This document shows, in pieces, positions 1 through 40,771 of a stretch of 40,771 nucleotides of DNA; within the stretch, counting starts at the first letter, position 1, and every line of letters begins with the position of its first letter. This stretch comes from Bacteroidota bacterium (GTDB lineage Bacteria; Bacteroidota; Bacteroidia; Chitinophagales; Chitinophagaceae). Location of the stretch: NCBI GenBank assembly GCA_029561305.1, contig JAKQJG010000316.1, positions 1-40,771 of the forward strand, read 5' to 3'. A program made the position numbers and the translations under genes. The notes under the pieces were generated by a model. The model was given only the letters and a program-made list of their open reading frames with translations. It was not told where the DNA came from and did no database searches.

Positions 1-438
1 ATGACAGACGAACAATACATGAAGCAGGCGCTCAGGGAAGCGCAAAAAGCATTTGAAGAAGACGAAGTGCCTGTTGGTGCGGTTGTTGTACTGAATGAAC
101 GCATCATTGCCCGTGGCTACAACCAGGTGGAGAAATTAAACGACAGCACAGCACATGCTGAGATCATTGCACTGACGGCGGCATTTAATTTTTTGGGCAG
201 TAAGTATCTGCCAGACGCAACTTTATATGTAACCGTAGAACCCTGTGTAATGTGCAGCGGTGCCTTGTACTGGAGTAAGATCAGGCGGGTAGTGTATGGT
301 GCCCCAGATGAAAAGAATGGTTACCGGCACACGACTGGCATCAATAGCCCATTTCATCCTAAGACCATTGTGGAGAGTGGCATACTGGCAGAAGAATGCG
401 CCCTGCTGATGAAGGATTTTTTTAAAAGTAAACGATAG
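1..438 (+). CDS. tadA: tRNA-specific adenosine deaminase (TadA-like)
   Basis: Zinc-dependent deaminase expected to convert A34 to inosine in the anticodon of tRNA-Arg(ACG), a cytoplasmic step that widens codon reading. The 145-aa protein has the full cytidine/adenosine deaminase signature: His52-Ala-Glu54 (zinc ligand plus proton-shuttle Glu) and Pro81-Cys82-x2-Cys85 (two zinc ligands). Length fits TadA (about 150-165 aa). The ATG is the first base of the window, so a longer N-terminus cannot be excluded, but the start MTDEQYMKQAL is typical. Guanine deaminases and other nucleoside deaminases share the motif; the TadA-like N-terminal part (EVPVGAVVV) favours the tRNA enzyme. No terminator is visible downstream. 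Confidence 0.9.
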   Translation: MTDEQYMKQALREAQKAFEEDEVPVGAVVVLNERIIARGYNQVEKLNDSTAHAEIIALTAAFNFLGSKYLPDATLYVTVEPCVMCSGALYWSKIRRVVYGAPDEKNGYRHTTGINSPFHPKTIVESGILAEECALLMKDFFKSKR

Positions 439-493
439 CTTGCGAAATAAGAAAGAAATAATTTTTAATACAACAATTTGCAAGGGCAGTTTG

Positions 494-501
494 TAAATTT
501 G
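494..501 (+). promoter_or_regulatory. candidate -7 box upstream of sodA
   Basis: TAAATTTG matches the Bacteroidota -7 consensus TAnnTTTG. No TTG lies at the expected distance upstream. If used, the sodA leader would be about 130 nt and would contain the heptamer repeat at 511-559. Weak on its own. Confidence 0.3.
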
Positions 502-510
502 TTACCCGGT

Positions 511-559
511 GAGCAACGAGCAACGAGCAACGAGCAGTGAGCAATGAGCAGTGAGCAAG
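511..559 (+). repeat. heptamer tandem repeat (GAGCAAC-type), 7 units
   Basis: Seven head-to-tail 7-bp units: GAGCAAC three times, then GAGCAGT, GAGCAAT, GAGCAGT and GAGCAAG. It lies in the 198-bp tadA-sodA gap and is followed at about 588-632 by imperfect AATAAATAC/AATAACAAAT words. Too short and with no spacers, so not a CRISPR. It probably arose by replication slippage; it may vary in copy number between strains. Confidence 0.85.
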
Positions 560-636
560 TAAGTAAATGTGTAAGAGGGCAAAAACAATAATAAATACCA
601 AATAACGAATAACAAATACTAAATAACAAATTAACT

Positions 637-1236
637 ATGGCATTTACACTCCCCGCTCTTCCTTATGCACATGAAGCATTAGAGCCACACATCGACACAA
701 AAACAATGCAGATACATCATGGCAAGCACCACCAGGCCTATGTTGATAATCTCAATAAAGCCATTGCCGGTACCGAGCATGAATCTAAATCCATTGAGGA
801 ACTGGTAAAACAAGCAGGCAGCATTTCTCCTGCGGTTCGTAACAATGGAGGCGGGCACTGGAATCATACTTTCTTTTGGGAAAGTTTAGCTCCCAATGCT
901 GGCGGTACTCCATCCGGCGCTTTGGCTGATGCGATCAATGCAGCCTTTGGTTCATTTGATGGTTTCAAAGAAAAATTCAACAATGCGGGTATGACAAGGT
1001 TTGGAAGTGGCTGGGCATGGCTGGTAGAGAAAGATGGCAAATTGGAAGTAAGTTCCACACCCAACCAGGACAATCCATTAATGGATGTTGCTGAAGTAAA
1101 AGGCACGCCGTTGCTTGGTTGCGATGTATGGGAACATGCCTATTATTTAAACTACCAGAACAGGCGGGCGGATTATTTAGGCGCCTTCTGGAATGTAGTG
1201 AACTGGAGTAAGGTTTCTGAAAGGTTTGGCAAATAA
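637..1236 (+). CDS. sodA: superoxide dismutase, Fe/Mn family (Mn-type signature)
   Basis: Converts superoxide to O2 and H2O2 in the cytoplasm. The 199-aa protein has all four metal ligands of the family: His27 (in MQIHHGKHH), His77 (in [10 protein letters not shown]), Asp163 and His167 (in DVWEHAYYL). The residues that separate Mn- from Fe-enzymes favour Mn or a cambialistic enzyme: Gly in NNGGGH where Fe-SODs carry Gln, and Gln144 in the C-terminal TPNQD motif as in Mn-SODs. There is no signal peptide. The ATG is clear. A strong terminator follows at 1259-1287, so it is probably a single-gene transcript. Metal preference is inferred from sequence only. Confidence 0.95.
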
Positions 1237-1258
1237 ATGTTGAAGTAATTTTTATAAA

Positions 1259-1287
1259 GGCTGTAATGAAAATTGCAGCCTTTTTTT
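1259..1287 (+). terminator. Rho-independent terminator after sodA
   Basis: Stem GGCTGTAAT / ATTGCAGCC (9 bp with one T-G wobble), GAAA tetraloop, then seven T. It starts 22 nt after the sodA stop. Confidence 0.9.
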
Positions 1288-1312
1288 ATTTTAGTATCCT
1301 AAATCAACAAGG

Positions 1313-1738
1313 ATGTGTGCCTATAAAAGAAAAACATGGGTAGAGAAAAGGGACCTGCCAAAAGATACTGCCGTAAAAAAGACCGAAAAGGATTTTGCCG
1401 ATATCAAGGCTGGAGAAAAAATGCTGATCGCCACACCTGCCATTGTGGATGAGTACATACGTAGTATTTCAAAAGGAAAAGAAACAACGCTTACGCAAAT
1501 GCGAAAGGATCTGGCTTCGGCTTATCATGCAGACAAAACCTGCCCGGTTACAGCTGGCATTTTTCTCCGCATTGTTGCTGAAGCTGCTTATGAAGAATAT
1601 GAAAATGGAAAAGCCATTGGAAAGATCACTCCCTTCTGGCGTATGATGAATGAAAAATCGCCTGCTGCAAAAAAGCTGAGTTTTGGTACCGACTTATTAA
1701 GGAAGCAACGGAGAAAAGAAAAACTGGAGAAAAAATAA
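1313..1738 (+). CDS. conserved hypothetical, possibly MGMT/ATL-like fold
   Basis: A 141-aa basic, Lys-rich protein with no signal peptide or membrane segment. I do not recognise it with certainty. The middle part (VDEYIRSISKGKETTL, then CPVTAGIFLRIV and ITPFWRMMN) follows the order of the DNA-binding domain of alkyltransferase/ATL proteins, which have a helix-turn-helix then a P(C/W)HRVV segment. Here the alkyl-acceptor PCHR cysteine is absent and PFWRMMN stands in its place. This makes a non-catalytic DNA-binding role possible, but the resemblance is weak. ATG start 25 nt after the sodA terminator; it converges on the next gene with only 8 bp between stops. Codon use looks like its neighbours. 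Confidence 0.7.
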   Translation: MCAYKRKTWVEKRDLPKDTAVKKTEKDFADIKAGEKMLIATPAIVDEYIRSISKGKETTLTQMRKDLASAYHADKTCPVTAGIFLRIVAEAAYEEYENGKAIGKITPFWRMMNEKSPAAKKLSFGTDLLRKQRRKEKLEKK

Positions 1739-1746
1739 AAGTCGGT

Positions 1747-2025
1747 TTATTGCAGGCTGTATTTTTCTGGTTTTGTCCTGGTTCTCACAATGATCTTTCT
1801 TGCTTCCAGGTCAAGTTTTACTGTTTCTCCATACCATTGTACGCCACCTGTAAAATCATCTTTTACTTTTTGATACAGTGCTTCCATCAACTCAGTATGT
1901 GTCAGTTCTTTTTTGGCAAGAACCGCCAACAGGTGTTTTTTGATAAAATTATATTTCTCTGTTGAAATGCTCTTATTCGTTTTGCCCGGAAGCGGATGCA
2001 AGGTCTGAATTTTTTCTTCCTTCAT
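1747..2025 (-). CDS. small conserved hypothetical (DUF6958-like)
   Basis: A 92-aa protein of unknown function. Its centre (EKYNFIKKHLLAVL, then ELTHTELMEAL) and its end (VKLDLEARKIIVRT) resemble what I remember of the DUF6958 family: a short alpha/beta protein perhaps of winged-helix type with a conserved W-Y-x-x-(T/E)-VKLDLEA stretch. There are no catalytic residues I can name and no signal or membrane segment. ATG start; it is followed leftward by the convergent 1313-1738 gene with no visible terminator. It lies 53 bp downstream of tag on the same strand and may be cotranscribed with it. Confidence 0.7.
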   Translation of the reverse strand: MKEEKIQTLHPLPGKTNKSISTEKYNFIKKHLLAVLAKKELTHTELMEALYQKVKDDFTGGVQWYGETVKLDLEARKIIVRTRTKPEKYSLQ

Positions 2026-2078
2026 TGCTGTTATTCATTTATTCTTATAAGCATGGATGCCTGCCTGTGCTAATACAT

Positions 2079-2645
2079 TTACTTCTTCTTTTTCCAGCAA
2101 TCATTTAAATGATCATCCACCATACCACTGGCTTGCATAAAGGCATAACAAATAGTGGAGCCCACAAACTTAAAACCCCGTTTCAAAAGATCTTTGCTCA
2201 TTGCATCTGATATCGCTGTTTTAGCTGGAATAGCCGACATAGAACTTACTTGATTCCTGGTGGGCTTTCCTCCCACAAACTGCCATATATAGGTGGAGAA
2301 ACTTCCAAATTCTTTTTGAATGGCCAGATAAGCTTTGGCATTTCCTACAAACGCATTTACTTTTAAACGGTTCCTGATGATACCTTCGTTTTGTAACAGC
2401 TTCTCCATTTTAGCAGCACTGTACCGGCTCATTTTTTCTGCATCAAAATTATCAAAGGCTTCCCGGTAGTTTTCTCTTTTACGCAACACCGTATACCAGC
2501 TTAAGCCAGCCTGCGCCCCTTCTAAACAAAGCAATTCAAATAATTTTTGATCATCCTTCAGGGGAGTACCCCATTCATTGTCATGGTAATTTTTATACAG
2601 GTCATCTTTTAAACACCAGGGGCACCGTATTTTTTCTGTAGCCAT
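2079..2645 (-). CDS. tag: DNA-3-methyladenine glycosylase I
   Basis: Removes 3-methyladenine from alkylated DNA as the first step of base-excision repair. The 188-aa protein matches family I (TagA) in length and motifs: N-terminal RCPWC with Cys8, His21 in YHDNEWG, Glu42 and Trp50 of the LEGAQAGLSW base-recognition segment, and the C-terminal His179-x3-Cys183 pair. Cys8, His21, His179 and Cys183 form the zinc snap known for E. coli Tag. ATG start. The small unknown at 1747-2025 is 53 bp downstream. I see no Ada-type regulator or box nearby. Confidence 0.95.
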   Translation of the reverse strand: MATEKIRCPWCLKDDLYKNYHDNEWGTPLKDDQKLFELLCLEGAQAGLSWYTVLRKRENYREAFDNFDAEKMSRYSAAKMEKLLQNEGIIRNRLKVNAFVGNAKAYLAIQKEFGSFSTYIWQFVGGKPTRNQVSSMSAIPAKTAISDAMSKDLLKRGFKFVGSTICYAFMQASGMVDDHLNDCWKKKK

Positions 2646-2828
2646 AAAATATTTTGAATAACAATACTACACAAAATTGGTAAGCCATGAAAGACACAAA
2701 CTAACATTGATAAAACATTTTTTTTCAGGTTCACATTCGTCAACTGACATATTTGCATGTACAAATAAGCGGCATTATTTTTCCAATAAGAATCATGGTA
2801 ACTTATTTTTTAATTTAAAACAAAGATC

Positions 2829-3230
2829 ATGCACTACAATCAGTCATGCGCCGCAAAAGGCAACACTTACGGAAATCACGGCAGGCCGGGATTTATCCGC
2901 TCTTCCATGCAACGGGCCAATGTAAACATTTACAAAACAGACAACAGCTATGAAATGCTGGTGTTTGCTCCAGGCCGCATTAAAGAACACTTTCATTTAG
3001 ATGTAAACGGAAATGAACTGATCATTTCTTACACACCACCAGAAGGTTTTCCCCGTCCGGAATGGATACTGAGGGAATACAGCCGTGGTGGCTTTAAACG
3101 CAGCTTTACGCTGGATGAAAGCATCGACACTCAAAACATTGCTGCTAAGTATACAGACGGTGTTTTGCAGGTAACCCTTCCTGTTATTAAGGGAAAAGAA
3201 ATTGTGAAGAAAGAAATAATTGTAAATTAA
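2829..3230 (+). CDS. small heat-shock protein, Hsp20/alpha-crystallin family
   Basis: ATP-independent holdase chaperone of the cytoplasm that binds unfolding proteins. Of 133 aa, residues about 28-132 form the alpha-crystallin domain: VNIYKTDNSYEMLVFAPG at its start, the FHLDVNGNELIISY strand, and the typical C-terminal GVLQVTLPV motif. The polar, disordered N-terminus (MHYNQSCAAKGNTYGNHG) resembles the short Tyr/Asn/His-rich arms of other Bacteroidota Hsp20 proteins, so I keep the first ATG; a second ATG at 2908 is possible. The 183 bp upstream contain an imperfect palindrome, TATTTG-6-CAAATA at 2750-2767, that may be an operator, but no exact -7 box. A strong terminator follows. Confidence 0.9.
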   Translation: MHYNQSCAAKGNTYGNHGRPGFIRSSMQRANVNIYKTDNSYEMLVFAPGRIKEHFHLDVNGNELIISYTPPEGFPRPEWILREYSRGGFKRSFTLDESIDTQNIAAKYTDGVLQVTLPVIKGKEIVKKEIIVN

Positions 3231-3250
3231 GCAGTGATTCTTTTTTGCAG

Positions 3251-3280
3251 AACGGGCATCTTTGGGTGCCCGTTTTTTTT
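3251..3280 (+). terminator. Rho-independent terminator after the hsp20 gene
   Basis: Perfect 8-bp stem AACGGGCA / TGCCCGTT, 8-nt loop, and eight T. It starts 20 nt after the stop. The remaining 73 bp to yidD hold no further gene. Confidence 0.9.
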
Positions 3281-3353
3281 ACTGGCCGGCACAGCAGTTC
3301 AGCCCAGTATTAAACATACAGCCATCCACTCTGACCTAGGGTACCAGCCGGAC

Positions 3354-3584
3354 CTATGGCACCGGGTCGTACCCATGCCCGCCCCAGGGATGGCAACGGC
3401 TTATTCTTTTTAGGGTAAGCCAAAGTCCTTTAAAGAGGCCATGTTTTTTTAATGCCTGGATTCCATAATGTGAACAACTGGGGGTATAACGGCATTTGCT
3501 TCCCAACCAGGGAGAGATAACCAGTTGATATAATTTGATCAACAATATAAACGGGAAACTAGCTATTTGCAGCAGGCGTTTCAT
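3354..3584 (-). CDS. yidD: membrane protein insertion efficiency factor YidD
   Basis: Small peripheral inner-membrane protein thought to assist YidC/Sec-dependent insertion of membrane proteins. The 76-aa sequence shows the family pattern: amphipathic N-terminal helix, [10 protein letters not shown], then Cys-rich [11 protein letters not shown] and [14 protein letters not shown] at the C-terminus. Its ATG overlaps the end of rnpA by 26 bp, so translation is probably coupled. rpmH-rnpA-yidD is the usual bacterial order. yidC, often the next gene elsewhere, is absent here; the strand changes instead. Confidence 0.95.
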
Positions 3585-3978
3585 GTATAATTTTTTGCAG
3601 CTTCTTTAATGCCGTACCAATTTTTTCATTCACTGATGCATATGCAGGAACATCATTTCCAATATACAATACAAAAACAACAGCCCGCTGATGGGTTTGT
3701 TCAAGTGCATCCTGCAGGGTATTTTTTTGCAACCGCCAGGCTTCTCTCATCAGTCTTTTAATACGGTTGCGGTCCACTGCTTTTTTGAAATTCCGTTTGC
3801 TTACACTAAAAGCCGCCTGCAATTTTGTTGCAGGATCACCTGCTAAAGGCGCTTTCTTAAAAATAATTTTTACAGGATAAACCGAAAAAGATTTGCTGTC
3901 TTTGAATAGTTGCTCAATGGCCTTCCGGCTTTTCAAGCGTTCGTTTTTTCCAAGCGTATATCGTGCTCTTTGCTCCAA
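3559..3978 (-). CDS. rnpA: ribonuclease P protein component
   Basis: Protein subunit of RNase P, which trims the 5' end of pre-tRNAs together with the catalytic RNA. The 139-aa, strongly basic protein contains [19 protein letters not shown] at its start and the signature [17 protein letters not shown] (the RNR motif) at about residues 69-85. No ATG exists in frame upstream; the reading frame begins with TTG at 3978, only 17 nt from a hairpin terminator and 6 nt from a TAATTTTG box at 3984-3991 (minus strand). Transcription may therefore start here almost without a leader, or come by readthrough from rpmH. The end overlaps yidD. Confidence 0.95.
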
Positions 3979-3990
3979 GTAGTCAAAATT

Positions 3991-4020
3991 AAAAAAGCCC
4001 CGACAAAATCGCCGGGGCTT
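3991..4020 (-). terminator. Rho-independent terminator between rpmH and rnpA
   Basis: Read on the minus strand: stem AAGCCCCG / CGGGGCTT (8 bp) followed by a T-run that overlaps the plus-strand A-run 3991-3996. It lies downstream of rpmH and directly before rnpA, so it can separate high ribosomal-protein expression from low RNase P protein expression. Confidence 0.85.
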
Positions 4021-4030
4021 ACTATTTTCA

Positions 4031-4065
4031 TGCTCCTGTTTATCCGCCTGCGGCGGCAGGGAGCA
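4031..4065. repeat. GC-rich nested palindrome in the rpmH-rnpA gap
   Basis: Outer arms TGCTCC (4031-4036) and GGAGCA (4060-4065) enclose an inner hairpin CCGCC-TGC-GGCGG (4044-4056). It differs from its AT-rich surroundings. CCGCCTGCGGCGG-type palindromes recur as dispersed elements in related genomes as far as I remember; only one copy was noticed here. Confidence 0.6.
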
Positions 4066-4067
4066 GT

Positions 4068-4235
4068 CTATTTTTTACCAAAACGTTCGTCAGAAACTGT
4101 CAGTTTATGGCGCCCTTTAGCCCTGCGGCTGGCCAATACTTTACGGCCATTAGCAGATTGCATGCGCCTGCGGAAACCATGAACTGATTTACGACGGCGT
4201 ACATGTGGCTGGAATGTTCTTTTTTTACCTGGCAT
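4068..4235 (-). CDS. rpmH: 50S ribosomal protein L34
   Basis: A 55-codon gene found by translating the minus strand between murI and rnpA. The product begins [10 protein letters not shown], continues with [20 protein letters not shown] and ends [12 protein letters not shown], which is unmistakably L34 with the usual KRTFQP start and the Arg/Lys-rich helix that threads through 23S rRNA. ATG at 4233-4235. A -7 box lies at 4326-4333, about 90 bp upstream, and a terminator follows at 3991-4020. The genes around it (rnpA, yidD) confirm the call. The N-terminal Pro-Gly-Lys extension is slightly longer than in E. coli. Confidence 0.95.
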
Positions 4236-4325
4236 TGTATTAAATTTTTCCTTTTAAAAAATGTTTTTATAAACTCTTTTGTTGCACTCACTGGGGCACC
4301 ATCCCCTGTGTTTGTGAAAGGACGG

Positions 4326-4333
4326 CAAAAGTA
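4326..4333 (-). promoter_or_regulatory. -7 promoter box for rpmH
   Basis: Minus-strand TACTTTTG, an exact TAnnTTTG match, in the gap between murI and rpmH. The implied leader is about 85 nt. No clear TTG -33 box. Confidence 0.55.
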
Positions 4334-4379
4334 AGGGAAAACAGCGAAGTTTTGGATTGATAATGTAAAGTTTTTTGGC

Positions 4380-5210
4380 TTAGAGTGCCAAATGAGTCGA
4401 TTTTACCGGCGCTCCATAAAAAATCGCCGCCTTGCTGTCAAAGTCTTCCGCTGAATCGGTTGTGTAAAATTGTCGTTGGCCGCCTTTGCTGCATTGGGTC
4501 TCCATTTCGGGATGGCGCTGCAGGTACACTGCCAGGCTATCCGCTACGATCTTTCCCTGCGAAATCACGGCGCAGCCCCCCGGAACAAACTGTTGTATTT
4601 TCTCCATCAGCAAAGGATAGTGTGTGCATGCCAGCAAAATGGTATCAATCTCCCCCGACTGAGTCAACAGGTTGTTGATATGCTTCTCAATAAAATAGTC
4701 TGCACCCTTGCTGTTATGTTCGTTGTTTTCCACCAGGGGTACCCACATGGGGCATGCTTCCTGGAACACCCTGCACCCCGGGAAAAATTTTTCAATTTCA
4801 ATTAAATAGGACTGCGATTGTATAGTGCCGGTTGTTCCTAAAACACCCACAGTTTTTGTCTTGCTAAAATTGCCAATCACTTCGGATGTTGGCCGTATTA
4901 CACCCAGTACCCGCCTACCCCCATCCCCTAAAGGGGTGTTAGCCAGGTCGTTTTGCTGGATGGTACGCAGGGCTTTTGCCGAAGCTGTATTACAGGCCAG
5001 TATTACCAACTGGCAGCCCTGGCTAAAAAACCATTGCACAGATTGTAATGTATATTGATACACCGTATCAAAACTCCTTGTACCATAGGGAGCCCTTGCA
5101 TTATCACCCAGGTAGATATAATCGTATTGCGGCAATTTGGCAGCGATCTCTTTCAGCACGGTTAACCCGCCATAGCCACTGTCAAATACGCCAATTGGCC
5201 CGTTGCTCAT
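4380..5210 (-). CDS. murI: glutamate racemase
   Basis: Makes D-glutamate from L-glutamate for peptidoglycan in the cytoplasm. The 276-aa protein has the two-cysteine acid/base mechanism: Asp10-Ser11 in FDSGYGGLTV, Cys73 in ACNTAS and Cys195-Thr-His197 in ACTHYPLL, with Glu151 in EACP. Length is normal. Residues 91-99 (NTPLGDGGR) are encoded by a palindromic repeat-like segment (4914-4940) placed just before the RVLGVIRPTSE strand, a place where relatives have a variable loop. It is the last gene of the envelope cluster; a hairpin with a T-tract separates it from ompH, so it may be expressed at a lower level than the genes before it. Confidence 0.95.
   Translation of the reverse strand: MSNGPIGVFDSGYGGLTVLKEIAAKLPQYDYIYLGDNARAPYGTRSFDTVYQYTLQSVQWFFSQGCQLVILACNTASAKALRTIQQNDLANTPLGDGGRRVLGVIRPTSEVIGNFSKTKTVGVLGTTGTIQSQSYLIEIEKFFPGCRVFQEACPMWVPLVENNEHNSKGADYFIEKHINNLLTQSGEIDTILLACTHYPLLMEKIQQFVPGGCAVISQGKIVADSLAVYLQRHPEMETQCSKGGQRQFYTTDSAEDFDSKAAIFYGAPVKSTHLAL
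4914..4940. repeat. palindromic repeat-like segment inside murI
   Basis: Contains CCCCTAAAGGGG (4925-4936) flanked by CCTACCCCCAT and TGTT. It is exactly nine codons and in frame. The C/G-run composition differs from the rest of murI. Similar CCCCT-TT-AGGGG words occur between genes in related bacteria as I recall. See findings. Confidence 0.5.
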
Positions 5211-5215
5211 GTATC

Positions 5216-5253
5216 AAAAATAACAAAGCCACCCTTAACAAGGATGGCTTTGT
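5216..5253 (-). terminator. hairpin with T-tract between ompH and murI
   Basis: Minus strand: ACAAAGCCATCCTT-GTT-AAGGGTGGCTTTGT, a 14-bp stem with one mismatch, followed by TATTTTT. It ends 5 nt before the murI start, so it may act as a partial terminator or attenuator. Confidence 0.75.
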
Positions 5254-5274
5254 ACAATTATTTATAAGGTTTAC

Positions 5275-5823
5275 TTAAGGCTTTTTGGCCGGCGCTGCTC
5301 CTGCAGCTGGTTTGGGCGCCCCCACTCCAAGTTTCTTTTTTACCAGGGGTAAAATATTATCGCCGGCAGGACCAGTTAATACAGCCGCTTCTTCTAACAC
5401 ATACGTGTAGCCGTTTTCTTTTGCTGTTGCTTTAATAGCATCAGTTGCTTTAGTTCTGATTGGACCGATAAGCGCCTGCGATTTTTCCTGCAGCATCTGT
5501 TGCATTGTTTGCTGCCAACCCTGTACTTTTTGTACCAGGGCAATAAGGTCATTTCTCTTAAGTTCTCTCTGTGTGGGTGACCACTTTGCTGAATCCGCCT
5601 GGTATATGCTGTCTTTTTCTACATACTCCCTGTAATAATCAGCACCCTGTGCCTGTAAAGAGCTTTGATAATCCTGCAACTGGTTGTTGGCGTCTTCCGT
5701 TTCAGGCATAGAGCCAATCAGTTCTTCTGTACTGATATAACCGATCTTCAATTGTGCAGCTGCACCGTTTGAAAAACCAACCACTAAAACCATCACCACT
5801 AATGAGCGTAATACTTTTTTCAT
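5275..5823 (-). CDS. OmpH/Skp family periplasmic chaperone (second copy)
   Basis: Predicted periplasmic holdase that carries unfolded outer-membrane proteins to BamA. The 182-aa protein has a signal peptide (MKKVLRSLVVMVLVV, cleavage near AAAQ), then LKIGYISTEELIGSMPE, the usual Skp start strand, a long coiled-coil tentacle (about residues 40-120) and a short C-terminal strand. It ends in a Pro/Ala/Lys tail (GAPKPAAGAAPAKKP) not needed for the Skp fold. It is the second of two adjacent Skp-like genes, separated by 145 bp with a terminator-like hairpin. Two tandem ompH genes after bamA are common in Bacteroidota. Whether the copies differ in clients is unknown. Confidence 0.9.
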   Translation of the reverse strand: MKKVLRSLVVMVLVVGFSNGAAAQLKIGYISTEELIGSMPETEDANNQLQDYQSSLQAQGADYYREYVEKDSIYQADSAKWSPTQRELKRNDLIALVQKVQGWQQTMQQMLQEKSQALIGPIRTKATDAIKATAKENGYTYVLEEAAVLTGPAGDNILPLVKKKLGVGAPKPAAGAAPAKKP

Positions 5824-5840
5824 TTTTTGTTCTTGTGTTT

Positions 5841-5872
5841 AAAAAAACATTTGTTCCGGTAAAGAACAAATG
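5841..5872 (-). terminator. hairpin with T-run between the two ompH genes
   Basis: Minus strand: CATTTGTTC-TTTACCG-GAACAAATG (9-bp perfect stem) followed by seven T. It lies 18 nt before the second ompH, downstream of the first. Probably a partial terminator that lowers expression of the second ompH and murI. The stem has low GC content. Confidence 0.7.
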
Positions 5873-5968
5873 CAGTTATTATTTATACTGTTTATTAATA
5901 CTAAACTATAACTAAGCCTCAGATTGTTTTTGGCCAATAATGGCTGCATCCTGCTGGCCTATTGTGAT

Positions 5969-6481
5969 TTATTTAACGCCCAGATTTTTCAGGATATCAT
6001 CGCTCCTGTCCAGTTTAGGGTCGGCAAATATAACGGTAATTCCTTCACTTTTATCCAAAATAAAATCGTACTGTTTTTCAACAGCCAGTTTTTGTATGGC
6101 CGTATAAACCTTGTCCTGTATAGGTTTGATGAGTTCCTGCCTTTTTTTAAACAGGTCACCCTCAAAACCAAAACGTTTTTTCTGAAGGTCTCTCAATTCT
6201 TTCTCTTTGTTGTACAATTCATCTTCTCTTTTCTTTTTTAACTCATCACTCAGCATTACCTGCTCTGCGTCAAAATCTTTGTACATTTTGTCCAATGCAG
6301 TCTGTTTCATTTCAATTTCCTGCTGCCATTGTGCGCTGTACTGATCAAGCTTGCCTTGAGATTCTTTGTACTCCGGCAATTTTTCCAGGATGTATTTTGA
6401 ATCGATGATGGCATAACGCTGTGCATTTACATATACTGACATTACCAGCAGGCAGGCAGTAAACAAAAGATATTTCTTCAT
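5969..6481 (-). CDS. OmpH/Skp family periplasmic chaperone (first copy)
   Basis: Periplasmic Skp-like chaperone that acts with BamA on outer-membrane proteins. From the ATG at 6481 (MKKYLLFTACLLVMSVYVNA) the product is 170 aa; a longer frame upstream would bury the signal peptide and is unlikely. After cleavage near NAQ come RYAIIDSKYILEKLPEY, a charged coiled coil rich in Lys/Glu/Gln (residues about 40-130) and YDFILDKSEGITVIFADP, the standard C-terminal strand. It follows bamA by 49 bp and is surely in its operon. It is closer to the canonical Skp form than the second copy, which has an added Pro/Ala tail. Confidence 0.9.
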   Translation of the reverse strand: MKKYLLFTACLLVMSVYVNAQRYAIIDSKYILEKLPEYKESQGKLDQYSAQWQQEIEMKQTALDKMYKDFDAEQVMLSDELKKKREDELYNKEKELRDLQKKRFGFEGDLFKKRQELIKPIQDKVYTAIQKLAVEKQYDFILDKSEGITVIFADPKLDRSDDILKNLGVK

Positions 6482-6530
6482 GTTGGCGTATTTTGAATTT
6501 CGAAAATAAAACAAATTAACTGCGGCCCTC

Positions 6531-9263
6531 TTATTGTGGTTCCTGGCCCAGCATAAAGGTGAACTTAAAGGCGTTCTTAATTGGTTCACCTGCTTTTATC
6601 CTGTCAAATCCTATTCCATAATCAAAACCGAGCAGTCCAAACATAGGCAGGAAGAAACGCATACCTACACCAGCCGAGCGCCGAAGCCTGAAAGGATTGT
6701 AATCTTTAAAGCTGTACCATCCATTGGCCGCTTCAAAGAATGCCAGGCCATAAATAGTGCTGCTTGGATTGGTGCTGAATGGATAGCGCAACTCCACCGT
6801 GTATTTGTTAAAAATGGTAAAGTATTCTGATGGGTTTACGTTCTCCGGATTTATTTTGGGATCCGAGCTTGCATAAATGGGGTACCCCCTGTGTGCAATG
6901 ATATCATAGCCTAATAAACCAAAGTTATTGCTCAAGCCTGCATCACCCACCTGGAAACGCTCAAATGGTGATATATTTCTTTCGCTGCTATACTTGCCAA
7001 TAAAACCATACTTGGCTGCTACTTTCAGGATAAATTGCCTGTTTTTTTCTGCACCCTTTGCCACACCAATGGGAACATAATACTCTCCTGTAAATAACCA
7101 TTTGTGAAATTCAGGAAGTTTGTATTCATTGTCTCCTTCGTTAAACATGCCAAGTGCAGTGTAAGGTAAAGTGAACTGGCCGCTTAAGATAAAATTGGAA
7201 CCGCCGGTTGGAAATATGGGACTGCCTGATGCAGCATACCTGGCCAATGCCAGCCGCAGACTTATATTGGTTGATGTTCCATTGTTGAGGCCTCCAAAAC
7301 CACTTACATTATAGTTGCGGAGTTTGTATTGCTGGAAGTTGATAGAAGTAGTAAGAGAAAAATAGTCATCAGGCCATTTTAGCTGTTTGCCAAGCGCTAC
7401 ACTGGCTCCCAATATTCTCAGGAAAGAAGTGTCACCACATTTTCTGCAAAAGTTGCCAAATTGGTCAAATGAATTGGTCTGTTTTGTATTATAAAAGCTT
7501 ACAGAAAACGAGTTACGCTTTTTACCTCCCAGCCAGGGTTCGGTAAAAGAAAGATTGTATGTACGGAACGCACGGCCATTGGATTGTATCCTGGCACTCA
7601 GCTTTTGCCCGCTGCCTGATGGAAGCGGATCCCAGGTGCTTTTCTTAAAAATATTATCTAAAGAAAAGTTATTGAATGTAATTCCCAATGTGCCAGTTAA
7701 ACCGATACCTCCACCAAAACCTGCAGACAATTCGAGCTGGTCATTTGATTTTTCTTCCACCGCCCAGCTGATATCAACTGTTCCGTTATCTGCATTAGGA
7801 ACGATGTTAGGAACGATCTTTTCAGGGTTGAAAAAACCTAACTGACCCAGTTCCCTCTGTGTACGGATAATATCCGAGCGGCTGAATTTTTCTCCAGGCA
7901 CCGTTCTCAACTCACGGCGGATTACATAGTCCTTGGTTTTGTCGTTGCCAGTAATATCAACCTTGCCGATAGTAGCCTGCGGCCCTTCCGTCATACGAAT
8001 TTCAAAATCGATCGTATCGTTATACACAGATGTTTCAACCGGGTCTAAGCGGAAGAACAGGTAACCATCATCCATGTAAAGACTTTGAATATCGCCACCT
8101 TCTGCGCTCGCCTGCCTGCCCAGTCTTTTGTTTAAAATATCAATATTATAAACATCCCCTTTCTTGATACCCAGCAACATATTGAGTATTGAATCGGTAT
8201 ACTTGGTATTTCCACGCCAGTTGATATCTCCAAAATAATATTTACTGCCTTCATCCACTTTTACATGGATATCAAGATTTCCTTTTTCGTTTGCAATTTC
8301 TTTGTGGTCAATGATCACCGCGTCCCTGTATCCTTCTGCATTGTAATAATCCAGCACGCTTATCCTGTCTTCATCATATTTCTGCTGGTTGAATTTGGAA
8401 GAAGCAAAAAGCTTAAAACGAAAGTAAGGATCAATATAGTCCTTGGTTTTAGAGGGAGAAAGAAAACCAAAATCCTGGAGGTATTGGGCAAAACTGATCG
8501 TTTTAGCCGTATCATTATAGGGGCTGCTGTACTTAGGAGGGTTAAGGGTAAACCTTGATTTTTCCTTTGTTCCCTTCATTTGCTTTTTTAGCTTACCATC
8601 GGTAACTGCCTCGTTGCCAACAAAATTTACCGAGTTAATTTTTACTTTATTTCCCTTGTTAATATTGAAAGTCAGCAGCACAGAGTTCTGTGATCCTTTG
8701 GCGGGCTCTTCGGTTAGGGTTACCGTTGCATTGCGGTAAGATTTTTCAGCATAAAAACTCTTTATCGCATCCAGGGCGCTTACCTTCATATTATCTGTAA
8801 CTACCTTGTCTCTTGCCAGTGCTGTTTTTGCTTCCAGGTCTTCTTTCTCCGCTTTTTTTATTCCCAAAAATCTAACTTCTGCCAGCCGGGGTCTTTCTGT
8901 GATGGCAAGTTCTACGTAAATGTTATTTCCTACAAGGTTGGTAATACTCACTTCCACATCCGCAATCAGGTTTTGTCTCCATAGTTTAGAGATGGCTTTA
9001 CCAAAAGCGTCGGTGCCGGGAATCGTAACCTTATCGCCGACAGCAAGCCCGGATATTGAAATGATCAAATTGGGATCGAAAGACTGGTTGCCCGTTACGG
9101 CAATCCCTGCAACGGTGTATTCAGTTGGCCTGTTGTTGAATATTTCTATCAGCCTTGGGTTTACTGAAACCTTGGGAGAATCAGGCATCTCTTGCGCAGC
9201 TGCCTGGTAGGCGCTAAAGAAAGAAAGTACAATAAATAAACAGTTCTGGTAAATCCTCTGCAT
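6531..9263 (-). CDS. bamA: outer membrane protein assembly factor BamA
   Basis: Core of the Bam machine that folds beta-barrel proteins into the outer membrane. From ATG 9263 the product is 910 aa with a signal peptide (MQRIYQNCLFIVLSFFSAY, cleavage near AAAQ). Five POTRA-type repeats are visible by their GN/GI pattern: VTGNQSF, FLGIKKA, FVGNEAV, WRGNTKY and ITGNDKTK; POTRA3 carries an extra insertion. The barrel begins near ELSAGFGGG. The C-terminus ends FTFMLGQEPQ, so it lacks a plain terminal Phe. A Cys-x2-Cys pair lies in the barrel half (7437-7448), which is unusual. A longer frame to 9347 has no added signal value. Flanked by uppS and ompH. Confidence 0.95.
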   Translation of the reverse strand: MQRIYQNCLFIVLSFFSAYQAAAQEMPDSPKVSVNPRLIEIFNNRPTEYTVAGIAVTGNQSFDPNLIISISGLAVGDKVTIPGTDAFGKAISKLWRQNLIADVEVSITNLVGNNIYVELAITERPRLAEVRFLGIKKAEKEDLEAKTALARDKVVTDNMKVSALDAIKSFYAEKSYRNATVTLTEEPAKGSQNSVLLTFNINKGNKVKINSVNFVGNEAVTDGKLKKQMKGTKEKSRFTLNPPKYSSPYNDTAKTISFAQYLQDFGFLSPSKTKDYIDPYFRFKLFASSKFNQQKYDEDRISVLDYYNAEGYRDAVIIDHKEIANEKGNLDIHVKVDEGSKYYFGDINWRGNTKYTDSILNMLLGIKKGDVYNIDILNKRLGRQASAEGGDIQSLYMDDGYLFFRLDPVETSVYNDTIDFEIRMTEGPQATIGKVDITGNDKTKDYVIRRELRTVPGEKFSRSDIIRTQRELGQLGFFNPEKIVPNIVPNADNGTVDISWAVEEKSNDQLELSAGFGGGIGLTGTLGITFNNFSLDNIFKKSTWDPLPSGSGQKLSARIQSNGRAFRTYNLSFTEPWLGGKKRNSFSVSFYNTKQTNSFDQFGNFCRKCGDTSFLRILGASVALGKQLKWPDDYFSLTTSINFQQYKLRNYNVSGFGGLNNGTSTNISLRLALARYAASGSPIFPTGGSNFILSGQFTLPYTALGMFNEGDNEYKLPEFHKWLFTGEYYVPIGVAKGAEKNRQFILKVAAKYGFIGKYSSERNISPFERFQVGDAGLSNNFGLLGYDIIAHRGYPIYASSDPKINPENVNPSEYFTIFNKYTVELRYPFSTNPSSTIYGLAFFEAANGWYSFKDYNPFRLRRSAGVGMRFFLPMFGLLGFDYGIGFDRIKAGEPIKNAFKFTFMLGQEPQ

Positions 9264-9373
9264 CAAATGTATTTTACGGGCGGCAATATACTTGCTATTA
9301 TTAAAAGTATTTGTTAAACAATCCTCTGCCGCTGCTGTATGCAACAACAGAATTCTATATTGGTAAAGCCTGC

Positions 9374-10135
9374 TTACCCTGCTAGATTCTCTTCTTTGCT
9401 CACCTGCTCGCCGGTTTTACCAAACCTTCTTTCTCTTTGCTGAAAATCAATAATGGCCTCATATAAATTTTCCTTCCTGAAATCAGGCCATCTTGTATTG
9501 GTGAAATACAATTCTGCATAAGCCAGTTGGTATAATAAAAAGTTGCTGATCCGGTATTCGCCACTTGTTCTTATCATCAGTTCCGGATCGGGAAAACCAC
9601 TTGTGGTCAAATAATTTTGTAATGTTTCCTGGGTAATGGCAGCCGGGTCAAGAGCGCCATTTTTTACATCCGTTGCAATATTTTTTACAGCATTTACCAG
9701 TTCCCAGCGGCTGCTATAACTCAATGCCATTACTAAGTTGAGGCCGGTATTGACATTCGTTTCTTCCAATGCTTCCTCCAGTGCTCTTCTCGCATTAGCC
9801 GGCAGCATTTCCAGGTCGCCGATCACATGCAATTTGATATTATTTTTATTGAGGGTGGGCACTTCCTTCCTGATCGTGTCAACCAGAATTTCCATTAAAC
9901 CACTAACCTCGTTGGCAGGCCTGTCCCAGTTTTCGGTGCTGAAAGCATAGAGCGTGAGGTACTCAATACCAAGTTCTGCACAGCCTTCTACAATATTACG
10001 TACGCTTTCCACGCCATGCAGGTGACCAAACAGCCTGTCCTCCCCTTTTTCCTGCGCCCATCTTCCATTACCATCCATAATGATAGCAATATGTTTGGGA
10101 AGCCGGTTTGTATCAATTTTATCGAGTTCACTCAT
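9374..10135 (-). CDS. uppS: polyprenyl diphosphate synthase (undecaprenyl-PP synthase)
   Basis: Cytoplasmic cis-prenyltransferase that elongates farnesyl-PP with isopentenyl-PP to the C55 lipid carrier for wall and glycan synthesis. The product is 253 aa, the same as E. coli UppS. Motifs: HIAIIMDGNGRWA with catalytic Asp21, the LTLYAFSTENW segment, and RTSGEYRISNFLLYQLAY plus ELYFTNTRWPDF near the C-terminus that bind IPP pyrophosphate. An ATG 15 bp further upstream (10150) is possible; I chose MSELDK because related proteins start near there. A -7 box lies at 10167-10174. bamA follows after 110 bp. Confidence 0.95.
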   Translation of the reverse strand: MSELDKIDTNRLPKHIAIIMDGNGRWAQEKGEDRLFGHLHGVESVRNIVEGCAELGIEYLTLYAFSTENWDRPANEVSGLMEILVDTIRKEVPTLNKNNIKLHVIGDLEMLPANARRALEEALEETNVNTGLNLVMALSYSSRWELVNAVKNIATDVKNGALDPAAITQETLQNYLTTSGFPDPELMIRTSGEYRISNFLLYQLAYAELYFTNTRWPDFRKENLYEAIIDFQQRERRFGKTGEQVSKEENLAG

Positions 10136-10166
10136 AGCGCTGAAAAGCATCTTTTAACTAAGGGCG

Positions 10167-10174
10167 CAAAAGTA
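10167..10174 (-). promoter_or_regulatory. -7 promoter box for uppS
   Basis: Minus-strand TACTTTTG followed by CGC, an exact TAnnTTTG match, 16-31 nt before the two possible uppS starts. This suggests that uppS-bamA-ompH-ompH-murI has its own promoter and is no longer dependent on readthrough from porG across the inserted cargo gene. Confidence 0.6.
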
Positions 10175-10351
10175 ATGAAATTTAGCGGGAATAAGCGTTT
10201 GGAAGGAATGTATGTGGTTTGATAAAATCACCTGCACACACTAAAAGAACACAAGTGTTGGCCAACTTTGTTGGTGCCTGATTTACAGATCAATACTTTA
10301 CAGGATAGAAATGGGTTAAAGGGAACGTGGAATATGCTTTCGTCAGAGACT

Positions 10352-13300
10352 CTACATTTTTACCAATTTACCTTTATAGGTTACTTTATCAATTTTCAAA
10401 GTATAAAAATATATGCCGGCAGGCAGTGATGAAATATTAAACTGCTGCGTATTGGTAAATTGGGTCATCCGCACGCCGGAGGCATTGAATATTACAGCCT
10501 CCTGCGCCAGCACCGGTTCCCCATTTTGCAAACACCTGAATACACCAGTGCCCGGGTTGGGATAGATCACCACCCTAATATCCGAACTGGCGGGAGTAGC
10601 GGAAAGTCCGCAAGCATTTTTTTGCTGCAGGTATTGCTTGTCATCTCCCACCCTTTTAGTTACCACGCAACTCATTCCTGTTTTTAAACTCACAATAGCA
10701 TTGGGAGAAATAACAGCGGGCAATTCAACCACCTGTTTATTATCGAACTGATACCATTTCTGTGCATCATATACTTCCCAGGATAAACTGGCGGCATTGT
10801 TCATTGCTTTCAACTGTGTAATGCAGGCAGTACCGCCTTCTTTAATGGTGGCAATAAAATCATTTTGTGTACAGGGCTTTCTTTGGGCATACCATTCAAT
10901 ATTACTGATGTTGGCAAAACATAACCGTGCCTGTTCCATCTTAACCACATGCCAGAAAACACCTGTATGCGATGACGGTAGCTGAAGATAAAACAACCCG
11001 GAATCTGATGTATTGATAATTTTTGGCTCAACGGTATTTTCCTGTTCATCTTTAAAAACAAAGGTCCGGCTGATCTCCTCCGCTGTTACAAACCCTGCGC
11101 CACCTGGGTTTGAATTGTTTACACTAAAGAAAACTTTATCAATACCGGAAGGTACATAAAACCAGCCCGGAAGGCTTAGCAGATCGCCGCGGTAATTTTC
11201 TACACTGCTGCCAAAGAATGGCCCGTTCTTATAAAAGTAATTTCCATTGGTGGTAATGGTTATTGCAGCGGATGATTTGTATTTGGAACTGATAGACAGT
11301 TTGTAAGTTCCGGCCTGTGGAAGATCAATATGAATGATGCCTGCCCCGCTGTTTTTATCAATGGTATAATCTTTAAGGATACCGATTGCTTTGTTCACAT
11401 CTTCCACTGTAATATTGATAAGGCCCTTACCCGGCATATCAAATTTGGGGTTGAATTTTACCGTAAAGCTGCCCGCCTTTTCTGCCAGTAAATAAAATTC
11501 ACTCCTGGCGGTGTAGTCTTTGCCGTTAGTAAAGCCCAGCTGCACGTTGATCTTGTCAAGCGGCAACATATTGCTTATATCAAACTGCGTTTGTATTGCC
11601 GCAGCATCTTTAAAAGAATAGTTACTGATCAGCTGTGTTTGAGAAGCAAGGTCTGCATTAAAAGAACTGGTGATCTCTTCCGCTGTTATCAATGGCAACC
11701 GGCCGTTGCTGTACACCGTTCCATTGGTGATATTGAACCGCTCATAAATATTGTCTGTTTCGTTATACTGCCGCACCACATTGTTGATGAGCACACTGCT
11801 GTTTACTAACTGCAGGCGGCATATTTTAGCGAGGTACAAACACAAAGCTTCCCCCTTTTCTGCTTTGTTTGCAGCAGACCGCTGGTCAAATGTCCAGTCG
11901 TAGTAAAGCACCATATAATGCAGGAATGCTTTTAATTCGTTTACTCTTGTCCGTATAATGGGATCGGCATGTAAGGTTTCTGTGTCTGCCTGTTTTACTA
12001 ACTGCAGGTAATAGGGTAGTTTATATTTGTTATCCTGGAGGCCATTGTACACGGTAACAGTTTTATCATCGCTCCAGCTAAGTAATAATTTGTAAATGGT
12101 TCCTGATGCTTCACCAAAAAGGCTGCAAAACTCTTTCAGTTTACTGTCAATGGACTCATCATTTTTTAAAGCTGTATTGGCTGCCAGCAAAAAAGGCAGG
12201 CTGGCAAATTTGGATGCAGAGGCTTCCCATATTATACCCTGGCTGTTTTTTTCTTTTAAGCGCTGTATGGTTTGCTCCAGGTCTTTCAGGTAAAAAGAAG
12301 GTGTTTCGCCACTCCATTGAGCAAGGTTGAGGTAATGGTACTCAGAAATTTGATTGGATCTGCCATACCACCTGTTCATCAGTCCCTTGGCACTGGTTTC
12401 AAAATGGAAAGCAGTGGGCACTACCTGCACGTCAATATTTTGGTGGATAGTAATTTTAGAAGACGGCACATCTGCATGACTGTCGTATGCATACAGTTGA
12501 AAAGTTTTGCCCGGCAGGCTGTTGCTTATTGCAGCAGCCGTAAAATTAGCCAGCAAAAAATGCTGGTCGCTTTCCCTGGGGAATGCTTTATTGCCACAGT
12601 CATTTGTTTCTGAATTGGCCCATTTTGCCCCATCAGGAACTTCTATACCGATATTTCCATAATTGTACTCAAAGTTTTTTACATAATTGGCATACAATGC
12701 CGTGTTGCCAAAAATGGTGTTTCGAAAACTGCTGTATTTATTTTCTATCCCGTTTGCCCATAATTGCATTGCTGCCACATTATTGATATCGGGAACAGAC
12801 TGCCCTGTTGCGGCCCTGGACCCATTGTAAGGTGCCACATAACAGGGATTGTTTTGCAATTCGGTTTTGTAGGCAGGCGTAAGTACATCATCGCGGTGGC
12901 CGGCAAACCGATAAGCGCCCACCATATTATTACGTCGCTGGTATAATGCATATTCATGGCCTAACTCACCGTAATAGGTATCCCAGTAGTAATTGCTGTT
13001 CCTGTCCATTGCCCAGGTATTGCAGCCCCCGCTGATAAACCAGTTTTTGTATTTAAAGTGGCATGTATACGTGGTATCAATATGTTTATAGGGCGAATTA
13101 AGAACGGGTATGACTTCCCAAACAGAGCCGGGCTGGTAAAACCGAAAACCTAACTGGTACAAGTATTCGTACACACCATAGCAAAGGCCGTTATCCTGCC
13201 CTGCAGTAAAACTGATTAAATTAGTTCCATTGCTTTTTACTTTACAAGTTTGATTGGCTGTTATCGACTGATCATAAATCAACACGATGCCGCCTGAGGG

Positions 13301-13495
13301 CATGGTAGTACTGTATTGCTCTGCAGTAAAGTGACTTCCTGCCACCGCCTTTTGCAGTTGCATCGCCATATCTTCGGCAGTTGACCGCAGCAATTGCGAT
13401 TGCCCCGCAGGATAATAAACAGTTTGCGCCTGTAAGTTTACATAAGCCAATAGACCGACAGCTGCTGTAAGCAGGTACTTCCGGATGAACGCCAT
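10352..13495 (-). CDS. T9SS-secreted protein with DUF4838-like domain
   Basis: Large extracellular or surface protein of 1047 aa. The N-terminal signal peptide (MAFIRKYLLTAAVGLLAYV, cleavage near LQAQ) is followed by an alpha-glucuronidase-like N-terminal region (AEDMAMQLQKAV at about 41-52; CYGVYEYLYQLGFRFYQPG). A central domain has the DUF4838 pattern (LYAYDSHADVPS, then an aromatic-rich stretch and WEASAS), a family found in glycan-degrading loci. The middle third (about 640-960) is beta-rich, probably Ig-like or carbohydrate-binding. The last 75 residues are a type A T9SS sorting domain: VVIYPNPGTG, then ISSLPAGIYFYTL and GKLVKM. It is likely a glycan-active enzyme or lectin; catalytic residues are not identified. 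It stands between porG and uppS, which are usually adjacent. Confidence 0.85.
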   Translation of the reverse strand: MAFIRKYLLTAAVGLLAYVNLQAQTVYYPAGQSQLLRSTAEDMAMQLQKAVAGSHFTAEQYSTTMPSGGIVLIYDQSITANQTCKVKSNGTNLISFTAGQDNGLCYGVYEYLYQLGFRFYQPGSVWEVIPVLNSPYKHIDTTYTCHFKYKNWFISGGCNTWAMDRNSNYYWDTYYGELGHEYALYQRRNNMVGAYRFAGHRDDVLTPAYKTELQNNPCYVAPYNGSRAATGQSVPDINNVAAMQLWANGIENKYSSFRNTIFGNTALYANYVKNFEYNYGNIGIEVPDGAKWANSETNDCGNKAFPRESDQHFLLANFTAAAISNSLPGKTFQLYAYDSHADVPSSKITIHQNIDVQVVPTAFHFETSAKGLMNRWYGRSNQISEYHYLNLAQWSGETPSFYLKDLEQTIQRLKEKNSQGIIWEASASKFASLPFLLAANTALKNDESIDSKLKEFCSLFGEASGTIYKLLLSWSDDKTVTVYNGLQDNKYKLPYYLQLVKQADTETLHADPIIRTRVNELKAFLHYMVLYYDWTFDQRSAANKAEKGEALCLYLAKICRLQLVNSSVLINNVVRQYNETDNIYERFNITNGTVYSNGRLPLITAEEITSSFNADLASQTQLISNYSFKDAAAIQTQFDISNMLPLDKINVQLGFTNGKDYTARSEFYLLAEKAGSFTVKFNPKFDMPGKGLINITVEDVNKAIGILKDYTIDKNSGAGIIHIDLPQAGTYKLSISSKYKSSAAITITTNGNYFYKNGPFFGSSVENYRGDLLSLPGWFYVPSGIDKVFFSVNNSNPGGAGFVTAEEISRTFVFKDEQENTVEPKIINTSDSGLFYLQLPSSHTGVFWHVVKMEQARLCFANISNIEWYAQRKPCTQNDFIATIKEGGTACITQLKAMNNAASLSWEVYDAQKWYQFDNKQVVELPAVISPNAIVSLKTGMSCVVTKRVGDDKQYLQQKNACGLSATPASSDIRVVIYPNPGTGVFRCLQNGEPVLAQEAVIFNASGVRMTQFTNTQQFNISSLPAGIYFYTLKIDKVTYKGKLVKM

Positions 13496-13628
13496 AGTAT
13501 AAGTTTGGTAGTGAACTAACTATGGTTCAACACAGAAAAATTGAATTAAGATGGAATTTCGGTACAGATATCAGAGGGTAGTAGCCGGATTGCTTTTTCG
13601 AAGATAGGGGAATTATTTGTAACCCGGC

Positions 13629-13661
13629 AAAAAAAATACCGGGAAAATACAATCCCGGTAT
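13629..13661 (-). terminator. Rho-independent terminator after porG
   Basis: Minus strand: ATACCGGGA / TCCCGGTAT (9 bp) with an 8-nt loop and eight T. It lies between porG and the T9SS cargo gene, so the cargo gene needs its own promoter. Confidence 0.9.
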
Positions 13662-13684
13662 CTAATATATTGATAGCTTACTAC

Positions 13685-14539
13685 TTAAAAATCAGAAGGG
13701 CATTTATAGGAACTGATATTAAATGAAATGCCAATCTCAGCAATCACATACTGGTCTTTTTGTTTGCTCCATCCACGCTGGCGGCCTTCAGCACCAATCA
13801 CATTCGCTGTTTTTTCATAGCTCCTGTCCTGTAAGGCAAGTGCTGTTGGGTTAGTGAATTTATCAGATCCCACATATGTGGCACTTACATCATCTAAATA
13901 ATCTGTAAAGGTTAAGCGCTGGGCTATTTGAAAAGAAATATTGAATTTGTTGTTCACATTGTATTTGATACCCATCCCGATAGGTACACACATGGCCATG
14001 CTGCCATAAGGTTTTCTTGTTTTGCCGGTGGCTGCATCGGTATAAGAAATATTCTGGCCTTCGGTACCTAACGGACGTAAATAATATTTTTTACTGGCCA
14101 GGTAGGCGTAGGGATTATAACTAAATACGCCAATACCCAGGGTAATATAGGGTGTAAAATTATGCTGGGGGTCATCCGGCTGAAACTTAAAGAAATTAAA
14201 GTCCCCGGATAGCGCTATCTCCAGGATATCAGTATTAAAACTGAGGTTCCTTAGTTTTTGATAATCGTTCTTACTATAAACATCACTGTAACCCAGTTGA
14301 GCATAATGTACAGCCAGCCTGGCCGACAGGTAATTGTTGAACTGCTTACGGTAAAAGGCACCAATGGCAATTTTGGGCCTGTTGAGCGAGGCCCTGGTAT
14401 TTAGGTCGCCAAAATAATGGGCTGCGCCAATGGTTACACCAAATTCTCCTTGTAATACGTTTGGGTTAAAGCGCTCCTGGGCAAAAAGACTGCCCGTAAA
14501 AGCTGCCATGAAAAAAGCAGATAGGATGATTTTCTTCAT
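13685..14539 (-). CDS. porG: PorG-like outer-membrane component (DUF6089) of T9SS
   Basis: A 284-aa beta-barrel-type protein with signal peptide MKKIILSAFFMAAFTGSLF. Its start after cleavage (GEFGVTIGAAHYFGDLNT) and its repeated strands (AVHYAQLGYSD, YITLGIGVFSYNP, GMGIKYNVNNKFNISF) are typical of the DUF6089 family, to which PorG of the Porphyromonas T9SS belongs. Position between nadK and uppS is the usual place for this family in Bacteroidota. Its presence agrees with the T9SS cargo gene next door and with gldC nearby. A dedicated secretion role in this organism is inferred from family and context. Confidence 0.85.
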   Translation of the reverse strand: MKKIILSAFFMAAFTGSLFAQERFNPNVLQGEFGVTIGAAHYFGDLNTRASLNRPKIAIGAFYRKQFNNYLSARLAVHYAQLGYSDVYSKNDYQKLRNLSFNTDILEIALSGDFNFFKFQPDDPQHNFTPYITLGIGVFSYNPYAYLASKKYYLRPLGTEGQNISYTDAATGKTRKPYGSMAMCVPIGMGIKYNVNNKFNISFQIAQRLTFTDYLDDVSATYVGSDKFTNPTALALQDRSYEKTANVIGAEGRQRGWSKQKDQYVIAEIGISFNISSYKCPSDF

Positions 14540-14618
14540 AAACGCAAAATAAGGAATGTTTATTAAAAAAACCTGTTAACTCCTGTCAGCAGCGTTTGAA
14601 CCGGCGATGTAAATGCTG

Positions 14619-15497
14619 TTAGTTTCTTTTATCGAGACCCCATGAAAGCTTGTTCCTGAGCGTTTGCAAAAAATTATTTTCGTTGAGCCTGATCAGGTTG
14701 ACCTCAAATTTTTCCTTCCTTATGGCCAGTTGTACTTCTTTTGGCACTACGATGCGGCGGCTATCCAGGGTGCAAATGAAGTTGTCTGTACGGCCCTCCA
14801 CTTCAAAAGAAATGATGTTATCATCAGGAATAACAATGGGGCGGATATTTAAATTATGTGGTGCAATGGGAGTGATCACAAAACTGCCGCTCTCCGGAAA
14901 AACGATGGGACCATTACAACTTAAGGAATACCCTGTACTGCCGGTAGGTGTGGCCACTATCAAACCATCAGCCCAATAAGTATTTAAAAATTCACCGTTG
15001 AGGTAAGTGTGAATTTTTATCATGGACGAGGAATCTTTTTTCTGCAATGTAAATTCGTTCAATCCATACGGTATATCATCAAATACCGGGATGTCGGCAT
15101 CTACATGAATAAGTGTGCGCTTTTCTGTAACATACGTGCGTTGCGAAAGGGCACTGATAGCCGTTTGCAGTTCGTCTTTCCCAATATTGGCTAAAAAGCC
15201 CAAACGGCCATAATTGATTCCCAGCACAGGTATGCCTTTGTCCTGAACCAATGTTACGGTATCGAGCAAAGTGCCGTCTCCACCCAGGCTGATTAGACAG
15301 TCTATATCGTCATCCAGGTCTTTAGCTGAGCTGAACGTATCGTATTTGCCGCTAAGGTTGAGAGAGGAGTAAATCTTATTAAAAAAATCCTGGAAAAAAA
15401 CGGGCTCCATTTTATGTGCATACAATTCGGCCAAAAAAAACTCCATGTCTTTATTCTGGTTGTTCTCTATTCCCCTGCTGTATATGGCGATTTTCAT
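14619..15497 (-). CDS. nadK: NAD kinase
   Basis: Phosphorylates NAD to NADP with ATP or polyphosphate in the cytoplasm. The 292-aa sequence has the kinase motifs GGDGT at 72-76 (Asp75 as the catalytic base), Asn147-Glu148 in GLNEFTLQ, and TPTGSTGYSLS at 183-193 that binds NAD. Length matches bacterial NadK. ATG start; the gap of 79 bp to porG has no hairpin. A tandem TTCCCCTAA repeat lies in the 77-bp gap upstream. NadK is part of the conserved Bacteroidota envelope cluster although it is not an envelope enzyme. Confidence 0.95.
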   Translation of the reverse strand: MKIAIYSRGIENNQNKDMEFFLAELYAHKMEPVFFQDFFNKIYSSLNLSGKYDTFSSAKDLDDDIDCLISLGGDGTLLDTVTLVQDKGIPVLGINYGRLGFLANIGKDELQTAISALSQRTYVTEKRTLIHVDADIPVFDDIPYGLNEFTLQKKDSSSMIKIHTYLNGEFLNTYWADGLIVATPTGSTGYSLSCNGPIVFPESGSFVITPIAPHNLNIRPIVIPDDNIISFEVEGRTDNFICTLDSRRIVVPKEVQLAIRKEKFEVNLIRLNENNFLQTLRNKLSWGLDKRN

Positions 15498-15553
15498 CTT
15501 GTTGGCTTTGTAATTGAATAGTACGTTCTCCTAGGGACAACATTTATATTATA

Positions 15554-15573
15554 TTCCCCTAAGTTCCCCTAAA
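15554..15573. repeat. tandem 10-mer TTCCCCTAA(G/A) x2
   Basis: Two adjacent 10-bp units between nadK and the BamA-like gene; CCTAGG lies nearby at 15531-15536. The core CCCCTAA is shared with the palindromic word inside murI. Small and of uncertain meaning. Confidence 0.55.
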
Positions 15574-15574
15574 A

Positions 15575-17023
15575 CTATAATCCGCTCTGAGCCTGTAAAA
15601 ATAACCCGTTTTTACCTAACTGGTTAAAGCTGTATTCTATCCGCAGGTTGATGTCATAAATGGAAAGAATATCGATGCCCAATCCCCCGGTGTACAGCAA
15701 TTTATTATTTAAACTGGTGCGGAAGTCATCTTTGTTAAAAGCAATGCCCAAATCCCCATAAGTTTTTGCAAAAACAGTAAATGGAATGATATGATACTTG
15801 TCGGATTTAAACGGCGTTTTGATATTGATGGTAAAGAGCTTCTTCTTAAGTGTGTTTCTTAATAATCCAAAAGCCACTCCATCCACCACGTACAATTCAA
15901 GGCCCCTGAGGTTTACGTCAGAATAACCCAGCGACCGCTGGTTAATATAGGGCTGATTGAAAGGAAGGGTTGTTTTGGCAGATATTTCTGCACTTACATA
16001 CCAATCATTTTTGAGTGGCCAGTACTTATTGTAAGAACCTTCAACAGAAAACATATTGATGCTGCCACTAAAACCAAAACCTCTTTTTAATAAGCGTACA
16101 GAGCCCGTTGTTCCTCTCAGTGGATACACGGCATTATTGGTATTGATATAACGGTAGGTATAGCTGAAATCAAGATAATTTTTATGTGTTACTGCATCTT
16201 TGAAATAATTAGGGTTGTATTTGGGATCTATTAAAGAATCCACCACAGACACATGGTTGAATACGATGTTGAAGTAGTGCGTGCCCATAATATTCTTACG
16301 GAAATTGTAACCCACTCCTACAAAGTAATTCTTTCTTGAAAAATTACCATTGTTAAACAGTACCGGTTTGTTGCTGGTGTCAATTTTATAAATGAATTCC
16401 CTGTTCTGCACGATGCCGCCCGTGGCTGAAAAACCATTATTAAGCTTTTTTTCGCTTACAGGTTTGAAATAAGTAAAGGAGATATTTCTTGTGAAGCCGT
16501 TGAGCAAGGTGAGCCGCAACAAGTCGCGGTGACCGGTAAGATTATAGTGGGTAAACTTTACACCATATACTACCCGGTCAAGATCTGCTTTATACTTTTG
16601 TATCCATTCATTGATATTACGGTCAATCAGCTGGAACTTTGGAATAGGAAAAATATACCAGCGTTCTTTTACCGCAAGGTTAATGCCGACCACACCCGGG
16701 GCAATTTCCGTAAGCCCGGGCTTTACTTCTAAAAACAGGTTGGTGTTGTATACCTGTTGCTGCAGTTTTTGTAATTCATCATTAAATGAACCGGCATTAA
16801 CGGTATCCCCCGTTTTTAACTGCATTTCTCTGCGGATGATATATTCTTTTGTTTTTTTATTGCCGCTGATCGTAATACTGCGAATAATAATTTTCGTTGA
16901 AGAATCTTTTCCCGCCAGCAGGCCTGCGGTAATGGTTTTGATATCAATGATGTTCTGTGCAGCACCCATTGATGCCATCATCATCAGTACACAAAAAATA
17001 TATGCTGTTTTAAGAAAATGCAT
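15575..17023 (-). CDS. BamA/TamA-family outer membrane protein, single POTRA
   Basis: A 482-aa Omp85-family protein with signal peptide MHFLKTAYIFCVLMMMASM. One POTRA domain lies at about residues 42-118 (SITISGNKKTKEYIIRREM, ending INLAVKERW), then a 16-strand barrel with repeated Tyr/Asn-rich strands (HYNLTGHRDLL, ISFTYFKPVSEKK, FSYTYRYI). It is much shorter than the BamA at 6531-9263 (five POTRAs), so it is not a plain duplicate. It might insert or move specific outer-membrane or surface proteins; the substrate is unknown. It stands between the CBS gene and nadK in the envelope cluster. A -7 box lies 32 bp upstream. Confidence 0.85.
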   Translation of the reverse strand: MHFLKTAYIFCVLMMMASMGAAQNIIDIKTITAGLLAGKDSSTKIIIRSITISGNKKTKEYIIRREMQLKTGDTVNAGSFNDELQKLQQQVYNTNLFLEVKPGLTEIAPGVVGINLAVKERWYIFPIPKFQLIDRNINEWIQKYKADLDRVVYGVKFTHYNLTGHRDLLRLTLLNGFTRNISFTYFKPVSEKKLNNGFSATGGIVQNREFIYKIDTSNKPVLFNNGNFSRKNYFVGVGYNFRKNIMGTHYFNIVFNHVSVVDSLIDPKYNPNYFKDAVTHKNYLDFSYTYRYINTNNAVYPLRGTTGSVRLLKRGFGFSGSINMFSVEGSYNKYWPLKNDWYVSAEISAKTTLPFNQPYINQRSLGYSDVNLRGLELYVVDGVAFGLLRNTLKKKLFTINIKTPFKSDKYHIIPFTVFAKTYGDLGIAFNKDDFRTSLNNKLLYTGGLGIDILSIYDINLRIEYSFNQLGKNGLFLQAQSGL

Positions 17024-17054
17024 TCGAAATTAAAACCCTGTAGAATCAGGATTG

Positions 17055-17062
17055 CAAATGTA
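17055..17062 (-). promoter_or_regulatory. -7 promoter box for the BamA-like gene
   Basis: Minus-strand TACATTTG (exact TAnnTTTG), 31 nt before the ATG, in the 181-bp gap after the CBS gene. The rest of this gap holds nothing I recognise. Confidence 0.6.
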
Positions 17063-17204
17063 AGTGATATGAATGTAAGGAGAGAAATGGGGCAAAGAGC
17101 ATAAAACAGAAAAGGAGGGAAATGAACAATGTTAATAGTACAAAAACTGGAACCGATTTTATCAATGAATGCTCCTTTATGCTTTTTCTCTTTTGTTCTC
17201 TTAG

Positions 17205-17870
17205 CTATATATCCAGGTAATTCATCAAATGCCTGTAATTGCTGTGTATCTCGTTCTCAAATTTTTCATCGCCAAAGAAGTAGATCACATCATATTCGTA
17301 CCGTTCAAATGTAGAGACGATGGCTGCGATCTCTTTTTTATTTAAATGGAGTGTAACCGTTAACAGGCCGGTGTCGGCTTGCGTGGTTGTATTTAAATGA
17401 AGTATGTGGGCATCGTTGCTTTCAACCAGGCGGCTGATCTCTGAAATGGCAAACTGGCTGCGTTCCATTTCCATTACAATGATGCCGCCAATTTCGTTAG
17501 CGCCTGAAAAGTTTCCCAGTGCTTTCAAAAGATCTGCCACAGTAATGCTGCCGGTAAACTCCTGTTCATCATTCACCACCGGCACACAGGCGGTATCATA
17601 CTGGTTGCTGAAATTAACGGCATTTAAAAAATGTTCATTTTCCTTTACGCTGGCAGTTAAAAAAAGTTCCTGGAAAAATTGCAGGCTTCCTTTTTCTTCT
17701 GCAGCATCCAGCAGGTCTTCCTCGCTTATCAAACCAAGGTATTTTCCATCGTCTGACACCACGGGTAAATGCGTAAGCCTGTAGTCGTTGATCAACTGCA
17801 GGGCTTTGGCAATACTATCCAGTATTTTCAGCCGGGGAATATTGTTGTTTATAAGTTCAGTTGTGAGCAT
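17205..17870 (-). CDS. CBS-domain protein
   Basis: A 221-aa cytoplasmic protein. Residues about 1-125 form a CBS pair (IINDYRLTHLPVVSDDGKYLGLISEEDLLD and PVVNDEQEFTGSITVADLLKAL halves, each with the GxI-x-DLL motif), which usually binds AMP/ATP or other adenosyl ligands. Residues about 130-221 look ACT-like (GIIVMEMERSQFAISEISRLVE; LLTVTLHLNK), and are of unknown ligand. The same two-part protein is usual next to nadK in Bacteroidota, so it may sense nucleotide state, but no function is proven. Followed 181 bp later by the BamA-like gene. Confidence 0.85.
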   Translation of the reverse strand: MLTTELINNNIPRLKILDSIAKALQLINDYRLTHLPVVSDDGKYLGLISEEDLLDAAEEKGSLQFFQELFLTASVKENEHFLNAVNFSNQYDTACVPVVNDEQEFTGSITVADLLKALGNFSGANEIGGIIVMEMERSQFAISEISRLVESNDAHILHLNTTTQADTGLLTVTLHLNKKEIAAIVSTFERYEYDVIYFFGDEKFENEIHSNYRHLMNYLDI

Positions 17871-17940
17871 ACGCAGCGTTTTAACGGTCAGCCGTACCGC
17901 AATATTGTAAAAATATCAATTGGCAAGACAAGAAAAACTG

Positions 17941-18717
17941 TTAATTCGTTGCAGCAGGAGAATGCTGTTTTGCCAGGAACGCACTAAGTATCATGTTAAA
18001 TTCACCGGGCACTTCCATCATCGGTGCATGACCACATTTGTCTATAAAATGGAGTTCGCTGTTTGGTATCAGCCTGTTAAATTCTTTTGCCACAAACGGC
18101 GGGGTAATGCTGTCATTATTTCCCCAGATAAGGCAAACAGGCTGTTTTATTTCCCGAAGCTCCTCGCCCAGGTTATTACGAATAGCGCTTTTAGCAAGAG
18201 AGATTATTTTGATCACTTTCAACCGGTTATTGGTTATTTCAAAAACCTCGTTCACCAGGTCTTCTGTTGCCATTTTAGGATCAAAAAAAGTAAGTTCAGT
18301 TTTTTTACGGATGTATTCTTTATCACCCCGCTTGGGATAGGTATCCCCCATCCCGTTTTCGAACAAACCTGAACTGCCGGTGAGGGTTAAGGTCTTTATT
18401 CTTTCGGGGTGTTTTAAAATATGCACCAGCGCCACATGACCACCCAGTGAATTACCCATCAAATGAATCTGGTTGTAGTTTCGGTGTTCAATAAATTTAT
18501 GAACAAATTTTTGCAGCCCGCCTACGGAAGTATGTAACAGATCCAGTTCCAGCAAAGGCAGTATAGGCACAATTACAGTATGGGTCTTTTTAAAATGCTC
18601 AATTAAGTCCATGAAATTGCTTAATGCTCCAAACAAACCATGCAGCAGCATCAATGGTTCTCCTTGCCCTTCTTCTATATATTTAAACTTGCCGTCTTGT
18701 TTTATTTCGTAACTCAT
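17941..18717 (-). CDS. alpha/beta hydrolase
   Basis: A 258-aa soluble hydrolase of the alpha/beta fold. Catalytic triad: Ser90 in the nucleophile elbow GNSLGG, Asp202 in WGNNDSITPP and His230 in CGHAPMMEVP; oxyanion region LHGLFG at 25-30. The cap region is helical. ATG at 18717 (MSYEIKQDGK) fits the family; the longer frame to 18765 adds a hydrophobic stretch with no support. Substrate unknown; it may be an esterase or a ring-cleavage-type C-C hydrolase. It heads the envelope cluster, with a -7 box 23 bp upstream. Confidence 0.85.
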   Translation of the reverse strand: MSYEIKQDGKFKYIEEGQGEPLMLLHGLFGALSNFMDLIEHFKKTHTVIVPILPLLELDLLHTSVGGLQKFVHKFIEHRNYNQIHLMGNSLGGHVALVHILKHPERIKTLTLTGSSGLFENGMGDTYPKRGDKEYIRKKTELTFFDPKMATEDLVNEVFEITNNRLKVIKIISLAKSAIRNNLGEELREIKQPVCLIWGNNDSITPPFVAKEFNRLIPNSELHFIDKCGHAPMMEVPGEFNMILSAFLAKQHSPAATN

Positions 18718-18739
18718 TAGTATTCCTGTTATAACTTGG

Positions 18740-18747
18740 CAAACGTA
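18740..18747 (-). promoter_or_regulatory. -7 promoter box for the hydrolase gene
   Basis: Minus-strand TACGTTTG (exact TAnnTTTG) 22 nt before the ATG. A TTG lies 15 bp upstream, closer than the usual 17-23 bp. Confidence 0.6.
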
Positions 18748-18787
18748 CTGCGCTAAAATAAGCAATCAGTATAAAATTAAGTTGTTT

Positions 18788-18801
18788 ACAATTTAAATTG
18801 T
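18788..18801. promoter_or_regulatory. 14-bp perfect palindrome upstream of the hydrolase promoter
   Basis: ACAATTTAAATTGT, followed by CAATT-TCTTTG-AATTG at 18803-18818. It lies 41 bp upstream of the -7 box. It could be an operator or simply AT-rich spacer DNA. Confidence 0.35.
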
Positions 18802-18830
18802 TCAATTTCTTTGAATTGGTAACACGGGCA

Positions 18831-19373
18831 TCACATGGAGGGTTTAATTTTTTGCGACAGTCCTTCAAAAAAATCTTCCAGGTTTGTAAATGAATCCCTG
18901 AAGAAGGGAATAACCTTTGCAAAGTTATCAATTACTACCGGACCCCAGGGTTTAATATATGGATAAACAGCTGACTGCTGCAGCGTATCTGGCTTAAGCA
19001 AATGAATCTTATCCGCATAAAACAACATGACACTAAAAATGAGCATATACAGCGCCAGGTAAACAGCGGCCCCTGCCAGTTTATTGGCCCAGCCCAGTAA
19101 AACCATTTCAAAGCTTTTTTCAATAAATTTTGCTCCCCAGTTCACCAGTATCACCACCACTAAAAATACGAGTGCAAAAGACAGGATGGGCAGCCATTTG
19201 CCAGGAACCGAAACCGATTTTTGCAGGTGCAATGCCACCACAGCTGATAATTTTAATGCAGCCGCCAACCCAATAATAAATGCAATAATGGAAAACAATG
19301 CCACTACAAGCCCTTTGCGTATGCCTTTTATAATGGCAACAATGGCAACTATGGCAATGATAATGTCTATCAT
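18831..19373 (-). CDS. cvpA: CvpA family membrane protein
   Basis: A 180-aa integral inner-membrane protein with four predicted helices: residues 1-16 (MIDIIIAIVAIVAIIKG), 22-42, 60-82 and 100-121. The opening GIRKGLVVALFSIIAFIIG is the CvpA signature. CvpA was named for colicin V production in E. coli and is now linked to envelope homeostasis; its molecular role is not settled. ATG start, 46 bp after yqeY on the same strand, so the two genes are probably cotranscribed. The C-terminal 40 residues are soluble. Confidence 0.85.
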   Translation of the reverse strand: MIDIIIAIVAIVAIIKGIRKGLVVALFSIIAFIIGLAAALKLSAVVALHLQKSVSVPGKWLPILSFALVFLVVVILVNWGAKFIEKSFEMVLLGWANKLAGAAVYLALYMLIFSVMLFYADKIHLLKPDTLQQSAVYPYIKPWGPVVIDNFAKVIPFFRDSFTNLEDFFEGLSQKIKPSM

Positions 19374-19419
19374 GAAGTTGTATTACAGGTATTGGTCAGG
19401 CTGGTGAAACCTGGCGGGC

Positions 19420-19872
19420 TTATTTACTCAACAGTTCTTTTACTATTGCGCTGATGGCTTTTCCGTCTGCCTGGCCGGCAAGTTGTTTGCTCGCAAGGCC
19501 CATCACTTTACCCATATCTGCGGGAGAGGAAGCTCCGGTTTCGGAGATGATTTTCGCCACCGCTTCTTTGATCTCGGCTTCCCCTAATTGTTTTGGTAAA
19601 AACTTTTCTATCAGGTCCATTTCTTCTTTTTCTTTTGCAGCCAGGTCAGCCCGGCCCTGCTGTGTAAAGATCTCGTAAGAATCCCTGCGCTGCTTCATCA
19701 TCTTCTGCAGAAACTTTTGTTCAGTAGCTTCATCAATAACACCGCCTGCACCCGGATCTGTTTTTGCTTTAATGATCTCCGCTTTAATAGCTCTTAATCC
19801 ACGAAGCAATGCTTCATTTTTCGATTTCATGGCATCTTTCATTTCTGCCATTATTTGTTCTTCTAAAGCCAT
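19420..19872 (-). CDS. GatB/YqeY domain-containing protein
   Basis: A 150-aa soluble helical protein of the YqeY family, related to the C-terminal helical domain of the amidotransferase subunit GatB. The N-terminus MALEEQIMAEMKDAMKSKNE and the later ADMGKVMGLASKQLAGQADG segment are the family's hallmarks. It has no catalytic domain of its own; a tRNA-linked role is possible but not shown. It stands upstream of cvpA. The 110 bp upstream hold the direct repeat at 19879-19914. Confidence 0.9.
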   Translation of the reverse strand: MALEEQIMAEMKDAMKSKNEALLRGLRAIKAEIIKAKTDPGAGGVIDEATEQKFLQKMMKQRRDSYEIFTQQGRADLAAKEKEEMDLIEKFLPKQLGEAEIKEAVAKIISETGASSPADMGKVMGLASKQLAGQADGKAISAIVKELLSK

Positions 19873-19878
19873 AATATA

Positions 19879-19914
19879 AAATTTGAAAATTTAAAAATTA
19901 CGAAATTTGAAAAT
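19879..19914. repeat. direct repeat AAATTTGAAAAT, two copies
   Basis: Two 12-bp copies (19879-19890 and 19903-19914), 12 bp apart, in the 110-bp gap between gldC and yqeY. The next bases carry TTGAGC-C/T-ATTA words (about 19952-19985). AT-rich intergenic filler rather than a clear signal. Confidence 0.5.
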
Positions 19915-19982
19915 GGGCAGCCTTCATTTGCTGATAGAGCCATTTGCCAATTGAGCTATTATGCTATAGCTAAATTGAGCCA

Positions 19983-20327
19983 TTAGCTTTGTTCTTTCAA
20001 CTGGATAGCCTCAAACTTCTTCTTAAAATCTTTGGCAAACTTTTTCATTTCATCGGCCAATTCCTGCTGACGGGTGGCACGGTTAAAGGTGTCTGCCATC
20101 GTCATCAGCATTTGATAGTAAAAGTCTGCCATCTCATCCATCATCATGTCTTTTGTCCACAGGTCGATACGCAGGGCCGATTTGTCGGCTGCATCCCAAA
20201 ATGCCAGGCACATGGCCTTGGCTTTTTGTTGCGCTTCGGCGCTGCTGCCGCTTGCGTTCCAGTTTATTTGCTGCGGAATTTTATCAGGACCCAGCATTAC
20301 ATCTATTTGTATTGTTGATTTCTCCAT
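19983..20327 (-). CDS. gldC: gliding motility protein GldC
   Basis: A 114-aa cytoplasmic protein of the GldC family, needed for efficient gliding and stability of the Gld machinery in Flavobacterium. The sequence shows the family pattern: STIQIDVMLGPDKIPQQI at the start, then LRIDLWTKDMMMDEMADF and MTMADTFNRATRQQELADEM. It lacks a signal peptide. gldB, usually its neighbour, is absent here. Homologues also occur in non-gliding Bacteroidota, so gliding cannot be concluded, although a T9SS cargo and PorG are in this window. A -7 box lies 21 bp upstream. Confidence 0.9.
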   Translation of the reverse strand: MEKSTIQIDVMLGPDKIPQQINWNASGSSAEAQQKAKAMCLAFWDAADKSALRIDLWTKDMMMDEMADFYYQMLMTMADTFNRATRQQELADEMKKFAKDFKKKFEAIQLKEQS

Positions 20328-20347
20328 TTTTATCGCTGTTAAGGCTG

Positions 20348-20355
20348 CAAATGTA
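20348..20355 (-). promoter_or_regulatory. -7 promoter box for gldC
   Basis: Minus-strand TACATTTG (exact TAnnTTTG), 20 nt before the ATG and inside the 41-bp gap after the glycosyltransferase gene. gldC thus appears to be separately transcribed. Confidence 0.6.
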
Positions 20356-20368
20356 ACAAGTTATCATT

Positions 20369-21472
20369 TTACCCTGTGTTGGTTAATGAAAGAATCCTTT
20401 GCCAGGTGTTTGTAGGTTTTACTTCTTTAAACAGCTGCCGTCCATGTTCCACTAATCCGGCATGCCTGTTCTCATCTTTATAAATGATCATCAGTTGTTC
20501 CGCTATTGAATCAACCGAAGAAGGGTTTGTATACAAGGCCGCATCTTTCAACAATTCGTGGGCCTGTGGCGTATTGCCCGCTATTACAGGCACTTCACAG
20601 GCTACTACTTGTTGCAAAAAGTGTATATCGCTGTACAATGGCGAAAGTACAACCCCCGACCAGGCTGCAGCTGTTATTGAAGTTCTTTCTGTTTCAGTAA
20701 GACCACTAAGCAAGTGAACTTCGTTCCGGTACTTATATAAGCGCAGGCTTTCTACAAACTCGCTTTTCACTGGTATTTTGTCAACAACCAGCAAAAGCTG
20801 CATCGAACTCTTTTGCCTTTTTTTAAAAAGAGAAAATGCTTTTAAAAGATTGGTTAGCTGGTGCCTGTTGTGAATTGCCCCGGAAAAAAGAAAATATTCA
20901 TTCCCCCCGCTGTATTTATTTTTTACTTTTTCTTTTTCTTCCCAGGAAATGAGTGTGCAGTTATTATTTATAGCTGGCGCAATGATGATTGTATCTTCCT
21001 CTGCTGTGAATTTGTTTACAATGTCATTTTTTATATGTGCCGAAAAAGTCATCACAGCGGCCGCCTTATTTAAAGCCAGCGGCAAGTGGGCTTTCATAAA
21101 ATGTACATACCGTTTGCTGTACCACTCCGGGTGATCAAAAAATGCCAGGTCATTTACAATGATACATTGGGGCAGCTTTGTATTTAAGCACCCAATGCCA
21201 TCTGCGGAAACAAGCAGGTTGGCCTTTATCTTTTTTAACGCTGCAGGCAATGTATAATTGTACCACATCTTCCATAACAAAGGGCTGGAGGACTGCTGCC
21301 GCAGCACAATGTTTTTTACATTGCTTTGTAATGATGGCGGTATTTCTTCGTTTGATATAAAATAAAACTGGTGGCCACTGTTTTCTGCAGCCATGTTTTG
21401 AAACCAGTTTATCCAAATTTGTGATGCCGCTGCGTCACCCGACAGTATCCTGATGTTGATTGCAATAACCAT
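20369..21472 (-). CDS. glycosyltransferase family 1/4-like protein
   Basis: A 367-aa GT-B-type glycosyltransferase. The N-terminal half opens MVIAINIRILSGDAAA, and the C-terminal half has the usual donor-binding layout: FLFSGAIHNRHQLTNLLKAF (start of domain 2) and ACEVPVIAGNTPQAHELLKD. The canonical E-x7-E pair of GT4 enzymes (EGFGLPxLEAMA) reads YSDIHFLQQVVA here, so both acidic positions seem changed. It may be a divergent or non-catalytic member. ATG at 21472 chosen over a longer frame to 21502. It lies 36 bp after the efflux adaptor gene and may be in its operon by position only. Confidence 0.8.
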   Translation of the reverse strand: MVIAINIRILSGDAAASQIWINWFQNMAAENSGHQFYFISNEEIPPSLQSNVKNIVLRQQSSSPLLWKMWYNYTLPAALKKIKANLLVSADGIGCLNTKLPQCIIVNDLAFFDHPEWYSKRYVHFMKAHLPLALNKAAAVMTFSAHIKNDIVNKFTAEEDTIIIAPAINNNCTLISWEEKEKVKNKYSGGNEYFLFSGAIHNRHQLTNLLKAFSLFKKRQKSSMQLLLVVDKIPVKSEFVESLRLYKYRNEVHLLSGLTETERTSITAAAWSGVVLSPLYSDIHFLQQVVACEVPVIAGNTPQAHELLKDAALYTNPSSVDSIAEQLMIIYKDENRHAGLVEHGRQLFKEVKPTNTWQRILSLTNTG

Positions 21473-21508
21473 TGCTGCAAAAGTAGGCAGCACCTTCCAC
21501 ACTGCTTC

Positions 21509-22639
21509 TTATTCCTCCTCTTCTTTATTTTTTGATGTCATCAGCAAGGTGTAAGCTCCTTTTGATACGATGGCTTTGTCTTTTAATGCATCCGCCTCCA
21601 GTATTTCGATAAAACCATTCTCTTTATTGCCGGTTTTAATTTCTGTCATGGCAAATTCTCTCTTGCCATTGTTTGTAAAAACATACTCCTTTCCCTGGTA
21701 GCTTACAATACACTCTTCGGGTAACACACTCGTAATGCCGGATTGGGTTTCTACAATCGCATTCATATAGGTACCCGGCAGCAAGGCTTTATCATACAGC
21801 TCAAAATGACAATGCACTTCGGACGTGCCTTCTTCCCTGATGTCTTTGCTGATAAGGATTATTTCGCAGGGGTATTTTTTAGCGGGATTAGTATTGGTAA
21901 ATGCCATCACTTTTTGGCCAATAGCCAGTTTTGATACATCTTTTTCAAATACCATCAGGTTCAGGTGTATATCCTCGGGATTTATCAATTCAAACAGTAC
22001 ATCGGCAGCATTTACATATTTGCCAATATTTACATTCACCTTACTCACATAGCCTGTGATATTACTATAGATGTTGATGCTTTTTGAAATATTGTTTACT
22101 GTTAAACTGCCCGGGTTCACATTGATCAGTTTTAATTTTTCAGCCAGTGCACTGACCATGATCTTCAATGATGCCGTTTCTGCCTGTGCCTGCTGCATCA
22201 CTTTATCGCTGCTCGCCTGCCCTGCGTTTAGTTCTTTTTGACGCTGGTATTCCAGTTCTGCGAAATGCAATCTTGATTTTGCCAATAAATAATCCTGTTG
22301 CAGCTGCACATACTGCTGGTCTTCCATGGTGGCCAGCACTTCGCCCTTGTTCACATGCATACCGGGCAACAATTTAGTACTGCGTAAATACCCCCCAAGC
22401 GGTACGCTTACTGAAATCAGGTTTTGAGGCGGCACATCAATTTTTCCATTAACCCTTAGCGTTATCGCCATTTCTTTCTGCGACACTGTTACTGTTTCAA
22501 TTCCTGCATTTTTTAATTGTGCATCTGTAAGTATCACGTTATGCGACGTGTCTGTTGCTGTATCCTTTTCCTGTACGGCTGTTTTATTATTGCACCCGGC
22601 GATAAATACCATTGCGATTATGATGAATAAATTTTTCAT
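21509..22639 (-). CDS. RND efflux periplasmic adaptor (membrane fusion) lipoprotein
   Basis: A 376-aa adaptor that bridges the inner-membrane RND pump and the outer-membrane channel. The N-terminus MKNLFIIIAMVFIAGC is a lipoprotein signal with Cys16 as the lipidated residue. The usual order follows: beta-barrel strand, biotinyl-lipoyl half (SVPLGGYLRSTKLLPGMHVNKGEVLATMED), coiled-coil hairpin (QLQQDYLLAKSRLHFAELEY), second lipoyl half (YSNITGYVSKVNVNIGKYV) and C-terminal barrel. It is shorter than CusB and carries no Met-rich N-terminal metal site. Its ATG lies 8 bp after the pump stop, so the two are translationally close. Confidence 0.9.
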   Translation of the reverse strand: MKNLFIIIAMVFIAGCNNKTAVQEKDTATDTSHNVILTDAQLKNAGIETVTVSQKEMAITLRVNGKIDVPPQNLISVSVPLGGYLRSTKLLPGMHVNKGEVLATMEDQQYVQLQQDYLLAKSRLHFAELEYQRQKELNAGQASSDKVMQQAQAETASLKIMVSALAEKLKLINVNPGSLTVNNISKSINIYSNITGYVSKVNVNIGKYVNAADVLFELINPEDIHLNLMVFEKDVSKLAIGQKVMAFTNTNPAKKYPCEIILISKDIREEGTSEVHCHFELYDKALLPGTYMNAIVETQSGITSVLPEECIVSYQGKEYVFTNNGKREFAMTEIKTGNKENGFIEILEADALKDKAIVSKGAYTLLMTSKNKEEEE

Positions 22640-22647
22640 TGTATCAA

Positions 22648-25600
22648 TTATTTTGTTGTGATAAACTTCAGTTGAATAATACTTTCATTCAGGCCCCAAA
22701 CAGCGTCTGCATAGTTGCTTTGCACAGCTATTGCCTGGTTGGCGAGCATTACAAAGTCGAGGTAGTTAATTTCTCCATTGCTGAATTGCCTGCTGGCTGT
22801 TTTTAAAATGATATCAGCATTTTTTAACCCTGTCTCTTCAAAATATTGTATGATCGCAGTATTACCTTCGTATGCCTTCAGCCATTTTTCCCGCTGTGCC
22901 TGTAGTAATTGCTGTTGTAACTGGTATTGATTTTCTGCGATACCTTCTGCAAGTTTTGATGCTTTTATCTTTGCCTTTTGACTGCCGGCAAAAATGGGAA
23001 TGCCAATACCCAATTGTACTGAGCTGAACCGATGACCGCTGCTATAGACTTTATTATCTGCCCCGGTGCCGGTAAAACTGTTGTTACTATAACCAAGCAA
23101 CAGATCAGGCGACAACCTTGATCTTTCAAAAGCGGTTTGTGAAAGGGCTGATTGTTTTTGCTGCTTTAAAAGCGCCATTGTAGGATTGTTAACAACAGTA
23201 CTGCTGTCATCACCGGCCGGCCCTGCTATTTTCAACACTGCAGCTACGGGATAAAATTTCTTTTCGCTGTTCAACAGCAATTGCAATTCAACCAATGCTA
23301 TATACATTTCCTGTTGTACCTGTATCAACTGGATAGCGTTATTGGCCTTCTGCGTTTCTGCTGTTGTTTTCTCCAGGATATTGCTTTCACCTTTTTGCAG
23401 CCGGAGATCTGCTTTTTCAAAGAAGCCGGTGTAAAGGGTATCTGCCTGGAGCAGCAATCTTTCTTTTTCTTTTAAATAAAGGCAATAGTAAAAAGCCTGT
23501 GTCACTGCTTTCTTAATTTCAAACTCCTTTAAGGATACTGACAGCAGTGTTGCTTTCCATTCTTCATTTAATAACTGCCGGTGCTTTTTATAAACTGACG
23601 GCAATGCAGTTGTTTGTGTTAAACTGAAACGGCTGTCGTTGTAAGCACTGTTGATCTGCCCGTATTCTGCAGCCAGGTTTGCTTTGGGTATATCGGTTGC
23701 CGTGAGTGACATGGCTTTTGCATAAGCGGCTTTTGCCTGCTCATTTTTTATTGTCGCATTGTTGCTGACAGCCAGCTCTATCGCCCTTTCAAGGCTGATG
23801 GTATCCTGCGCCTGGGTAACAAAGCTTACTGCAATTGCAAAGAGCAACAAGGAAACTGCTTTTTTATTATAGCTTTTTACGCTGATCCCTTTTTCGAACA
23901 GCATATATAAAATGGGCAGCACAAACAGTGTTAAGAAGGTGGCAACCAGCAATCCTCCAATCACTACGGTTGCCAACGGCCGCTGCACTTCTGCACCGGC
24001 ACCATTGCTCAGTGCCATCGGTAAAAATCCCAGTGATGCCACAAAAGCTGTCATCAGCACGGGACGTAATCTCAACGCCGTTCCTCTTAATACGATCATG
24101 GCTGTATTTTTCATACCCTGTTTTTTTAAACGGTTAAACTCTGCAATTAACACAATACCATTCAGCACTGCCACTCCAAACAAAGCAATAAAACCCACAC
24201 CGGCACTGATACTGAAAGGCATTCCCCGGAGTGCCAGGAATAAAATGCCACCAATGGCAGACAGCGGTATAGCTGAGTAAATCAGCAATCCCTGCTTTAC
24301 AGACTTAAAAGCAAAAAACAACAATACAAATATCATTACCAGTGATACGGGAACGGCAATGGACAAACGCTTTTTTGCTTCGTTCAGGTTTTCAAATACG
24401 CCGCCATAAGTAATATAATAACCGGGTGGAAACTTCAGTTGTGCATCCACTTTTTGCTGCAATTCATTTACAATGGTTTGTACATCCCGGTTACGTACAT
24501 TGAACCCTACCACGATCCTTCGTTTGGCATCTTCCCTTTGCACCTGGTTCGGCCCTTCTTTGATCTGTACATCTGCCAGTTGCGATAAAGGAACCTGTGT
24601 ACCCATGGGTGTTGGCACCAGCAGGTTCTGTATATCTTCCAGGTTTTTCCGGTCATTCGATTCCAGCTTAACGGTCATGTCGAAACGCTTTTCTCCTTCA
24701 AATACCATCCCGGTTGTTTGCCCTGCAAAAGCAGTATTCAGCACTTTATTGATGTCAGCAACTGATAAATGAAATTGTGCTATCAACGGCCGGTTGTACT
24801 CCACCACCACCTGGGGCATTCCTGTTACTGACTCCACATACACATTTTCTGCACCCTTTACGGAAGCAATAATTTTAGCCAGTGAATTGGCATTGGATGC
24901 CAGTGTATCAAGGTCTTCGCCAAATATTTTACACACCACATCCTGTCTTGCTCCCGTCATCAATTCATTAAAACGCATCTGTACCGGATATTGAAAGCTC
25001 ACGGTAATACCTGGAACTGCTTTAAGCGCACTGGTCATTTTCGACGATAGTTCATTAAATGTTTTTGCCGATACCCATTCTTTTTTATCTTTTAATATCA
25101 CCATCATATCACTGGCTTCCATAGGCATAGGATCCGTTGGTACTTCGCCGCTGCCAATTTTTGTAACTACTTTTATTACTTCGGGAAACTGTGTTTTTAA
25201 AATATGTGCAGCCTTCTGTGTGCTTTCAATAGTGGTGTTAAGATTGCTTCCGGTTAGTACCCTTGTATCCACAGCAAAATCACCCTCTTCCAATGCAGGA
25301 ATAAATTCACCACCCAAGGTCATCAATAAAAAAACGGATGTAATAAACAGTGCCAGCACAGCTGATAAAACCGTTTTAGGAAAACGTATGACTGATGAAA
25401 GTGCTTTCTGGTAGGCTGTTGAAAGCTTTTGCATCAACCTGTCGGAAAGATTCTTTTTATGTGTCGTTTTTTTACTGAGGAAAAAGGCGCTCATCATCGG
25501 GATATAGGTAAGCGACAGTATAAACGCACCTAACAAAGCAAAAGCTACGGTTTGTGCCATTGGCTTAAACATTTTGCCTTCAATGCCCTGTAAAGTAAAA

Positions 25601-26997
25601 ATCGGGAGATATACTATAAGGATGATGAGCTGGCCAAACACGGCACTGTTCATCATTTTCCGGGCAGAATGCGTTACCGTTTCATCCATTTGATCGGTAT
25701 CCAGTTTTTGCAGGCCCTTGTACTTTGTAATGTGTGTTAACTGGTGCATTACTGCTTCCACAATTATGACGGCTCCGTCTACTATTAATCCAAAGTCGAG
25801 TGCGCCAAGACTCATTAAATTGCCACTGACTCCAAAAGCATTCATCATACAAACTGCAAACAGCATGGCTAATGGAATAACGGATGCCACCAATAAACCA
25901 GCCCTGAAGTTTCCAAGAAACATCACCAGTACAAAAACAACGATCAAGGCTCCTTCGGCTAAATTCTTTTCAACCGTGCTGATGGAATTGTTAACCATTT
26001 TTGTACGGTCAAGAAATGGCTCTATCTCCACGCCCTCTGGCAGTGTCTTTTGGATTTGTGCAATGCGCTCTTTTACATTTTTTATCACAGCACTGCTGTT
26101 GGCCCCTTTCAGCATCATCACTATAGCACCCGATACTTCGCCTTCATCATTATAGCACATGGCTCCATACCTTGTGGCATATCCCATTTTTACTTCGGCC
26201 ACATCCCTGATAAAAAGTGGTGTGCTGTTGTTTTTATGAGCGATGGAAATATTTTCTATATCCTCCATATTTTTAACCAGCCCTTCGCTGCGGATATATA
26301 AAACGGTGGGACCTTTTTCAATATAAGCTCCGCCTGTATTTTGATTATTGGCTTCTATGGCCGCAAACACATCATTGATGCTGATGTTGTGAGCATTCAG
26401 TTTGTTTGGGTTGACTGCAATTTCATATTGCTTTAATTTTCCTCCAAAGCTGCTGACTTCTGCCACGCCCCGTACACCCAATAATTGCCTGCGGACAACC
26501 CAGTCTTGTATCGTTCTTAATTCTGTTGCATCAAACTTGTGTTCATATCCCTTTTTGGGTTTAACCACATACTGGTAAATCTCTCCCAAACCGGTAGTAA
26601 CAGGGCCCAGTTGTGGTGTGCCAATTCCTGGTGGTATTTGAAATTGTACCTGTTGGAGGCGCTCGGCCACCTGCTGCCGTGCCCAGTACACATCCGTAGC
26701 ATCATCAAATACAATCGTCACAAGTGACAAGCCAAATCTTGAAAAACTCCGGATCTCTTTTGTGCCGGCAATATTACTATTAGCCTGTTCAATGGGAAAT
26801 GTAACAAGGCGCTCAATATCTGTGGCACCAAATGATGGTGCAATGGTAATCACCTGCACCTGGTTATTGGTGATGTCTGGTACTGCATCAATGGGCAACC
26901 TGGTGACTTCGTAAGCACCATACCCAATAAGCCCGATGGTGAACAGACCGATGATGAGTTTATTCCTTACGGAAAACCCGATTATTTTACTTAGCAT
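22648..26997 (-). CDS. CzcA-type RND metal pump fused to TolC-like outer-membrane factor
   Basis: A 1449-aa fusion. Residues 1 to about 1040 are a complete heavy-metal RND permease: TM1 (NKLIIGLFTIGLIGYGAYEV), porter domains and 12 helices. TM4 has ALDFGLIVDGAVIIVEA with Asp401, Asp407 and Glu414, the same D-D-E triad as CzcA, which points to divalent cations (Co/Zn/Cd) more than Cu/Ag. Residues about 1041-1063 form a Lys-rich start and hydrophobic helix (KKAVSLLLFAIAVSFV) ending TQAQ, like a signal peptide. Residues about 1064-1449 are a TolC/CusC-type outer-membrane factor with two coiled-coil halves (SLERAIELAVSNNATIKNEQ, then ALLKQQKQSALSQT and NGEINYLDFVMLANQ). Related fusions occur in Bacteroidota. 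No stop or frameshift at the junction. The upstream small gene and downstream adaptor complete the operon. Confidence 0.9.
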   Translation of the reverse strand: MLSKIIGFSVRNKLIIGLFTIGLIGYGAYEVTRLPIDAVPDITNNQVQVITIAPSFGATDIERLVTFPIEQANSNIAGTKEIRSFSRFGLSLVTIVFDDATDVYWARQQVAERLQQVQFQIPPGIGTPQLGPVTTGLGEIYQYVVKPKKGYEHKFDATELRTIQDWVVRRQLLGVRGVAEVSSFGGKLKQYEIAVNPNKLNAHNISINDVFAAIEANNQNTGGAYIEKGPTVLYIRSEGLVKNMEDIENISIAHKNNSTPLFIRDVAEVKMGYATRYGAMCYNDEGEVSGAIVMMLKGANSSAVIKNVKERIAQIQKTLPEGVEIEPFLDRTKMVNNSISTVEKNLAEGALIVVFVLVMFLGNFRAGLLVASVIPLAMLFAVCMMNAFGVSGNLMSLGALDFGLIVDGAVIIVEAVMHQLTHITKYKGLQKLDTDQMDETVTHSARKMMNSAVFGQLIILIVYLPIFTLQGIEGKMFKPMAQTVAFALLGAFILSLTYIPMMSAFFLSKKTTHKKNLSDRLMQKLSTAYQKALSSVIRFPKTVLSAVLALFITSVFLLMTLGGEFIPALEEGDFAVDTRVLTGSNLNTTIESTQKAAHILKTQFPEVIKVVTKIGSGEVPTDPMPMEASDMMVILKDKKEWVSAKTFNELSSKMTSALKAVPGITVSFQYPVQMRFNELMTGARQDVVCKIFGEDLDTLASNANSLAKIIASVKGAENVYVESVTGMPQVVVEYNRPLIAQFHLSVADINKVLNTAFAGQTTGMVFEGEKRFDMTVKLESNDRKNLEDIQNLLVPTPMGTQVPLSQLADVQIKEGPNQVQREDAKRRIVVGFNVRNRDVQTIVNELQQKVDAQLKFPPGYYITYGGVFENLNEAKKRLSIAVPVSLVMIFVLLFFAFKSVKQGLLIYSAIPLSAIGGILFLALRGMPFSISAGVGFIALFGVAVLNGIVLIAEFNRLKKQGMKNTAMIVLRGTALRLRPVLMTAFVASLGFLPMALSNGAGAEVQRPLATVVIGGLLVATFLTLFVLPILYMLFEKGISVKSYNKKAVSLLLFAIAVSFVTQAQDTISLERAIELAVSNNATIKNEQAKAAYAKAMSLTATDIPKANLAAEYGQINSAYNDSRFSLTQTTALPSVYKKHRQLLNEEWKATLLSVSLKEFEIKKAVTQAFYYCLYLKEKERLLLQADTLYTGFFEKADLRLQKGESNILEKTTAETQKANNAIQLIQVQQEMYIALVELQLLLNSEKKFYPVAAVLKIAGPAGDDSSTVVNNPTMALLKQQKQSALSQTAFERSRLSPDLLLGYSNNSFTGTGADNKVYSSGHRFSSVQLGIGIPIFAGSQKAKIKASKLAEGIAENQYQLQQQLLQAQREKWLKAYEGNTAIIQYFEETGLKNADIILKTASRQFSNGEINYLDFVMLANQAIAVQSNYADAVWGLNESIIQLKFITTK

Positions 26998-27089
26998 AAT
27001 CTTGTTTTGTTAATCAATAATTTATTCAAACTGTGAATGAGCCTGAATTTTTATAGCAGCATTTTAACTGCTGCACTTTTTATACATGA

Positions 27090-27479
27090 TTAACAAACAC
27101 GGGGCGGCTGCCAAATAGAAGAAAGAAAGGCGGAGGAATATGTAAAGTTGTAATGGGCAAAAGTTTGTTTTCGCTCAATGAAATGAACTACAACGTCCTG
27201 CTTAATAACGGGTACAGGTAAATAAAATGAAATGTAAGAGCCCAATGAATTTTCAGCAGATTTAAAAGGGAGCCGCATATCCTTCTCATAATCTGCGTCT
27301 ATTTTGGTACCCTCAGCGTAATGCATACACAGAAAATCAATAAAGGAGAATTGACTGTCCAGCTTTTTGTGTTCAATAAAATGTTCAACTAATATGGGAA
27401 GTTTCAGCAACTCTTTTAACTGCGTGGAAGAAAGCAGGTAAATGGATAAAAACAATATGGAGATTCCTTTTTTCAACAA
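27090..27479 (-). CDS. small protein of the efflux operon, unknown function
   Basis: A 129-aa protein with a hydrophobic N-terminus (KKGISILFLSIYLLS) that could be a signal peptide or anchor. The next part is rich in possible metal ligands: VEHFIEHKKLD (His-x3-Glu-His) and FLCMHYAEG (Cys-x-His). It lies 92 bp upstream of the RND pump on the same strand. Small proteins of this kind precede CzcA/CusA genes in other Bacteroidota as far as I recall; role unknown, perhaps metal sensing or delivery. No ATG exists in frame near the N-terminus: the frame opens with two TTG codons (27479 and 27476) directly after a -7 box, so the start is TTG if the gene is real. Internal Met52 is too far in. Confidence 0.7.
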   Translation of the reverse strand: MLKKGISILFLSIYLLSSTQLKELLKLPILVEHFIEHKKLDSQFSFIDFLCMHYAEGTKIDADYEKDMRLPFKSAENSLGSYISFYLPVPVIKQDVVVHFIERKQTFAHYNFTYSSAFLSSIWQPPRVC

Positions 27480-27481
27480 CG

Positions 27482-27489
27482 CAAAGGTA
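27482..27489 (-). promoter_or_regulatory. -7 promoter box for the efflux operon
   Basis: Minus-strand TACCTTTG (exact TAnnTTTG) followed by CG. It ends 3 nt before the TTG start at 27479, so the predicted transcript would be leaderless or nearly so. Confidence 0.6.
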
Positions 27490-27528
27490 AATCTTATTCG
27501 TTAAGACAGGGTAAATATTATTAATACC

Positions 27529-28650
27529 TTATGTTATTGAAATTATCTCTTGCCTCTTACTGATCATTTTTCCTATAGGTGTTGCAAATTTTTCAAATGC
27601 ATTTTGCTTCAATAAATTTATAACCTCATTGGCTGATGCAGGAGAAACAGCGATCAGTAAACCGCCACTTGTTTGTGGGTCTGCCAGTACCGCTTTTTGA
27701 AAATCAGTGATGGGTCCGATCTTCTCTCCATAACTGTCCCAGTTGCGGTGTGTACCACCAGGTATGGATTTGTTATCAATATAAAATGTGAGATCGTCTG
27801 TAATGGTGGGTATATTCTCAAATACAATTTCAGCACTCAGCCCGCTGCCTTCCGCCATTTCCACCAAATGCCCCAGCAGGGCAAAGCCGGTTACATCCGT
27901 CATCGCATTCACTCCTTTTATTTTCCCCAGCTGTTCACCAATTTTATTCAGCTGCATCATTTGCTTTGCCGCCATGCCTTTATGTTCTTCCTTTAAGAGG
28001 CCCTTTTTTTCTGCGGTTGTTAAAATACCAACGCCCAATGGTTTGGTTAAAAACAACCAATCACCATCCTGCGCTTTATTATTTTGTTTGATATCTTCAA
28101 TAGCAACAAAACCATTTACTGCTAAGCCAAAGATGGGTTCAGGTGAATCAATGCTATGCCCGCCTGCCAGGGGAATACCTGCTTCTTTGCAGATGCTGCG
28201 GCTGCCTTCAATTACTTTTTGGGCAACAGCCGGTGGCAATACATTAATGGGCCAGCCTAAGATAGCTATGGCAAGGGCAGGTTTTCCGCCCATCGCATAC
28301 ACATCACTGATAGCATTGGCCGAAGCGATCCTTCCAAACTCATAAGGATCATCAACAATAGGCATAAAAAAATCGGTGGTGGAAATCAACGCTGTGCCAT
28401 TACCAATATCATACACGGCCGCATCATCTTTGCTGTGATTGCCTACGATCAGTTTATCATTGTCGGGCATCGCAAAATTGCTGGCGAGTATTTCATCCAG
28501 CACTTTGGGTGAAATTTTGCAGCCACAACCGGCACCGTGAGAATATTTTGTAAGCTGAACCGCCCCCTCTAAATCTCCCCCAAAAGGGGAGACCTTAGAG
28601 CTTTCGATTGCAATTTTTTGTTCTTTGTTTATAGAAAATTTTTCATCCAT
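27529..28650 (-). CDS. selD: selenide, water dikinase (selenophosphate synthetase)
   Basis: Makes selenophosphate from selenide and ATP. From the ATG at 28650 the product is 373 aa. The active-site signature [11 protein letters not shown] (Cys42 as catalytic Cys, Lys45) is intact and is a Cys, not selenocysteine, form. Other PurM-like motifs: [19 protein letters not shown] and the [13 protein letters not shown] loop. Residues 19-30 ([12 protein letters not shown]) before the signature come from a palindromic repeat (28567-28600), absent from typical SelD. A longer frame upstream to 28737 overlaps the previous gene and is not supported. The start is 1 bp after that gene's stop, implying coupling. 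SelU upstream uses the product; no selA/selB/selC is present, so the local role is tRNA selenation. Confidence 0.95.
28567..28600. repeat. interrupted palindrome inside selD
   Basis: CTCTAA-2-CTCCCC-5-GGGGAG-3-TTAGAG, arms perfectly complementary. It lies in the N-terminal coding part of selD and is read in frame as [12 protein letters not shown]. The same CTCTAAATCTCCCC-type word is, as I recall, an abundant intergenic repeat in this phylum. Confidence 0.7.
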
Positions 28651-28651
28651 G

Positions 28652-30004
28652 TTATTCTTTTTTCCTTCTTCGCAGCACAATCGCTGCATTGGTATTGAGA
28701 TCGGCACTAAAGCGTACATCATACCTTTTTTCGCCATCGTTTACTATCAGCAGTCCGGTATTGGGAGGTATTTCACCCAGGCTTTCTGCATACATCACCA
28801 ACTTTACTGAGTCCATATTAGGTGTGATGTAAACTGTTTTGGTATTGGCTTTTGTGCTAAGACCGGCTTTGGAGAATATAACATTTCCATTCATGATAAC
28901 TGTTACGGTATCGCCGTCTACATCACCATTATCATATAGGGTGAGCACCAGGCTGTCGTTTTCAAAATAAAATGACTGGTCCGATTTAGTAAAACGTTTA
29001 TCCAGTTCCGCAGCGCCGCCAGCTACTGATGGTGCTACATACGCCACTGGTGGTGGAGTGGGTTTGGGTGGTGGAGGTTTTACAGCCACGGGTTCAGGCT
29101 TTTTTTCTGGTGCTGGTTTAACTGTTACAGGCTCATCATCCGGATCTCTTTTTTGCGGCTCTTTTCGTTCTGGTTTAGGCTTGGGCGTTACAGCGGCCAC
29201 TACTGGTTCCGGCTTGGCTGCAACGGGCTTTGGTTTCATTGACGATTTTGCCAGCAGGTTCATTTGCGCCTTTTTCGGCCTTGCTATTGGCATCACTTTA
29301 ATTTGCATGGGCCATGGCTTTGTATTAGCAGGCAATAATGTTGCGGTAGTTTTGCCAATGGAAGGTATTACAAGGTCAGGCACCGCCTCAGGTTCTTTTT
29401 CTACAACAGGCGGTGCCGGTTTTATTGCCGGCGCTGGCTGTGTTACTACAGCTATTGTTGTTTCATCTGGTACCGATGGCCTGTCCTTAAACGACAGCTT
29501 AGCACTGAGCTTTAGTGTATCCAGGCTTTTGAATAATTCAGATTTTTTAAAATCATTTTTTCGTTTAAGCACCACCGTTCCTTTGGCAGGTATGTACCGC
29601 CTGGTTTTATTGGTGTTCCATTCACCTTCCAGTATCATTTCTTTTTCGGTTACCGTTAACTGAACGGTCATGGTTTTTTTAACACGGCTGGAGGGGTTGA
29701 TAGAAAACTGGTGGTCAATAAACCCTTCGTCTTCCATTATATACTTATTTCCTTTCTTGTCAATGGTAATATCCTGCACACCCGCTTCATCCTTCCCGTT
29801 TGCATGGAACACTATTCTCGAATAACCTTTTAGTTTCCCTTTTTCTTCACTTACTGCAATTTCGTAGGGCAGGTGAATCAGCTCGCCTGCGCTGTCTGTC
29901 ATTAGCAATTCTCCGTTCCACATACCTGTTATATCTTCCTGCTGTGCAAAAATTGCCAGGCCATGCCAGCAAAAGAACAGTAATAAGAAAGTAATTTTTT
30001 TCAT
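28652..30004 (-). CDS. secreted proline-rich protein, unknown function
   Basis: A 450-aa exported protein with signal peptide [19 protein letters not shown] (cleavage near AQQ). Residues about 25-150 are beta-rich and lipocalin-like ([34 protein letters not shown]). A disordered Lys/Pro/Glu-rich linker follows (about 195-340; many PKPEP/KPVA words). The last 110 residues form a separate domain with [12 protein letters not shown], a Ca-binding-like Asp/Gly loop, and [20 protein letters not shown], a C-terminal module that I recall in other Chitinophagaceae exported proteins. It has no T9SS tail. Packed 9 bp after selU and 1 bp before selD, so it is in their operon. No known selenium protein matches it. 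Confidence 0.8.
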
Positions 30005-30013
30005 TGCGGTTGT

Positions 30014-31168
30014 TTATTCCGTTTCAGTAATGCTTTCCTCCACATTGCTGTCATTGAGCAACAGGCCGGTATTTTCTTTTGCATTTACTTTTTCGGCTGA
30101 TATTTTCTTTATTAGTTCTACGGGGGATTCCCTGTTATAAAGCCCTTTTTCGTACCACTTGTCGTAATATTTCAGCAAGATGCGGAAACATTCTTTATGA
30201 TTGTCTTCCAGCAAAAAATTTACCGCATTTTTTGCTTCCAGCCCGCCCAGTCTTTTTTGTATGCGGATAATAGCGTTGACCAGTTTTTCCTTCCCTGCTT
30301 TTCCATACTCAACGGTAAGGTAATTTAATCTCTCTTCAAATGGGATGTCGAGAAATAAAATGTTGCTGTTCCTCATTTGTTTCCAAAAAGCATCGGGTAT
30401 TTTCAGATCTCCGATACGCTGGCTTTCATCTTCTATAAATGCTCGCTGGAGTACCTGGCCTGCCGTTACCTGGTGGCCTGCTATTTCATACAATTTTTCA
30501 GCCAGTAAATTTTCAAACATCTCCTGGGTTGGCTGTGCATTTTGTCCGATAGCACCAAAAGCTGATCCTTTGTGATTTGCCATTGCTTCCAGGTCAACTA
30601 CCGGAAGACCTGCCTCCTGCAACTGGTGCAGCACGATGGTTTTTCCAGAGCCGGTATAGCCACCCAATACAGTTAATGGTTGTGGTTTTTCAAACTGGCC
30701 TCTAACCCATTTCCGGTAAGCCTTATATCCGCCAATCAAGGTATACACTTTAAACCCATACAGATCAAGCAGCCAGGCAATACCTGCACTACGCATACCA
30801 CCCCGCCAGCAGTGAACCAGAACGTTTCTTGTTTCTTGTTTCTTGTTTGCTGTTTCTCGTTGGGAGCCTGCTGATTTACCTGGTGCTTTATCATTTAACG
30901 AGAAACAAGAAACATTGTCTTCTACGGCTTCTACGATGGCTTTCATCTTTACGCCAAAGTAATCAAGACCGATCTTGATGGCGGGTTGTTTGCCTTGTTG
31001 TTTGTATGCTGTGCCTACTACGGCTCTTTCGTCGTTGGTAAACAACGGCAGGTTGTAAGCCCCAGGGATATGTGCATGATCGTACTCACCCGGACTGCGT
31101 ACATCAAATACCGGGTTGGTTTGTACCAACTGTAAAAATTCTTCTATGGTAAGTTTTTGTATTGCCAC
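30014..31168 (-). CDS. selU: tRNA 2-selenouridine synthase (SelU/MnmH)
   Basis: Replaces the sulfur of 2-thiouridine at the tRNA wobble position by selenium, using selenophosphate from SelD. Start taken as GTG at 31168 (product 384 aa), just after the rho terminator; a GTG at 31204 would lie in its stem. N-terminal rhodanese domain: FDVRSPGEYDHAHIPGAYNL, with the active-site Cys120 in CWRGGMRSAG. A P-loop domain follows with GGYTGSGKT at 169-177 and VVDLEAMANHKGSAFG. Residues about 86-115, just before the rhodanese Cys strand, are an extra stretch (NDKAPGKSAGSQRETANK) encoded by the repeat at 30824-30914 and missing from E. coli SelU. Forms an operon with the 28652-30004 gene and selD. Confidence 0.95.
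   Translation of the reverse strand: MAIQKLTIEEFLQLVQTNPVFDVRSPGEYDHAHIPGAYNLPLFTNDERAVVGTAYKQQGKQPAIKIGLDYFGVKMKAIVEAVEDNVSCFSLNDKAPGKSAGSQRETANKKQETRNVLVHCWRGGMRSAGIAWLLDLYGFKVYTLIGGYKAYRKWVRGQFEKPQPLTVLGGYTGSGKTIVLHQLQEAGLPVVDLEAMANHKGSAFGAIGQNAQPTQEMFENLLAEKLYEIAGHQVTAGQVLQRAFIEDESQRIGDLKIPDAFWKQMRNSNILFLDIPFEERLNYLTVEYGKAGKEKLVNAIIRIQKRLGGLEAKNAVNFLLEDNHKECFRILLKYYDKWYEKGLYNRESPVELIKKISAEKVNAKENTGLLLNDSNVEESITETE
30824..30914. repeat. heptamer and inverted-repeat element inside selU
   Basis: Three tandem GTTTCTT heptamers (30824-30844), followed by an 18-bp arm (30844-30861) that pairs with 30897-30914 at 16 of 18 positions (right arm starts AACGAGAAACAAG); loop 35 nt. Together it accounts for about 30 in-frame codons that look like an insertion in SelU. 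Confidence 0.7.
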
Positions 31169-31190
31169 TTTTGAAACGATAAAAATACAA

Positions 31191-31223
31191 AAAGAAAAAG
31201 CCACCGGATCAATCAGTGGCTTT
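31191..31223 (-). terminator. Rho-independent terminator between rho and selU
   Basis: Minus strand: AAAGCCAC / GTGGCTTT (8 bp), 11-nt loop, then TTTTTCTTTTTG. It lies 20 nt after the rho stop and before the selU GTG. Confidence 0.75.
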
Positions 31224-31243
31224 CAATAATAAAGATTCATCTT

Positions 31244-32893
31244 TTATCCGTTCATGCTCGTCAGGAATTCCATATTGTCTTTAGTGCCTTTCATATTTTT
31301 CAGCAAAAGAGAAATAGCTTCTTCTGTATTCATATCTGCCATATGCTTACGGAGAACCCACATACGCTGGGCAACATCCCTATCCAGCAACAGGTCGTCC
31401 CGGCGTGTGCTGGATGATACAATATCAATGGCAGGATAGATACGGCGGTTGCTCAGTTTCCTGTCTAGCTGCAATTCCATATTACCAGTTCCTTTAAATT
31501 CTTCAAAGATCACTTCATCCATTTTACTGCCGGTATCCACCAATGCTGTAGCGATGATGGTAAGTGAACCGCCAAATTCTATTTTACGTGCTGCACCAAA
31601 AAATTGTTTTGGCTTTTGCATGGCATTTGCTTCCACACCACCGCTCAATACCTTACCGCTGCTTGGCGCCACCGTGTTATGTGCCCTTGCAAGCCTTGTA
31701 ATACTGTCCAGCAGGATCACCACATCGTGCCCGCATTCTACCAGTCGTTTTGCCTTTTGCAATGCAATGGTGCTTACTTTTACATGCTTCTCAGCTGGTT
31801 CATCAAAGGTAGAGGCAATTACTTCTGCCTTTACACTGCGTTCCATATCGGTAACCTCTTCCGGTCTTTCATCCACCAGTACGATCATCAGGTAACATTC
31901 CGGGTGATTTTCCGCTATAGCATTGGCCAGTTCTTTCAATAACATCGTTTTACCCGTTTTTGGCTGGGCAACGATCAATCCACGCTGGCCTTTACCAATG
32001 GGAGTAAACAGGTCCATGATCCTGGTACTGAAATTATTTGATGATGTTACCAGGTTTAATTTTTCAAAAGGAAATAACGGTGTCAGGTAGTCGAAGGGAA
32101 CCCTGTCTCTTACTTCTTCCGGTTTTTTACCATTAATGGTATCCACTTTCAGCAGTGCAAAATATTTCTCTCCTTCTTTTGGCGGACGAACAGAACCATA
32201 CACAGTATCACCTGTTTTTAAACCAAATAATTTTATTTGTGAAGGAGAAACATAAATATCATCGGGTGATGAAAGATAATTGTAATCACTGCTTCTTAAA
32301 AAGCCATACCCATCGGGCATCATTTCCAGCACACCTTCGCCCAAAATAATACCATCAAATTCTATATTGAAAACATTGGGATCATGGTGCTTACGTGGAC
32401 TTTTATTTTGAAACAACGGTGCTGACTGCTGGGGCTGTTCTGCCTCTGCCAGCATTTCTGCCAGTTCGGGTTGTGCCTTGATATCCATTTCGTCTTCTTC
32501 CTGCAATAATGAGGCTATCGCCGCAGGAATGGTGCTTTGTTCGCTGGTGATCGGTTTCAGATCTTCCTCTTCATCCATATCATCTTCTTCGGCAGCTTCT
32601 GCTTTCTTAACCGGCTTTTTCTTTTCTGCAATGGGCTCCGCTTTTTTTGATGCAGCTTTTGCTGCTGGCTTTTCAGCTGCTTCTTCCGAAGATTTGCCCG
32701 CTGGTTTTACAAGGCGTTTGCGCTTGGGTTTCTCATCTTTTCCATTATCAGCGCCAGCTACAGCCTGTTTGTCTAATATCTTAAACACCAGGTCTTGTTT
32801 TTCTAATTTCTTGTAATTGGCAATGGCAAGTTGTTCTGCTATATCATGCAGTTCAGGAACGAGCATGTCGTTCAGTTGTAGTATATCGTACAT
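31244..32893 (-). CDS. rho: transcription termination factor Rho
   Basis: Hexameric RNA helicase that ends transcription. The 549-aa protein is longer than E. coli Rho (419 aa) because of an inserted Lys/Ala/Glu-rich segment (about 50-165) between the N-terminal Rho_N helices ([20 protein letters not shown]) and the RNA-binding OB fold ([20 protein letters not shown]), a usual Bacteroidota feature. Motor: Walker [10 protein letters not shown] at 308-316, Walker [18 protein letters not shown]-loop and R-loop segments ([12 protein letters not shown]) present. ATG start; 207 bp upstream hold a weak hairpin (32900-32918, TTGAAAA / TTTTCAA) and no exact -7 box. Terminator follows at 31191. Confidence 0.97.
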
Positions 32894-33100
32894 AAAAAAT
32901 TGAAAATGAATTTTTCAAAAAAATCGATCTAAAAACTTGAAAATGTGATTGGAAATTTATGTTGACTGGATTGGTTCGCCTGACGTACTGGATAATGGGA
33001 AAGGCTTATCAGCAATGATTCCGGCACAATATTACGGGCTTTTTAGGGAAAACGAAAAAAATTTTAAAGTAACCTGCTGCACACTTTATATTTTTCTTAC

Positions 33101-34084
33101 CTACACTACTGAATTTTTAAGAGGTAACCCTGCCTCAAAGGCATCAATATTTTCCAATGTTATTTGTGCTATTTGTGTTAATGCCTCTTCTGTAAAAAAA
33201 CCCTGGTGAGAAGTGATCAGCACATTGGGAAAACTCAGCAAACGCATGATCATATCATCCTGTATCACGTTCTCCGACAGGTCATTAAAGAACAATTTTT
33301 CTTCCTGCTCATACACATCCAGACCGAGATAGCTGATTTTCCCGGATTTCAATGCATCAATCACTGCTGCGGTATCTATCAATGCGCCCCGGCTGGTATT
33401 AATCAGCATTACTTCATCCTTCATCATGGCAATGGCCTGCTGATTGATAACATGTTTGGTGAGTTCTGTCAACGGGCAATGAAGAGAAAGGATGCTGGAT
33501 TGCTGCAGTACATCTATCAAGGGCAGGTACTCTACACCCTTTGCTGCCAGTTCTTTGTTTTCGATAAGATCAAATGCCAGCACTTTGCAACCAAAACCCA
33601 GCATGATATTACAAAAAGCTTCACCAATTTTTCCTGTACCCACTACGCCTACGGTTTTTTCAAACAGGTCAAAACCAGTTAGTCTTTCCAATGAAAAATT
33701 CCCTTCTCTCACCCTGTTATAAGCCTTATGTGTTTTTCTATTGAGTGTCAGGATCAGTGCCACCGCATGTTCGGCTACTGCATGGGGTGAGTAAGCAGGC
33801 ACTCTTACTACTTTTATATTGTTGGCGCCTGCTGATGGAAGATCCACATTATTAAAACCGGCGCACCGTAGCGCTATCAGCTTTACCCCTAGCCTGTTTA
33901 GTTCTGTCAATACTTCCTTATTGAGTTTGTCATTCACAAATACACAAATGGCGTTGCAACCTGCAGCCAGGTTAACGGTTTGAAGATTGAGTGGTGCTTC
34001 AAAATACAGCAACTCATGCGTGGTCACATAACGGTCAAAGAATTCTTTGTCGTAAGACTTAGCAGAGAAGAAAGCTATTTTCAT
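33101..34084 (-). CDS. ldhA: D-lactate dehydrogenase-type 2-hydroxyacid dehydrogenase
   Basis: NAD-dependent enzyme expected to reduce pyruvate to D-lactate. The 327-aa sequence has the family fold: substrate domain ends, Rossmann GTGKIG at 150-155, VMLINTSRGALID with the substrate-binding Arg232, LGLDVYEQEE with the catalytic Glu (259 or 261) and His293 in TSHQGF. LDVYEQE and the QGFFTEEAL segment are typical of fermentative D-LDH (LdhA) rather than of glycerate dehydrogenases. A palindrome with an embedded -7 box lies about 100 bp upstream. The 207-bp gap to rho has no gene. Product inference is by family. Confidence 0.9.
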   Translation of the reverse strand: MKIAFFSAKSYDKEFFDRYVTTHELLYFEAPLNLQTVNLAAGCNAICVFVNDKLNKEVLTELNRLGVKLIALRCAGFNNVDLPSAGANNIKVVRVPAYSPHAVAEHAVALILTLNRKTHKAYNRVREGNFSLERLTGFDLFEKTVGVVGTGKIGEAFCNIMLGFGCKVLAFDLIENKELAAKGVEYLPLIDVLQQSSILSLHCPLTELTKHVINQQAIAMMKDEVMLINTSRGALIDTAAVIDALKSGKISYLGLDVYEQEEKLFFNDLSENVIQDDMIMRLLSFPNVLITSHQGFFTEEALTQIAQITLENIDAFEAGLPLKNSVV

Positions 34085-34174
34085 GTTTGGATTTTATGGT
34101 GATTTTTGATGGGGATTTATTATGACAAAGATGATTGGTATGATTTTTTTAATGCCGGACACTTAATCATCTTA

Positions 34175-34190
34175 TTATACAAATGTATAA
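34175..34190 (-). promoter_or_regulatory. palindrome with embedded -7 box upstream of ldhA
   Basis: TTATACAAATGTATAA: arms TTATAC and GTATAA, spacer AAAT. On the minus strand it contains TACATTTG (34180-34187), an exact TAnnTTTG. The implied ldhA leader is about 90 nt. A repressor bound to the palindrome would block the promoter. Confidence 0.4.
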
Positions 34191-34437
34191 CAAGGGTAAA
34201 TAAACATATAAATTTAAAAGCATCCTAAAGGGTGATTTAAATCAGGAAGAATTTAGTGAAAGGCCAATCATCAAATCACCTGATCATATCAAGACCTATC
34301 CAAAATCTATTATTCTCTTTGTTACATTAAATCATCAAAATCATTTAATCATACCAATCCCTATTCAAAATCGTCTCCATAATTCCCTCAATCCCATTAA
34401 TCCCAATCTAAAATAGCATAATCATACCGTCCCTATT

Positions 34438-34445
34438 TATATTTG
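34438..34445 (+). promoter_or_regulatory. -7 promoter box for asnS
   Basis: TATATTTG, an exact TAnnTTTG match followed by CAGCC, ends 18 nt before the asnS ATG. No TTG at the -33 position. Confidence 0.65.
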
Positions 34446-34463
34446 CAGCCTTAACAACCTTAT

Positions 34464-35918
34464 ATGCTCAACAATAGAACCAAAATAAAAGAACTGCTGG
34501 CAGGCGAAGCCACTAACTACGAAGCGACCGTGATGGGATGGGTGCGTACCTTCCGTAACAACCAGTTTATTGCACTGAATGACGGCAGCACCAACAACAA
34601 CCTGCAGGTTTTGGCCGAGCTGGGCACCTTTGATGAAAGTATTTTGAAAAGGATCACAACAGGTGCCTGTATTAAAGCTGTTGGGGAAATAATACCTTCT
34701 TTAGGGAAGGGGCAAAGGGTAGAGTTAAAAGCATCATCAATAGAAATATTAGGCGACAGCGATGCAGAAAAATTTCCTTTGCAACCGAAGAAACACAGTT
34801 TGGAGTTTTTAAGGGAAATAGCGCATCTGCGTTTCCGTACCAATACTTTTGGATCGGTATTCAGGATAAGGCATTCACTGGCATTTGCAGTTCATAAATT
34901 CTTTAACGAAAAAGGTTTTGTGTACATGCATACTCCTATCATCACTGCAAGTGATGCAGAAGGTGCTGGTGAAATGTTCCGTGTTACCACTTTGCCGATT
35001 GACGGTACTGCACCAAGGAATGATGATGCGACCATCAATTTTAAAGAAGATTTTTTTGGCCGTAGTACAAACCTCACCGTTAGTGGCCAACTGGAGGGCG
35101 AACTGGCGGCCATGGCTTTTAGTGATATATATACCTTCGGACCCACCTTCCGGGCAGAAAACTCTAATACCACCAGGCACCTGGCTGAGTTCTGGATGAT
35201 TGAACCTGAAATGGCTTTCTACGACCTGGAGGATAATGCTAACCTTGCAGAAGAATTTATCCAGTACATCATTAAATATGCAATGGATAACAACAGGGAA
35301 GACCTTGAATTTCTTGCACAGCGTTTGGCCGAAGAAGAAAAAAGTCTGCCGCAGGATAAAAGGAGTGAAATGGGATTGATAGAGAAACTGGAATTTGTAC
35401 TCAGCAATAAATTTGAAAGGCTCACCTACACGCAGGCAATCGACATTTTAAAAGAAAGCAATCACAATAAAAAGAAAAAGTTCCAATACGAAATTACCGG
35501 CTGGGGCATGGACCTGCAGAGTGAGCATGAACGATACCTGGTAGAAAAGCATTTTAAAAAACCTGTTATCCTTACCAATTACCCTGCTGCCATCAAATCG
35601 TTTTACATGCGCTATGATGATAACTGTGAGCCAGGAAGACAAACGGTAGCTGCCATGGATATTTTAGCACCCGGTATTGGCGAAATAGTGGGTGGCTCAC
35701 AAAGAGAAGAAAGACTGGACAAGCTGGAACAAAAAATGAAAGACATGCATATTCCGATGGAGGAATTATACTGGTACCTGGATACAAGAAGATATGGTGC
35801 CTGTCCGCATGCCGGCTTTGGTTTGGGTTTTGAGAGAATGGTGCAGTTTGTAACCGGTATGGGAAATATCAGGGATGTGATCCCTTTCCCAAGGTATCCG
35901 AAGAGTGCAGAATTTTAA
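34464..35918 (+). CDS. asnS: asparaginyl-tRNA synthetase
   Basis: Charges tRNA-Asn with asparagine in the cytoplasm. The 484-aa protein has an N-terminal anticodon-binding OB fold ([20 protein letters not shown]) and a class II core: motif 2 [20 protein letters not shown] and motif 3 [13 protein letters not shown] with IRDVIPFPR at the C-terminus. AsnS-specific length and PFPR ending separate it from AspS (about 580 aa) and LysS. A 60-residue insertion in the core (about 280-340) is usual. Short leader; terminator at 35961. Confidence 0.97.
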
Positions 35919-35960
35919 ATCCATTCGCTCTGTAAGTTAAAGGAGAACAAAGAAAAATAT

Positions 35961-35995
35961 TGCCAGGCATTGTATAAATGCCTGGCATTTTATTT
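35961..35995 (+). terminator. Rho-independent terminator after asnS
   Basis: Perfect 11-bp stem TGCCAGGCATT / AATGCCTGGCA, loop GTATA, followed by TTTTATTTAT. It starts 42 nt after the stop. Confidence 0.9.
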
Positions 35996-36037
35996 ATCTT
36001 GATACAGTAAATGTTGTATACAAACCCCTGAGCTAAT

Positions 36038-36433
36038 ATGCACTCCACGCAATTTGATTTTAAAGCAACCATGCAATCAACCTCTACCGAAGATCTTGTA
36101 ATAATAATCTCTACCAAAAGAAGTGATTATCGACAGGAGGCCATTTCGGCCGCAGAAGAGGAATTGAAAAACCGGAATTATTCTTTTGAAAAAATGGAGG
36201 GGTATATTGCTAAAGCCAGGTTACTAAAAGAAATTGAAGAAGAAAGATCACTACAACCATTAGACCTTGAATATAAAATATTAGCCTTTATTTTCCCGGG
36301 CATCGTGACACTTATTTTTTCCGGTCTTTTCAAAAGTGAAGGCTATGATACAAAAGCTTCAGACCTTGTGAAATGGACCTTTTACGGAATTGGCTTTTAT
36401 ATTTTGCTCGCCCTGTTACTTAGTTTGCTTTGA
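36038..36433 (+). CDS. small membrane protein, unknown function
   Basis: A 131-aa protein. The N-terminal 75 residues are soluble and helical (DYRQEAISAAEEELKNRNYSF; charged, coiled-coil-prone). Two hydrophobic helices follow: about 82-100 (ILAFIFPGIVTLIFSGLF) and about 110-131 (WTFYGIGFYILLALLLSLL). No known family recognised. The motif TEDLVIIIST-x5-YRQEAISAAEEELKNR resembles short N-terminal repeats seen in other Bacteroidota proteins about degradation-prone helices. It ends 1 bp before the convergent serine hydrolase stop. ATG at 36038; a second at 36071. Confidence 0.7.
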   Translation: MHSTQFDFKATMQSTSTEDLVIIISTKRSDYRQEAISAAEEELKNRNYSFEKMEGYIAKARLLKEIEEERSLQPLDLEYKILAFIFPGIVTLIFSGLFKSEGYDTKASDLVKWTFYGIGFYILLALLLSLL

Positions 36434-36434
36434 T

Positions 36435-38264
36435 TTACTGCACAGTCAAATTACCCATGATCCTGAATTTTTTTCCTGCCTGAACAGTTATTGCCGCAGA
36501 GGAAGAAACCCTTTGCTGTACATTTAATATACATTCACCTGCACCTGAGGGATTGATCATTATTTGTGAACCATGCGGCAATGTTGCCGGTGGAACCAGG
36601 TTATTGCTCCAGTTAGCGGGGGTACTCCAGTTGCCGTTTCCTGTAAACGTAAAACTGCCGGCGGTAATCGTGTATTCCTGCGGGTTACTACCCAATAAAT
36701 ACAATGCATTGTTACCGGTTGCCGTACTCTTGTTGTATTCAACCACCCGGAAATAATATTTTTTGTTTGCTGTTAACCCTGTTACCGTAACACTATTTCC
36801 CGTTCCATTATAAACTACATAATTATTAATGCCCAATGAAGTGCCGGAGCCAAATGCAGCGTTGGCTGTATAATCAGTTCCATCCAGCGGGAAAGCGTTA
36901 ACTGCACTGTCGGCTTTTACCACGAGGAGACGGTTGGCGCCATTTCCATTATTCCAGTTAACAGTGACAGCATTGCCAGACACATTGGAAAAATTTAGCC
37001 CGGAAGCATTCACTGTTGGCGACAGCATCAAATCCCATGTGGGCCATGTGGTGGTGGCAGCCAGGCAATTCCAGCCGAGGTTATCCAATGCCGTCCAGAA
37101 ATTGTTGTTGGTAATATTTCTTTTATTCAAAATAAAGATCCATGAATAGCCGCCTGAAGAACGTACCCATATACTTGCTGTACCATCAAGGGCTCCCGTA
37201 TGCCACCAGTTATTAAAAGGGTTTACCTGCCAGCCTTTTGCATAATACTGGCTGTTGGCAGATGGGGTAACCATGGACGTTACTATGGATGGATTTAAAA
37301 TATCCGGCTTGGTTGAAAATCCATCTACTGCCACTAACAGTTTCAGCATATCCCTGGCCGAAGCGATCCAGCCTCCATGTGCATCCATGGCTTCTATGTT
37401 GAAACCGCCATATTCCCAGGGCACACTTTGGCCCGTACCATATACACTGAGGTTGGTGTAACCATTGCCCACATACTCTCCCTCCCGCTCCTGCTTATCA
37501 ACCAACAGGTTTTTACCGATATGCATATCAAAAACGCCAATCGGTGCCAGCACACTGTCTTTTACATATTGCTCATAACTAAGCCCCGTTATTTGTTCAA
37601 TGATCTCCCCGAGCACCAGGTAACCCATGTTGGAATAACTGTATGCTGTTCCCGGTGCAAAGTCAAGCCCTTTCTCCAGCATAAATTTTACCAGCGCTTC
37701 TTCAGAAGCTGGGTTAGGGGTGCCTGTTAGCATGGCAACCCTCAACGGAAAAGCAATGGGGTCACAACCTCCGAAAAAATAGGGGTAGGGGGTGGTTGGA
37801 TTAGGATTGCAATTGATATCCCGGTTCCAGCCGGCAGAATGTTCCAGTAACTGCTGTACTGTGATATTATTGATCCTCGTGTCAGTAATGTTGGCGGTGG
37901 CAAACACGGGGTGATTTTGTAAAATGCCCCCTGTACCAAATACCCTGGCTCCCATTGACAACCGGCCGTTCTGCAGAAGCTTCATACAGGCAATGGAGGT
38001 GATGGGTTTGGATAAACTGGCGATCCTGAATAAATTATAGGGTTGAGTTGGAATCGTATTGGCAATATTTGAATTTCCAAATGCCCGCATATAAACGATC
38101 TTGCCATCTTTTGCAATAGCTGCCGTTGCAGCGGGAATGCCATAAGTGGTGAGGAAACTGTTGATCAGGTTGTCAGTTTGCGTCATGGTTGGTACCGGGA
38201 TGCCGGTTTGGGCATTTACGGTCAAACCAACAGGTACCAGTAAAAAGCAAAGGAACTTTTTCAT
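36435..38264 (-). CDS. secreted serine hydrolase, beta-lactamase class C fold
   Basis: A 609-aa exported protein with signal peptide MKKFLCFLLVPVGLTVNA. Residues about 25-400 are a serine beta-lactamase/penicillin-binding fold with all three motifs: Ser83-x2-Lys86 in IASLSKPIT, Tyr210-Ser-Asn212 and His355-Thr-Gly357. The family includes esterases, DD-peptidases and AmpC-like enzymes; the HTG third motif and extra domains favour an esterase or peptidase over a drug-hydrolysing lactamase. Residues about 425-530 look like a fibronectin III-type module (LTANKKYYFRVVEYN), and the last about 75 residues (FTFTGNGNWSTPANWSNN) a beta-helix-like repeat often seen in exported Bacteroidota proteins. No T9SS tail seen. 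Regulated region shared with the GNAT gene. Confidence 0.85.
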   Translation of the reverse strand: MKKFLCFLLVPVGLTVNAQTGIPVPTMTQTDNLINSFLTTYGIPAATAAIAKDGKIVYMRAFGNSNIANTIPTQPYNLFRIASLSKPITSIACMKLLQNGRLSMGARVFGTGGILQNHPVFATANITDTRINNITVQQLLEHSAGWNRDINCNPNPTTPYPYFFGGCDPIAFPLRVAMLTGTPNPASEEALVKFMLEKGLDFAPGTAYSYSNMGYLVLGEIIEQITGLSYEQYVKDSVLAPIGVFDMHIGKNLLVDKQEREGEYVGNGYTNLSVYGTGQSVPWEYGGFNIEAMDAHGGWIASARDMLKLLVAVDGFSTKPDILNPSIVTSMVTPSANSQYYAKGWQVNPFNNWWHTGALDGTASIWVRSSGGYSWIFILNKRNITNNNFWTALDNLGWNCLAATTTWPTWDLMLSPTVNASGLNFSNVSGNAVTVNWNNGNGANRLLVVKADSAVNAFPLDGTDYTANAAFGSGTSLGINNYVVYNGTGNSVTVTGLTANKKYYFRVVEYNKSTATGNNALYLLGSNPQEYTITAGSFTFTGNGNWSTPANWSNNLVPPATLPHGSQIMINPSGAGECILNVQQRVSSSAAITVQAGKKFRIMGNLTVQ

Positions 38265-38301
38265 TGCAGCCGAATTTTACTACAAGATAAGGATTGAAAA
38301 A

Positions 38302-38329
38302 AATACTCCAATACTCCATATAGAGTATT
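38302..38329. promoter_or_regulatory. inverted repeat with extra half-site between divergent genes
   Basis: AATACTC-CATATA-GAGTATT (38310-38329), perfect 7-bp arms, preceded by a direct half-site AATACTCC (38302-38309). It lies in the 96-bp region between the minus-strand serine hydrolase and plus-strand GNAT gene, well placed for an operator acting on both. Confidence 0.5.
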
Positions 38330-38360
38330 TTAGCTGCGGTCTTTTTTTGATATTTGCTGA

Positions 38361-38915
38361 ATGTTAAAACCAAATTTCGAGCCCTTCCCGGTTATAGTAA
38401 CCAGCAGGCTCCTGTTGAGAGAGGTAACCATTGCAGATGCAGCGGATCTTTTCTTTTTAAGATCGGATGCTGCCGTGTTGAAATACCTCGACAAAGAGCC
38501 GGAAAAGTCTGTTGATGAAACCATTGCATTAATCAACCAGGTTAAAAAAAACAAAGAAGATGGTGATGGCATTTTGTGGGGTATCACATTAAAAGACAGT
38601 AATATCCTTGTGGGTTCTATTTGCTATTGGCGTATGCAGAAAGAACATTACCGGGCAGAAATTGGCTATGCCCTTCACCCAGCTCAACAGGGAAAAGGAA
38701 TCATGGATGAAGCCATCAAAGCGGTACTGCAATATGGTTTTGAAACGATGCAATTACATTCTGTAGAAGCCAATGTGAACCCTGCCAATGAAGCTTCCAT
38801 GAAATTATTAGAAAGAAATGGTTTTGTAAAAGAAGCGCACTTCAGGGAGAATTATTATTACAACGGGCAATTTTTAGACTCGGTGATCTTTTCGCTCATC
38901 ACTCCTTTAAAGTAA
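38361..38915 (+). CDS. GNAT family N-acetyltransferase (RimJ/RimL type)
   Basis: A 184-aa acetyl-CoA-dependent transferase. The opening TSRLLLREVTIADAADLFFL is typical of the RimJ/RimL branch (N-terminal or amine acetylation). The acetyl-CoA-binding motif A is EIGYALHPAQQGKGIMDEAI (Q-x2-G-x-G/A), and the C-terminus has EANVNPANEASMKLLERNGF. The substrate cannot be told: ribosomal protein, peptide, spermidine or antibiotic. Start ATG at 38361; the upstream -7-like sequence GATATTTG has one mismatch and ends 5 nt before. Stops converge with the next gene (6 bp apart). Confidence 0.85.
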   Translation: MLKPNFEPFPVIVTSRLLLREVTIADAADLFFLRSDAAVLKYLDKEPEKSVDETIALINQVKKNKEDGDGILWGITLKDSNILVGSICYWRMQKEHYRAEIGYALHPAQQGKGIMDEAIKAVLQYGFETMQLHSVEANVNPANEASMKLLERNGFVKEAHFRENYYYNGQFLDSVIFSLITPLK

Positions 38916-38921
38916 TATTAT

Positions 38922-39860
38922 TTACAGCTTATCCAATTGCAATTTATTAATAATGCTTAATATCAGCAGTACCGTAAAAAAGTATTTTTTAATTGCTTCT
39001 TTATCATCCGGCTCATTTCCTTTGGGTTCAAATAAATTTTCATCAAAAGGAATGGCGGCATAAAAAATGCCGGCTACAAATGAAATCGAAATATCCCTTC
39101 CTATCTGTGTTTTGAACTGTACAACGGCCTCCATTATCTGCTGGTTTACTAAATACGATGCTTCATTTACATCTGTTGTGTATACCACATAATGTTTTTC
39201 AAACTCACCATTGCGGCAATCCACCCTTACCACTTCGGGCATGGGCAGCATCCGGTATCTTTCTTCTGCAATACTTGCAGCCAGTTGTATATTGTCTTTT
39301 GTCCATACATAAGTACCACCACTAAAACCAATGGGTAAAGGAGCCGCAAAAAACAATCCCCTGTACACTATAGCGCCTGAATTCCTGCTGCCCGACCGGT
39401 GCCTGACATCGAGTTCACAACATTTAAAGTTGATCCCTTTATAGTTTCCACCGATCCAGTCCTCGCCATTGTAATCATCATACCATCCCCTGCATAAACT
39501 ACTGTTTACATAATCCTTGTGATTGATACATAGCTCCGGCTTGTATTCAAGACCGGGATGAATAAATTGAAAGATCTGCAGAATAACCTGTTGCTTATAA
39601 TTATCCTCGTAATCTTCTTTAGCTTTAGTATAATAATAAACGCACGTGGCTGTGGCAGCTAACATAAGTAAGATCAGTATACCACCGAACCCACCTGCTC
39701 CACCATTCACAGTCCAGGCCATCACAGGAATAATAAGAACAAAAAAAATCCCCGATGCTATTCCCCACCCATAAGCATTACTGCCCTGCTCCCGCAGGTT
39801 TGCCATATAGGGCTGCAATCTTTGTTCATAGAAATCGTCAAAATTTTTTATGCCTTCCAA
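38922..39860 (-). CDS. DUF3137-like membrane protein
   Basis: A 312-aa protein. N-terminus (FDDFYEQRLQPYMANLREQG) is followed by two hydrophobic helices at about 30-50 (GIASGIFFVLIIPVMAWTV) and about 56-75; the rest is soluble (SSLCRGWYDDYNGEDWIGGN; KHYVVYTTDVNEASYLVNQQ) and ends with a hydrophobic stretch. The layout and GxxFKCCELDV segment match DUF3137, an uncharacterised family near the membrane. The frame begins with TTG at 39860 and no ATG is available upstream before a stop, so a TTG start is likely. Function unknown. Confidence 0.75.
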   Translation of the reverse strand: MEGIKNFDDFYEQRLQPYMANLREQGSNAYGWGIASGIFFVLIIPVMAWTVNGGAGGFGGILILLMLAATATCVYYYTKAKEDYEDNYKQQVILQIFQFIHPGLEYKPELCINHKDYVNSSLCRGWYDDYNGEDWIGGNYKGINFKCCELDVRHRSGSRNSGAIVYRGLFFAAPLPIGFSGGTYVWTKDNIQLAASIAEERYRMLPMPEVVRVDCRNGEFEKHYVVYTTDVNEASYLVNQQIMEAVVQFKTQIGRDISISFVAGIFYAAIPFDENLFEPKGNEPDDKEAIKKYFFTVLLILSIINKLQLDKL

Positions 39861-39923
39861 GTAAGAATATCTTTTAAAGGTTGATTTGCATACAATTTAA
39901 TAAAAGCGGGATAGTTTTACAGC

Positions 39924-40771
39924 ATGAAAATACAATCCATATTCCCATACAACGGTGAAATAGTTGCTGAGTATGAAGTAATGAATGATTCATCCATTGA
40001 ACAATGTATCAGCAATGCAGCAAAAGCATTTGTTACCTGGAGGCAATTAAGTTTTGACAACCGGGCGGATGTATTGATACAGGTGGCTGCCATCTTACAA
40101 CGGGATAAAGAACAACTGGCAGCGCTTATCACTAATGAGATGGGAAAAGTAACAGCCGAAGCAATAGCAGAAATAGAAAAATGCGCTGCTGTATGTGAAT
40201 ACTATGCAGCGCATGCAGAACAATTTTTAAAAGATGAACCGCATGAAGCAGGCTATCACAAAAGCTTTGTTGCTTATGAGCCTATTGGCGCTGTGCTGGG
40301 TATTATGCCATGGAATTTTCCCTTCTGGCAGGTGTTCCGGTATGCTGCGCCGGTACTAATGGCAGGGAATGTCACGTTATTGAAACATGCATCTAACGTT
40401 TGTGGTTGTTCGAAAAAAATTGAAAGCATTTTTATCGAGGCGGGCGCACCGGCGGGAGTGTTTCAATCCCTTATCATTGATTCAGCAGCCATAGAAAAAG
40501 TACTGACTCATGATATTGTGCAGGCAGTAACGCTTACCGGCAGCGAAGGGGCCGGCAGTGCTGTTGCTTCATTGGCAGGTAAAAACATTAAGAAGTCTGT
40601 ACTGGAACTGGGTGGCTCCGATGCATTGATCGTATTACCGGATGCTGACATGAAAAAAGCGGCGGCAACAGCTTTGCAATCGAGGATGCAGAACGCAGGC
40701 CAGTCCTGTATTGGTGCCAAACGCTTTATTGTACTTGAAAGCGCCATGAATGATTTTATGAATGAGATAAA
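39924..40771 (+). CDS. aldehyde dehydrogenase, NAD(P)-dependent (5' part, cut by window edge)
   Basis: The first 282 codons of an aldehyde dehydrogenase, reading through to the right edge without a stop. The cofactor segment MPWNFPFWQV (Asn131) is present, as are the catalytic Glu228 in LELGG and the catalytic Cys262 in NAGQSCIGAKRF. About 175 residues of the C-terminal part are missing. The NGEIVAEYEV start and the QSCIGAKRF form suggest a succinate-semialdehyde dehydrogenase-like enzyme, but specificity cannot be fixed. The TAGTTTTA sequence (39912-39919) just before ATG resembles a -7 box with one mismatch. Confidence 0.9.
   Translation, partial: MKIQSIFPYNGEIVAEYEVMNDSSIEQCISNAAKAFVTWRQLSFDNRADVLIQVAAILQRDKEQLAALITNEMGKVTAEAIAEIEKCAAVCEYYAAHAEQFLKDEPHEAGYHKSFVAYEPIGAVLGIMPWNFPFWQVFRYAAPVLMAGNVTLLKHASNVCGCSKKIESIFIEAGAPAGVFQSLIIDSAAIEKVLTHDIVQAVTLTGSEGAGSAVASLAGKNIKKSVLELGGSDALIVLPDADMKKAAATALQSRMQNAGQSCIGAKRFIVLESAMNDFMNEI

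Follow-up and report, generated by a model that had tools for sequence, protein, structure and literature searches.

Palindromic in-frame segment in SelD of a Chitinophagaceae bacterium: a probable solo copy of a Bacteroidota mobile element with a nuclease-carrying form

To our knowledge, no enzyme has so far been tied to protein-coding palindromes, and we know of no nuclease-carrying form of the Rickettsia palindromic elements (RPE). Protein-coding palindromes have reportedly been described in Wolbachia too, and Suyama et al. 2005 are said to have found palindromic repeats with coding potential in Methanocaldococcus jannaschii; those repeats are archaeal, whereas the element reported here belongs to Bacteroidota. 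RPE measure 105–146 bp and occur in frame inside conserved proteins and also between genes (PMC2229807). The present element is likewise a many-copy repeat that is read in frame inside conserved protein genes; however, RPE belong to Rickettsiales, whereas this element is found in Bacteroidota, is only about 36–45 bp long and has a long form that carries a nuclease. It thus behaves as RPE do, but its size and its host set it apart from them.

Other systems have to be compared as well. In REPtrons, short GC-rich palindromes flank a DNA-processing gene and spread as solos (PMC3733652). Here, too, short palindromes flank a DNA-processing gene and occur as solos, but the bracketed gene encodes a DUF559 nuclease and not a Y1 transposase, and the palindromes lead an in-frame life inside genes. 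Known EDxHD homing endonucleases ride in self-splicing introns or inteins, or are free-standing genes (PMC3943268). The DUF559 protein VsrA of Caulobacter is a Vsr-like PD-(D/E)XK protein studied as a putative mismatch-repair endonuclease (PMC12907096); the DUF559 domain described here shares these characters and is, unlike VsrA, proposed as part of a mobile element.

The window, i.e., the whole stretch of 40,771 nucleotides that was analysed, is contig C363 of a 4.83-Mb genome in 443 contigs. Its selD reading frame (Table 1) matches the NCBIfam model NF002098 from residue 30 with 518 bits (cut-off 299), can be aligned with E. coli SelD (3u0o) from residue 28 with an E value of 2.7e-125, and is the single SelD match in the genome. 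The first-pass annotation had described an interrupted palindrome near the start of this gene and a peptide of 12 residues read from it; its arms and coordinates agree exactly with the DNA, and the peptide is indeed read in frame in SelD. The palindrome is in frame with the SelD ORF, and since there is no ATG, GTG or TTG in frame between the palindrome and the SelD core, it must be translated. The hairpin has a predicted energy of -10.6 kcal/mol (z of -3.36), and as good a fold was obtained in 1 of 200 shuffles. The palindrome is real and translated, adding approximately 15 residues to a variable N-terminal stretch. Two genes away from selD, a protein with a rhodanese domain (Pfam) is encoded at 30014-31204 of the window (- strand), which we take to be the tRNA 2-selenouridine synthase MnmH; this would fit SelD.

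Table 1. Features of the selD locus, in coordinates of the window, and records of altered elements in the CCA-adding enzyme.
Feature	Position or record	Strand	Remark
selD (selenide, water dikinase)	27529..28650	-	373 aa from ATG 28650, stop included
Interrupted palindrome CTCTAA..CTCCCC..GGGGAG..TTAGAG	28567..28600	not applicable	arms exact
Outer palindrome arms CTCTAA / TTAGAG	28567-28572 / 28595-28600		
Inner palindrome arms CTCCCC / GGGGAG	28575-28580 / 28586-28591		
Second outer arm of the SelD palindrome	28595..28600	not applicable	arm comparison across the listed copies
Translated element, 15 codons	28561..28605	-	bounds from the consensus GAGTCTTCGnAAGTCTCCCCNNNNGGGGGAGATTTAGAGGGGGC of coding copies and the nearest SelD of the family, G045 (..KEIAIKLTQ..); 5' boundary approximate
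Native variable N-terminal stretch of SelD, 15 residues	28606..28650	-	relatives vary here in length and sequence
Start of the conserved SelD core, 14 residues	28516..28557	-	directly downstream of the insertion
CCA-adding enzyme, interrupted, inverted and degraded elements	L350, L349, L348		

The first-pass annotation had named uniqueness of the word in the genome as a reason to reject its reading. The strict 34-bp word is indeed unique in the window's genome at up to 3 mismatches, which on those terms counts against a repeat, but the wider form is not: the word CTCCCCNNNNGGGGGAGRTTNRGAGGGGGC has five matches (four exact and one with 3 mismatches), and its reversed control 0. Besides SelD, three genes contain an in-frame copy of this wider form: that of a galactarate/altronate dehydratase (on C274), that of a DEXH helicase (on C331) and that of a carbon-nitrogen hydrolase (on C436, with the 3 mismatches). 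The fifth copy is at the edge of an ORF (C243). The three other genic copies are read in frames that differ from that of the SelD copy, and the family's frame bias, presented below, is not seen for the wider form in this genome.

At the level of the family, the pattern CTCCCCN2-6GGGGAGATTTAGAGG is present in 31 of 394 genomes, with no match of the reversed control in any of them, which supports the initial proposal that a palindrome with dispersed copies was inserted, in frame, where the enzyme tolerates it, in the manner of RPE. With at most ten places considered per genome (G446 and G466 have 16 and 22 matches in all), the family set comprises at least 113 distinct copies. A broad scan over 84,980 species genomes gave at least 119 stretches with at least 128 copies, mostly from Mucilaginibacter, and 7 copies are common to both sets. 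Among the 113 family copies listed, 48 are interior to an ORF (of at least 150 aa, with the copy at least 30 residues from each end), 15 are near an ORF end and 50 are in no long ORF; among the 128 copies listed from the broad scan, 29 are interior and 80 are in no long ORF. The statement that such repeats are common between genes is true of the Mucilaginibacter-dominated set, whereas in the window's own family the 48 interior copies make up a larger share. Interior copies are concentrated in the 26-nt length class (45/72 of the copies listed, vs. 3/41 for other lengths).

The reading frame of these copies is strongly biased. Of the 48 interior family copies listed, 41 are read as VSPxGGDLEGA, 5 and 2 in two antisense frames and none in the fourth open frame; the corresponding p of ~2e-18 assumes that the four open frames are equally likely and that each copy is independent, both only roughly true, the copies not being independent. 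When each host site is given one vote, 39 of 44 are in the VSPxGGDLEGA frame (two of the 44 are added copies near an ORF end), as are 24 of the 29 interior copies listed from the broad scan. As copies were found by exact patterns, the similarity among them is partly ascertained. For the same reason a third-position conservation of 0.82–0.91 in the element vs. 0.24–0.51 in host flanks was dropped as biased, and an avoidance of TAA at one position of the interior copies was dropped as circular, those copies having been selected for an open frame. A target-site duplication was considered as well, since AGCT is seen by eye on both sides of the SelD segment, but the coding copies follow no common rule.

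Host proteins assigned with NCBIfam include LeuRS, IleRS, MetRS, UvrA, AroA, the CCA-adding enzyme, IspG, NadB, ArgC, ArgB, SMC, PaaD, NuoD, NuoB, prephenate dehydrogenase, NAD synthase, MetH, CinA, PurH and adenine deaminase; for the host ORFs of L286 and L140, no NCBIfam family was found. The CCA-adding enzyme was followed within one genus, in 20 genomes picked independently of the presence of the element, 17 of them readable. Four carry the element in the same loop, and 13 are without it, with a loop of variable length. It is intact in G466, inverted in place in G446, degraded but in frame in G424 and, in G479, interrupted by a second palindrome with the frame still kept.

Several further features of the copies were observed. 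Non-genic copies of one genus (L288, L290, L294, L297, L298 and L300) have a 5' extension, TTTGTGCGTTAGCAAGTC, that includes an in-frame stop; genic copies have TCTTCGnAAGTC instead. A second palindrome type (PTLPGREG, SPTQPSPEGRAL) often stands directly before the element as a pair with it (L103, L136, L124, L151 and others). Among the matches listed, the exact word is also present in the rumen records L159, L172, L173 and L187, labelled Prevotella, Proteobacteria, Bacteroidaceae and Prevotellaceae, which we read as either transfer or mislabelled contigs.

The nuclease-carrying form was not foreseen by the first-pass annotation, and it came up unexpectedly in domain searches, which placed DUF559 next to the palindrome in IcmF, in LeuRS and in adenine deaminase. 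In a profile search, LeuRS, IleRS and other proteins contained a DUF559 with the palindrome on both sides, and free-standing DUF559 ORFs of 158–167 aa appeared beside or between such palindromes. In LeuRS, MetRS, MetH, CinA, AroC, IcmF or adenine deaminase, the palindromes form pairs, usually inverted, which bracket an in-frame, Vsr-like DUF559 (referred to as composites). Pfam DUF559 was sought in 44 genomes, hand-picked as 23 of the 31 palindrome-positive ones and 21 negatives, and nearly all strong matches were taken with their flanks. All 23 positive genomes have matches (110 in all) vs. 10 of the 21 negatives (18 in all), where negative means without this palindrome subfamily, as some of these genomes hold composites with other palindromes (L385, L387, L403 and L407). 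G251, with 7 palindrome copies, has yet only two weak DUF559 matches.

Out of 112 DUF559 domain segments, both flanks are readable in 103. Inverted repeats exceeding all 60 shuffles flank 69 of these 103 segments, both in ORFs of at least 300 aa (36/52) and in ORFs of 100–299 aa (32/47), and are absent from the other 34. The sequence of the palindrome follows the lineage of its DUF559 (Mantel r of 0.457, 0 of 2000 permutations), also among pairs with less than 60 % identity (r of 0.308, 0 of 2000 permutations), in both cases with 60 of 100 segments used.

Composites add approximately 150 codons to their hosts; in LeuRS of G304, residues 317-475 stand in place of four residues of the Thermus enzyme. 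The motif E, D, E-x-D-G, H is kept at 96–100 % in fused and free copies, and the fused domain is under purifying selection (pN/pS of 0.20–0.38 in five host groups). An AlphaFold2 model of the domain (pLDDT 89) found 3hrl as the best Foldseek match in PDB, followed by RAP-type mitoribosomal proteins and 3r3p, the catalytic domain of I-Bth0305I (probability 1.00, E value of 2.2e-3), while the match to 1vsr was weak (E value of 0.34); according to this model, the DUF559 core is predicted to have a Vsr-like nuclease fold. A model of a composite-bearing LeuRS segment reached a pLDDT of 36 and was discarded. The predicted fold is thus shared with the Vsr-like EDxHD enzyme I-Bth0305I and, as with that enzyme, the pattern is that of a selfish nuclease, with conserved genes hit at the same site across genomes. 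Unlike in EDxHD homing endonucleases, no Hint or intein domain was found in the composites L399 and L248 (Pfam at E 0.01 gives DUF559 and synthetase domains only), nor, at the stricter NCBIfam cut-offs used for the other composites, an intein domain in these; judged by the reading frames, host protein and nuclease appear to be translated as one, without an intein.

Other arrangements of the domain were recorded. LeuRS of G304 (L433, C60) holds three insertions: a composite with DUF559, the solo SESEVSSLGGDLEGA and, in degraded form, VPSLGGDLGEA. In four genomes (L447, L427, L431 and L424), a palindrome joins DUF559, in frame, to the N-terminus of acetylglutamate kinase (name tested for L431), an N-terminal type of site like that of SelD. 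One site of chorismate synthase carries DUF559 composites in six genomes (L394, L406, L421, L430, L375 and L382; name tested for L430).

At several sites, the same position is seen in different states. The middle site of MetRS is empty in G308, holds a solo in G379, G027 and G309, and a composite in the window's genome, whereas the Rossmann site of MetRS is empty in four and holds a composite in G308. The TMPG site of LeuRS is empty, solo or composite in different genomes, and MetH, CinA and adenine deaminase have solo and composite at the same codon position. The composites at site A of LeuRS belong to more than one palindrome type. Palindrome-DUF559-palindrome is present in LeuRS of two Mucilaginibacter genomes, while at the same place Mucilaginibacter sp. 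PPCGB 2223 (L211) has a single, fully symmetrical in-frame palindrome made of the left and right outer halves. This could be what loss of the nuclease core would leave, or else the state before the core arrived. In most copies listed, only one side has the CTCTAA arm; among the 113 and 128 copies listed, the complete arm on both sides is present only in the SelD copy and in this LeuRS. It is this trait of the SelD palindrome that the first-pass annotation had picked out.

From these comparisons of sequences, we consider it quite probable that the segment in SelD represents a short palindromic mobile element of Bacteroidota, present there in frame as a solo. In full, this element would be palindrome-DUF559-palindrome, free-standing or read in frame inside host enzymes, and we infer that DUF559 drives the movement of the element. 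As the double outer arm is common only to the SelD and PPCGB 2223 LeuRS copies among those listed, a footprint left by the nuclease-bearing form is the most economical guess for SelD, although we hold it tentatively, with somewhat less than even confidence. To hypothesize further, and with evenly balanced expectations, the element may represent a new class, in which a DUF559 nuclease with lineage-specific palindromes would home into codons of core enzymes without splicing and leave in-frame footprints, the SelD segment being one. The nuclease would cut alleles or sites that are without the element, and repair would then copy the element into the cut allele, with the palindromic ends serving as recognition or fold-back ends and as part of what the nuclease recognises. 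Insertions would persist only where the peptide is tolerated, so that selection would confine them to loops and termini that can take them and to a reading frame with a soluble peptide, and solos such as that of SelD would be either short insertions of the ends or footprints after loss of the nuclease core between the palindromes.

The strongest competitor is a passive coding palindrome of the Rickettsia type that is unrelated to DUF559, where nuclease genes merely favour palindromes or share tolerant sites with them. Within this palindrome subfamily, solos far outnumber composites, no composite is known at many of the sites with a copy, and the cognate nuclease was not found in the window's genome, all of which suits such a palindrome. 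DUF559 has 5 matches in that genome, two of them at contig ends and one inside MetRS, and no SelD-type palindrome was found beside any readable copy, so the copy in SelD could stem from recombination with another strain or could be an old remnant. The MetRS of this genome (L399, G000:C278:56500-61000) has its in-frame DUF559 between the palindrome-like peptides SPNPSEGGA and NPLLEGREA; at a second site, occupied in G466 by the solo VSPMGGDLEGA, it has another peptide of palindrome-like type. We nevertheless regard a passive palindrome as unlikely, since palindromes stand at both ends of DUF559, palindrome and nuclease lineages covary, and solo and composite occupy identical codon positions in five proteins.

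Less probable still is that a RAYT (Y1 tyrosine transposase) spreads the palindrome as a REP element, the copy in SelD being a stray intragenic REP. The palindrome is short and dispersed, is often intergenic among the Mucilaginibacter copies listed, and Y1_Tnp is present in the window's genome (5 matches) and in 5 of the 7 copy-bearing genomes searched. However, among 28 Y1_Tnp loci (5 from this genome and 23 from others, with ~1.5 kb on each side), no RAYT gene is flanked by the element, which occurs once, ~1 kb from the gene (L273), and some of the Y1_Tnp genes are flanked by other short palindromes. Furthermore, there is no Y1_Tnp match in G012 (4 copies, genome only 72 % complete) or in G231 (2 copies). 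Because these loci and the genomes without Y1_Tnp do not fit, mobilisation by RAYT was rejected as the main reading. The ends of the element consensus, read by eye, have no GTAG or CGTC tag. The other palindromes, of the type CCCC..GGGG around the RAYT genes of L257, L261 and L265, are a separate REP-like system.

A hairpin lying ~45–85 nt downstream of the start codon could also be a functional N-terminal feature of SelD, either as a regulatory structure or as a useful peptide, and the relatives of SelD bear on this directly. A readable start is available for 73 of them, i.e., 28 family members, 29 congeners and 16 more (those readable among 20 fetched and picked for long frames). Their N-terminal region varies in length, and the inserted residues are present in 0 of the 73, contrary to what would be expected if all relatives carried them; together with the three other in-frame copies in the same genome, this backs the insertion proposed at the outset. 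G045 has KEIAIKLTQFSHG opposite 29 residues of the window's SelD, which suggests approximately 15 added codons. A related palindrome at the same place is seen only in the congener G151 (L496), whose SelD reads ALPTGGGLEVALTQYSHG and whose DNA contains GGGGGAGGTTTGGAGG, the right half of the wider palindrome, along with a doubtful degraded one in the family member G012 (L020); accordingly, this place in SelD may be hit repeatedly by palindromes. With the residues missing in all readable relatives and the same sequence present in unrelated genes, a function in SelD is very improbable. A chance palindrome or an artefact of the 443-contig assembly is hardly credible, in view of the shuffles, the reversed controls and the same element in complete or near-complete genomes (G231 with 1 contig, G027 with 10 contigs) and named Mucilaginibacter isolates.

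In open PubMed Central, which leaves subscription journals and preprints largely outside, we found no prior account of the element, its peptides, palindrome-bracketed DUF559 or in-frame palindromes in Bacteroidota. In-frame palindromes are known from Rickettsia, and their link to DUF559 is apparently undescribed. The solo copy proposed for SelD would belong to an element that accounts for unusual insertions seen in LeuRS, MetRS, AroC and further Bacteroidota proteins from automatic annotation. Its copies are numerous and occur in bacteria that can be cultured; there are a candidate enzyme and cognate ends, as well as a natural series of empty, solo and nuclease-bearing alleles of the same enzyme. 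The entry of selfish DNA into a core gene, and its persistence there in frame with no splicing, thereby become open to test. The nuclease-bearing in-frame element would be a new class, provided that it moves in the way proposed.
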